Below are positions 1-64,000 of a DNA stretch of 64,000 nt, in pieces. The stretch comes from Ulota crispa (Eukaryota > Streptophyta > Bryopsida > Orthotrichales > Orthotrichaceae). Position numbers and translations under genes: made by a program. The notes beneath the pieces are model-generated. The model was not told the origin of the DNA. It did not search any database and saw nothing but the letters and a program-made list of their open reading frames with translations. The stretch lies in the NCBI GenBank assembly GCA_963920765.1, contig OY987251.1:3226501-3290500 (forward strand), in the 5' to 3' direction. Position 1 is the first letter of the stretch. Each line of letters opens with the position of its first letter.

Positions 1-1488
1 ATTTCACTAAATCTAAAATTTAAAATTTCATATGTTGAAAGCACTAATAATAGCATGAGAATGTATTGATTTTGGACAAATGGTGAACTTGTAATCATTT
101 TAAAGCATTTTAATCATAATTCAATGCTTTTACTAAATGATTTTTTATTAACACTTCTCCTAATTTGATTCATGTCAAATTTTAGTGCATTGTGTCCCTC
201 TTTCTATAAGAGGCTTGTTTGAGTTGAGGCAATTTTAAGCTCTAGAAGATGGTTAAATGCTAAAAAAATTGTTGGTGGAAGACTAAAAATTGATGAATAT
301 AGCATATTTGGTAGTGCAAAATTGCACTTGACATGGGTTAAAGGCATGGAGTTGGAATAATCTACATCTCAAAATTCAATGCATGCTCTCCCCCTTTATA
401 GGATTTTAAAATATGTAATTGGTTTTAGATTTGGTGAAGGATTGATTACATGGAGAGGGTTTGAGTGAAGAATGGATTTTTTTGTCCACATCTCTATTTT
501 AATTTCATGTGGTATTGCTCAAGGGCAAGACAATCAAATGCTTATCTTTTTGCAATTTAAATAAAATCGTTTTAACCAAAAAGAGAGTTAATAGTCTTAT
601 TTTAAATATTGGTGATTATTATTATTATTTTTTGTTTATTCCACAAATTCATAGGAGATAGTGTCAATTCAGACATTTTTTGTCAATCTAAATTTGTCAA
701 TTTGATCATTCTTTTGTTATTTTGGACATTTTTTTGTTGACACATTCAGTCAATTTAGACGTGTCACCGCAGACAATTTTTCTTGATTGCGCAGTCATTC
801 TATTATTTTATTTATTGACACTTAAAATAAACATTTTTTTCAATTATAATCTCCACTTAAACTAACAAGCTACACTCTAATTTTGATACGAGTAAGTTGG
901 AGATTCCTATGAGAACTATTTTTAATCTTTGGTAAATTAATTTGGATTTTTTGAACTCAAATTATTATATGTAATCCATTTTTGCTGTAAAATGTTGATT
1001 CCATAGCATTTACAAAGAAGGTGATGTGGCTCAATGCTTCAAACATTGATTAATATTTAAAATTACATTGTATCTTAATGGTGTACATTGTGCACACAAT
1101 GTTTGCTACTATTGATTGTCTTTTAACACTTTAAGCATATTAATAAAGTATTCTCTATAAAAAGATTAATATTATACAAAAAAATGTGCCAATATCTATA
1201 CTGAAATCTATTTGAGTGCAATAAATAAGTTAGATTTTACCAAATTTCTAATAAGATATTTAAAGTATCTACCTTTTATTTTATTTTAAATTTATGTTTG
1301 TAAATTGAGTTTACAATTTTGCTTCATCTAATATCAAAGCATTGCAACCATCACAATATGTTGTCAATGATAATTGCAGAGTTGTTTGCAACATCACTAC
1401 TTATAATTAAATTATAGTTATTTTTTTAATTGTGGGTAAATAATCACATGCATACAAGCATGTAAACAAATGCATCACAAATAGTGGT
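1..1488. other. AT-rich intergenic DNA
   Basis: No supportable gene, splice pattern or RNA gene was seen. Around 650–790 there are repeated short motifs of the type GTCAATTT, TTTGGACA and GACGTGTCA. Similar motifs occur inside the small CACTA MITE at 12354–12497, so this may be a decayed piece of a related element, but no termini are visible. Confidence 0.5.
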
Positions 1489-1493
1489 GATCT
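1489..1493. repeat. Target site duplication of the copia element, left copy
   Basis: GATCT lies directly before the left LTR (TGTTG...) and again directly after the right LTR (...CAACA) at 6867–6871. A 5-bp duplication is the usual size for LTR retrotransposons. It shows that this is one complete insertion whose two LTRs belong together. Confidence 0.9.
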
Positions 1494-1764
1494 TGTTGAG
1501 ATAAGTACTCTATTAATACGCTCTCCACATATTTAACTAGAGTTCACAGGAGTTTACTTTAGTAAAGGGATCCCATGGACCAATAGTAGAGAAGGACTTT
1601 TACTTTCTATATTTGGTCTTCCCTTGTATATAGTAGACAAACCTTACTTGGATAATAATACTTATTACTTCTTCTCCTTGAATACTTTGTTATATCTCTT
1701 TTATATCCTTATTGTGTTTTCTATTTCCAACACTTTCCTTAGAGTCTGTAGCTCTATTACAACA
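1494..1764 (+). repeat. Left LTR of copia element
   Basis: It begins TGTTG and ends CAACA, the inverted TG..CA ends of an LTR. It is 271 bp long and pairs with 6597–6866. Confidence 0.92.
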
Positions 1765-1833
1765 CGCTATCTCAACACGCTTCTTTGCTTTAATCCCTTT
1801 GAGGGAGTTTGTTAGTAGTGTCCTTCACCCCTC

Positions 1834-2244
1834 ATGGCTACTTCACGTTCTTCTGCTACCACATTTGTTGTAGTGCCAGCAGCTACTCCCAACGTTGAAG
1901 CACCAAGGCTTCAACCTCTTCTCTTTGCACAATTGGAGGTTGACGGGAACAACTACCTTCTATGGGCAAGAATTGCAAAAGCACATATTTATGGGGAGCA
2001 ATTATCCCAGTGCATCGCGTTTGATAATCCTTCTGATCAACCTTCTATTGTAAGTACCACTGATTTAACAACTATGTCTTACAAAGCATTACTTTTGCTT
2101 CATTGCCATCTTGTTCCATCTTTACAATATCAATACCTAGAGGTCAAAAACCCTAATGAGCTTTGGAATAAGCTCAAGTCTTGTTTTGATAACCAGAAAA
2201 CCATTTTTCTTCCTAGAGCACTACATGATTGGACTCATCTATGA
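1834..2244 (+). pseudogene. copia gag (capsid) N-terminal part, truncated by a stop
   Basis: The ATG at 1834 lies 70 bp inside the left LTR and opens 136 codons resembling copia/retrotran_gag proteins. It has a region like 'LEVDGNNYLLWARIAKAHI', then 'NPNELWNKLKSCFD', the usual W..L...F spacing of plant copia capsids. The frame stops at TGA 2242–2244, well before the nucleocapsid knuckle. The CCHC box (CHKCGRVDHLATSC, C-x2-C-x4-H-x4-C) is present downstream at about 2680–2725, followed by another stop (TAG 2728). The capsid and nucleocapsid halves are therefore separated by decay. Function is assigned by family resemblance. Confidence 0.85.
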
Positions 2245-2673
2245 GTGTTGGATTTTCCAACACTTGTTTCTTTCAATAGTGAGTTATTTTGTATTATATC
2301 GTAGTTGAGATTGTGCGGTCGGGCTATCGCTGAGGAGGAAATGATTGAGAAAACTCTCTCACCATTTCCACCTGCCTTTGTTGTACTTGCACAGCAGTAC
2401 AGAAACATGAAATTTGAGACTCTCTCAGATCTCATGTCTCTGTTGCTTCTTGCTGAAAAGTAAAACGAACTCTTACTTTGTAATGCAGAGTCACATCCAA
2501 TCAGTACTCCAGTTCTAAAGTCTCATGCTGTTAAAGTTTTTGGTGCCAAATCTAAGGCACGGAAACATAGAAAAAATAAGTATAAACACTCGGGTCAATC
2601 TAGACGCCATAATTACCATGTTCTAAGGGAAAATACCACTCCTAATAATAATGGTAAGCGTTCATTAGAGACG

Positions 2674-5600
2674 CATTCTTGTCACAAGTGTGGCAGAGTG
2701 GATCATTTGGCCACTAGTTGTCGTACATAGGAATATTTTGTAAAAATGTTCCAAGAAAACAAAAAGCTGCGAGTTGAAGCCCAAGAGGCTCATTCCATGG
2801 ATGCGTCTATGGATCCATTTGAAGCTAAGGCTTTCAAAGTACATGTTGCTGAGGACACTCATATTGGTGAGTCATTTGATGTCCTCTTTGGCTCTACAAC
2901 AACACATACAATTTTGTGTAATAAACATTTTTTTGATGAGCATAATCTTTCATCTTGGAAAACCAAAAATTTGATTACTATAGCTGGATTGAATGTGTTT
3001 CAATTCCAAGAGGGGCCAGCAAAGGTGATATTGCCTGAGGGCACCACCATTACATGCATGCGTGCTCTATATTCTCCCTCTGCCCCCCAAAGTCTGATCA
3101 GCTATTGGGATATGCGTGCCAACGGTTTTTACCTCTCAACCAAAATTCTAGATAGTCGTGAGGCTTTGGTTATTATGCTTAATAATAAAATTGTGGAAAC
3201 AGCCTTTGCTGCGGCAAGTGGTTTGTATCGGATTGCGATCCAACCACCTAGTGTATACAGTTTTGCTATATCTTCTAAAGATGATAAAATTTCATTCTGG
3301 CATGGACGATTTGGTCATCCAGGTTCTACATTGTTTAAGAAAATTATTCCTTGTGTTGCTGGACACAATTTGCAAGTTGCAGATGTAATATCTATGACAT
3401 TATGTCAAGCATGCGTGCAAGGTAAATTGATTGCCAAACCATCATTATGGAAGCTTCCTCATGAATTACCACCAAATGCTTTCAAGGCTACATGGTGATA
3501 TTTGTGGTCCAATAAATCATATATCAAGACCATTCCAATATTTCTTGGTTTTGGTTGATGCATCAGGCAAGCAATCACATATCTTGTTATTATCAACAAG
3601 AAATTTGGCTTTTGCCAATTTATTATCAATGTTAATTCACTTCAAGGCCCATTTCCCTGACTATCTAATCAAGACATTGCGTATGGATAATGCTCAGGAA
3701 TTTTGATCAAGATTCCTTGAAGACTATTGTATTGCAACAAGGATTAATTTGACATATTCAATTCCATATGAACATGCTCAAAATGGATTGGTAGAGTCTT
3801 TTATCAAACAAATTCAGCTTATTACAAGACCATTGCTTCTTCATGCAAACTTGCCAGCTTCTATGTGGGGATATGCAGTTTTACATGCAGCAGCTTTGAT
3901 TTGACTCCGCCCTTCTTCTTTGGAGAATGCTTCTGCACAAGAGCTTATTTCAGGGCGTATTCTTAATGTATCTCACCTACGAGTGTTTGGTTGTTGTGTA
4001 TGGGTTCCAGTTCCAGAACCTCAACGCCATACTATTGGAGCTCATCAACAAAAAAACATTTATGTTGGATTTGACTCTCCAAGCATTATTTGTTATATCA
4101 ATACTTATACTGGTACGTTGCTTTGAGCTCGTTTTGCCAATTGTCGATTTGAAGAGGATAAATTTCCATCTTTCCAGAGAAGAGCATCTATTCAAGAAGG
4201 AGCATCTATTCATGAGCATTCTAAGAGCATAATATTTAAGGCACCTGAAACATTTACATTGAACCATGATTTTTAAACATCTTTGGCTGAAACTGAGGTT
4301 GCTAAAATTTTGCATTTGCAAAAAATTGCGGATCAAACACCTGATGGTTTCAATGATGCACCAAGGATAACCAAGACTCTATTAAGTGAAGCTCAAAATC
4401 TCCTTGCTCAAGTTTCAATTCCAGTAACCATTTCTACTCCAATTTTGCAAATGGTGGGCAAGCAGACTCGTGGACCTAATAAACAACCACGCAAACGCAA
4501 TACTATTTCATCTACTTCTACAGCAACCACTTCTACTTTTATGGGATCTGCAACTCCTGAGGGAGAAAATCTTGTTTTTGAACATAATATTTCCAAGCCA
4601 AATATTGAATTATCCATGATGTATTGTGATACACATGATATGTGAGATAGAGCAACCACTGACATAAATGAAACATTTATTTGTATGATTGCAAAAAATC
4701 TTTCTTACGAGAAAGATGACCCTGAATCAATGACTATTGATAAAGCGATGCATCGCTCTAATTGGATGAAGTGGAAATCGGCTATTGAGGAGGAGTATAT
4801 TTCTTTGCGTAAGAGACAAGTTTTTGGACCAATTATTAATAATCTTTATTCTCGGCCTCTTGGATACAAATTGGTATTTGTACCCAAACAGGATGACAAA
4901 GGATAAATCATTCGTTACAAGGTGCGTTTGGTTGCTCAAGGTTTGATTCAAAAGTTTGGAGTTAATTATGATTTTACATATTCACCGGTTATGGATTCTC
5001 TTACTTTCTAATATCTTTTTGGAATGGTCGTACACACCACATTGGAAATGCGTCTTATGGACGTTGTTACTGCTTATCTCTATGGCTCTCTTCATGATGA
5101 TATTTATATGAAGGTTTCACATGGCCTCAAAAACAATAAGCAAGTCACCCCTATTCCGGAAAAATATCGTAGTGTCAAGTTACAATAGGCGTTATACGGT
5201 CTTAAGCAATCTGGGCGCATATGGTATCAACAACTGCGGAACTATCTTGTTGAGCATCACTTTATAAATGATCTATTGTTGCCATGTCTTTTTATTAAAA
5301 GAGATAACCATGGATTTGTGATCATTGCGATACATGTTGATGATTTAAACCTTGTGGGCACCAAATTTGCATGTATTGTAGCTACGAAGTTACTCATTCA
5401 TGAGTTTGAGATGAAACTCCTTGGTAAAACTACCTTTTGCATTGGCTTGCAAATTATTCACTTGAAAAATGGTTTCATATTTTTTTCCCAACAAGCTTAT
5501 ATAAACCAAATATTGAAAAGGTTTAATATGACAGATACTTACCCGTTATCTACGCCTATGATTAGTTGGAGCAACAATAGTGAAGGACCTTATTGCCCTT

Positions 5601-6290
5601 GTGAGAAGAAGGAGGAACCATTGGGTGAACAATATTCATACCTTGCTATGGTCGGAGCACTTTTATATTTGGCTACATCTACAAGGCCTGACATTGCATT
5701 TTTAATCAATGTACTTGCAAGACATAGTGCCCATCCAACACTTTGACATTGGAATAGTAGTAAACATCTTTTTTGTTATTTCCAAGGGACTAAAGATTTG
5801 GGATTGCATTATTCTAAATCAATGAATCCTACATTGGTTGGATATGCTGATGCTGGTTATAAATCTGATCCCGCAACAACCAAGTCTCAAATAGGTTATG
5901 TTTTCTTAAGGCTTGGAGCTGCTATATCTTGGAAATTGGTAAAGCAAACAATAATTGCAACATCATCTAATCATGCAAAAATTATTGCTTTACATGAAGC
6001 TTCTAAGGAATGCATTTGGTTGAGATCCATTGATAAGTTTATTCAAACAAATTGTGAATTACCATATAATGATTCCCCGACTATTTTATATGAAGATAAT
6101 AGTGCTTGTGTTGCACAAATGCAAGCGGGTTTTATTAAAGGTGATTGGACCAAACATATTGATCCCAAATACTTCAGCTACACCCATGACTTGATTTAAG
6201 CGCAAGCACTTGAAATCAAGAAAGTCATATTGGCAGATAATCTTGCAGATCTCTTCACCAAAGCCCTTCCATTATGTACACATCACTGAC
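2674..6290 (+). pseudogene. copia pol polyprotein, broken by stops and a frameshift
   Basis: In order: CCHC knuckle (2674–2730); protease/linker region (2746–3290); pre-integrase finger (FWHGRFGHP at 3295, then C..C near 3400); integrase core (LHGDICGP near 3485, MDNAQEF near 3690, HAQNGLVES near 3775); RT (WMKWKSAIEEE near 4765, RLVAQG near 4930, DVVTAYLYGSLHDDIY near 5060, ALYGLKQSGR near 5190, HVDDLNLVG near 5335); RNase H (YADAGY near 5835, EDNSACVA near 6095, NLADLFTKALP near 6240). Stops fall at about 2728, 3704, 3902, 4124, 4274, 4643, 4904, 5009, 5186, 5744 and 6197, and the frame changes near 3480. At least four stops (3704, 3902, 4124, 5744) are TGA where related proteins usually have Arg, as CGA-to-TGA change would give. 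Confidence 0.9.
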
Positions 6291-6596
6291 TTATTTATGG
6301 CATTGGAATGCGGCGACTCAATACTTTGGAGTAAGAGATTCAATAGGTTTGTATTGTAATAACCTTTACCATCTTTCCATGGATTTTTCCCATTGGGTTT
6401 TACCATGTGAATGGATTGTTGAAGGTGTTGTGCTCTTTTTCCTTCATCCATGGTTTTATTCTTGATCATTAATAAGGTTTTCCCGGATAAGGTTTTAATG
6501 AGGCAACAACCATATATCTTACAAGATTACGGGAATTATCATATAGAACATTATTGTTTAGGTATACATACAACTATGTGTCAATCAAGGAGGAGT

Positions 6597-6866
6597 TTTG
6601 AGATAAGTATTCTATTAATACGCTCTCCACATACTTAACTAGAGTTCACAGGAGTTTACTTTAGTAAAGGGATCCCATGGACCAATAGTAGAGAAGGACT
6701 TTTACTTTCTATATTTGGTCTTCCCTTGTATATAGTAGACAAACCCTACTTGGATAATAATTCTTGTTACTTCTTCTCCTTGCATACTTTGTTATATCTC
6801 TTTTATGTCCTTATTGTGTTTTCTATTTCCAACACTTTCCTTAGAGTCTGTAGCTCTATCACAACA
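6597..6866 (+). repeat. Right LTR of copia element
   Basis: About 96–97% identical to 1494–1764 by eye. Its second base has changed, so it begins TTTTG instead of TGTTG. It ends CAACA and is followed by GATCT, the right copy of the target duplication. Confidence 0.92.
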
Positions 6867-6871
6867 GATCT

Positions 6872-7340
6872 AACACCTTTAAAACTTTGAAGACTTATTA
6901 ACAAAAGTAATTAACAATTCAAAAAATAGATGTAATCAACATAATTGCTCTATTTTTTTGAGCTAGTTCCTTTTTCATATGAATTATCATTAGTATAAAC
7001 TGCCTATGTTTTTTGACATCATTTGTAAAGCCACTAGAGTACTTATATCTTATCTCTATAATAGTTTTATCTCTATTAGTTAAGTAGTTGCAAGCAAAAT
7101 ATGATTTAGAAATTTGTGATTGGCCAAGAGCCAAGAGGTAAAGTGATGAACATGGGCATTGTGTATGAAAGGACATCTTTGATAGAACCCATTGAATATT
7201 TATCCAACTAGAATTTGGAATTCACATATAAAAGGGTGGAAAGGGAGATGAAGAGGCAAATTGATTTGAATCTGAAATTGAATTTGAGTTTATATTATCC
7301 CATGGAATATTTTTGTGAATATGAGTGACATGGAGATAGC
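6872..7340. other. Intergenic DNA without recognised features
   Basis: AT-rich sequence with no convincing coding frame, inverted repeat or terminal motif seen. Confidence 0.4.
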
Positions 7341-7351
7341 ATGGGCACTAT

Positions 7352-7727
7352 AGCCTTCCGCCGGAACGGCGGGTGCACTAGTCCACTAGTCTATACTAAT
7401 AATAGGCTTGGTTCCATTAATTGGGTAGTTGGGTGTTGCTCCAAGAAAATTAAGTGGCGGTTATGTGGCGGTTATTCTTATTTCTATGGTTATGTGGCAG
7501 TTATGGTTATCCTTGGAGATGGGGTATACACAAGAATAGAGGATGGTTGCTTGGAAAAGGAGGCAAAGCGTGTAGGTAGGCATAATACATGTTGAATCAT
7601 TGGAATGGAAAGGAGAAGAATCTTGAAGAAGGTGATTATGAGGAAGGTCATGTTAATTTTTTTGCAATGACCCCCTCTTGTGATGGCCCTCCACCAGAAT
7701 AGCGGGTACAAGGGTCCACTAGTATCA
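7352..7727. repeat. Direct-repeat-bounded segment, possibly a small retroelement
   Basis: A GC-richer motif at about 7352–7394 (TCCGCCGGAACGGCGGG..., then CACTAGTCCACTAGT) recurs in the same orientation at about 7685–7727 (TCCACCAGAATAGCGGG..., then GGTCCACTAGT), near three-quarters identical. The 290 bp between include repeated GTGGCGGTTATG-type words. Two direct copies around a short non-coding middle could be a TRIM-like element or a local duplication; no TG..CA ends or primer site could be shown. Confidence 0.3.
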
Positions 7728-7748
7728 TATATCTTAGCTATTTACATA

Positions 7749-8109
7749 TTAACCCCAAAAGCGCCCAATTGACTATTTTCTGGTCGCTGCCCATTTTTTG
7801 GGCTGCTTGAGATTTTTTTTTAAACTTTTTTCAAATTTTTTTTTGTAATTGAAAATCAAGTCCACTTAACTTGAATCATGTCAATCCATATTTACCCCTA
7901 AATGGCCCAAAAGCCCTTTGCGGCCGTATGTATAGACGTATTTGAGTTGCTATGATGGCTTTCCAAATTTTTTTATACACCCACCATCATACAACCCTTC
8001 AATATGTATGGTTGTAACACTTAATTTCCAGTTGATTCAACTTCTGAATATTAGTTGCGACCGTATTTGATACCGTATCTCCAGAGCCCAAGGGCCCTTT
8101 AGGGGTTAA
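7749..8109. mobile_element. TTAA-flanked small DNA transposon, copy 1
   Basis: It begins TTAA-CCCCAAAAGCGCCC and ends GGGCCCTTTAGGGG-TTAA, an imperfect inverted repeat just inside TTAA on both sides. It is non-coding and contains GCTGCCC near 7785, a word shared with two larger copies. A second right-type end lies at 8440–8456 (GGGCCTTTAAGGG-TTAA), so two copies may overlap or be nested here. Confidence 0.55.
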
Positions 8110-10046
8110 ACTCCACCAAGGAGAAAATTTACTATTTCAAGAAACTAATGATGTTCTCTCCTTTCAAAAAATTGCACTTTTGAAGTTTAGGATAAAAAAT
8201 ACATTTTTAACCAATCACACCAAATTTTGTAATCTATGAGTAAATTTTTTAATTTTGGTGAATATTAAATGGGAAATGCTTCTAAATTCATTACATAAAA
8301 ATCCAAATTTTTTTTGAGTGTTTTACAATATAGATAATTACTAAACATTATGATTCTTATTTTCTCTTTTGAAACAAACTTCATCAAAGTTACAAAAGTA
8401 CCATTTTATAACACATCTATGTTTTGCCCTTACCCCTTTGGGCCTTTAAGGGTTAAGAATAGGCTATACACAGCTACAAGTCAAATCTCACATAAATCTT
8501 TCTGCATATTGACAAAATTCAACAAAACTAGATGTAAGTATCACCAATAGTGTTATTGCTTAATTGTGCTTTTTCTCATGTTGTTTTTCAATATTAATTT
8601 TAAAAAGTGCCAAGCTAATTAATTATGTATCAATTAAGTCTTCAAATTAAATTGATATTAGAAGAAATTTAAGACATGTTGAATCCAAGGGTGAATCTAC
8701 CTTGAAAACCAAAAATACTATCTCAAGGAACTTTTACTTGATTACATTTTTGATAAATTTTAATTATATGAAAAAAACTAATTACTTAACCTTTCAAGGA
8801 CATTTAATAGTTTTTTTAGTTAGTTATCTTTTATGTATTTGATGAGTAGATATCTTTATTTTTCAAAATCAATTTCCTAATTTATCCTAGTTTTTCCAAA
8901 CCTTTAAAATTAGTCTTAGATCTTTAAACCATTTTAAAACTCTAACAAACAAAGTCTCCAAAAAAAAGATTAAAAAATAAAACAAAGACACTTTTCTATT
9001 ATGTGATGCAAATTGTGTAGATTCAAAATCAAATCAGTATTACTTTGAAATCAAAAAAAATTGTTAGTTCAAAGTACCAATTAAAAATTATGCATTTTTG
9101 GAATTTATCTTGATTCTTTTAATTCTTTGAAAAATTGTGAAAAATATAAGGTTCCATGTTGCAAGAGTTGAAAAGTCTAATATAAATTGGTAAGAAGTAG
9201 CAAATATTGTAATGAAGTTCTCAACAATTTTTGAATTTGAATGTTTTTTTTATTGACTAGAGCTCTCTTATATGTAGTAATTATAATTACTAACTTAAAA
9301 TACACAAAACTATAGCATTATCATAAAACAACCTTGGCTATGTTTAGAATGCACTCCTAAGCCTAATTGTTCAAAAAAATTAATCAACTTAAAAAATTCA
9401 AAAGGCCAAATCCTATTTGAATGTTGTAAAAAAGATACATAATAATAATAATAACAATTACAATTAAGAATCTATAGTGAAAGTTTTTGAAAGTCAAAAA
9501 GGACTATGCTTGAATGAAGAGTTACCTTTGTATTGATTTTATTAATTTTTGAAAATGGAAGTCAAAGAGAACGAGTATCTATTTGTTTTTTTATAAAAAG
9601 ATTTAACAAGTTTGAATATTAAAAATTATGATTTTTGAATTAGCAAATTAGACATATTTAATGCTTTACAATTTTAATTTTAGCATAAAAATAGTCACTT
9701 AAAGTAAAATTGTATTTTGAGCACATTGGTAATATCATTCTTGCCAAAAATACGTAATTATCTTTTGAGTTATGAAGGCAATCAGCCCTAAAATTGGGTT
9801 CTAATTTTAGAATCAACAAAGATTTTTGATAAAAATTAGGATTAATAATTTGTAGGGTAGAGACATGGCTGCCGCACTTGGACCTTGGCATCCAAAGATA
9901 AAGAGATGTGGGTGGCTACTCTTTTTTTTTTTCTTCTCACTCATATGACAAAGTTTTGTCAAAAAAAATTCTTGAATGAAAATCACTTACTTTTTTGTAT
10001 TAGCCCTTTCATTTTGCTTCTTGCTTACTCTACATCTACATTTTTA
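8110..10046. other. AT-rich intergenic DNA
   Basis: Apart from the extra TTAA-type end at 8440–8456, no gene, inverted repeat or conserved motif was recognised. Confidence 0.4.
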
Positions 10047-10357
10047 GGGAAAACTTCAAGGATATCCCTAAAGTTTGCAATAATTTCATAAATACCCTTG
10101 CTTTTTTAGAAATTTTGTAGATACCCTTGGACCAAAATTTTCAAGCGTTTTTTTTTGTAGTGCATGCCACTTCCCTTCTCCTTTGTGTGCACAATACTCT
10201 TTCTTGTTATGCATGCACACAAAGGAAGAAGAAAAGTGGCATGCACAACAACTAAACGCCTAATTTTTTTGGTCCAAGGATATTTGTGAAATTTCTGAAA
10301 AAGCAAGGGTATCTATGAAATTATTGCGAATTTCAAGGGTATCCATGAAAATTTCCT
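10047..10357. mobile_element. Inverted-repeat MITE (GGGAAA family), intact copy
   Basis: The two arms pair over about 140 bp each. The left arm (GGAAAACTTCAAGGATATCC...) is matched on the opposite strand by the right arm (GGAAATTTTCATGGATACCC...). Inner arms also pair, around CATGCCACTTC and its complement. Near the right end the words CAAGGGTATCTATGAAATTA and CAAGGGTATCCATGAAAATT lie exactly 30 bp apart. The arm therefore already holds about one and a half copies of the unit amplified at 17255–19845. It has no coding capacity. Confidence 0.82.
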
Positions 10358-10764
10358 TTTTTTTTAATATTTTGTAAGTTTATTTTTTGTATTAGTGGCT
10401 TCTAAATAGTGCTAAGCACCTTGGATCTTGCCGAGTTAGAAAAGTTTTTGGTGGATTTTCAAGTAGACGGAGGTGCCTATTGCAAAAGCAGTGTTGACGC
10501 ACCAACTTCAAAAATTCACATCTTAGTGGCTTGTAATTCAACTTTTATGTAAACTTTTGTTGTGAATGTGTGTTAAAGTCTAGTTTTTAGCAAAAAAATG
10601 AATTAATGATGATAAGTTCTTGATGAATTTTTTATTAAATTTTAAATGTATAATGGTCCTTGACTTTGTTAGTAAAAGAATATTTTCTTTTTTGAATATC
10701 TCCTTATTTAGATAAGATCTTGTAATGTGACTTGCGCATATAGCAGTGGCTATGAATCTAGTTT

Positions 10765-11669
10765 TTAACCCTTAAAGACCCAAACAATGATTTTTGGCAA
10801 CATAGAAATTTTGGGATTTTTCATTTTTTTTCTTTGAAATTTTCACACATGGTTTTCCCAAGGAGTAGCTTTAAGGTCCAACAATTTTCATGACCTTTGA
10901 CTACATGCTCAAAAGTTATTGCATGATATGTGGATTTTTTTGTTTGACAGGCAACCTTGGTAGCTCCAAAAGCTTTTAAAAAAATCACATTTCTAGAAAA
11001 ATAAAAAAAACTGAAATTGGTTGTTTAGATTTATACATACGTGAGAAACTTAAAATCATTCCATTTCAATCAATGAGGAGTTTTTGTTTGCAAGCAATCA
11101 TGGATTCTCTACTCTTAAATAAACTTTGAGGTCCTTCATTATATTCAATTTTCAATATTTTGGACAAAAAGCAAAACCAAAAGATGTAAATTGTTTGTCA
11201 CAACATTACAACCATTGGGATTAGAATTTTTCATTTCCATAATGAAATTCTTAATAATTTAGTAGTTTGAATCATTCTCTACTTTTTACTTGCTATTTTT
11301 TTCCCATGTGTTTTACAGTTCCAAATGATTTGGAATTTTCAAGTGTGTATCCAACTTGCTTTGAAGAACAAATCCAAAAAATCACAACCATTTTGGAAAA
11401 TTTTTATACAAATATGACCTTGTGAAGTGCAGCTGCCCGGATTTTTGCAAAGACAAAAAGCCATTTTTGTTAATTCAAACTCAAATATCTTACATTCTAC
11501 ATGATGAAAATTTCTGAATTTTTGCGCATCTTTAGATACTAGTGTAGTACAATCTCTTACAATTACATGTGTCCATAAATGATTTTTTTCTAAAATTTGG
11601 TACTTACACTAGAAGTGGCAGTTTTGAGCAAATTCGGTGAAAACTTAGTCATAAGCATGTAGGGGTTAA
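10765..11669. mobile_element. TTAA-flanked DNA transposon, copy 2 (905 bp, non-autonomous)
   Basis: Starts TTAA-CCCTTAAAGACCC and ends ATGTAGGGG-TTAA. It has no open frame of note. The word GCTGCCCGG lies near 11430, about 240 bp from the right end, matching its place in the copy at 14165–15084. The TTAA border with CCC..GGG ends resembles the piggyBac superfamily, but no transposase is present, so the class is an inference. Confidence 0.55.
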
Positions 11670-11930
11670 TATTGATTATTTTGAAATTTTTGAGCCTCTC
11701 ATAAAGTCTCAAAAGAGATTAAAGAAAGAGAGGTTAGCCATTTATGCCATTGAGATTGATTTAATTAGAAATTTGTAATTTAAGCATTGAATGTAAGTTT
11801 ATCACAAAATTCGGGCTAAAAAAAATCACGTCAAGTTTAGATTTAGCACAAACATTTCAAGTATACTAAAGTATCAAACCATGTTTTTTTTTGGAGACTT
11901 TTGAAGTGGCAAAGATTTGATGCTTTCACT

Positions 11931-12162
11931 TTAACCCTTAAATGATCATAGGGCATAGTATATATGCTGTCGTATAATTGGTATTTTCTACCAATAAAAA
12001 GAATTAAAAAGGATCTCAAGTAGCTTACTAGAACCGCTTTGATCTATTCTCCAATATCTTTGTTGATTTCAAATGTAGTAAAGTGAGAATCTATTCCAAA
12101 TATAAGCAAAACACCTCATATTGTACTAGTGGCAAGGGCACACTTAGACATTTAGAGGTTAA
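11931..12162. mobile_element. TTAA-flanked small DNA transposon, copy 3
   Basis: Begins TTAA-CCCTTAAATGATC and ends ACATTTAGAGG-TTAA, 232 bp. It is weaker than copies 2 and 4 because the terminal repeat is short and diverged. Confidence 0.4.
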
Positions 12163-12199
12163 TTAAGTGAGAATAAGCTCTTATTCCTTAATTACCTTT

Positions 12200-13276
12200 T
12201 ACTACAACAAAAAGGCAATTTTTGATTAGGTTTTGTGACTACAGATGGGCATAAATGCAATTTCTAACTCGACCTAGTCTAGTCATCTTAGACAAGTCAA
12301 ATTTGCACTTATGACTAGCAATTAAATGGATGCTCAATGATTCCCAATGGAGGCACTACAAGGGAAACTATCCAAAATGACAAAAACATGTCCAAATCAA
12401 CATGGCTGAATGTACATAAATTGTCCAATTTGACAATCTTTTTATCATTTTGGACACATTTAGTCATTTTGGACGTGTCAATTAGGATCTTGTAGTGAGG
12501 GTTCCCAAGCATTTTTTGGGACCTCAAAAGAAACTAGATTTGGGATTCTCAAATTCATGAATATGCATAGTTATATATCTATGACTAAATTGACAACATA
12601 TAGCCATACATTTATGACTACATTTAGTCAAATTCATCCATACAAAATGAAAATAAGAAGACTACATTTAGTCACATGTATATAAAATAAATTGCAATTA
12701 GTATGACTATGGTTGTTATGACTATGGTTGGTTGTTTTTTTGCAAGTTCTATGACTCATTTTAGTCAAATTTATATAGAACCTCAACTATGATTTTTTTA
12801 ATGATCAATTGAGGTTGCTCTTAGTCATATTTAGTACATTTTATGACTGATTTTGATAACAAACAATGTACAAGGTCACATGCACATGCTTAGTCAATGA
12901 CAACTATCAAATATGCATGACTACGCTTAGTCAATTTTGCCAAAAATCATGCACTTCTGCGAAGTAGGTCTTTAAGAAAAATTACATATATGTAGTCAAA
13001 CATGGATATTTCATTGACTACATAAAGTCAAACATGGATATTTCAATGACTAATATTAGTCATATGATTTTTTTTAGAAGTCTTAGCAAGTAGAATTATA
13101 AACATGGTGTAGCCACATTCTAAAACTTAGGCCATGTAGTTTATCATCTTTGACATTACAAAATCATAAATAGGTGTTTGAATGACTAATACTATTCATA
13201 TAAAACTGATAACTACAGTACGTTCTATAGGTGAAGCACCAAGTGCAAATATTGCTCTAAAGTCTTCTTTGTAGTG
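12200..13276. mobile_element. Possible non-autonomous CACTA-like element with subterminal repeats
   Basis: The left border reads TACTACAAC and the right border TTTGTAGTG (CACTACAAA on the other strand), so the ends could be CACTACAA with one C-to-T change. The interior, mainly 12540–13190, is full of TGACTA and TAGTCA words in both orientations, often as palindromes such as TGACTAATATTAGTCA. CACTA elements carry many short subterminal repeats of this kind. No clean 3-bp target duplication was found, so the call is tentative. A second, better-defined CACTA MITE sits inside it. Confidence 0.35.
12354..12497. mobile_element. CACTA MITE, 144 bp, with AGG target duplication
   Basis: Begins CACTACAAG and ends CTTGTAGTG, a perfect 9-bp terminal inverted repeat with the CACTA signature. 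It is flanked by AGG at 12351–12353 and 12498–12500, the 3-bp duplication expected for CACTA elements. Words like TCCAAAATGAC recur near both ends in inverted orientation. It is too short to encode anything and would depend on a transposase from elsewhere. Confidence 0.8.
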
Positions 13277-14164
13277 CCTACAATTCATGTACCCATGCTT
13301 GTCTAATGGACAACGCTATTTTGTGAGTGTAAAATGGTGAGCACATGACTGGTGATTCAAGATTTTGTGAGCATGAATCAATTTTGAGCTCAAAACCAAC
13401 GGAAAACTTTAAAAAAAAAACAGATTTTTCAAGAGATGAATGTTTGTAATGCACAATTATATAGCCTATGTACGTGTTTACATGTGAAATTAAATATTTT
13501 GACAAAAAATCTAGGCTCACAACTCAAAGCTCATGGATCCTTGCTCACAATTTAGCATTCTCCAAATATAATATTTGATCATGAGGGTGTTAAATTTGCA
13601 TAAAGGACTTAAAGTCTTTTAATATTCTATCACATGTCAAATCTAAAAATTTGGTCACCAAAAAGTACAAAGTTAAAGGACATAGCATACATAAATCCAA
13701 TCAATTTACACCTAGTTTCAAAATCTTGTCTACAATTTTTTTAAATGAATTTCTAGTGTAAATTTTTCTCCAAGATCTAGTGTATTTGAGGCTCATTTCC
13801 AAAAACTCTCAACACTAGATTGCAATGGACACCCTTGCACAAAATCTTATATTGAAAAATCATAATCAATCATTTTCAAAATTAGATTTTTGATGCTGAA
13901 ACTCAACTTCAAAAATAATAGTTCAAAAATATAACTACTAACAATGGAAACTTATTTAGGTTTATTGAACTTCAAAGTGTTGTTGACACCAAACTTTAGT
14001 GCTTTGGGTATTGAGGGTTTAACATGCATTCTAAGAACTTTAAAGCTTTTTCTTCTCATGTTTTTAATATTTTATCATTACAATGATTTCAACATCTAGT
14101 TTCCTAACAAAGCACTAGCTTGAAATTCACAATGTTTGATGTTTTCCAAGAATCAAAACTCTCC
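13277..14164. other. AT-rich intergenic DNA
   Basis: No gene, RNA or transposon termini recognised. Confidence 0.4.
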
Positions 14165-15084
14165 TTAACCCCTAAAATTCTTTTGTGTTTAGAGGCCCAA
14201 AACTGCTTCAAAATACTAGTCCCCAAACTAGGGTCAAAATCTTAATTGAAGCTTATTTTTTAACAAATTCAACTATAGGATCCTTTGGTTGACTTGCACA
14301 AGTACATTGTCCTAAAATTTCAAAATGAATATCCCCACCAATTGCAAGATCAATGTGCCTAAACTTCAAAATGTAGGTTTTCTAGTCCTTCCAAAAGGTG
14401 AAGTTTAGATTTTCAAACTTTGTAGAAAAAATCACATATGTTATATTTCTTGTGCAATTTTTGCAATATGTCAAAAAATGGGTTGAAAGCATATATAAAA
14501 AAACTTAACCAAAATAGAATTGGATTCATTTTTACAAAAATTGTAAAGTGAAAGGTATTGATGAATGAAAGATATAAATAATAAGCTAATAAGTTTTGGA
14601 AGAATTTGAAAATTATTAATTCCAATGGTGAGAATGCTCTAATAGACAATTAGTAACTATATTTTTCATTTTCATTTGTAATTTCTCAAAATTGAGAGTA
14701 AAAGATAACTTTATATGTTTTTTCTACCCTCATCCTACCTTCATTGCCCACAAAAATAAAACTCCTTGTAACTCTTACCTCATTATTTGGAATTGAGTGA
14801 TTCAACTTATCTTGAGTAGGTATCAATCTATGAAATTCTATAAAATTTTAAAAAAAAAATTTAGAATATATTTTTTGCTGCCCGGTTTGACATTGAAATT
14901 GAAAAAACCTTCTAACTTTTGTAATACTTATCCAAATGACATGAAATAAAGCTTCACATGTAGATTTTGATGAGTAGCATCCATCCTAAAAATTTCATGA
15001 AAAAATTCCAAATTATGAAGTTAATAGAGCCTACCCAAGTTCTCATAAAGCCCAAAGTGGGTTCCTTGGGCCTTTAGGGGTTAA
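14165..15084. mobile_element. TTAA-flanked DNA transposon, copy 4 (920 bp, non-autonomous)
   Basis: Begins TTAA-CCCCTAAAATTC and ends GGGCCTTTAGGGG-TTAA. Length, end structure and the internal GCTGCCCGG word at about 14877 (some 200 bp before the right end) agree with the copy at 10765–11669, so the two belong to one family. It is non-coding. Confidence 0.55.
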
Positions 15085-15155
15085 ACCAAATCAATTAGAA
15101 GGCGAGAGTTGGTTTCCACCCCTCTATTGTGTAGAATCATTTTCGACCCACGAGG

Positions 15156-16469
15156 CATTAGAAAAAATATGAACCCTCCACAAGGCCCTTAAGAGTTGAC
15201 ACTCTAACATTTATTGGGCCTAGAGTGGGTACATTAGAAGTGTGTGTGAAGTGTCTCTACCTTGTATGACGTACATCACTAAAACTATGAATAGAAAATG
15301 GCAATCTAGTACTATGTCACAATTTCTTAATTATTCTCTTACTATTGTACGCAATCATAACAAATGTTACCCTCACAAGTATTAGGTTAAAGGTTTTAAT
15401 ATAGAGAAAAAGGACCGTGGTAATATGTACATGTAATTGTGACGCCCAATGAAAATTGGACATGCTACAGTGAGCCATGATTGTACTCAAAGGCATAGTA
15501 GGGTGTAAGGAATTTATATTGTCCCAAAGTATAAATTAAAACAATTAAGGAGACCCCTTGAAAGGGGTTTTTAGGGGCCTTGTAGAAGGCTCATATTTTC
15601 TCTATTGGAATTTCAAAGCTAGGCACTTTACTCTACTAAACCAAACTTTTTCCCCTTCCATCCCTTTTTACGAGAGAATAGTATATCTATATTTCTCACT
15701 AATTTAAGAAGGCCTCTAAATACCTTTCAAGGGGTCTCCTTAATTGTTTTAATTTGTACTTTGGGACAAAATAAATTCCTTACACCCTACTAAGGTAGGA
15801 ACACCCATAAGCATCAATGTCCCCATAACTGTCACCTTTGAGATCTTGGAAAATCTATGGAAGTGAATAGATATAATGACAAGGATGTACAACATGTGAA
15901 CATGAAATCTTAAAAGTGGTTATGGGTACAATGGCAGTTTGCTCTATAAAAATTCACAACTTATTCTCACAATATCCAAATAATACATTCGAAAGTGCAA
16001 ACTCATTTTTTTTCTGTTCTTAACAGGATCCTATAATTTGCTAGTTGTTTGTTAATAGTCATCATGTTCAAAACCCTTAGTTTGACGTTTATGGGTGCTC
16101 CTACCTTATGCCTTTGAGTACAATCATGGCTCACATTGGCATGTCCAATTTTCATTGGATGTCACAATTACTTGTACATATTACCATGGTCCTTTTTCTC
16201 TATATTAAAATCTTCAACCTAGTACTTGTGAGGGTAACATTTAGTTATGATTGTGTACAATAGTAGGAAAAAAATTTAAAAATTGTGACATGGTACTAGA
16301 TTGCCATTTTCTAATCATAGTTTTTGTGATGTACAATAGGAAAGTCATACGAGGTAGAGCCACTTCACACAAGTTCTCACATGCTTCTAATGTACCCGGC
16401 CTAGGCTCATTAAATGTTAAGAGTGACCATTTTTAAGGGCCTTGTGGAGGGTCCAAAATTTTGCTAATG
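15156..16469. mobile_element. Foldback DNA element with long inverted arms
   Basis: The left arm, 15156–15495 continuing at 15793–15812, is the reverse complement of the right arm, 16089–16469, at roughly 85% by eye. Shared words include CCCTCCACAAGGCCCTTAA, ACAATCATAAC and CAATGAAAATTGGACATGC. The arms are about 360–380 bp and enclose some 275 bp of unique loop (15813–16088). The left arm is split by a 293-bp insert at 15498–15790; bridging the insert makes the left arm collinear with the right. It is non-coding, and outer target duplications were not identified. Confidence 0.8.
15498..15790. mobile_element. MITE with TA duplication, nested in the foldback element
   Basis: The ends are GTAGGGTGTAAGGAATTTAT and its near-perfect inverse, with about 75 bp of terminal inverted repeat. 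TA flanks both sides (15496–15497 and 15791–15792). The intact right arm of the host element shows the uninterrupted sequence at the matching point with a single TA. The TA duplication suggests Tc1/mariner-type mobilisation. Confidence 0.82.
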
Positions 16470-16558
16470 TGTACCCCCTTGATGTGAATGTACTCTATAA
16501 TTGGTCAAGAGTATTCCAACTAGTCCTTCTGTTTTTAGTTGCAGTTCTAAAGATTTAA

Positions 16559-16848
16559 GGGAAAAATTTCATGAACATCCTTGAAGTTTGCAATATTTAC
16601 ATAGATACCCCGGCTTTTTCAGAAATCACACAAATATTGTTGGATCAAAAATTTCAAGCATTTGTATTTGTTGTGCATGTCACTCCCCTTCTTCCTTTGT
16701 GCACAGGTTGCTTAAATTTTGTTTCATTACATTCCCCTCTTCAACATTGGTTGTGATAAAAGTACAAGCACAACAAACAAATGCCAAAAAATTATAGTCC
16801 AATGGTATTTGTATAATTTCTGAAAAAACAAGAGTATCTATGTAAAAA
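16559..16848. mobile_element. Second GGGAAA-family MITE, source of the minisatellite
   Basis: Begins GGGAAAAATTTCATGAACATC and follows the copy at 10047–10357 through both arms (CTTTTTCAGAAAT..., GTGCATGTCACTCCCC..., and, on the right, TTTCTGAAAAAACAAGAGTA). The left arm at about 16581–16611 reads, on the opposite strand, exactly as one unit of the 30-bp array that follows. The right arm runs directly into that array, apart from the insert at 16849–17254. Confidence 0.75.
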
Positions 16849-17254
16849 GGGAATTACTACACAAACACCCTAAATTGCTAATGGGACACCCCCTCTAAGC
16901 ATGAAAATGTGATTTTTAATGCTAATTTTGCTAAAAAATATATTTGGATAAAAAGATTTGTTTTACCTTTATCATTCTAATGCTACACTAAAAAAAATAG
17001 GTGTGCTTAAATTTCAAACTAAAAATACAAGACTTTTGAGTTACTTAAAGCAAAAATATATCAAAAATATTATTGGTGCAATAATATTTCAACAAAAATT
17101 TGTATTTGTCATGTTTTCTTTCAAAGAGGTGATAATGTCATGATTGAATGAATGATGGATCACTTAATAAATCAAATACAACACTATATTATCAAATTTC
17201 ATGCTCAGAGGGGGTGTCTCCTTAGCAACTTAAGGTGTTGTTATAGTAAATCCC
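16849..17254. mobile_element. MULE-type MITE inserted in the MITE/minisatellite
   Basis: The left end (GGGAATTACTACACAAACACC) is matched in inverse by the right end (...GGTGTTGTTATAGTAAATCCC), with about 58 bp of terminal inverted repeat up to CTCTAAGCATGAAA and its complement. The flanks read ATGTAAAAA and ATGTAAATA, a likely 9-bp target duplication with one change. Long terminal repeats plus a 9-bp duplication fit Mutator-like MITEs. A related copy lies at about 25730–26245. Confidence 0.78.
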
Positions 17255-19845
17255 ATGTAAATACTGCAAATTTAAGACGTATCTCTGTAAATATTGCAAA
17301 CTTCAGAGGTATCCATGTAAATACCTATGTAAAATATTGCAAACATTTAAGGTATCTATGTAAATATTGCACACTTCAAGGGTATCTATGTAAATATTGC
17401 AAATTTAAGGGATATCTATGTAAATAAGGTAGGAGGCTCATAAACCACACATCTAAGAGCTGATTGTCATTTTGGAGAAGTTAAATTGTTTGAAACAATT
17501 TTTAGTAAATTTTGGTAGGAAAAAAAATAAAATTTGCATCTAACCTAAGTTGTTTCATATTTTTTGGGCCTTTGTGGAATTAGTTATGAATTTTTGAAGT
17601 TCAAACACAGTGGTCATTAAAACCAATCACCCCTTCACGTGTACACCATTGGTACATGAGAGAAAGCAAAATGTACCTTTTAGACCTTGATAGGTGTTAA
17701 TTACCAATTGGTCTATGAGCATCTTACCTTATTGCAAACTTCAAAGGTATCTATGTAAATAATGCAAACTTCAAGGAATTTATGTAAAAAATGCAAACCA
17801 CAGGGGTATCTATGTAAATATTGCAAACCACGAGGTGTCTAAGTAAATATTGCAAACCACAAGGGTGTCTATGTAAATATTGTAAACTTTAGGGGTGCCT
17901 ATGTAAAAACTGCAAACCACAGGGGTGTCTATGTAAATAATGCAAACTTCAGAGGTATTTATGTAAATATTGCAAACCACAAGGTGTCTATGTAAATATT
18001 GCAAATTTCATGGGTGTCTATGTAAATATTGCAAACTTCAAGGGCACCTATGTAAATATTGTAAACCACAGGGGTGTCTATGTAAATATTGCAAATCACA
18101 GGGGTGTCTATGTAAATATGGCAAACTATAGAGGTGTCTATGTAAATATTGCAAACCACAGGGGTGTCTATGTAACTATTGCAAACTTCAGGGGTATCTA
18201 TGTAAATATTGCAAATCACAAGGGTGTCTATGTAAATATGGCAAACTATAGAGGTGTCTATGTAAATATTGCAAACCACAGGGGTGTCTATGTAAATAAT
18301 GCAAACTTCAGAGGTATTTATGTAAATATTGCAAACCACAAGGTGTACGTAAATATTGCAAACCTCATGGGTGTCTATGTAAATATTGCAAACTTCAAGG
18401 GTATCTATGTAAATATTGCAAACCACAGGGGTATCTATGTAAATATTGCAAATCACAGGGGTGTCTATGTAAATATGGCAAACTATAGAGGTGTCTATGT
18501 AAATATTGTAAACCACATGGGTGTCTATGTAACTATTGCAAACTTCAGGGGTATCTATGTAAATATTGCAAACCATAGGGGTGTCTATGTAAATATTGCA
18601 AACCACAGGGGTGTCTATGTAGGTATTGCAAACTTCATAGGTATCTATGTAAATATTGCAAACCACAGGGGTGTCTATGTAGGTATTGCAAACTTCATAG
18701 GTATCTATGTAAATATTGCAAACCACAGGGGTGTCTATGTAAATATTGCAAACTTTGGGGGTCTCTATGTAAGTATTGCAAACCACAGGGGTGTCTATGT
18801 AAATATAACAAACTTTAGGGGTGTCTATGTAAATATTAAAAACCACAGGGGTATCTATGTAACTATTGCAAACTTCAAAGGTATCTATGTAATTATTGCA
18901 AACCACAAGGGTGTCTATGTAACTATTGCAAACCTCAGGGGTATCTATGTAAATATTGCAAACCACAGGGGTGTCTATGTAAATATTGCAAACCACAGGG
19001 GTGTCTATGTAAATATTAAAAACCACAGGGGTGTCTATGTAAATATGGCAAACTATACAAGGGTGTCTATGTAAATATTGCAAACCACAAGGGTGTCTAT
19101 GTAAATATTGCAAACTTCAAGGGTATCTATGTAAATATTGCAAACTTCAAAGGTATCTATGTAAATATTGCAAACCACAAGGGTGTCTATGTAAATATTA
19201 CAAACTTCAAGGGTATCTATGTAAGTATTGCAAACCATAGGGGTGTCTATGTAAATATGGCAAACTATACAGGTGTCTATGTAAACATTGCAAACCACAA
19301 GGGTGTCTATGTAAATATTGCAAACTTCAAGGGTATCTATGTAAATATTGCAAACTTCAAAGGTATCTATGTAAATATTGCAAACCACAAGGGTGTCTAT
19401 GTAAATATTACAAACTTCAAGGGTATTTATGTAAATATTGCAAACCACAAGGGTGTCTATGTAAATATCACAAACTTCAAGGGTATCTATGTAAATATTG
19501 CAAACCACAAGGGTGTCTATGTAAATATCACAAACTTCAAGGGTATCTATGTAAATATTGCAAACCACAAGGGTGTCTATGTAAATATTACAAACTTCAA
19601 GGGTATCTATGTAAGTATTGCAAACCATAGGGGTGTCTATGTAAATATTGCAAACTTCAAGGATGTATATGTAAATATCTATGAAAATATGACAAACTTC
19701 AAGGGTATCTGTGTAAATATGTACGTAAATATGGCAAGCTTCAAGGGTATCTATGTAAATATTGCAAATTTCGTGGGTATCTATGTAAATATTGCAAACT
19801 TCGTGGGTATTTATGTAAATATTGCAAACTTCAGGGGTTTTTCCG
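17255..19845. repeat. 30-bp minisatellite, about 70 units plus a 5' block
   Basis: Tandem units of 30 bp share the core TCTATGTAAATATTGCAAAC and then carry either a CACAGGGGTG-type or a TTCAAGGGTA-type half. The main block is 17732–19845; a shorter block lies at 17255–17424, split off by the MITE at 17425–17731. Units form higher-order repeats: 60-bp dimers at 19380–19620, and a 210-bp block starting at 19079 that recurs at 19289. The unit length is a multiple of three and lacks stops in several frames, so long repetitive frames appear on both strands; these are not treated as genes. The last unit runs into TTTTTCC near 19840, like the terminus of the MITE family. Confidence 0.95.
17425..17731. 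mobile_element. MITE inserted at TA inside a minisatellite unit
   Basis: The ends AGGTAGGAGGCTCATAAACC and AGGTAAGATGCTCATAGACC (right end, inverse strand) match at 17 of 20 positions and sit next to TA on both sides. Joining the flanks at a single TA gives TATGTAAATATTGCAAAC, exactly the array unit. The insertion is therefore younger than at least part of the array. It is non-coding; the class is probably Tc1/mariner-like from the TA. Confidence 0.85.
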
Positions 19846-20773
19846 AGGATTTAACTCAAAGGGGGCGGAAAGCGACGACCGGAAAGGAATTCGTTCGTTA
19901 TTATCGACGATACTTACGCTTGTTCGTCGGCCTTCGTCGAGATGGCTCGTTCGTCACGGGGGGACGGAGCCCAGACGCGGTCGTAGGCCCTAGGTCGGGT
20001 TCAAGCAAAAGAGAGCATCATCAGCGTCGTCGTCGTCGTCGTCGCCACCATTGCTCCGATGCACAAGCTGCTCCTCCTCCTCGCACTCCCCCTTGCAGCT
20101 CTTCCGATTAAGCTTACTTTCTCCACACCTGATCTCCGCCTCTGCAACCTCCTTTCCCATGCGCTCGCGCAGACGCCACCGCTTTTGGTGCAGTATTCAC
20201 ATCAAACCAGCCATTCTTACTTCGTCCTCATCTCTAGGATCTGCGTCTCCCTTGAACTCCTCTGTCACAGCTCGCTGAGATTCCCGGTGGCCTTTCTCTC
20301 TCGGCATTTCTGCCTTCGGGAGAGCATTTGAGCTCGAGATCCCGTTCAAGCTCAGATTACAGTGACGATTTCAATACGATTTCAATGTGATTTCATTAAG
20401 ATTTTCATTAAGATTTTCATTGAGAGGTTTTCTTTTTATGAGATTTTAAAATTTTGTGGATTAGATCTGGACGAGGAGCAGTCCTGCATTAGTGCGGGAT
20501 GTGATCTGGTTGAGGAGACTCACAGGTTGAGCAAGAGTTTGTGATCATTGCGGCGAGAGTGAGAGGTGAGGGAGTATGAGCACGCGGAGGTTCGGAATCC
20601 TGGATTTCTAGTGCACGGGAAATGCAGGCTATGGAAGGAAAGCAGATCTGGAGCTGGAGACGGCTGTTGTAGTAGTGGTAGTAGTAGTAGTAGTAGTAGT
20701 TGTTGTTGTTGTAATGTCAGTGGCGCAGGGGTTTGTTGTGTGAGCGCGGGTGGGAGGGCAGAGTGAGAGCCTC
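19846..20773 (+). promoter_or_regulatory. CpG-rich upstream/leader region of the GT8 gene
   Basis: Immediately after the satellite the sequence changes to CpG-rich DNA with many CGTCG and CGACG words, unlike the CpG-poor transposon region before it. This suggests an unmethylated gene start. It holds short (GTC)n at about 20026–20046 and (GTA)n/(GTT)n at about 20668–20713, typical of plant leaders. No TATA box or transcription start can be fixed. An upstream 90-codon frame starts at ATG 20059 with a very hydrophobic beginning (MHKLLLLLALPLAAL); it may be a leader uORF or chance. Confidence 0.55.
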
Positions 20774-23700
20774 ATGAGTCTGCGATCTGAGGTCAAGAAG
20801 CAATTGCATGAGGACAAGGGCGAGAAACGGGAGGAAATGAAGGACGCTCTGGAGTCCGTCCGACGCCCCTTGCCTCGCTTCCAGAAGGACTCCACCAACT
20901 CCGTCAGCGCCCGAGCCCTCGCCAGTCCGCGCGCATGGCCGCTCCTCCCGCTCTTCGCTGCTGTGCTTTGCATGGGCATTCTCGGCATGCGCCTCTTGCC
21001 TCCGTCCAAGTACACCAAGTGGTCTGATCCTTTCAAGAGCTGGGATCCTCACGACAAGGTGCTCTCCCAATCTCCAAACCCTAGCTCCCTCTCCTCTTCT
21101 TTCTCCTCTTTCTCCTCCTCCTCCTCCTCCTCTTCCTCCTCCTCCTGCTGTCCCTTTCAATGCACTCTTCACCAAACACTCTCCTCCTCTTTATCCTCCT
21201 CCTCCTGCTGTCCCTTCCAATGCTATCTTCACCAAACACTCTCCTCCTCGCAAAATACTCACGCATACAAAATTCTTCATCTCAGCATTAATCCGTCCCT
21301 CCACTTTTCTTTACTAATACTTGGATTCCGCATTGCTTCGCCATTCTGTATTTCGCCTTCTCCTCCTTTCTCGTATACCCAAGATTTCATCGTGAAGTTT
21401 AAATTGCTTCAAGAGCGAACTAGGGCTATTTTTGAGAGGTTTCTGCGAGGTTTTGCGCTCCGTTGTACTTCTCGAACGATGCGATTTCAACGGCGTTTTT
21501 TCCTTATCTATGGCGAGAATGTAGCAGATGTGTAGATTTCAGGGACTAGTATCAGCTTCAGGTAACCCTAGCTGATTTAGGTTTTGAGAGTTCGGAGGTT
21601 TTTCTGCTCGATGTCTTTTTTTGGTGTTTAGGCTTAAGTTACTCTCTTGAAACGAAACCCTACTTCTACCTAATCATGGTATTTTCTAAAATCTTGTTTC
21701 TATGATTTATAATGGTAGTGTATGGATGCTTGTTTTTACTGGAAGTTTTTGTTACCTTTCATCCAAGTTTTTTGATCATATGAGTAGGTAGGGGGTAAAA
21801 TGTAGTTATACTTTTATGTTATTCTTGGTCAATATGAGTTGGAGTGTGTTTGCAGCTGATCTGTTTCTTATTATGGATTCTAAACCCTTTTTTTGGTTTA
21901 TTTTTGGGGGGATTGTGTATCAGTGGACGTTTAGCAGTGTGATGGGATCGATTCACTCGTGGAAGGAGGACCAGCTGGAGTACAATCGGAAGGTGTTTCA
22001 CGAGGGACTTCAATCAGGGGCGATGTTAGATTCTACTGGCAACTCAGATGACGACCTCACGAAGATTGTAGAAATGAAGAAGTATATTCATGTTTTTGTT
22101 TGTACCGATGAATCTGATCTTCGACCACTTGCAGTATTGATCAACTCCAGCATGGCTAATACTCCGTATGTCTCTTTAAACCTGCCTTTTTCATGTATTT
22201 TTTTCCTTAACTTATAAAACTTCTCTTAAACTCTATTAAACCATTTGGTTTCCTTTTTGTTTTTGGTTTGCAGACATCCAGAAAGGCTTTTTTATCATCT
22301 GGTCATGCCACCCAGTCAAAGGAATGCTGCGAAAAGGCTGAAACATCTGTTTCCAGAGGCCAGAGTGGAGATGGCCGAGTACGCTCTTGACCCTTTTCTG
22401 GCCACGGATTTGTATTTTTTACTTTATTTCTGTGGAAATAGTTTTTTCTGGAATACTGTTCTTAAACTCGCTCTCATTCATATGAAATCAGTTGAGTGTC
22501 TATAATTGTTGTAGAAACGATTTCCGTGAACCGTGCTATGACTTGTTATTGTTTATGTTGAAACGAGTAAAGGATCACGTGTTTTTGAATTTATGACGAT
22601 TTCCATGTTCCTGAGACGAAGTCTTGGATGTTGCACTTTTGGGGTTTGGAAACAGCAAGTTTATCGACATTCACGAGGTGGAAGAGCACATCACCTTTCG
22701 TAATGACACCGGAGCTCGCAAGGAGCTTGTCAGCCCCTACAATTTCTTGCCCTTCTATTTGCCTGCAACGTACAGCGATATAGAGCGAATCATCTACTTA
22801 GATTCTGATATTGTAGTAAAGGTAAGCATTCTTAGATACTACCATTTTTTCATGAATAAACCGAAACACCGGCTATAACATTCAATACAACTTTCGGTTA
22901 ATCCCATGTGACTTTTGGTTGATTTTCTTTTTGACATTAACCCTCTTTTTTGTGTTTTGTGTTTTTTTTGGGTGGGGGGGGGGGGGGGAGGTGTAACAAC
23001 GGAGCTTCGTTTGTTTGTTGATGCGCAATTTCTATTGTTTTATAGGTTTTATGATTTGTTTTGACAGGGGAATTTGGAAGAGCTGAACGATGTCGACTTG
23101 GAAGGCCACTCGGTAGCTGCCATTGAGGATTGTTCACAGCGGTTTCAAGTTTACTTCGATTTTGCCCAATTAGACGAGATCCAGCAGCGCCAGGGACCGG
23201 ACCGGCCCAGCTGGTTACCGGACGAGCCGTTCAACCGGTCCGCGTGTGTGTTCAACCGGGGCGTCCTCGTCATCGACAGCCAAAAGTGGCAGGAAGAGAA
23301 TATCACCAAAGCCATCGTCTGGTGGATGGACGAGTTTCGCAAGGCTTCTGACAAGAAGGCTCTGTACAAGTAAAAACTCTCTCTCTCTCTCTTCACTTTC
23401 AAAGTCATAAACATTTCTATTCAAACCCCACGAGATTTCCATTCAAATTTGCTACATCTCCGTTCATGTTTCGAGACATTTCCAGTCAAGTCTTGAGACA
23501 TTTCTGCTCAGAGTTTTGATACGTTTCCATTCAAGTTTTGAGACTTATCCCCACACAGAGTTTTGTGGCATTTTCATTCAAGTTCAGACAGTTCCCCCAC
23601 ATAGATTTCTGAAACATCTCTGCTCAGGGTTTTGAGACGTTTCATCCAAGTTTAGAGACTTCCCCCACACAGAGTTTTGAGACTTTTCTGCTCAGAGATT

Positions 23701-24706
23701 TGAGACATTATTTGCACAGAGTTGAGACATTTCTACTCAGAGTTTTGAGGCCTTTCCAGTCAAGTTTTGAGACATTTTGCTCAGAGTTCTGAGAAGTTTT
23801 CATTCAAGTTTTGAGACATTTCCAGTCAAGTTTAGAGACTTCCCCATACACAGTTTGGAGACTTTTCTGCTCAGAGTGTTGAAGCATTTCCAGCCAAGTT
23901 TTGGGACATCTTCATTCAAGTTTAGAGAGTTCCCCCACACAGAGTTTTGAGACATTACTGCTCCAAGTTTTGAGACGTTTTCCATTCAATTTTTGAGACT
24001 ACTCCCACACAGATTTTCGGGCATTTGCAGTCACGTTGTGAGACATTTCGTCCAAGTTTAGAGACTTCCCCTCACACAGAGTTTTGAGACATCTTGGCTC
24101 ACAGTTTTGAGACGTTTCCACTCTTAAGTTTTGAGACCTATCTCCACACACAGATTTTTAGACATTTCCAGTCAAGTTTTGAGACATCACCTGCACAGGG
24201 TTCTAGACTTTTCTGCTAAGAGTTTTGAGACATTTCCAGTCAAGTTTTTGAGGCATTATATCCGCACAGAGCTTGAGACATTTTTCATGTTTTTTAGAGC
24301 TGAAGGGGATTGGGGTGTATGTGTGGGCAGGGCGGGAATGTCGCAGCCACCGTTTCTGCTGGCGCTGTACGGGAAGCACAAGGTGCTGGACGAGACGTGG
24401 AACGTGCGGGGGCTGGGGAGGCCCAACCTGAGCGACCTGGAGAGAGTGTACTACGAGACGGGCTGGAACATGACGTTCAGCAGGACGCCCTTCATGTCGC
24501 CATTTGCACACGAGGCACACATCCTGCACTTCAACGGCAAATACAAGCCCTGGAAAGGCAAGCGCCACCGCGACCCCACGGACGACATCATCTCGCTTTG
24601 TGGAGAGCCCGAGAACAGCCAAGAGTGCGCCAGCCTCTGGTGGGAGTACCTCTCCCCCGAGGCCAACGATTTCTTAAGAAAAAAGCCCGTGTCAAAGGAC
24701 ACGTAG
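20774..24706 (+). CDS. GT8 family glycosyltransferase (GATL/galacturonosyltransferase-like), six exons
   Basis: Exons inferred from GT..AG borders with matching phases: 20774–21058, 21924–22165, 22274–22411, 22656–22821, 23068–23369, 24331–24706; total 1509 nt, 502 residues. Most donors fit the consensus; exon 1 ends at a weak AAG|GTGCTC. Residues 1–53 are basic and cytosolic-like, and 54–71 (WPLLPLFAAVLCMGILGM) form a signal anchor, so a type II Golgi membrane protein is expected. The GT8 domain starts with HVFVCTDESDLRPLAVLINS. The metal-binding DxD is LDSDIVV (about 271–273), and the C-terminal H-x2-G-x2-KPW motif is HFNGKYKPW (about 444–452). GT8 enzymes use UDP-sugars; plant relatives build pectin and other wall glycans, but donor and acceptor cannot be read here. 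No frame breaks. Assignment to GATL rather than another GT8 clade is by general resemblance only. Confidence 0.9.
21090..21260. repeat. Pyrimidine-rich TCC repeat in GT8 intron 1
   Basis: Runs of TCC/TCT with a duplicated block containing CTGCTGTCCCTT and CTTCACCAAACACTCTCCTC at about 21145–21185 and 21207–21248. It lies inside the inferred first intron (21059–21923), close to its donor. Confidence 0.75.
22974..22988 (+). repeat. Poly-G run in GT8 intron 4
   Basis: An uninterrupted run of about 15 G directly after a T-rich stretch, within the intron 22822–23067. It could form a G-quadruplex in DNA or pre-mRNA; its length is also prone to sequencing error. Confidence 0.8.
23440..24290. repeat. 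Degenerate minisatellite filling GT8 intron 5
   Basis: Imperfect repeats built from GTTTTGAGACATTTCC, CAGTCAAG and CCCCACACAGAG words recur some 25–30 times at irregular spacing of roughly 25–40 bp. They fill nearly all of the 961-bp intron between exons 5 and 6, which explains why this is the longest intron of the gene. Confidence 0.85.
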
Positions 24707-25729
24707 CAGCAGTAGCAGCAGCCTCAGTCCTCCTCGCAGCACTTTCCATAATTCTTTCTCCCTCCTTTTCTCCCTCTTTTTTTCCCTCTTTTTTTCTCTC
24801 ATTTTTACTCTTTTTTTCTCTCATTTTTACTCTTTTTTTCTCTCGTGTTTTTTAGTAATTGTTGTTCTCACAATCAGCTTGTTGTGTAATTTGCCGTTCT
24901 TTGGTATGACTTGGGACAAGGTTGGGAGGGGCACTGGTTTTGGGGAGAGGCGATGGAGGGGGAGGGAGCTGCTGTTGTTGTTGTGACGTTTGCAGTTTTG
25001 TTGCACCAGCTCTCTTTTTCTCTCTTTTCTTCATTCCTCTCCCTTTGTAAAAGCAAAGAGCCTAACAAAGTGGGCTCGTGTGTCTGGTACTTCTGTTGAA
25101 TTCAATCAGCATTGAGGCGAGTGAGAGCTTTCCAGGCATGTCTCTTGGTCTGTCCCCGGGGCTTTTGACTCTCTTTTTTCTTCCTGTTTTTTTTTTCCTC
25201 CGTTTGCAGTACACACTTTTTGAAGTTCTGTGTAAATTGGTGTAATGTGTTTTTTTTTTTCTTTTAGGAGAAGAAGCTTGCTGTTTTGAATGGGATTTTG
25301 AGCTGGCTGGGGGACGGGGAGTTTTTGGTTTATGGTTTGAAACTAGTGTTCATGAGTGTGGTTTATTTTCAGCAAAACTCCTACAAATATGTACCACGTT
25401 TTGCAAAGTTTTTGCCATTTGGGGTAATACACGTTAGATAGTCAAGGACTTCATCTGTGACGTGTTGAGATTTGTGAGCATCTCGGTGTGAGCGTGAGAA
25501 GGAATTCAGTGTCAGTACTGCTTGGTTTGAGTGTTGTAAGGCCTGCTACTCCTGTTTCTGATGGGTCAGTAGAGGTCTTGGTGCCTTTCGTTTTTGCTTA
25601 TATGGGTTGAGATTGTGAAGGGATCGATTTTTATATACCTCCTCTCCTTTCGTTTCACACATATATATGTAAGTATGTATGCGTGCACACATGTATGTGA
25701 GAAGTGATACCATCTATTGTGTGACATTA
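24707..25729 (+). other. 3' region of the GT8 gene
   Basis: After the stop come CAG/GCA repeats and then T-rich tandem words (TTTTTCTCTCATTTTTACTC, about three times at 24775–24845). No unambiguous poly(A) signal was chosen. The rest shows no coding signal. Confidence 0.4.
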
Positions 25730-26245
25730 TTTTTGGGGGATTTTGAAAGCCACACGAGCCACACCCAAAATTATCTAAAGCCACACACTACAAGGTGTGC
25801 TTTGAGCATGAAATGTGAGAATTTAATGTTGGTTTTTTAAATTTTGGTCAAAGATTTGTTTCATTTTAATCAAGCCATAGCTAGTTAGTTTTATTAAAAA
25901 AAAATGGAGGTGGTTGAATTTGAAACTAGAAATATAGGAATTTTGAATTACTTGAAGCAAAAACTCATAAGAAATAAATAGCAATGGTACCATAGAAGTT
26001 CAATAGAAATTTGTGTATGTTCTATATTTCAAGGAGGTGGAAATGCCATGATTTAATGAATGATGAACCACTTGGATAAAATAAATTAGCATTAAATTCT
26101 CAAATTACAAGGGAATGTTGTTCATTTGATCATTTTTTGTCAATTAGGCCATGCCAATTGGGGCTTTTATCAATTTTGATACTTTTTTATCAACTTACAC
26201 ATTGTTTCCTCGTAAGATTAGAAGGGTGTTGCTTTAGCAACTCCT
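25730..26245. mobile_element. Diverged second copy of the MULE-type MITE
   Basis: The core 25800–26110 follows 16900–17200 closely: GAGCATGAAA..., then TTTGAAACTAGAAATA..., AATTACTTGAAGCAAAAA, GCCATGATTTAATGAATGAT. The end near 26222–26245 (GGTGTTGCTTTAGCAACTCC) resembles the terminal repeat of the first copy. An extra 100 bp at about 26110–26210 has no counterpart there. The left terminus is too diverged to fix. Confidence 0.6.
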
Positions 26246-28234
26246 TGTTTTCAAATTGTGTATATCATGTTTCCATTTGAAAATGTTAGCCAGCACATTG
26301 CAAATGTACCTTGAGAATTGAAATTTCACCTCTAGCTAACAATATAGACAAGACCATGGAGTAGCTCATGTATTGGTCTCCACTTGCTAGGCAGTTTGCT
26401 TATGTTTGATTAGAGTGACTATTGCAAAATATCTGGCCTCTTGTGTAATGAGTGTAGAACATTGAATCTTGAGTATTTTTTTAGTGTGTGAGAATGTTTA
26501 ATTTGCCTTGCTAACAAGGGCAGACTTCTTTATGAGTCAAGGTTTCAAGATTAAGGAGTAGGGACTGGTTGAATCAAGAAGTGTAGCCCATATTGCCTTG
26601 ACCCTTTCACAACCGTGCAACCACTAGATGGTCGATTTGGAGTGTATTTCACATACATGCGGTCGTTAAAGGGTTAACTCCTCATTGCCCAAGTGGACAA
26701 ATCTATCTGCATATCATGTGTATTTTGCAATTTGCTAGCAATGATGGATTAAGAATGCTACAAGAATAAGCACATGCACTCATAACTTTTTTTAGTACAA
26801 CTACAAACCAAATCACCATATTTTTATCTATACTTTCTTGGAAATATTGTGAAGTATAGTTGAATTGAATGACTTCTATTTATAATATATGTACATGATA
26901 TAGAGCATGACATTTATAACCAACAACTAATGCCACAACAATGAATAGTAAAATACAACACATATACATGTATGCTCAAAAGCCATTCTACTAAAGAGAA
27001 TGGAACTAAACCTAAGCTTCATCATGGTGGCCTCAAACTTTTGAAAGTTTTTTGTTTTGTTTTTGCATTGTATATATAATGTATAGATGTGTGATGTTGT
27101 CCTCATATAACCATGATGTTAATCATTTTTCTTGAACAAAACAAGGTTAGTTACGAGCAATTAAATGTGCTGTTAGGCTATAAATGATTAAAATCAAGAG
27201 TTACATTGTCATGTGAACTCTCATAACCAACATAATCTTAGATAAAATTTTCAGCTTTTGATGGAAGTACACCAAAGTGGAGAGAGCACCTAATGATTTC
27301 TATCCAAAAAACATATAAATAGATTATTATGGTTATGGTCACAATGTATCTCTTTTGCTATTTTTTTAGAGCCACTTTACATTATGGTGGAGAACAACAC
27401 TAGTCAAGAATTGTAGGGAAATGAAGCAATGTGATTGGAAGAAATTTCATTCTTGGTTAAATTGGGTTTGCATTGGGCTCAAGACTTGTCTAGCAGAGAA
27501 CTTCAAAGCATGGATAACAAATATCATGATTGCCTATTTGGTAACTCTTTTGGTAAGGGGGTTTCCCTCAAGTCAAGTTTTTGGGCAGTCTCAACCCCCA
27601 AACAAGAAACTTGGCTTCAAGAGAACTCCAACCTCATTTGAGATCCATTCATTGCGGCATTTCAAATATGCAGTTGAGGTTTTCTTTTAGTTCAAATCTC
27701 ATTAGTTGGCTCTTTGCCTCTTTTTTTTCACATTTTAGTGCTCTTAGTGATGCAAGTGCACCAACTAGAATTTCCTTTCACTTTGAAGTGTTTGTAGTGC
27801 AGATGCTTGACAAATTTCACTTTCAAGATTTTAAATTTATAATGAGACTTTAATTTGATTGTGAAGGTTTTATGAAAAGTTTTGTGTTTAGACCAGTATT
27901 TTCTATTTGTTTTTTATTATTTTTAATGTTTTGACTATTTTTTAAACTCTATTTTATTAAAACAAAGTATTGTAGTTATTTCTTTCATTCTATAATTTTT
28001 CACGTTGATACATTTTTCTCATTTTCAAATTTTATAAACTGTTGTACATTTATTCTTATTTTTAGTTTTATATAGAACATTTTTAATAAATTTAGATACA
28101 ATTTGTTTTTTTAAATTTTATTCTATTTTTTTATAATTTAAAGGAAGCTCCCTATAGCTATTAGTTTCAATTAATTATCTTCTTTATTTTCAATTTGTCA
28201 TAAATCAATTTAGTAGTAAAAAAATTTAAAATAG
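26246..28234. other. AT-rich intergenic DNA with one tiny TTAA-type hairpin
   Basis: At 26598–26677 an 80-bp hairpin has ends CCCTTTCACAACCG and CCCTTTAACGACCG (inverse) next to TTGA and TTAA, like a minimal member of the TTAA-flanked family. Nothing else was recognised; the 89-codon frame at 27421–27690 has no known match. Confidence 0.4.
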
Positions 28235-28236
28235 TA

Positions 28237-28594
28237 CTCCCTTTGTCTCAAAATGATCTTCATGTTGACCTTTATTTAGTGTCCCAAAATGATCTTCTTG
28301 TTGGAGGAGGAAGGGAGCTAGCAACACTTGCACATAGTCCAAAAGCATGAGCATGCTAACCAATCCCACGCCATCAAGTGAGTGGCCACCGGTGCTCTTC
28401 AAAAATACCTCAAAAATTCAAGTTTCAAGCATTTTGAAATCACACGTTGAAAACCAATTTGGAACTCAAAATTTCAGAACAATAGGAGGACATAAAATTC
28501 TATTTGTAGGTCAATTTTTTTTGAGAAATGGTTCTTTTTTAGCTTAACCTATAACATTTTGTGTAATAGAAAGATCATTTTGAGACAAAGGGAG
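28237..28594. mobile_element. Stowaway-type (Tc1/mariner) MITE, 358 bp
   Basis: The left end CTCCCTTTGTCTCAAAATGA is matched by a perfect inverse at the right end, and TA flanks both sides (28235–28236 and 28595–28596). The CTCCCT..GT start and TA target are the Stowaway signature. A second internal copy of the terminal word (TGTCCCAAAATGATCTTC) lies at about 28283–28300. It is non-coding. Confidence 0.88.
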
Positions 28595-29187
28595 TATTTA
28601 ATACAAAAAATTCAAATTTCAGTAAATTTTATAAATTTTAAGTTAAATACTTTTTTTCATTTTTATACTGATTCTATACAGTTGGCTCCAAAAAGAAAGT
28701 TTTTTTTAAAGATCTCCAAGAAGAAGATGGCTACTTTCTTGGAGCTTCCTCCTAAAGGCTGAAGGTAACTACAACCTAAAAATGTACAAATGGAGAGTTC
28801 CATGAGAGTTATAATTTCTTTGTTTTTGACTAGCCAAAGTTTTCCCTCGAGGAAATTGTCCAGTGGACTTCAATTTCTGAATTTGTTTATAATTTTGCTT
28901 GGTGTTTACAAATTATTGTGTTTCATATAGCCATATTAATGAGTCTTTGCAAGATGTATTCTTTAAATGGATTTGAAGCAAAGGCCTGTACCAAGTTCAA
29001 TTTAAATAATTAAAAAGAAGGATCACTCTAACTAAAAGTTAAACATAAATGAAGAATTCATACCATACTTCTCTTCACCAAGCCAACACACATTGATAGC
29101 CACTACAACATCCAACATCTCCATCAAAGGTAGACTTGTAGATTTCAACATAATCTACTTATAAACGATCCAAACATAGAGAGACTA

Positions 29188-29592
29188 GTGGTAGTCACGG
29201 TTGGTGTGAGATTGAGATTTCCGTGAAGATTGAGAAATGGCTGAGCTATTGTAAAAGTCAATGGAAGCACTTCTTCATGGAAGGAGGTGTGACACCCCTT
29301 TTGTGGGTGATGGAGGATGAAGAATGAAAGAATGGAGAATGTTTTACTTTGAGGAAGGCACCACGGTCACAGATTGGAGGAGAAAAAAAAGCAAGGGTTA
29401 AAAGTAGTTCACAAGCACGTAAATGGTAAGAGTTCTCACACAAAAAAAATTCTCAAGCCATTCCTACACGCTTGGGAGACGAGCTTTTTTTTCTCAATCT
29501 TCACGGAATTGGTCTCGTGCCAGTCGCGCACAGCTCGGCACTCAGGTTTTCCGTGAAGATTGAGAAAACTGAAACTTAACCGTGAATACCAC
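29188..29592. mobile_element. MITE with GTGGT ends and TA duplication, 405 bp
   Basis: The ends GTGGTAGTCACGGTT and GTGGTATTCACGGTT (inverse of the right end) match at 14 of 15 bases, with TA on each side (29186–29187, 29593–29594). The word TTCCGTGAAGATTGAG occurs near 29219 and 29551 in direct orientation and near 29493 inverted. It is non-coding and of unknown family; the TA suggests Tc1/mariner. Confidence 0.75.
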
Positions 29593-29907
29593 TATTGTAT
29601 TCCTAGATGACCTCCCATTCTCATAAAGTTTTGAAACAAAATTTCTAAACGATAAAAGATCGAGCGCAACGCAAACATAAAAACAACGCTGTAATTGTCG
29701 CTTTTGCTAAAATTGGCCATATCTCATTCTTTTGGCACAATTCAAGCCCCCATGGCCCAAACTCAGAACCCAATTTGTGGACTGATATAGACCTTTGTAA
29801 AACATACAAATCACAACTTTTGAAGCGTGAATATCACCACCTAAATTATATTTATGTTTGTATTATGTGAGATGGAGTGCAAGATAAAGGCAAACAAATA
29901 ATGTCCA

Positions 29908-30180
29908 CGGAAAAGTTTATTCATACCCTTGAAGTTTGGCAACTATGTATAGTTGCCCCTAGTTTTTTTTAGGAATTGCACAAATACCTTTGGATCATAT
30001 TTATCACAAGATGGTTATATTGTGCATGTCATTTCTTTCTCCCTTGTGCACACATTACTTCTTTGTCCAAAAAAGTTTTAAAAAATCAAGACAAAAATTA
30101 AGGCCATGGGTACTTGCCCAAACTCCCATTTGTCCCCTAAGGGAACAACAAGGCTTTAGGGGTATATGCACTGTCATTTT
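29908..30180. mobile_element. Partial third copy of the GGGAAA-family MITE
   Basis: GGAAAAGTTTATTCATACCC, then CTTGAAGTTTGGCAAC and TTGTGCATGTCATTTC...CTTGTGCACAC follow the left arm and centre of the copies at 10047 and 16559. The right arm is not recognisable, so the copy is truncated or decayed. Confidence 0.55.
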
Positions 30181-30240
30181 GATCCTTATTTAAAACCAAA
30201 AATAGTAATTGCCTTTATCACACTGCTACCTTTATAGATT

Positions 30241-30720
30241 TTGGTAGGAGGCAATTGGTGTTGGGATGTTTTTGTAGCACATGATTGGAAGGCATTTGAT
30301 GTAATACACTTGCAGGGACATCCTTTAATATTTCAACTTCCACCAAAAGGTGCTAAAGGATTTTGGAAAAGGACATGGTTGGAGGATGCTTGGTGTTCTA
30401 TGTTTAAGGCATCTTTTAATGCTTTGACTTTCACTAGAAAATTTGGTTTTAAAAGAGGGCACTGAATCACTGAGGGTTCAGCTCCCACTTAATAGTATAG
30501 ATGTGGTTTTGTTTGACCTTCCACAAATAAAAGTGGGAATGAAAATTTTAGCAAGTTTAGTGTGGACTTGTGAGAAACTAGTTTATGGTGCAACTATTTT
30601 AGTTGATATGTTGAATTAAGAGGTGGAATTCATGTAGGATGCTTACAATGCATGCACTTTTAGAAATGCAATTGCAAGCTATCTTGATATGTACGGCAAT
30701 GCGTTCATATAATAATTATT
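30241..30720 (+). pseudogene. Decayed coding-like fragment, family not recognised
   Basis: A 74-codon frame (30241–30465) reads like protein (NWCWDVFVAHDWKAFDVIHL, FWKRTWLEDAWCSMF). A following stretch in another phase (PQIKVGMKILASLVWTCEKL) is closed by stops near 30619. It looks like a degraded gene or transposon piece, but no domain could be named and it could be chance. Confidence 0.25.
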
Positions 30721-30959
30721 TTGAAAACTGTCAAGAAATTAGGGTGGGACAACCTAAACGCAATGTTATAAGTGTCGTGAATGACGTGCACTGGAACTGA
30801 GACTGCTTGATATTGTGCTTGATATTGTGCTTGATATCGCTTTGGATGAACAAAAGGCGAGTTCTGTACATCCAACATTGATTTTTGTCATGTTTGTTTG
30901 GATCATACAGATGATTTTTGTTGACGACGCAATTGACAGGGGAATTCTGGAAACACCGT

Positions 30960-31672
30960 CTCCGATGATACAGTGTATTGATCGTATCAGCCTCCGTCCT
31001 CGTCACTACTCCGGGCCTCCGGTCGGAAGCGCTGGGGTTTGTTACGGGAGCTCCGACTTCTCCCTCACCACCAGGTCTCTATTGGCACGCAAGCCTTCGC
31101 CGTATCGCTCTGCAGATGTGTGAGGATTTCGTCGAGGTCGGAGAGAGCTTAGCTTCGGCGACTTATGTCTGGAGTGAGGGAGTTTGATCGCGAACGTGGC
31201 CATTCCTAACGGCGATTGGCTGTACCGCTTTGGAGTTGTGTGAGGGTTTGGTGGAGGTCGGAGAGAGAGCTTGGCTTCGGAGACATATTCGTGGAGTGAG
31301 GGAGTTTGACTGCGACGTGGCCAACTCTAACGGCGATTGTCGGGACCGCTATGCAGCTGTGTGAGGATTTCGTTGAGGTCGGAGAGAGCTTGGCTTTGGC
31401 GACTTATTCGTGGAGTGCGGGAGTTTGATCGCGAACGTGGCCATTCCTAACGTCGATTGGCTGTACCACTTTGCAGCTGTGTGAGGGTTTGGTGGAGATC
31501 AGAGAGAGAGCTTGGCTTCGGATCGGAGGCTTATTCGTGGAGTGCGGGAGTTTGACTGCAACGTGGCTAACCCTAACGGCGAGCTCAGGGAAATGTCGAG
31601 AGCCGGCTATTGAGAGGGATCGCTGCATTTGGAGCTGCTTGGTGGAATTTGGCGTTGCACGAGGTGAGTGTC
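30960..31672 (+). promoter_or_regulatory. CpG-rich leader, likely first non-coding exon of the receptor gene
   Basis: CpG-rich DNA like the GT8 leader and unlike its flanks. At 31671–31678 it shows GAG|GTGAGT, a consensus plant splice donor. A strong acceptor (TTTTCAG) lies at 36627, just before the receptor start codon, so a first exon here and a roughly 5-kb 5' UTR intron are inferred. No cDNA evidence is available, and it could belong to a separate short gene. Confidence 0.45.
31101..31580. repeat. Four tandem copies of a ~120-bp unit in the leader
   Basis: Copies begin at about 31101, 31221, 31343 and 31462. Each contains GTGTGAGG.TT, GAGAGAGCTTGGCTTCGG and GGAGTTTGA, ending in CTAACG.CGATTG. 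Copies 1 and 3 share GATTTCGT; copies 2 and 4 share GGTTTGGTGGAG and an extra GA. The array therefore seems to be a duplicated dimer. Confidence 0.85.
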
Positions 31673-34600
31673 CTTCAAGACCTCGCCACTCTCATCACTT
31701 AACTTAGTGGAGAACTCTATATTTCTACTTTTGATGGCTGAGACCCTGAAATAGCCATTTGCCGTTTTACCGCGGAGAGCGAGGTTGCTGCAGTCAGGTT
31801 TGGTCAACTCCGTTCAAGAGTGTCTGTGCTTGGATAAGGTTTTTGTCTAAATACGATGCCAAGCACTCTTTTGTTGTCGTCTTGTTTATAGCAGGTGTAC
31901 ATTTTTGACCAAGTCAATGCGTTAGGCTGTTGGTAGTAGTTGTCGCAGAGGTCCATGCTACTTGTCTTGATACCGTTTTGTCGTTTGGTACTTTGCCTGA
32001 TGTTCATAGTTGAGGCTACTGGAGGAGAGGTTTGGCTCAAATGTGAGGGTTTTTGTGAAAGCTTTGATGTTTCAATCATAATGTCATGGTCGGATCTGGT
32101 TGGGGAGACTTTGCCATGAGCAGAATGGGGTTGGGAGCGTCACGGTTGCAGCCCATGGAGTGGCTAGGTCTTTGTAGGGATTTTGCAAGTTGGATTGTAC
32201 GACTTGTGAGATTCTGCGGTTGTTGGTTGTCAGGCAATTGTGTGAAGGTAGAGGATGATTTTCTAGCAGTTTGGGTAGAAGTAGCGTTTAGGGTGAAGTA
32301 ATGTTTGGTGTTTCTGTGTGACTTGTTTCAGTGCACAATTTCTCTTTGGATTGATTGGATTTGTTGTTCTTAGATTGTTTGAGAGTGCTTGGTACTTAGT
32401 CTTTTGTTTTGGCAATTAGGGTTCTAGCATCTTAGTGGATGTTGCACCTGGCTACATGTTGAGTAATTTTAGGGTAATGCTTAGTGCAACTCTACAGCAA
32501 ATTCTAGAGAGGCAAGTGGTGACCATCCAGTTATTGTTGTAGCAGAGCCGATCTGATTTGTACTTAGCAATGCTGATTTTACTTTGTTGGCTTTGAAGGT
32601 TTTGGGTGACGGGTTTTTTCCTTAGCATTCATAGACAAAAATTAGGATTTTGCTGAGACTATGACAAACACATTAGAGAAGAGGGTGGTATGCTGTCATC
32701 AAGTGATTTGGCGTTTGCTGTAGTCCTAGAATTGCAAGGATGAATCACAAGACGGATTATGGAGACCCTAAGTTTTTGTCATGCAAGATTCTTTGTGTTT
32801 TTATTGAATTTTGCTTTAGTGTCAAATGATGTTTTGTACTAAGTTGGCCAATATGACGCTTTGCTTGTGATCTTAGTTTTTTTTTTTTTTTTTTTTGAAT
32901 CTTTGATTTGTTTGATATGATTGAAATGAGCCTGTAGTTAATCAATGTGGGTTGAGCGTAGGGATGTGTCACTTGACGTAGTTTTGGTATTGTGATGGTC
33001 TAGGTTGAAGCACGTTCACAGTTTTTGTGAATGGATGAATCTCTACCCACTTTTGCATTTTACAACCGATTGAGTCAATGAAATTGCACCTTGTGAAGTC
33101 CCCGAGGAAATGTGTTGCTAGCTGAATTTTGCAAGCATACAAAGTCACAAATGTTGCATTTCCTTGAGGATTACTACTGGCTTCTCAAAGCTTGAAATTA
33201 GATGTGTGCTATTTGTATAGCAGCTTTTTCAGCTTTTTCATCTCAACGCGCTCCTCAATGAGCTTTTGATTGTTGCCTTCTTGGTTCTTTTGTTCTTGAC
33301 ACCTCCTTTGAGGAGAACATTTGCATGTTTACCTTTGTTGAGAGCGTTGGTTGAAAGGCTTAGGCTTGTGGTTTAGTAACCCCTGGGGAGTTGTGTTGCC
33401 TACTATATTGGTGTTGACTACACGCTTATTGAATGTTTTGGTGCACCCTATTTGGATATTCTCATTCTTGAGAACATGGTTGTTTTAGCCCTTTCTATTT
33501 GTAGTCATGCTCATTGACGTAGGAAAACCTTTTCACTGGGATTAGTACATTGGGAATCTTATAGTTCTTTCCTCTTTTGTACGTGTGTTTCCCAGTTTCC
33601 AAATCTCATTCTTGCGCTGCTTGCTAAATCTACAAGCAAAAGGAAAAAGAGTGTTTGTTTGTTTGGAGAGGAAATCATCTAGAAGTTCAGATTTTTCTCT
33701 TTTGGAAAATTGCATGTCTATAATTTGAGGATTTGTGTAGATTTCTCATGCTTGGTGCATGGCTGGTATTTTCCTGTTTGGTTTGTGTTTGGAGTGGATT
33801 GGCTGAGATTGTTGCAGGTTTAACGTAGACTTAATGTTGATTACAAGATGTGGAATTAGGATCCAATAAGGAGGAACAATTGTATGGCGCACCGTGATAT
33901 GGCAAGTAGCCTCTCTCACATTTGCTCTAGATTTATCACAAGGAAAGCCATAGCAGCAAACAACACTTTGTTTCTCATCCACCAATGATAGAGGTTTTAT
34001 CTTATGATCTCAATGCTTGAAAATGTTAGAAGTTATACAAAGGAAGTACAAAAGTTGTTAGAAATTATGTCTTGCGAGACCATATTAGGTAAATTGGGAA
34101 AAACGAAGGTCTTATTTTGTACTATACCTCAAACTCAAAAAGTAACCTTAAACCCAAAAAGTAACTTTAAACCAAATTCAAAGTTATCAAATTCAATTTG
34201 AGCCACTAAGATTTTTTCCCTCCCAAATTCCTCTCAATTGAGGGCACGTGTACCAAAAAATAACTCTGGAGCTCGAATTAAGGTGATCACCTTAATTTGA
34301 GCAAGTCCCAAAATGTATTGTTTTTCCCAATTTAATTAATATGGTGTTTTGCTCTATATGAAATAATTGTCCATTGTCCTCTTTATGTAAAGAGCAGCAT
34401 GAAGCACTATTTTCTAGGTGTTTTTGTTGTAAAGTGTTAGGCAATTTTAAGTTGTTGAAGATTGAATGATTTTGCATGTTGTATAGGACAGTTATTAGGG
34501 GTTAAACTTGTTTGGCAGGAGATGTAAAATTGCTTGATTTGTTGAGTGATTGTACTCACTTCTGTTTTAAACATACAAAATTTGTAGAAGATAATTTTTG

Positions 34601-36627
34601 GGTGACATCTGTTTGAGTTAGCATTGATTTTGGTTGTCCAATCCTCAAGTAAGCAGTAGGACTGCTTGTAGGGTGAGGCCCTAATTGTCAACGCTAGTGT
34701 ATTAGATTGAAGTATTTGTTTGAAGAAAGTTAACCCAAACTAACACAAGAAAGTGCTTTTTAGGTCTTCCCTCTCTTGGTATTGTGGTAGTGGAAGTCGG
34801 CAAATGGCTTGGATGCAATGGTGGAATCATTTTATTGCAGTTAAAAGACAAGATCTTGAATGTCAAGTAGGGAGGACATGCTTTGTAGTGATGTTATAAT
34901 TATGTGAATAATAGTTGTTTTAAAACATGTGTCTTTGATCACCTGTCTCTTTTGTGGGTTGAGTTGAGAGGAACACTAGATGCAAGGGGCGATACTTGCA
35001 TGAGGAGGAACATTGAATTCAAGAGGCAATGCTGGCAATGGTCAATCCACATGTTGTTGGTTTTTTATTAGGACTTAAAAAGATGATGTTGAACATGTCC
35101 ATGTATACAAAGTTGTGGGTGGGTGACTTTACTTGCCAATTTCAAATGTTATGTTGCATTAGCTTGTTTGAGTTGGAACACATGGATAGGTGGTAAAGTA
35201 CGTGACGTGTTTAGGTAATGGGAAGTTGCTTGGTGATTGGTCCTTGCATGTGGGAGTATTGGAGATTTTGGTTTTGTGAGAGGTGATGTTGAGGATGTGG
35301 GTGTCAAGCTTGGCAAAGTGAGATCTTGCTTCCTAGAATTTCCTTGGCGTAATGTCTTGTATGTTGTGGTTTTCTTGTCACAAATTGTTGTTGAATGGTA
35401 CAAAGATATCATATGATTTGGTGCATCATTTGTAATGTTTAAGTTTTCATTGAAACTCTTTATCATTACAAAGATCTAAAAAAATGATTTTATGGCAATT
35501 AGAAGTGTTGCAAGACTTAGTGTGGGTGTATTGTGAATGGTGATTTAGTATTGGGAGAAGAGTTTGTACTATGCAATTTAGAGTGTGCATTCTTCAACTT
35601 TCTAAAGGTTAGATATTATTGTTAGATGTTGCATTCATTGTTTTGACTACAATGCAAGGATCATTTGAAATGTACTAGAGAGGTAGTGATGTTGTGTTAG
35701 GTGGTGTCCTATTTCTATTATGGAGAGTGGTTGCCATTTACTCATAAATATTTTTTTGTTGTCTCAGTATCCAAGGTTTTGGACTTATGTTGATGAGCAC
35801 ATATCATGTGGTATTGATTGCTTAGGTGTTCATGTAAATGGTTTGTTAGTATTGGGTGGTGTATTATGCCAATCTTGGATTTATTATGCAAAACTTGATT
35901 ATTTGAAAGGTCCCTTGTTAAGCACAAATATATAATTTGAAAGGACTTATTTTAGACATTACAATAAATGAAGATACTATATTATGATAATTGGTAACAA
36001 AGACCAAGGCTAGGATCTTATAATTTTTGAGGCATAGTGATTTTTATTGGCAGTTTGTAATGATTATCACAAAGATTAATGTGAAAGCATTAGACTATAA
36101 CTTTGGATGTCTTCATTGTAAAAGTTTGTTTTCTATATTGAGAGATGTTATTGTGTGAAGTATTGCTTAAGCATGTTAGCCTTTTTGCATGGTCTTGGGT
36201 GTATGCGGTAAATTTTTTGTTGAAAGGTTTGAAGGTTGATATGCCACCATTTTCCTTAACAAGTTGCAAGCTTTATTGGTTTTTAATGATTCAAATAAAA
36301 ATGAAGTCTTAGAGATCATTTGGTGCAACTCAAATTTGAGTTGAAGATGAATGCCATTTTTTTTCTTATTGCATGTTTCATGTGCATGCATAGTTGTCAC
36401 TTGTTGATGGAATTGTTGGTATTTGATGTGTAGAGTTCCCACCATGTGCTTGAAGAATGTTTAATGTAACTTGATCTCTTTGAAATTTGTTGTTATTCGA
36501 TTGTTCAATTATTTTGGTGAGCATGTAATTAGCAAAGTTTGTTTGCATATTACAATATTGCATGTTTTATGTTTAAACAATGGTTGCGTTTCACTAATCA
36601 TGTTGATACCTTCATTTCAATTTTCAG
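31673..36627 (+). other. GT-rich region, presumed 5' UTR intron of the receptor gene
   Basis: This stretch is strongly richer in G+T than A+C on the + strand, has no frame resembling a known protein and contains no recognised transposon. A donor at 31673 and an acceptor at 36625–36627 bound it. A T run of about 18 lies near 32879–32896. Confidence 0.4.
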
Positions 36628-36702
36628 GTGAAAATGGCATGATTTGAGGTCAAAGTTCTTGGAATTTGCAAATTGTTTTTTGTGACTTTCATCAACTATT
36701 TG

Positions 36703-38487
36703 ATGGCCAAACTTGTGAGAGTTATGAAGGCTCTTGTATCAAAATTGTCAAGAGGGACAAATGGTGTGGGACATCCTTTTGCCACAAATAATGATGGTGT
36801 AAATGTGGAGGCTAGTCCTTTGGAAAATCTTTGTATTGAAAGATGTGGTGGTAAAAGGTCAAACAATGCAAGAGGTTCTGGAAGTCTTTCCATGGAGTGG
36901 AGTATTGGGGAGAATACAAGATCATCCAACCAAGGTCTCTTTGACTTGTCCAATGATGGTGGGGATATGGAAATAGTCTCTATCAAGCTACCTTCCACTT
37001 TAGAAAGTGAGAATTCCTTCTTAAAATGGTATGAAGTGCAAAGCAAGAAGGTTGACCAAATATTGGCACAAGGTGAGGGGCAAATGTTGAATGCCAAGAA
37101 ATGCCAGCATATGATCAAGAAACTTCGAGAAGCAGTGGATTTGATGTTGAAGATGATACGTGCATCTGGAAGAGCTAAGGAGTTCAATTGCATCTTGAAA
37201 GATGTACATCGAGTTGCAATGAAGGCATTTGCATTAGTAAAGAAGTGCAGAGGTGAAGACTTGGTTGTTGGAGCTGTTTATCAATTGGAGAACCAAGAAT
37301 CCTTTCGAGAGTTGTTGTTGGAGTTGGAGTGTTGCTATAATGCAACATGTGCCTTGATCCATAAGATTCAACCTAAACATGAGGTTAGGTCTTTGGACTT
37401 TGGTAATGCATCATATGTGGATGTTGAGCTTGATCGAGCAACATTGAAGGGGATGTTGGAGAATGTTGAGGTTGTATCTCAAGCATCAAATGAGTCATCC
37501 AAGTTGAAGAAGTATTTGTTGAAAAGATTGAAGGACTTGGAGGAAGTACAAGGAGGTGAGTTGGATACATTGGAGTTTGCGGATTGTGGCACGTTTGAGA
37601 AAGGCAAACAACTAGGTGAAGAGGGAGGGTATGGTTCAGTTTATGAATCAAAGTGGTTGGGTTTGCCATGTGCTGCTAAGGTCTTGCATAGTGATGGAGA
37701 TGAATGCGATGAGATGATTATGGCCAATTTTCGCAAGGAAGCAAGTATCTTGGCAGGCTTGAATCATCCAAATCTTGTAAAGTTCATGAGAATGGGAGTA
37801 GGTGACAAGGGATGGCCATTTTTGATGATGGAGAAGATGGATAAGAGTGTGGCAAGCTTGATGAAGGAACACATCAAGGGAGATGGATATGGCCTTCCAC
37901 TTGATGTAGCAATTGATATCATCCAACAAGTAGCAAGTGGCATGTATTACTTGCATGACATGCATGTTGCACATCGTGACTTGAAGCTCGAAAATGTGTT
38001 ATGGATGAAGTTAGATGAGGGTGAGGAGTGCCACTCAAGTTTTGGTGGCTTTGGTAGTGTGAAGTTGACTGATTTTGGGATTTCCAAAATTGAAGTGGGG
38101 GATGAGAGCTTGGTGGTGGCAGACAATATGGGCACCAGAGTTTATAGGGCCCCAGAGACAATGAGAATATGTAGAGGTATGACGGGAAGTTATTTTGCAG
38201 CGGATGTGTATTCATTTGGCATCATGTGTGCTGAGTTGTTGTATGGAAAAGTGGAATTTGAACAACCATATGATTCTTTGAAGGACCTGTACACAAAGAT
38301 TGAAGGTGGCATGCGCCCCAAATTGCCAAGCGGATGTGGAGAATTTGCTACTTTGATAAGGCAATGTTGTGCTTATCATTCTTTAGAAAGGCCAACATTT
38401 TTGGAAATATGGAAGCAAGTCATATGTTTGAAGACCAACTACTTAAAAGGAGAAGAGTTGTGTTTTCTCACTTGCTGTGTAGACCAG
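36703..38487 (+). CDS. PK-NBS-LRR immune receptor, exon with N-terminal helical domain and protein kinase
   Basis: The ATG at 36703 (TTTGATGGCC) is chosen because it follows the inferred acceptor at 36627; a two-codon uORF (ATG GCA TGA) precedes it at 36634. It codes for 595 residues. Residues about 105–230 look like a helical bundle resembling the MLKL/Cbl-N-type bundles of plant immune proteins. The kinase domain spans about 297–585: glycine loop GEEGGYGSV (one residue off the usual GxGxxG spacing), ATP lysine in CAAKVL (about 326), HRDLKLENVL (about 424), DFG (457), YRAPE. All catalytic residues are present, so an active Ser/Thr kinase is predicted. The exon ends GACCAG|GTATTT in phase 0 and joins NB-ARC at 38628. 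This class is best known from mosses; recognition specificity is unknown. Confidence 0.88.
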
Positions 38488-38627
38488 GTATTTTAGAGAA
38501 TGTATTTGCTTGAATCTTGTACAATATATGATGTTTTACCTTCATGAGGATTGAATGTATATTTCACTTATATTGGCTATTTAAGCATTGAGCTGTTGGT
38601 GTTAATATCAAAAGGTGGGTGTTGTAG

Positions 38628-39734
38628 GTGAATGCAAGTGAGCAAGAAGAAGTGCATTCAAAGTTGTATGGTGTTGATGAAAATGTCAAAGAGGTGCAAG
38701 TTTGTTTTGAAGGAGTAAATACCTTGGGCATTGTGGGTATGGGAGGAGTAGGTAAAAGCACTATTGCTCAAGCTATATTTGATGCAGAAGAAGGCAACCA
38801 AAAATTCAAGAAGAGATGCTTTCAGCATATTGGAATGCTTGGAAGTGATGAAGAATGCTTGCCAATATTGAAGAAGATATTGGAGAAATTGGATGTGAAA
38901 GTGAAAGTGGAAGACTTGGTGCATGGGAGAAGGGAGTTGGAGAAGGCCTTGAAAGAGAGCAACATCCTCCTCATATTGGATGATGTATGGAATGGGATCC
39001 ATCTTAGCAACATCATTTCTCCAGGCACTTTATCATTGTGTAGAAACTCAAGGTTGATTGTTTGTTCACGCAATTGGGATGTGATAAAAGATCATGTGGA
39101 AAGGAGATATGACATGCAACCATTGAGCGACAAAGAGTTGTGCATGAAGTTGTTCACTGTGCATTGCTTTGGTGGTAGTGAGGGTGGCATTCCAAAAGAG
39201 TTGTTTGAAGTGGGTGAAGAAATTGTGAAAGCTTGTAAGGGCTTGCCTTTGAGCTTGAAGGTACTTGGTGCATTTTTGCGTGGAAAGGAGAGATTGAGGA
39301 GTTGGGAGAGAGTGTTGCAACGATTGAAAAGAGGGAGGTCACCCCAAGGTGGAGATAATTGGAGGATATTTGAGGTGTTGAAGATAAGTTTTGATGGGTT
39401 GGAGGAGTTGGAAAAGAGGATGTTTTTGGACATTTGTTGTTTTTTCCTTGAAGATGCATATGGTGAAAGGTTGTCAATAGACCATGATTGTTCCAGAATA
39501 CTCACCCATGGAGAGAGTGCATTGATCAAAGCATTTGAGATGTTGATACATCGTTCGCTATTAGAAGTACATGATGGTATGTTGGGAATGCACGATCAAC
39601 TTCGCGACATGGGTCGCAAGATTGTGGAATGGAAGGTTCATGGTCAACATGGTCGTAGCGTTGGAGAGACAAAGAATGATGGTACTCGACTTCATCATCT
39701 TGGTTCAAGAGAACTTGAGCAAATGAAAGAAAAG
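38628..39734 (+). CDS. PK-NBS-LRR immune receptor, NB-ARC exon
   Basis: Bounded by TTGTAG|GTGAAT and GAAAAG|GTGAGG, phase 0 at both ends, and separated from the kinase exon by a 140-bp intron. All NB-ARC motifs are visible: P-loop GMGGVGKST, kinase 2 LLILDDVW, RNBS-B SRLIVCSRNWD, GLPLSLKVLG, RNBS-D-like RMFLDICCFF and the MHD motif MHDQLRDMGRKIV. This module binds ADP/ATP and switches plant immune receptors between off and on states. The LDIxCFF and MHDxLRDMGR forms resemble TIR-type more than CC-type receptors, even though the N-terminus is a kinase. No frame break within the exon. Confidence 0.92.
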
Positions 39735-39965
39735 GTGAGGGCGTTCTATAAGTTTGATATGGTATGTTGTTATTTGGATGGAAATACTTTGAATTTGTTA
39801 ATGCATAGAGGTTTAGAGTTTCTTATTTTTGATGTGTAGCTATTTCATTAATTGGAATGCTTAGTTGTATTTTGATATGATTGATTTTCAAATGGGTAGT
39901 TTAATTGATGTGTTTTACAATTGGATTTCTAGGAGCTCAGTATGTGAAATGTTGTGTGTGACTAG

Positions 39966-40086
39966 AATTTTGATTTTGGGAAAGTTGAAGGCATTTCATG
40001 TAAAGTGTTGAGAGACAATGCCTCTTTGGAGAAGCTTTTGATGGAAGGAGCATGTTCAAAATTGCGTATTTTGCTAATTCAAACAG
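39966..40086 (+). CDS. Possible small linker exon of the receptor
   Basis: Taking the acceptor GACTAG at 39965 gives an open phase-0 reading (GKVEGISCKVLRDNASLEKL, then CSKLRILLIQT) up to the donor ACAG|GTATGG at 40087. The text looks like the start of an LRR region. A related word (KSKGFSCKLP) recurs at the start of the LRR block near 40524, hinting at a duplicated segment. The exon ends in phase 1, and no acceptor into the LRR frame with matching phase was found, so the join is unresolved. Confidence 0.4.
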
Positions 40087-40532
40087 GTATGGATGGACAA
40101 ATTGCTTAATGGATGCTTTGAAATCTTACGTTATTTGGAGAAATTTGATAGTGGTATTGAGCTAAATGTGATAAGTGTTAGTGTGTTTATACACAAAGCT
40201 CTTTGCACATCAAAGAAATAAGTATGATATGAGTATTTAGACTTGTTCTTCTTATGTGACAAGATTGGTGCAAATTCTATTAAACAAGGACATTGATTTA
40301 TTTCACAAGGCTTTTGTCTGAATGTGTTACAATATTCTAAATAAAGAGAGGAGCAAATCTTTGCATTTTTTACTTTGTACAAGTTTCATGTGTAACACTC
40401 AAGTTCTATTAAATAATGACAAGCTTGAGGTTAATAAATTTTGCAAAATGTAATGATGTTTTTAAAACTATCATTGTTGTAAATATTGTATTTGATTTTT
40501 GCATATGTATGTATGTTGCTGCAAAATCTAAG

Positions 40533-43480
40533 GGTTTTTCATGTAAATTGCCAAATGTAGATTTCAAGAAAGTACCATTGAGCTTCACTAAATTGACAAG
40601 TTTGACAACATTGGATTGTTTTGGTGCTCAAATGGAAAAGTTACCAAAGGGATTGAAATATTTGAAGCTCGTGAGATCTTTAAGACTTAGATTATGTGGC
40701 AAGTTGAAGTTTCTTTCCAAGGAATTGGCACATATGACATCTTTGACATCACTTGATTTGAGGGATTGTTCCAAGCTATCGGCAATACCCAAGGAATTGG
40801 GGAACTTGTCATCTTTGACATCACTTGATTTGAGTAGGTGTTCCAAGCTATCGGCAATACCCAAGGAATCGGGGAACTTGTCATCTTTGACATCACTTGA
40901 TATGAGTGAGTGTTATGAGCTATTGGCAATACCCAAGGAATTGGGGAACTTGTCATCTTTGACATCACTTGATTTGAGGGAGTGTTCCAAGCTATTGGCA
41001 ATACCCAAGGAATTGGGGAACTTGTCATCTTTGACATCACTGGATTTGAGTTGGTGTTCCAAGCTATCGGCAATACCCAAGGAGTTGGGGAACTTGTCAT
41101 CTTTGACATCATTGGATTTGAGTAGGTGTTCCAAGCTATCGGCAATACCTAAGGAGTTGGGGAACTTGTCATCTTTGACATCACTGGATTTGAGTTGGTG
41201 TTCCAAGCTATCGGCAATACCCAAGGAATTGGGGAACTTGTCATCTTTGACATCACTGGATTTGAGTAGATGTTCCAAGCTATCGGCAATACCCAAGGAG
41301 TTGGGGAACTTGTCATCTTTGACATCACTTAACTTGAGTGGGTGTTCCAAGCTATTGGCAATACCCAAGGAATTGGGGAACTTGTCATCTTTGACATCAC
41401 TTAACTTGAGTGGGTGTTCCATACTATTGGCAATACCCAAGGAATTGGGGAACTTGTCATCTTTGACATCACTTTATTTGAGTTGGTGTTACAAGCTATC
41501 GGCAATACCCAAGGAGTTGGGGAACTTGTCATCTTTGACATCACTGAACTTGAGTGGGTGTTCCAAGCTATCAGCAGTACCCAAGGAATTGGGGAACTTG
41601 TCATCTTTGACATCACTTTATTTGAGTTGGTGTTCCAAGCTATTGGCAATACCCAAGGAGTTGGGGAACTTGTCATCTTTGACATCACTGGATTTGAGTT
41701 GGTGTTACAAGCTATCGGCAATACCCAAGGAGTTGGGGAACTTGTCATCTTTGACATCACTTCATATGAGTGAGTGTTATGAGCTATCAGCAATACCCAA
41801 GGAATTGGGGAACTTGTCATCTTTGACATCACTTGATATGAGTGAGTGTTATGAGCTATCAGCAATACCCAAGGAATTGGGGAACTTGTCATCTTTGACA
41901 TCACTTGATATGAGTGAGTGTTATGAGCTATCAGCAATACCCAAGGAATTGGGGAACTTGTCATCTTTGACATCACTTTATTTGAGTTGGTGTTACAAGC
42001 TATCGGCAATACCCAAGGAGTTGGGGAACTTGTCATCTTTGACATCACTGAACTTGAGTGGGTGTTCCAAGCTATCAGCAGTACCCAAGGAATTGGGGAA
42101 CTTGTCATCTTTGACATCACTGGATTTGAGTAGGTGTTCCAAGCTATCGGCAATACCCAAGGAATTGGGGAACTTGTCATCTTTGACATCACTTGATTTG
42201 AGGGAGTGTTCCAAGCTATCAGCAATACCCAAGGAATTGGGGAACTTGTCATCTTTGACATCACTTGATATGAGTGAGTGTTATGAGCTATCGGCAATAC
42301 CCAAGGAATTGGGGAACTTGTCATCTTTGACATCACTTGATTTGAGGGAGTGTTCCAAGCTATCAGCAATACCCAAGGAATTGGGGAACTTGTCATCTTT
42401 GACATCACTTAACTTGAGTGGGTGTTCCAAGCTATCAGTAATACCCAAGGAATTGGGGAACTTGTCATTTTGACATCACTTGATTTGAGGGAATGTTCCA
42501 AGCTATTGGCAATACCCAAGGAATTGGGGAACTTGTCATCTTTGACATCACTTGATTTGAGGGAGTGTTCCAAGCTATTGGCAATACCCAAGGAATTGGG
42601 GAACTTGTCATCTTTGACATCACTGGATTTGAGTTGGTGTTCCAAGCTATCGGCAATACCCAAGGAGTTGGGGAACTTGTCATCTTTGACATCATTGGAT
42701 TTGAGTAGGTGTTCCAAGCTATCGGCAATACCTAAGGAGTTGGGGAACTTGTCATCTTTGACATCACTGGATTTGAGTTGGTGTTCCAAGCTATCGGCAA
42801 TACCCAAGGAATTGGGGAACTTGTCATCTTTGACATCACTTGATTTGAGGGAGTGTTCCAAGCTATCAGCAATACCCAAGGAATTGGGGAACTTGTCATC
42901 TTTGACATCACTTGATATGAGTGAGTGTTATGAGCTATCGGCAATACCCAAGGAATTGGGGAACTTGTCATCTTTGACATCACTTGATATGAGTGAGTGT
43001 TATGAGCTATCAGCAATACCCAAGGAATTGGGGAACTTGTCATCTTTGACATCACTTGATTTGAGGGAGTGTTCCAAGCTATTGGCAATACCCAAGGAAT
43101 TGGGGAACTTGTCATCTTTGACATCACTTGATTTGAGGGAGTGTTCCAAGCTATTGGCAATACCCAAGGAGTTGGGGAACTTGTCATCTTTGACATCACT
43201 TGATTTGAGGGAATGTTCCAAGCTATTGGCAATACCCAAGGAATTGGGGAACTTGTCATCTTTGACATCACTTGATTTGAGGGAGTGTTCCAATCTATCA
43301 GCAATACCCAAGGAATTGGGGAACTTGTCATCTTTGACATCACTTGATTTGAGGGAGTGTTATGAGCTATCGGCAATACCCAAGGAATTGGGGAACTTGT
43401 CATCTTTGACATCACTTGATTTGAGCGGGTGTTCCAAACTAATGGCTTTACCTAAGAAATTGAAGAACTTATCTACTTAG
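40533..43480 (+). pseudogene. PK-NBS-LRR immune receptor, leucine-rich repeat part, frameshifted
   Basis: From GFSCKLPNVDFKKVPLS onward the frame encodes leucine-rich repeats of the type LTSLDLSxCSKLSAIPKELG, 24 residues each. After one irregular leading repeat there are 38 units in register from 40755 to 43480, the last diverged and ending at TAG 43478–43480. Unit 24 has a one-base deletion at about 42470 (CATTTTGAC instead of CATCTTTGAC), which closes the first frame at 42473. All later units are intact in the next frame. Restoring frame would need one extra base, so this allele is either truncated after unit 24 or affected by a sequencing error in a near-identical array. LRRs of this receptor class sense ligands or hold NB-ARC off. 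Confidence 0.85.
40755..43480 (+). repeat. 72-bp tandem LRR-coding array, 38 units
   Basis: Unit 1 starts at GAT 40755 and unit 38 at GAT 43418, which fits 37 steps of 72 bp minus the one deleted base. Units are nearly identical in DNA, including silent positions; variation is mostly at the x residues (DLSWC, DLSRC, DLREC, DMSEC, NLSGC, YLSWC). Blocks are duplicated: units 4–7 recur as 26–29, and units 11–12 recur as 18–19. Open frames on the opposite strand are by-products of the 72-bp period. Confidence 0.95.
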
Positions 43481-43484
43481 GTAT

Positions 43485-44600
43485 GAATTTCCTTTTAAGG
43501 GTGTTCTAAGCTATTGGCAATATCCAAGAAATTGAAGAGTTTGTCATTTTTTATTGTTGCTTTTGTTTGATAGGTGTTCCAGATTGTTGACATTTTGTAT
43601 ATAGCAAAGAGTCTATTGCTTTTCTGAGTCAATATTGTAAGTTGTTTATAATATCTAAAAAGCAATAGAGTTCTTTCAAAAAAATCTTTTATGTTTATTT
43701 ATTATTCACAATCAAGTTTTATTTAAGTGACTTTTTTGTTTTATTTTGTTTTAAAATATGTCAATGGTTTTTTATTGATGTTATTATACGTGTTAGCGTG
43801 ACGTAGACGATCCAAGTTGTATAAAAGAAAGTAGGGCTTCTATCCTTTGGAATTTGGGAATTTGTTGAAATATGAAGTAGTTTTATTTTGGATTGGTTGT
43901 TGTTCTTTAAAAACACAAGTAGGTGCTAAAAGGTTAGAAATATTTTCATTTTATTTTCAAGGGTTGCATTGCCTAATTGTTTCATTAGAAGAAAGTTATT
44001 GGCCATTATATTTGCACTTTGGTGTATGTCTTTTGAAGTTGGAAATTATAGGAAAATCTTATGTACACTCTAGTATCATAATGTTTCCATTTTAGAACAA
44101 GTGATTGAATAAACTATAAAATATGCTGGTGTAAACTTGGGATTCCATTTACTTTTAGCATGCATCCCACATATGGCATGGTCTATGTGAATGAAATTGT
44201 ACATAATCCAATCATAATGGTTGACCAACCTCTAAAGATGTAAAGTTTATTTTATTGGTATTAGCATTTAAAGCAATTAACTTCATCTTATGGCATTTTA
44301 AGAATCGTTTGACTTTGTCATCACATGGTTTGATAGTGGTTGTGCTTTATTATTGTTTGTTTCTACTTATGAATATTATCCAAGGCATTGGGGAATTTGA
44401 CCTTTTGGACATCACTTTAGTTTGGTTGGTGTTATCATTTAAAGGCATCATTTAACACATTGAACAACTTTTTTTTTGATGTAAAGAAAAACATGGAAAT
44501 GGTAATATTTGACTTTTATGATTAGAATTTTGAGACCTCTACTTGGAGATCATTGAGTTTGAAAGAGAACATGTATATGCATATGTCGCCACTTTTGATG
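43485..44600 (+). pseudogene. Decayed LRR units beyond the receptor stop
   Basis: Degenerate copies of the 72-bp unit can be read after the stop: about 43500–43560 (GTGTTCTAAGCTATTGGCAA, TCCAAGAAATTGAAGAG) and about 44375–44440 (ATCCAAGGCATTGGGGAATT, GGACATCACTTTAG, TTGGTTGGTGTT). A weaker one lies near 44300. None is in an open frame. The array once extended further, and this part no longer shares in the homogenisation that keeps the coding units alike. Confidence 0.7.
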
Positions 44601-47600
44601 AATGCTTTTTTTTAAAACAAATTGCCGAAGTTTCTAGTTAAGTACGGGTTTTGTAAAATGTTTGGAATTACAGCATATGAATATATTTGAAAGATTTCAA
44701 CTTGTGTAGAAAGTTGGGTAGAAATTCAAACCAGAGCTTAGGTGAGACTTTGTGTGGAATATGTGCATTGTGAATGTCGTGATTGTAATTTTGATTGTAC
44801 TTGTTTGACAACCTGAAATTCCATTCCATGGCCTTGGCTTGGATTTTCTTGATTTTGAGCAAAAACTCTCTAGGGTAATATTGAGAGCTCATAGTTGTAG
44901 GCTTTTTTTTGACAGCCAGTATGTCACTAATAGAAAAATCTGCAAAAAATTAACAGAATTTTAACTAAAAACTGTTGAATCTACTAGTTGATTTGGTCAA
45001 GTTGATTTGGATACTTTTGAACAGCAAACCATTGTTTTTATGTTGAATATGTGTTATTGAAGTGTCACTTGGATGTTATGAATGACTGAATCAACTGTTA
45101 CTTGATACTTTTGACATTAAATTCAGTACATTTGTGTACTGTTTTGTGTATTAATTTGCCACTGACAATTTATTTTCTGTTGAGACTCTGTTCCTTGTGA
45201 TTTTTTTTTCAAGTTTTCCACTATTTTCCGTATAGTTCAGAACTAGAAAAATGTGGCTACATTTTCAAATCTGTTGTTTATAACCTGTTCATATATTGTA
45301 CTTTTTCACACTGTGGCTATTATAGGTTCTCCTCTGTTGTGCGTTTGTAGCTTTTCTACTTTGTTCCTATAAATAATGTCTTATTCGTCATTTCATCTAC
45401 AACTACAGGTTTTTCCGTGTTCTTCTTTTGAACCAATTCGCCGTTCATTTAATCAACTCACACACACAATTACTTGCAAAAACCATAACATTCACAAATG
45501 TCCCAGCAATTGTATTCAATTACAATGTCTTGATGCCAAATTTCAGGCCAAGGAGGTGGTTGGTAGAATGCTACTCCGCTGAAATTAAAGGATTCCGTTC
45601 ACATTATTTGTACATTAGCTGAGAAATTGGTTGAACATAAGATGCATAACATTTATAGTAACAACACAGAAGAAAAAACCTTTACAGAGAAGACATGATC
45701 CGATTCAATGAGGGGAACATAAGAAGAGCTACGAACTTATATAACCAACATATATGCTGTACTATCATTCACTAAGTCATGCAGAGTAAACTCCTTTCGA
45801 CGTCATCATCCCATGTCTCTCCTCCTTGCCCAACACATCATATCTGTCTCCTCCTTCCCCATAACATGCAATATCCATTCACTGCAAGGTCGTCAGTTGC
45901 ATTTACGGAATAACAGTCATAGATCATTTCTTTCGCATTTGCCACTAATCGAATAAGCTTCCGCATGATCAATCTTCCAATATGGATGGTAGCAATTATA
46001 CTGCAGTAGCACACCACTTCTGTACTCTCAAACTTTATAGCACCAATCAGAGTCTTCGTGAAGACTAACTGAATCCATTGCTGATTGGCATATATATGTT
46101 CTCAATGCCTTTAGTAAAAAAAACTCTTCATGTCAAAAACCACATACAATAGAGGTTCTTCTGTCCCATACGTATTGAAATTGTAACATACCATAGCCGT
46201 TTCATATTCTAATAGTAATAGACGTCATCATTCCCAAAACGTGTTGACCTTGCCACCACAGCTTCCTTGATGCATACATGAAGACCAACTTCAAGACACC
46301 AGAATCTTCATATATCACCTGTAGTGGCAATTTGGGGAAGAGAAGACAAACAACATTACACTTGATTCTTTACAACATACCATAACCTATCTTTCCCTAC
46401 TCTCAACCATGACATCCTCCACAACATAATAGAGCAGACAGTAGCCATTTCTTAGTTTTTCAATTTACAAAAGAATATGATTCATGTTCACCCAGTGTAA
46501 GTGATTCATTGACTAAAACTCATGGAGTTGGTAACCGCATTTCCTCATCTCTCACTGTACAAAAGCAATGACTAAAGCAATGCTCAGAGATCTTCATGTC
46601 ACAAATTTTGTACATATCCTTCATTTAGGGCATCCAGAACAATCTCAGACGTGTCATTCACAACCCTCACACTTCCGGTTACTACGGACCACATTCTACA
46701 ATGGTTTCTTCAAGACTCAGAAGACGAGTGACAATGTCATAAAGTCCAAAATTTAGAACGTCATATCCATCACCAAATTTTTACAAGCAATGCAATGTTC
46801 ACATTTATGTGCATCCAGTTCCACACTCTCTTGGGCCCTTGTTCACAAGTACTGTGTTAACAAGATTGTAGTGTGGGAATAGTGCCTTCACTACTTCGGT
46901 AGTCACACAGACGAGGTTTCAATCATGAAATTGACCACCAATTATGCTCAGCACAAGAACATTTCCAAACAAGCCAATGAAACCACCTATTATGTCTCCT
47001 TCTTCAAACATTCGCCTCTGAAATCCTACTTCAAGTAGTGCCCGACGATTGTGAAGCACTCCCTTCAACTAAATCGTGATCCCGCCAGTACTTCAAGCAT
47101 TCCATTCCACTCTGACATTCAAGGAGCTCTCAAAATATCCAAACAACACCAACACAAGAGAAACGGAAAAGAATACCTTCTCAGCACAGGGGTACAAGAA
47201 GTTTAGTTTACCTGCCAGCTCTTCCCAAAGGTAGTCAGATGGAATCTAATTGCCACCATCTACAGCATTCCGTCATCACCATCCACGGTGTCAAACTTCA
47301 CCTCTGCCAGACATATGCAAAACATTAGATTAAAAAGAAATCAACTCCTACAGTTCCTAAATCAAAGGTACTTTGCTTGGACAAAGCACAATTGATGAGG
47401 CAGTTGTGGTTCAGCAATGCAAAAGATTGCGTCTGCTGCCTCCTACGAATACGACCTGCAAAATGGGAGGAGACATCAACATTGTTGACTAAAATGACAC
47501 ATGGCAAGGTTAACATCACCACCTTAGCGCAATTCCTACAAACCACAATAGTGAAAGAATTACCACAACCTCCAGTTCATCGCCTTCAATGCCTCACTCT

Positions 47601-50485
47601 CTCTGTCAACTTTAGATTCACTAATGCATGATTAACCAATGCAGAGCAATTCCTCAACTACGTTTGACATAATCCACAATCGTTTCAGCACTAAATACTC
47701 CTAGACATTCAAACGTGTATGCCAGCGGGGTTGTCTGCACCTTACCTTAACGTCTTGCTCTTTAAAGAACGGGAAGTCCTGCACATCACACAGACATGGA
47801 TCAAACAATGGCGGTTCTTGCATTGCAAAACTAATACAAAACCAATGAATACCACAACACAAGGTGGCTATTTTTCCGCTCTTGCATTTGTACATGGCCT
47901 TCATAAACATAACTTCATAAGAGAACTTCGATGACACATTCACAAGATCATTGCATCGGTGAATGGAAAGTTCAACACCATAAAACTCTTTCTCTTCCAC
48001 CTGCTAGTGCAAGATAGGATAATAATTTAATTTGCAATCACCAATTTCATTGCAGACATCAGCAGCCCAGCCAAGGCAGGCTCAATATTTTTTTGTACAT
48101 GACCAAACGTCCTTCTTAAGGGCAGTATTCATTACTTTCAAAAATAAACTCAAATCCGAGACTGACCAACCTCTCTTTCTCACTGCTTATTCCCTTCAAC
48201 CACAAGTCAAGAAAGTTCATTTGATAACCTACACGAAGGACAAAATACTCTGTTGGAACTACAACATAAACCATCTCACATGACCAAAACACTAAAGCAA
48301 TCAAGACTTTGTAAAGGTAAAATCCAGTTTCAAAACATGTTTCTCCTAAACTAATAAATACCACTATACATTACTCAGAAAAAAACTACTCCACCAGTGC
48401 AACATGGACTCTTTGGTGAAAAAACAATCTTTCCAGAACTTCATAAGCCACCAACAACGACATACCGTGCTGTGCATGCCTTTCTGGTTTAAGAATGTCG
48501 ACGACAACTACCTCATTTCTTCAAGATACCTTTGTTGTAAGACTCTGCAATGACACCCAAATACACATGCCACAATCAAAACGTAACCATATGTGCTTCA
48601 CAGATGACAATATTCACGAGCACAACAATGTCAATAAAACAAAGAAATTTGTACATTCAGACTAGAAATCATAGGATGCACTTTTGCATCGACTCCTCCA
48701 GCCAATAAAACCTACACCCTTCCACGCATTCCCTCAAAACACGACGTCATTTTCTTAATTTTCTACTACAAGGTTGCAACAACCATATGCCTGTTTCATT
48801 TGGGTGTAAAGATACACTAATATATCATGGACTACATACCAAGATTCCTCACCTAGCAAACAGCACAATAGGGCCACACTAATTGCATTCTCCAATCCCC
48901 TATGACAACAACCTACTAGAAAGTCATTCACTCGATTCCTCATTCTCTTCAGACAGTAAGATTCCCTACTATAATGACTTCATCAAGGTCGGAAATGTAC
49001 AAGTGCCAACCTTAACAACCCGCTCCATCTTTGACTCAATGTACTTCAAATTGTTCTTGAAATGCCTCTGACATAAAATTGCATATAAGATTGCTACTTT
49101 TCAAAATACTCAGAGTAACAGCAACTACTCTACACAATTGTAGTGAAGACATAAATTCCAAAATTACTTAAACATTCACAAACGAATTCAACTGACTTCT
49201 ACTCTTACAAACGGCACTCCACTTTCCAGCTGGTACTACGTCATTGGCAACCTCCACTTCTGCTTGTCAAGACATCATGCAGCACTACATACACATTGTG
49301 ACAATGAACCCCCCTACCCTCTGAAAACCCCCCAATCACATTAAGTGCTACACCTTGGGTGAATATCTCCTTCTGCTACCCCATTGGGATTACCTCAACT
49401 ATTACTCCTATGTTCACTAATTGTAGTAGTGACCTTGTCATGTCATGTTCTCCCTTCCCAAACTATGCTGATCATAAAAGCAACTATCAGAAAATCAAAC
49501 TTTCTCCAACATAAGCCAGCACTTGGGTTCACAAGTCAATGAACAGAGGACACACCGTAATTGTTCATGACATTTACCTTGTTCTAACGCCGTCAGGCAA
49601 TAACAATGCCGTGTTCTTCCACTCAGAAAATCTGTGCAAACGCATGTTTTGCCTTTTTCTCTTCCACTTCCTGAACATAATATTCTCTTCCAATTCTTGT
49701 ACATAGTACGTATGCAGACATACAAATCACCATGGACTAATGACACACTCTTGCTCTTTTATATCTCGATGTCATAAAAATTCCCACATCGGCCGTAGAC
49801 ACTACCTTCCCTTTTGTCTGCAACAACTATGTCAGCCATCAAGTGGATACAGATTTGGCATATCGCACATACAGTGACAATCGACTTCATCAACAGCTTG
49901 TACCTGAAGTTCACCTGCTACACATAAATTATCAAAAAAACTATTGTTACAGTATAACTTAAAGTCACACACATGAGAGTATGCTCTCTGGAATGCCAAC
50001 ACATATAATACCTATAACAGGCTACAAGTTTAAAACTTATATGGCTACATCGGAAGATGCAGGTTCTACTTCACTCATAAACGACATTAACAACTTACAT
50101 TACAATGTTAATTACATCACAACCTGCCATAAACAAGAACAACATTAGGAACACAACAAAACAACATCCACGTGCTACTCCTGCACTTCAATCAATTATT
50201 GTCCCTCGCATTAAAGGGATTGACTTAACAGGGTACTCCACTCTTTAAGTGGTCATCAGACTATTCTCCACATCTCCTCAGATGCATGTGATCATCAATC
50301 GATGGGCACATCTCCTCTACATGTCCTGCATAAACAATCATGTTCCAAGATGACAGACTTCAAAGAACCTACATAGTTCAGTGCTTGTACATACTTGTAA
50401 GAAAATCACAACACATTAATTCACAGACAATGGTAAAAGAAATTGCAACTAGGCATACGATCAGTTCATTGTGAACCTTCTCTTT
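44600..50485. other. Gene-free stretch; likely 3' part of the leftward CACTA transcription unit from about 45.6 kb
   Basis: Up to about 45.2 kb the + strand is GT-rich; from about 45.6 kb it becomes AC-rich (GT-rich on the minus strand), matching the direction of the gene at 51389–54503. Only short unrecognised frames occur. No CACTA terminus could be fixed, although CACTA words occur at several places. Confidence 0.35.
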
Positions 50486-50777
50486 TCATTTGGCACTGTA
50501 CGGAGTAGAAATGGTTGACTGCGACGGCGTGTTTGAGTTGGATGTAGATCCCTTTGAAGTACTTGACTTCAGACGCTGGAGTTCTTCTAAAGACAAAATG
50601 TATGCCTCCTTTGACATGCTCATTGACCCAGTTGCCATACTAGCGGTTTTCTTCCCATCACTTGTATTGGTACCAAAAGCCTCTTCCTCCTCCTTGTACT
50701 CTCTTGCCATTGCACTCCTATGTGTACTCCAGAAACCCTCAAAGTACGCATCAGTGAATGTGGCAATTTCAAATACA
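50486..50777 (-). CDS. Candidate last exon of the TNPA-like gene
   Basis: An open stretch on the minus strand reads RYGVFEIATFTDAYFEGFWS, then REYKEEEEAF and Ser/Thr-rich text to the stop at 50486. The F..TH-like segment and acidic helix resemble the C-terminal part of Transposase_24 proteins. An acceptor after ATGAAG (about 50780) would keep the phase of the previous exon but lacks a pyrimidine tract, so the link is tentative. Confidence 0.4.
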
Positions 50778-51388
50778 CCATATCTCTTCATACTTCAGTG
50801 CTATCCCCCATCTTCTCGGCTTATAAATTGAGCAAATTTTGGTTGAACACAAACTTGCAGTGCAAGTTTTCCATCTGAACTTTCGGTTAGTGAAATCTAA
50901 GAAATTCTTATCAATTCCTAGAAAAAAATTTAATATTGAGAACCACAAAGGTGTAACTACTAAGAATCTGTAATGATTTTCAAATACATAATGGAATGCT
51001 AATAGTATTCAATATAGCTCTATTTGTTCATGATACTAACTGAGATGAAAAATAACTTTTCATGTAGCCTCAAGTTTCATGGTCATGGACAATTCTTTAC
51101 CCGCTCACTGACATCTACAAAACTATTAAAACATTCAATAGAAAACTAATTCCATGATACTCATTAGCACACTGTATAGTCTGACACTTAGAAATTCAAA
51201 CTTTACATAATTTGACTTCTGAGCTTTTCAAGAGTATTCTACATGATGAAGCTATAAACAAATTTCACAATGATGACCACTAAATTTCACAATGATGACC
51301 ACTGTAGTGGTCCACACAAGTTACCCATAATTGCATCAAAAATCCCTTTGCATTCGGTAAACCAGAAGTGCAATACGTGTAAACTCAC

Positions 51389-54300
51389 ATGACGGGGGCT
51401 AGGGTTGTCATCACGATCAGTATTTGAACGGTTAAACTCGTCATTGTAAGCAAAACCGTGATACTCCCCAGATGATTTTCTCCCACTTGACTGCGAGTTA
51501 CTGTTGTCCTCAATGTAGACGTCTTTCTCTGATTCTCCTTTAAGCTTAAAGGATTTTTCCTTTTTTTTTGTTTTCCAAAACCTGTGTCCCTTTGCATTTC
51601 TTCCTCAATGTCGTCAGGATCCGGGGACCTGCCGTGTATCATGCAAAGTTTCTCTGTGATCCCGTGAACTTTGCTAGGGCCTGTTCTGCCTAACGTCTTC
51701 TTGCAAGAATTGGCGTATTGCCCTTGCGCCGACTTCTTTTTTGTCTCTTCACTGTGAGCTAATTGCACTAGACGTTCCCATACGTCTTTATCGATGTGAA
51801 GGGGTTGTTCTCCTCTGTTATTGATGCGGTCTATGAGTTCACCCCTTTTTTTTAGTTACTGCCCTGCCCATTAAGCCTCTCAGATAATCTTCATTCAATG
51901 TTCCAACATAATCAAACATATCATTCAGCCGTTTCTTGAATGTTTGTACATCCTCATAAGTCTGTTTTCTGATATGTGTGCATGACGGGTCCAGCCCAAC
52001 TGCTAGCTTGTTAACTTCAGAAATCCATGCTTTTTGTACTCGACCATATGGTATTCCATTCCTGTTCACGGTCAATGTGCATGGCTTCTTTCCATTCCTC
52101 TCCCGCTTCGCTGTCTCCTCTTCACGACGTGCTTGATGTAGTCGGCGTTCTCTCCTTCCACGTGCTGGGGAAATTGGTGCACTTTCCTCTTCCTTCCCAT
52201 ATCTTTTTCCTTGTTTCTGCAGTTTGCTGGCAGGGTATACGGTAGCCGAAGTGTGTGGTGGTGACTTCGACAAAGTGCCAGAACTGCTCCTTCTTTGCTG
52301 TCTGGAAGAAGGCGGTAAAGAAGGTCTTGTACTACGTGGTGACAGAGATCTTCTGTATCGCAGTGAAGGAGATCTGCCACGTCTTGATGATGACCCAGTC
52401 CTGTACACTGGAGAACTGTCGGGAGATGCCGAGTCATAACATTGACGCCTTCCTGCATCCTTTCTGGACACGGTTCTGTAATCCTAATATCCTGCAATGA
52501 GGAGAACCTAATTATTTGAGCACTTACATTTCAAAAGCTCTAAACCAATGTGCTGTGCGATATTCCTAATTAATTTCTTCTAACATTCACATTCACTTAC
52601 ACTAAAATAGCATGTACGTGAAGTTCGTGAGTGGATGTTGACATTAAACTTTCTCCAACTGCCATTGCTTACATCAAACACTCCAATTCCAGTTATCATT
52701 GCTGCATACAAAGGTTAATCCCATATAAGCAGCCAGCAGACATCCTTAATAAGAAAGCTTACCGTCGTCATCTCGGTCGTCCCCTCTGTAAACCGCGGTA
52801 ACTTTCTTTCGCCTTCTGTGAGTAGACTCGGGACGACGGCTTCCCTGTCCTTCAGTACTTAGAGAGTGCTTACGGTTTTTGCTAAGATTTTTTCCGAAAT
52901 CTTCTGTCACCCTCCTATTCCTCTGAGGGCTCTTCGAACTAGAGTCATAGTACTCTGACCCATGAAACATCGATCCAATTGGAGAGAATTGCCTTCGGCG
53001 ACGCTGTCACCCTTCATTTTCCAACAATGAAATTCATTGGTAGTAAGCGTATTTACATAAAAGTGCAGTACTTGTCAATACAGTGCTTCAAATTGAACAA
53101 ATGACTGGAGTAAGCTGTTTCATTAAAGAAAAACATGGCTGCAATCGACCATCTTCTAAATCATTAATCACATATGCCCTTCGCTTATGCGTGCAATAAT
53201 ACGTTAACTACACTCTTTGAGAATTGAATATCAGTCGAACAACTTTATGCATACACACATGGCTTGTACGTTATATTAGTGTGAATGCTTACAAAATGAG
53301 ATTCTTTACGTCTCGATCGTGGAGCCGGTCCATGTCTGTCAGTAGATACTCTTCCACCTTCACCTTGAACCTGCACGTCACTGTTGAATCCAACCACGTG
53401 TCCTTTGGATGGAAACTTCTGTGTCACATTCTCTGCTACGTCCGCTGAGTCATTGATACTGGCGTGTGCAGTTTCTTTACCCTTAAGACGGACATTAACC
53501 GCCAAAAGTTCTGTCGTTGTCAACTCTTCGCATTCAGGCTTGTCCACTTCTCCTTTATCTGTAGTGTTTGCATAAAGTTAGTACTTCAGCATTCCGTTTA
53601 TAACATATTTCAAATTTCATATCGTTGACTTCGTTATGAGCCGTTGCACATGAAATTAGTCAAAGCTGGTTTTCAAGGTACCTGATATGACCGAGCCCTT
53701 GGTAAAATAAAATTTCTATAGAGAAATCACAGAACGACAACTTCTGCCTCAATCACAAAATCTTCTCTTGATTGTTTTCATAACATCAATTTTCACCTCT
53801 TCATCTGCTGCTCATTATCGTTCCTACTCTGGAAAACTGATCATTTGGGGAGAGGCTAAAGCCATTAAAGCATTGACAGAAGCATCCTACTACAGAATAT
53901 ATTATTTTCCTCTTCAAATTACATAGACGAACACTTGCAACTTCCCGTAGACATCGGGTCATATAACAAACAGTGTCTGCAATATATGTGACTTTGTAAC
54001 CATACGTATCTACCTGTCCTTGCTTGAGTTGTTGAGGACTGTGGCGGACAAGAAGGTCCGGCACATGATATTACTGCTTCAGCATATGTCTTCCACATGC
54101 CTTCAGGTATAGCGTTTGCCGAAGTGATTTGCATCCTCCTTGGGTTCGCTGGATCCAGCGATCGTACCTGCCGCCCACAGGCAATAGCATCTTCTTCTCG
54201 TTTTTTTCGAAGTTCGTCAACATCAGATACTGACAACTTCATACGACATAGTACAGCATCTGCATTAGATGCTATCACGGTCTTAGATTTGGACGTCTTT

Positions 54301-54503
54301 CCGGAGGATGGTGTTGCATTCGGCTGGGATTTGGGACGCCCTCTATCCTTCTTCTGCGGTGTTTCCGGGACAATCTTTGAAGGGGAATGAACTCCGACGG
54401 CCGCTTCCCCGGAGCTTGCTTCCAATCCTTTGGTCACTGCTTTGGACTTTTTCTTCGCAATCCACGGCTCCGGTTGCTCTCTAACTTTAATTTGAGAGGC
54501 CAT
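51389..54503 (-). CDS. TNPA-like / Transposase_24 (Ptta/En/Spm) protein of a CACTA element, two frame breaks
   Basis: Start ATG 54503–54501 (AAAATGGCC). Exons by phase-matched GT..AG sites: 54503–54014, 53558–53293, 53003–52763, 52452–51389. The N-terminal parts are basic and Ser/Pro-rich (DNA-binding or disordered), with an Arg/Ser-rich stretch in exon 4. The conserved part follows: GRVQKAWISEVNKLAVGLDP, YEDVQTFKKRLNDMFDYVG, then DVWERLVQLAHSEETKKKSA and ANSCKKTLGRTGPSKVHG. The W..LV....S.E...KS...Y.N pattern is that of Transposase_24. The frame breaks twice, both at A runs on the coding strand: near 51850 (8 A; one fewer restores the frame) and near 51568 (9 A). After the second, the restored text is acidic/Ser-rich and reaches a consensus donor CAT|GTGAGT. 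The gene is either recently dead or carries homopolymer sequencing errors. Confidence 0.72.
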
Positions 54504-57500
54504 TTTCTCCTTCAATTCCTGGCATAAGTTAAGTAATGTCTGTCATGAGGCTGCATTAGTTCTAATACCGAATGCCTGACAACAACAGTAGCTTTTGCAT
54601 CAGCTACACAGTAGACTATTGCGTGATCATTGCACATGAATGTCAGAAAAACATCTCTTCTTCAAAGATAGTAATATCATGCGCTTCATACCACTAAGTA
54701 CAATCCAGTATTACTCAACAGTATTACAATATATTCATGTATTCGGGAGAAAACCACAATTTCGGTACTTCTGAGTATAACATGATTGCTTAAATGTTTT
54801 CAGTTGATTCAAAGTGTATTTTCTTATGATTTATTCAAGCATGTACATCTACATGAAATTGTACAGAAGGATTCTTCAAAAAACTTACTTTTAAAGATCA
54901 GAATAGTTTTATACATAACAATTTCAATATGTGCTGAACAAACTGGCGGACATTGTTTTTTCCAGAATAAGGATTGAAATATTGAGCGGCCTAGATCCTG
55001 CGACACTTCTGTCGTACATGTAGGTCTTTATCGTCTTTATATGAAGGCATCGTCACCATAATCTAATCTAACAGCTTACTCCTAAATGAAGGTTTGTATT
55101 TATCAACTATGATTGCTAAATTTTTGTACTTCTATCGTTACAAAAACCGACTCCTGCAGTTCATTACGAGTTACTTTCAAGAACAGTATGCAAGCAAACC
55201 GGCACTGTAAAGGTGCATGCAAGGAAACAAAAACTCACAGTCTACAACCATGCACTGGATGTGAGATATACCTTCACTAATCACAAGGGATTCCAGTTTT
55301 TGTGTTACAACGACGACATGAAATTGTCACATTGCATAAATTTAGTGGCCCTTCTCTACTACTCATGCGACTTTCTGTCCAGAACAACAGCTTCAAAGTC
55401 ATCCCTTTTGTAGTGTGTGTTTCTTATACTCTGAAGCTCCTAATTCACAGAACTGACTCCTGTCTTTCACATACACATGTGACATATGGTCACATAGTCA
55501 TGTACTCCAAGCGGTCCTCAGCATCGCTTTAAAAGTATTTTTGGATGATTAACAGCGCCATGTCCGTGGTGCATATGATTTTAGGGTGTCATGGAACTTT
55601 ATGTATTGCAGATGCTAATGCACATCCTAACGGGTGCTACGAATTTTACTAATGTTTTATTATGAACAATGAGGAAATGAGACTGTATTCGAGAATGTAA
55701 AGGACAGACGAAGGACCACATCTGAATAATACTGTCAGTGTTTACAGTCGTACGACAAAGCAAAGGGGGGAACGTCCGGGACTTTCATTACAGCAAAATT
55801 CTGTGGTCATATTCATTAGGCCAACACAAAAAGAAGTGCTCCCTACAAAAATCGTACCTGTATACAGTGACGCTTCTCTGGCGTACTTCTCTCTCCCCAC
55901 ATAGGTGAAAGTTACTTGGGTCTTCGACTTCACTGTCCACCGGCAGTAGAATCTGATGGCGTTTGTATGGATTCTCTTCAGCCTTGCTTAAGGTGGACAA
56001 TCAGATGACGTCAAGCGGATGCCCTATTTTTCTGGGATGAGTAACAGGGACCTCTTTGTGGTCCTTCCGTGGTTGACAATTGCCGTGCTTCCTCAAAATA
56101 TTTTGAAATAAGAAATCAAGCAAGGAGTTACTCTATACACTACTCCCGGAACTTGAAATCATTAGAAACTCATGCAGTACCCTTTCTGAGTTGTATGTTT
56201 ACAGAAGTCCATCACTGTCTTCATAGAAAATTTCCCCTGAACTCGCAGGAACTCATCGGACTACTGACCACTTCTGAGTTGCACTTTTTGAAACCCCACG
56301 TCAAAACTCTGTCAAACTATGTTTTCTTCTAAAAGCTGCATCCTGTTCTGAAGCAAAACGGCATGATCGAAAGAGTTCAACACCATAGTTGAAAGTGAGA
56401 CAGAGAAGGTGAGAGACACCGATCATACACTTCCTTGGGACCACGTAGTAGCCGATAGGGGGAAACTCCCTAAAAGTGAGGCACTGGAGACGGCATGAAG
56501 ACTTGCCGTTCACTGGAACTCTGTCAACGGATGAATGTCATCCATGTTCAAATTTAGGTTAACGATAAGGCACGTGTCCCCAAAACATAGAATGCAGAGA
56601 TTTCCGGCTTTCTAAGTAGGGATTGCTTGTCTCATTTTCATTGTGGGAAACGCTTTGAGGTAAATGTTAGGGTTCATTCTCTACGTTGTCGCAATTCTCG
56701 GAAATGACAGGGAGCGGTTTAGGGTTTGCACCACATTCACATAACAGCAGTGTTGTCTCTTCACATTTGAACGACGTCGGGCTTTTCAAAGATTTCGCAG
56801 CTCCGCAAACATTTTGTACCCTAGGTTGTACTTCAACGCAAGTAGAGATTTTCTTCCATAGATTAACATGTGAGAAATATGTGGGCATGTCGACAGTGTT
56901 ACCTTTCACGTAATTACATACTTCGTAATGTCTCAAAATCGATGTTGTGCAGTGATCGTTCAATAACACTAACAGATTTTGTGTGTCTTGCAGAGATACT
57001 CTGAGGACTATTGAAACGCCAATTCTGGTTCCACCAATTTCGAATAGGTTAAAACCCCTTGCGCTGCTTGTACCTCAGAAATGCGTAATCTGGACGGTAC
57101 GCAGAATTTCTCAACGCTGTATGTTGAATTTCAACATTACTGATTTTCTAGTAAGTCTTCTAATTTTTGGCGTACGAATTGGAAACCACTTTTGCAGTTT
57201 ATTTCAAAATAAATTCACCCTCACATTAGGATTGTACAAAATCTTACTGAAGTCTGGAGAACAATATATTGAAATCAGAAATTAATTAAGTCGACAGCTG
57301 TAAGTTGCAATGTATCGTTAAGGTCGATGAACATTTCACCGTAGGTAATGCTAATTTTTGACCACCATGAATTACTGCTTTGTATTGCGTGGTAATTATT
57401 GACGTATAATATTTAAGTCGTTCATGTTGTTACCGCTTGTTGGTGCGCCACCAAGTGCACCGCGCCACAGCCCAAGAAAAACTCTTATGTATAACAGTAT

Positions 57501-60043
57501 ACTGCTCGAAAATCCATGTGATTTCCACTTTCGCTAAACAAATGACCTATTACTAGAGTGAAAAAGCAATCCTCTTCCCGCCTTCCTCTGAAATTGAAGT
57601 TAAGCCTTCACAGGTATAGTGTATTTTACTCAAAGCCGTGTCAACTGTATATGAACTCTTCATTTTGAACTAGTGAATTACTTGTTTTTTCAACCATCTC
57701 TGAAGCTTCCCTTACTGATATTACAAGACAAAGTCAGATAGAGAATGTGCAACATATGTGCAGGCTGATATTTGAATGTGTCGTAATTCACGATGACATA
57801 TTCATTTTCCTATGTCACATACTCATAGTTTGCTTCTTATAGAACAAATAATTTCAAATTTGCAGAGGAAGTATGTAATGCTTGAATGCATGTAGTAGGA
57901 TATTGTACACGTGGACATAGCAAAACAAGAGTAATACATGTCAGTCACTACAAGGTAGATTATAAGGAAAAAAAAAACCGCCCATGTAATGCGTGTTCTA
58001 TTTTCGTCTACGTACTCATTTTCTCCCCACATTTAATGCAGCAAGAATTTTGGAATGATGTGTTTTAAGTATACACCCGAGTTATTCTGATAAGTGCTGG
58101 TAACTTGTAGTTCAGGCTTATGGCAGGTGCCTATTAAAGCTTCGCTGGTTGTAATGCCAGTCATGTTCTTCATTATATAGGTTCAAACATTTGTCCTCGA
58201 ATTCTATACACTAAGGGACAAATCATCCGTTTCATTTGTGCGCTTTTTCCAGGTTCTAGCACTTTCGCTCGATAATTGCAGAGTGAATATACCATGACGC
58301 ATGCATTATATCTTTGTTCATAAAGATTACCGGAGGGAGTTGTCCAAGACGTATGCAATGACGCCAATTCGGGTCACCTTTATAGCAGCTTCTGGAAATG
58401 TCAGGTAATGTAAACCAAAAACTCTACCTCAATCTGATTTTTGTACAACTTTTTCATTGAATTTTGCAATATTTCATCCCAAAATGACACATATTTTTCA
58501 CGCGCCCAGAAACCGTGTTTTCATATATCTACTGTAAGTTTAAAAACATAGTTGATTGGTGTTGCTTCTCTACATCTTAATATCTATAAATTCCTTTTCA
58601 AAACACCATCTCACTGTTGTTGAATACTGATGCCTTTCGAGGCAAATGGAGTCATGTCGAAGTGCTAACTAGTAGAAATTGAGTATCGTAACAAATACAA
58701 AACGGCACTGGGAAGTGCCGTTCTTTCAAAGTGTCCTGTAAGGAACAAAGTTCCCCTAAACTTAGTAAAATTAGTGATGGGGTTGCTTAAAATACTCTAG
58801 TCATATGAGTTAGGGGCCAATATATCAAATGTAAAAATATAATAACCTCTGTCAACTGCCAGCGATTGCACCCGACCGTATTTGGAAAATTCATACACAG
58901 CCCAACTGTGACAGCCACGAAGTCTTTCTGGATTGAAATTGGAAATCCAAATGCTGCGACCTATTATGATGAAATGTGTGTATATCATGATGTACGTTGA
59001 TTTTGTAAAATTTTGCTAAGCTTACGTATGTAAAAACTACAAATGCTCATGTAATTCTTAAAAGCTAACACTGAATATCTAATAACACGTTTTTCAATAA
59101 ACTACGAACTTCGGCCGAATTTGGGACTTCTGCAGGTTAAAGGTGATCACCTTAAACAGAGTTCTAGGGTTTCTTGGGTACACATGCCCGCACCTGAGAG
59201 GAGGAATTTGCGAGGAAATAAATCTTGCTGTCTAAGACTGAATCTGATGCCGTCAAAACTGGTTTTTGAAGTGGGTATTCAATATTAAAAAAAAAAAAAA
59301 ATCATAGTTCTTGGGCAGGGAAAATGGTACCATGCAATAAGTAAAACTTTAAATTCTATAGGCCGAATGGCATGCAGAGTTTGTTTCTCAAATATTAACT
59401 AATCGCGGTCAGGAATCTAGTATTTGCAAAGGCTTTTGTAGCACTCAACTTATGTTTATTCATATTTCTATCATCTTCTCATCACCTTCCGTGGGGGGGA
59501 GTAGGTGGGGGGGGTATGGATTTGCCTATTTCTTGTATGTCATCTCTGGAGTGGAAATTACATATCGTACTTTGCAGACAATTGAAATTGTTGGTTGACG
59601 CTATTGTAGTGTCTGCAGCGCACGATGGAAGGACACAGTCACTCATCCAAAGCTGTTCTAACATGTCCTAATACTATCCTCCAAATCCGAGAGATGGTTT
59701 GTTAACTGACATGCTGTCATGTTATGCCTTGAACACTAAACCCGTTAAATTAATTGCAGACATTGTAGTCAAGTAATAACGTGCAGTATTGGTACTGAGG
59801 GAAGCAAGAAATCTAAGTATCTAACATTACTTACGTTTAGAGTAATTACTTCACTTGCCATTCATTTCACTCAAAACACAGAGAGTAGCACATTTCCAAG
59901 GAGCGTGCCATTAACTGTTTTTTCTGTGTTGCAGGGAATCATTGTGAAGCTGCGCCCTCTTGTAGCAGTTTCAAGTACTAAGAAGAATTTATTGTCATTA
60001 AGTGATCTAGGCAATTATATGTGAAGCACAGAAAGCGAGCAAC
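54504..60043. promoter_or_regulatory. Shared upstream region between divergent CACTA genes
   Basis: A 5.5-kb stretch between the two divergent transposase genes, with mixed composition and no recognised protein. Frames of 60–100 codons here match nothing known. Non-coding first exons or subterminal-like control sequences could lie here, but none could be pinned down. G-rich runs occur at about 59491–59515. Confidence 0.35.
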
Positions 60044-61943
60044 ATGCGTCGCAGACTATGTGCAGCTTATCACATAGAGAGGTCTATAGCAAATAGAATG
60101 GGATTGGTTGAGTATCCCTGTGCATGCAACCGGTGCAGGGGAGCATTACTCAAAAAAGTTGAGGTTGTTGCACGTCATCACAGGGTGCATGGAAGAGATC
60201 GGTACTTGATTTACCCGGTTATGATGAGTACTCAACTCATTGTTTGCGTCTTCTTCCATTCATACCAGTGATTTTGCAGTGCTACGATAGTTTGCTTTGT
60301 CAAGTTTTTGATCGTCAGGACTGACAAGTAACCCATATCTTATCATGTTCATAGGAATGCTCTTTCCAAACATGTGGAAATGCTGGCGTCTTCAAGGTTC
60401 TGTTTTTTATCGCATTGCACCCAACTAGTACTGATTGCTATTTGACCTGAAGGTACTAATTGCATATGTGGTTGTGTATGCAGACAGTGGATGGCCAAAA
60501 TGTGCAAGGACCTAGGACACCAGCAGACAGGGGTCATGAGGAATACCGTCGACGTCGAAGACATAATACAAATCAGGGATTCATGTGGCCACCGAGGAAT
60601 GCCGTTGATGTGGAGAGCATGGCTCGTGATGCTTTCTCTCGAGTTGATGATATTCACGATGACGTCTTTCGTGAAGACGGGCAGGGAGGATTGGACTTCT
60701 CGAATGCTGAAGGAGAGGAAGAGAGGAACGACGTGAATTTGGAGTACCTAGTGCAAGAATCGACTCAACCAGTATTCGAAGGGAGCACTCAAAATCGATT
60801 GCAATGCGCTATTGTTCTATTCTCACTATGTAGCCTGTACTCTGTTCCACACACGTTTCTTGATGCGTTACTCACTTGGGTAGCCGGAGATCTATTGCCA
60901 ACCTCCAATTGTTTTCCAAGAACATCATACGAACTGAAGACCATGTTGATGAAGTTGGGTCTGAAACACCGACAAGTGCATTGCTGTCTAGACGGGCATG
61001 TCCTGTACGAGGGAGAGTATGAGGCAGCAGTGGAGTGTCCAACGTGCAGTCTGAGCCGTTACATTCCAGGATCAATCGAGTTCCACAGCGAGTTGTTCGG
61101 TATTTTGATTTCATCCAGCATTTTTTGCGAATGTTCAAGTGTCCGGAGGTAGCACAGCATATGACGTGGTATGATAGACACAAGTCTAGAGGGCAGATGA
61201 TGAGATCTGTAGCTGACAGTTTGCAGTGGAGAAGCATTGATCAGTTATTTCCAGATTTTGCTGAAGTGAAGACTAATCTCAGACTTGGACTAGTTGGAGA
61301 TGGCATTATTCCATTCAAGAACAATGCTATTAAACACTCATCATGGTTGTTTTTAATCACAGTATTCAACCTCCCACCTTGGCTACTGACGAAGAAATTC
61401 TTCATTTCTATGGTGTTGCTAATTCCCGGTCCGAAGGCAACAACAGCGGAGAACATTGATGTCTTTCTCCGTCCCGTAATTAACGACTTACTGAAGTTGT
61501 GGAGTGGTGTACCGGCCATAGACGTTTCCAAACCTGAAGGACAACGAAAGTTTATTTTGAGAGCCATGCTCATTCTTACCATTAATGATTTTCCAGCATA
61601 TGGCCTATTATCAGGGCAACAGGTTCATGGATACAAAGGCTGTCCACTGTGTGGTCCAGAGACCTGCGCGGAGCATGCTAGACTACTATCAAAAATGGTG
61701 TACCTTGGTGCGAGGCGGTACTTGGATGGAAATCACCATTTTCGAAAAGCAAGAGGAGCTTTTAATAATTTTCAAGAGTGGCATGTAGCTCCTGAGCGAC
61801 CAACCGGGCAAGAAGTTCTTCAGTGGGGGACTGCAAGAGAAAACTTTCTAATGCAAGGTGGTGTGGAAAATTCCAGCGAGGACCCAGTTAAACTACATGG
61901 AGTGAGACGAAGAAGTGTTTTGTATGAGCTACCTTATTGGAAG
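60044..61943 (+). CDS. TNP2-like CACTA transposase (Transpos_assoc + Transposase_21), 5' part, one frameshift
   Basis: Exon 60044–60217 encodes the N-terminal transposase-associated domain (MGLVEYPCACNRCRG, then a histidine-rich segment HHRVHGRDRYLIYP); the donor CCG|GTTATG is weak but phase-correct. Exon 60484–61943 begins after TATGCAG. It contains TCSLSRY (about 61050), VVRYFDFIQHFLRMF, then the Transposase_21 core: RSVADSLQWRSIDQLFPDFA, LRLGLVGDGIIPF (first catalytic Asp), VFNLPPWLL, LLIPGPKATTAENIDVFLRP, LTINDFPAYGLLSG and HGYKGCPLC. It ends LPYWK|GTATGT, where TNP2 genes usually continue with the DVMHIEKNV block; that exon was not found in the remaining 2 kb. The frame changes between 61070 and 61090, as if one base is missing. 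This is the enzyme that would cut the element ends. Confidence 0.85.
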
Positions 61944-64000
61944 GTATGTATTTCTTCACTGTTTTGTACTGTCTTAGGTAATCTACAAGGTCAGTGTTCG
62001 ATGAGATTGTTTCTCTTCGCTTTGCCTTGAATATGAAAGTCTTTAAATTGGAAAAGGAGGTTAGTTTGGAACATTTTGTGTCTTCGTTCTGTCAAAGATC
62101 TCTGTTGTTATGTTTTTAAGGACATGGAATATTAGAAGTTCAGAAATGAATGTTATACCAAATCACTTTGTATTTTGTTCTTATTACGTGAAATGAAATT
62201 TATTCTTAAAGGTTTTATGTACTGTAAAAAATGAGCTATTCACAACTTTCAGAGCGTAACACTCACAGTCGCTTTTGGTTCAATGTGAAATAAATATTTG
62301 AAAGTAGGGTGAATAGAATTCAGTGAAGTAAGAATGAGTGGGCAGTAAGCATGAAGTAGGAGGCAGTTGCCATTGGCAAGACCGTTGTATTCAATCCAAG
62401 TAAGATTCTATGGCGTTAATAAATCTGTAACCCAAAATATGGAGTACGAGAAGTACAGATCTTTTAGGACTTGAAGCTTACTTATTATAAAAAAAAGATG
62501 TAGGGCTGGTTTAAGTGAAAAATATTAATATTTGTTTTGACTTCTCAAAGGTTTTATGAAGAGATGACGAGGTAGAAATAAACTTCAAATCCTGTAATGT
62601 TGTGTGTGGATAGTTATCTCAAATAACTAGTGTGTAGCTACCTGCTTACTGCGTCTTATCGTAACTGTTTTGTTTGAATTCTATATTATAAAATGTGATT
62701 GATAAATGACGGCAGACATGATATAAGAGGGGGTCAAAAGCACGCATTTGTATTGGACACTGTAATCATCAGGGATCAATAATGATTACAGCAAACTCTA
62801 AGAGTAGTGCAGAGCCTATGAGATGGGATTAAAGAAAGAATTGATATATAAAAGCACCGTATTAGAAGGAACTCCATCTGTCACAATAGTGAGCTCGAAG
62901 AAAAGGCATAATTATTGTCACATTGAAAACTTCCATTCTGATGATTTCTGGTTTTTTGGAACTGTTTGTCATCTCTAATGATCTAATGGGGGCATGCTCA
63001 TTAATTACAAAGCATTCCTTTCCTAAAAACATTGGCCTTGCCCAAATGAGGTACCATTGTTGCTACGAATCTTTAAATCATGAATAAAAAGTAGGTAGCG
63101 ACATGTTCAGATGTGTGGTTTTTTATATGGAGTTTTGGTGCCGAGCAGGAACCTCAGAGATTGAATTTTAGATAACATTTGCTGGATGCCTAGATGGTAT
63201 TTGATTCTACAACGCATGGGTCAGTAGAGAAAGGACTAAAATAAGGAAGTGACAGCATTCTCGAACTATTCACGAATACGGAACTTTGTGCATGGAATTT
63301 GGATGTCATAGCAACATAGGAATTGGAGAATTTGCGGATATTTGGTAGGTGGTATGTTCATCTACAATGTCGTTGTCATTTGCAAAATGACTAAGAATAT
63401 GATATCTCCCTTACGGAGAATTGTTTTGGAGCTTCTGAATGGGACAGAAAGAGTAATCTTTTGTGAGAATGTCTGGAGGAATTGTGGGTAATTGGTAATG
63501 ACGACTTCACGAGCACTCAATTGTCATAATGAGCCTCTAGGAGTTGCCTAAGTAAGCGTGAAGGTAGTCGTGCTTACAAAGAAGTAAGTCATGCGAAGGA
63601 AAAGCTCTTCACATCCTTATCAGTGAACGTAGTAGTTACAATAATGGAAATTCTATTTTACTTTTCAAGTTTTAGAGAAGAGTAATTTAACTGAAGACTG
63701 AAGTGCCTCAGTAATTTTGTACTGAAAAGGAAAAAACAGATGTCAATTCTAAATATTCCTAACTCACAGAAATCATGATTGCTTGCGTCCTTTGTACTCT
63801 GAAGCAGAGGTCGCATTCTACAATATGGATAACTAGCTTGCAAGTAAGTTCACATAACCTAAGAAACAAAAGCGATGGTTGAACTAGAAACTGAGATGTA
63901 AGTTTCTGAGTCCTCTGGTTTTGTGTGAAATAATAAGTTTGACAATATGTAGTACATACTTCAGCATTGAATGTGAGCATGGTCTTTTTTGGTTTTTTCG
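61944..64000 (+). other. Presumed long intron or interior of the CACTA element
   Basis: It starts with the donor GTATGT after the TNP2 exon. Composition is purine-rich on the + strand, as expected if transcribed rightward. No continuation of TNP2, no transposon end and no other gene was recognised before the window ends. Confidence 0.4.

Follow-up and report, generated by a model that had tools for sequence, protein, structure and literature searches.

The 64,000-nucleotide stretch of Ulota crispa DNA analysed here (the window) was drawn from a single assembly of 274.8 Mb in 157 contigs. Within it lies a single MITE insertion of 3287 bp, beginning GGGAAAAATTTCATG and made up of a left arm, an interior, and a right arm expanded by about 75 extra units of 30 bp, inside which two other MITEs are nested (Table 1). 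Because the TSDs flank the whole element, outside the array, the array is internal to one insertion. Only 97 of 200000 random pairs of 9-mers from the nearby flanks matched at 8 or more of 9 positions, a figure to be taken as a guide only, since the right terminus could have been placed a base or two differently. A gene of glycosyltransferase family 8 (GT8) neighbours the element and stands outside the array.

Table 1. Features of the expanded MITE and its surroundings (positions within the window).
Feature	Position	Strand	Basis
Unexpanded relative, two-word seed in arms	10047..10357	+	family comparison, sequence read
Left 9-bp TSD, AAGATTTAA	16550..16558	.	sequence read; 9-bp TSDs typical of family
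Whole MITE insertion	16559..19845	+	termini, TSDs, family comparison
Array-unit core in left arm (reverse complement TCTATGTAAATATTGCAAAC)	16586..16605	-	sequence read
Inner right arm: marker (16815-16829), then start of first unit, until nested MITE2	16815..16848	+	
MITE2, nested in first array unit	16849..17254	+	8-bp TSD, 7/8 identical
First array segment	17264..17424	+	aligned as 5.7 units, 17255-17426
MITE3, nested in array unit	17427..17729	+	TA duplicated (17425-17426, 17730-17731)
Second array segment, 70.3 units	17730..19838	+	cyclic aligner; A/B alternation (60-bp period), block duplications
Right terminus TTTTTCCG (family form ATTTTCCC)	19838..19845	+	sequence read, family comparison
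Right TSD AGGATTTAA, 8/9 identical to left	19846..19854	.	sequence read
Glycosyltransferase family 8 gene, neighbour, outside array	22624..24703	+	three exon-like pieces matching PF01501

A first-pass annotation had described the locus as a MITE end grown into about 70 units of 30 bp. The array was recovered both by TRF (65.1 copies spanning 17730-19678 and additional flanking rows) and by a cyclic aligner, for which stricter penalties were adopted after lenient alignment joined unrelated sequence; the count needed correction, as the two aligned segments amount to about 76 units. A tandem array of this many units, each tens of bp long, is a minisatellite. Arm length gave a similar figure: the right arm measures 3016 bp from marker to terminus, or 2296 bp once the nested insertions are subtracted (415 and 305 bp including their duplications), and a standard arm covers 53 bp over that span, which leaves 74.8 extra units. 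The annotation also located the unit core on the opposite strand of the left arm and ended the array in a word like the MITE terminus, and both were found as described. It had the array occupying the place of the right arm; the inner right arm, with its marker, is present and the arm has been stretched rather than replaced. The two MITEs nested in it had gone unnamed in the annotation.

Two types of unit occur within the array, distinguished by the endings CCACA and TTCA, and they alternate with 52 switches against 35.0 in shuffled order, a number reached in none of 5000 shuffles, and blocks of units recur at lags of 2, 4, 7, and 12 units. Divergence from the consensus was 0.235 in the last seven units, 0.102 in the middle, and 0.125 in the first seven. 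We read this pattern as consistent with repeated slippage or unequal exchange of at least one unit at a time, accompanied by decay at the ends.

MITE2 is bordered by TGTAAAAA (16841-16848) and TGTAAATA (17256-17263), which match at 7 of 8 positions, and from this TSD length we take it to be hAT-like; its family returned 1927 first-look candidates in the genome, the best 40 of which were scored. When the flanks of MITE3 are joined by eye they restore one array unit, GTAAATATTGC. A MITE2 copy also occurs at another locus, L007, at the identical position of the 30-bp unit and between two copies of the TSD TATAAATA, within a host MITE (1501-2212) that is unexpanded and has no extra 30-bp unit; a target preference is a possible explanation of the shared position. 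At a further site (C7:17008810) the MITE alignment runs into a MITE2. A composite origin, in which MITE2 arrived together with its host, was considered and rejected in favour of separate insertions, which are more likely because the MITE2s of L007 and C7:17008810 are absent from the 40 scored closest copies. Other inverted-repeat elements are nested in the expanded MITEs L118, L035, and L031, in the first two inside the array itself; expanded arms may serve as insertion targets.

An open reading frame of 284 aa (19257-20111) crosses the array as ten-residue repeats; the 30-bp period, being divisible by 3, keeps it open. Its array part, scored as a whole protein, exceeded the cut-off for PF17807 and PF04167, with no stretch matching alone; we rejected a coding array, took these matches as repeat artefacts, and regard the frame as probably not a gene. 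The window holds three other tandem repeats: an array of 38.3 copies of 72 bp at 40717-43470 (92% matches, TRF), the unit of which resembles what we presume to be a leucine-rich-repeat coding unit; a minisatellite with periods of 23, 45, and 68 bp and AGTTTTGAGACATTTC-like words at 23435-24257, between pieces of the GT8 gene and probably intronic; and a GC-rich 120-bp repeat in four copies at 31102-31582.

The family to which the expanded element belongs is large. First-look candidates numbered 4532 with the window copy as query and 4915 with the relative at 10047-10357, the best 40 of each being scored. Most standard copies measure about 310-325 bp; they are near-palindromic, begin GGGAAAATTTCATGGATACC, and are flanked by TSDs of 9 bp that are often perfect; being short, non-coding, and numerous, with terminal inverted repeats (TIRs), they are MITEs. 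Long TIRs and 9-bp TSDs are marks of the Mutator superfamily, and a filter for standard arms and a 9-bp TSD with at most 2 mismatches retained 55 of 90 loci. The MULE domain PF10551 was matched 54 times in the genome.

Each arm in this family contains a short internal repeat. The first-pass annotation had pointed to two partial units exactly 30 bp apart in the right arm of the unexpanded relative, and GGGTATC is indeed found there at 10307 and 10337. The family consensus generalizes the observation: TTTCATGGATACCCCTG in the TIR returns 30 bp later as TTTCATAGATACCCCTG, identical at 16 of 17 positions. In the 110 arms of the 55 filtered copies, the pair at lag 30 matched at a mean of 13.9 of 17 positions, with 11 or fewer in 13 arms; at control lags of 8-27 and 33-49 (lags of 28, 29, 31, and 32 were excluded) the best 17-bp match never exceeded 12. 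The seed is thus family-wide and part of the transposon itself, as had been proposed; a general lack of the seed in other copies, which would have spoken against the proposed direction, was not seen in these arms.

To follow the fate of the seed elsewhere, the genome was queried with the array, and the best 40 of 1293 first-look candidates were scored. At each of the 39 loci so obtained outside the window, whether read by eye or called by script, the array adjoined the arm marker or a terminus of a MITE; no free 30-bp array outside a MITE was found among these loci, and with them no array that was independent of its source element and present at several sites, as a satellite would be. A pattern search added nine loci, two of which were examined: L074, and L076, where a script value of 19.70 extra units goes with a poor TSD and the call is ambiguous. 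Most of the 41 loci examined beyond the window have extra units in one arm, so that the number of tandem repeats in the TIR varies as in Foldback-type elements.

The intermediate copies that the annotation had recommended seeking are present, and range from about one to 25 added units. At loci where the script could place both ends, the extra length divided by 30 was 1.00 at L074 and L119; 2.00 at L033, L115, L116, L117, and L128; 2.93, 3.00, and 3.07 at L032, L114, and L026; and 6.07, 8.00, and 25.17 at L018, L019, and L013. Counted by hand from coordinates, L021 has 5 extra units, L129 has 6, L016 and L037 have about 8, and L014 has 11. Expansion thus proceeds mostly in whole 30-bp steps. 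The exceptions are L027 (3.87) and L034 (3.60); L123 (2.00 and 2.23), in which both arms are expanded against the usual growth of one; L126, expanded by larger blocks; L102, which is irregular; and L029 (1270-1698), whose TSD is perfect and whose right arm grew by a different repeat unit, about 59 bp long. The array of L025 sits in a remnant of half an element, and L031, L035, L036, and L118 contain further insertions.

TSDs with at most one mismatch were called by script at 13 clean loci (L013, L018, L019, L026, L029, L032, L033, L074, L114, L115, L117, L119, and L123) and at the composite L020, out of the 41. At L032 this holds for one caller; a second caller, which missed copies found by the first, chose another pair with 3 mismatches. 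The TSDs of L014, L016, and L021 were judged by eye, and at the remaining loci the pair was worse, ambiguous, or beyond the examined stretch. Among elements that could be oriented, the expanded arm was the left in 10 and the right in 4 by hand. A strict arm preference was rejected: the script gave 12 left and 7 right, and 5 hits outside the element were then removed.

Two side observations concern changes within arms. In L121 (+1.97 units in one arm and -1.07 in the other by script) and in L124, one arm is about one unit short and the other about two units or one longer, as if units had been exchanged between arms. At L020 (1497-1614 and 1743-1977) a MITE arm and its flank are locally duplicated with 3.8 and 7.7 aligned units, respectively; since the duplicate arms differ in units, length changed during or after duplication, and the pattern hints at change after it.

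The frequency of expansion was assessed by sampling copies through their interior sequence, without selection on arm length. For the interior type of the window copy, the best 40 of 2403 candidates were scored and 39 other copies assessed; the script found no extra unit in 28 of them. Eight of this type read by eye showed no extra 30-bp unit; several of the eight had the right arm truncated or lost, and in L004 the end was duplicated. In L087 and L089 the length is off by small, irregular amounts, and the left arm of L102 is longer by 1.13 units through shorter repeats, without a good TSD. For a second interior type (best 40 of 2985 scored), 32 of the 40 were assessed and 22 of these were without an extra unit; L132, L139, and L144 were shortened, L148 carried an 80-bp duplication, and L051 was miscalled owing to an adjacent copy. 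The script left L040, L055, L131, L134, and L141 uncalled, of which L134 and L141 have the standard terminus spacing. No clean 30-bp expansion was therefore found among the 71 interior-sampled copies (L040, L055, and L131 could not be settled), which indicates that expansion is rare per copy; expanded copies make up a few per cent of the family at most.

Whether the arrays arose separately was addressed by comparing 298 units from 45 stretches with at least 3 full units, a few of which are weak or spurious (e.g. L035 at 623). A fraction of 0.566 had their nearest unit in the same locus, whereas shuffling the labels 200 times gave 0.082 and at most 0.138; with the window and L013 left out, the observed and shuffled fractions were 0.404 and 0.026. 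At 29 loci the array consensus could also be compared with opposite arms: it matched the arm of its own element at 26.93 of 30 positions and those of other elements at 26.05, a fit reached in none of 20000 permutations and positive at 21 of the 29 loci. Private units were found in L013, L014, L021 (with six identical units), L024, L025, and L037. Mean identity was 0.867 within arrays and 0.815 between them. There is counter-evidence: 7 of the 29 loci fit the opposite arms of other elements better than their own, in only 11 of the 45 arrays does internal identity exceed the identity to the closest other array (for the window array, 0.830 inside against 0.842), and in 8 of the 45 it is lower than even the average for the others. 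Units tend, nevertheless, to be locus-specific, and from their clustering by locus together with the fit to the own arm, expansion looks repeated and local. Judged from unit sequences, separate expansion is well supported for the set and not proven for each locus.

The analysis covered a single assembly, and the order of events suggested here, with growth after insertion, is inferred. Most probably, a seed in the MITE arm expanded in place after insertion, by slippage or unequal exchange. The start would be the 17-bp near-perfect direct repeat, of 30-bp period, at each end of a Mutator-type MITE. In the inserted element, a 30-bp unit would occasionally be gained, seldom in both arms, when the two words slipped against each other or exchanged unequally. 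Once more full units were available, exchanges of single units and of blocks could lengthen the array in situ, using the element's own unit. In the window copy this would have led to about 76 units with the A/B dimer period, and the two nested MITEs would have landed in the array later. The molecular step itself may have been slippage, unequal exchange, or repair at excision. The growth-in-place model is limited by the loci that do not grow in whole units, by the small number of loci with a close script-called TSD (13 and L020, out of 41), and by the lack of clean expansions among the 71 sampled copies. As a broader proposition, we lean towards regarding the TIR as a dispersed, preset nucleation site from which about 40 copies separately began to expand, by one to about 75 units.

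Other histories would leave a similar locus. An already expanded progenitor might have transposed, so that the arrays are copies of one, trimmed later; the likeness of array consensuses (the mean between-locus identity given above) speaks for such inheritance, as does the fact that, at loci called by script, a gain of two units is more frequent than any other. We consider it quite unlikely, however, given the private units, the excess of nearest neighbours in the same locus, the fit to the own opposite arm, and the involvement of either arm. Growth could instead have been linked to the transposase, if gaps left by excision or transposition were repaired faultily or if extra binding sites were favoured. 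The expanded part does lie in the TIR, the expected place of such sites, and such routes have been proposed for Galileo and Foldback elements and for Tetris (PMC3573991, PMC4079207). We consider the explanation unlikely here, as expanded copies have not visibly multiplied and usually one arm alone expands, L123 being the exception.

That a 30-bp satellite came first, and that a MITE took up a piece of it or inserted beside it, is extremely improbable: the TSDs lie outside the array, all 39 scored loci (of the best 40 of 1293) are MITE-borne, and array-free copies have the seed in both arms. Nothing found here speaks for such capture, although capture of a tandem repeat by an ancestral MITE has been proposed for miDNA4 (PMC12628747). 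Tandem arrays are also hard to assemble, and the assembler might have made the length or order of the window array; this is very improbable, as the mean difference among its units is about 17%, it is anchored by the two nested MITEs, and the same pattern is seen in short arrays, which any read can span. The direction from MITE end to array, as first annotated, is therefore supported: MITE-free arrays and seedless copies, either of which would have spoken against it, did not emerge from what was examined. The same annotation called the locus the birth of a satellite. The start of an array from a transposon end stands; the word satellite is overstated, since no array seen has left its element.

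Tm1 of root-knot nematodes, of the Mutator/Foldback family, has 9-bp TSDs and variable numbers of tandem repeats in its TIRs (PMC3169594); its units of 13-15 bp are a regular part of the TIR, whereas here the usual arm has the seed only and long arrays are rare. In Tetris (TIR-220) of Drosophila virilis, tandem repeats inside the TIR have likewise grown within the element to long arrays, of up to 66 copies (PMC4079207). Its units are about 220 bp, many contigs consist of TIR-220 only, and units generally do not cluster by contig, whereas here they tend to cluster by locus and a free array was not found (best 40 of 1293). The TIRs of Galileo in Drosophila expand independently at each end (PMC3573991), so that repeat number varies between the two TIRs of a copy, as it does here; Galileo, however, belongs to the P superfamily, and its repeat region is about 210 bp in two or three copies.

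Among plant Mutator-like elements, MULEs with tandem TIRs are described from tomato, Arabidopsis, rice, and maize, with slippage between TIR motifs tentatively proposed (PMC3310237), a route like the one favoured here; in those elements, by contrast, whole TIRs are duplicated, at most three, and the tandem copies have amplified. Reviews describe arrays derived from or carried by MITEs for Xstir and miDNA4 of Xenopus (PMC9659126, PMC12628747), which belong to other superfamilies and for which stem-loop or capture routes are proposed, and a bacterial MITE holding a minisatellite has been reported (PMC4596501). In the titles, abstract openings, and passages searched, no report was found of a 30-bp seed in a TIR that had expanded separately dozens of times. 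The kind of array is known from other organisms; what is added is its replication within one genome.

The beginnings of arrays are usually inferred from finished arrays. Here one genome offers thousands of candidate seed copies and a ladder of stages, in which each copy's own opposite arm, and often its TSD, provides an internal reference. It thereby becomes possible to measure how often expansion occurs per copy, what its first step is, in which direction arrays grow, and how far this depends on seed identity. As a caution, a minisatellite beside a gene may be the grown end of a transposon.
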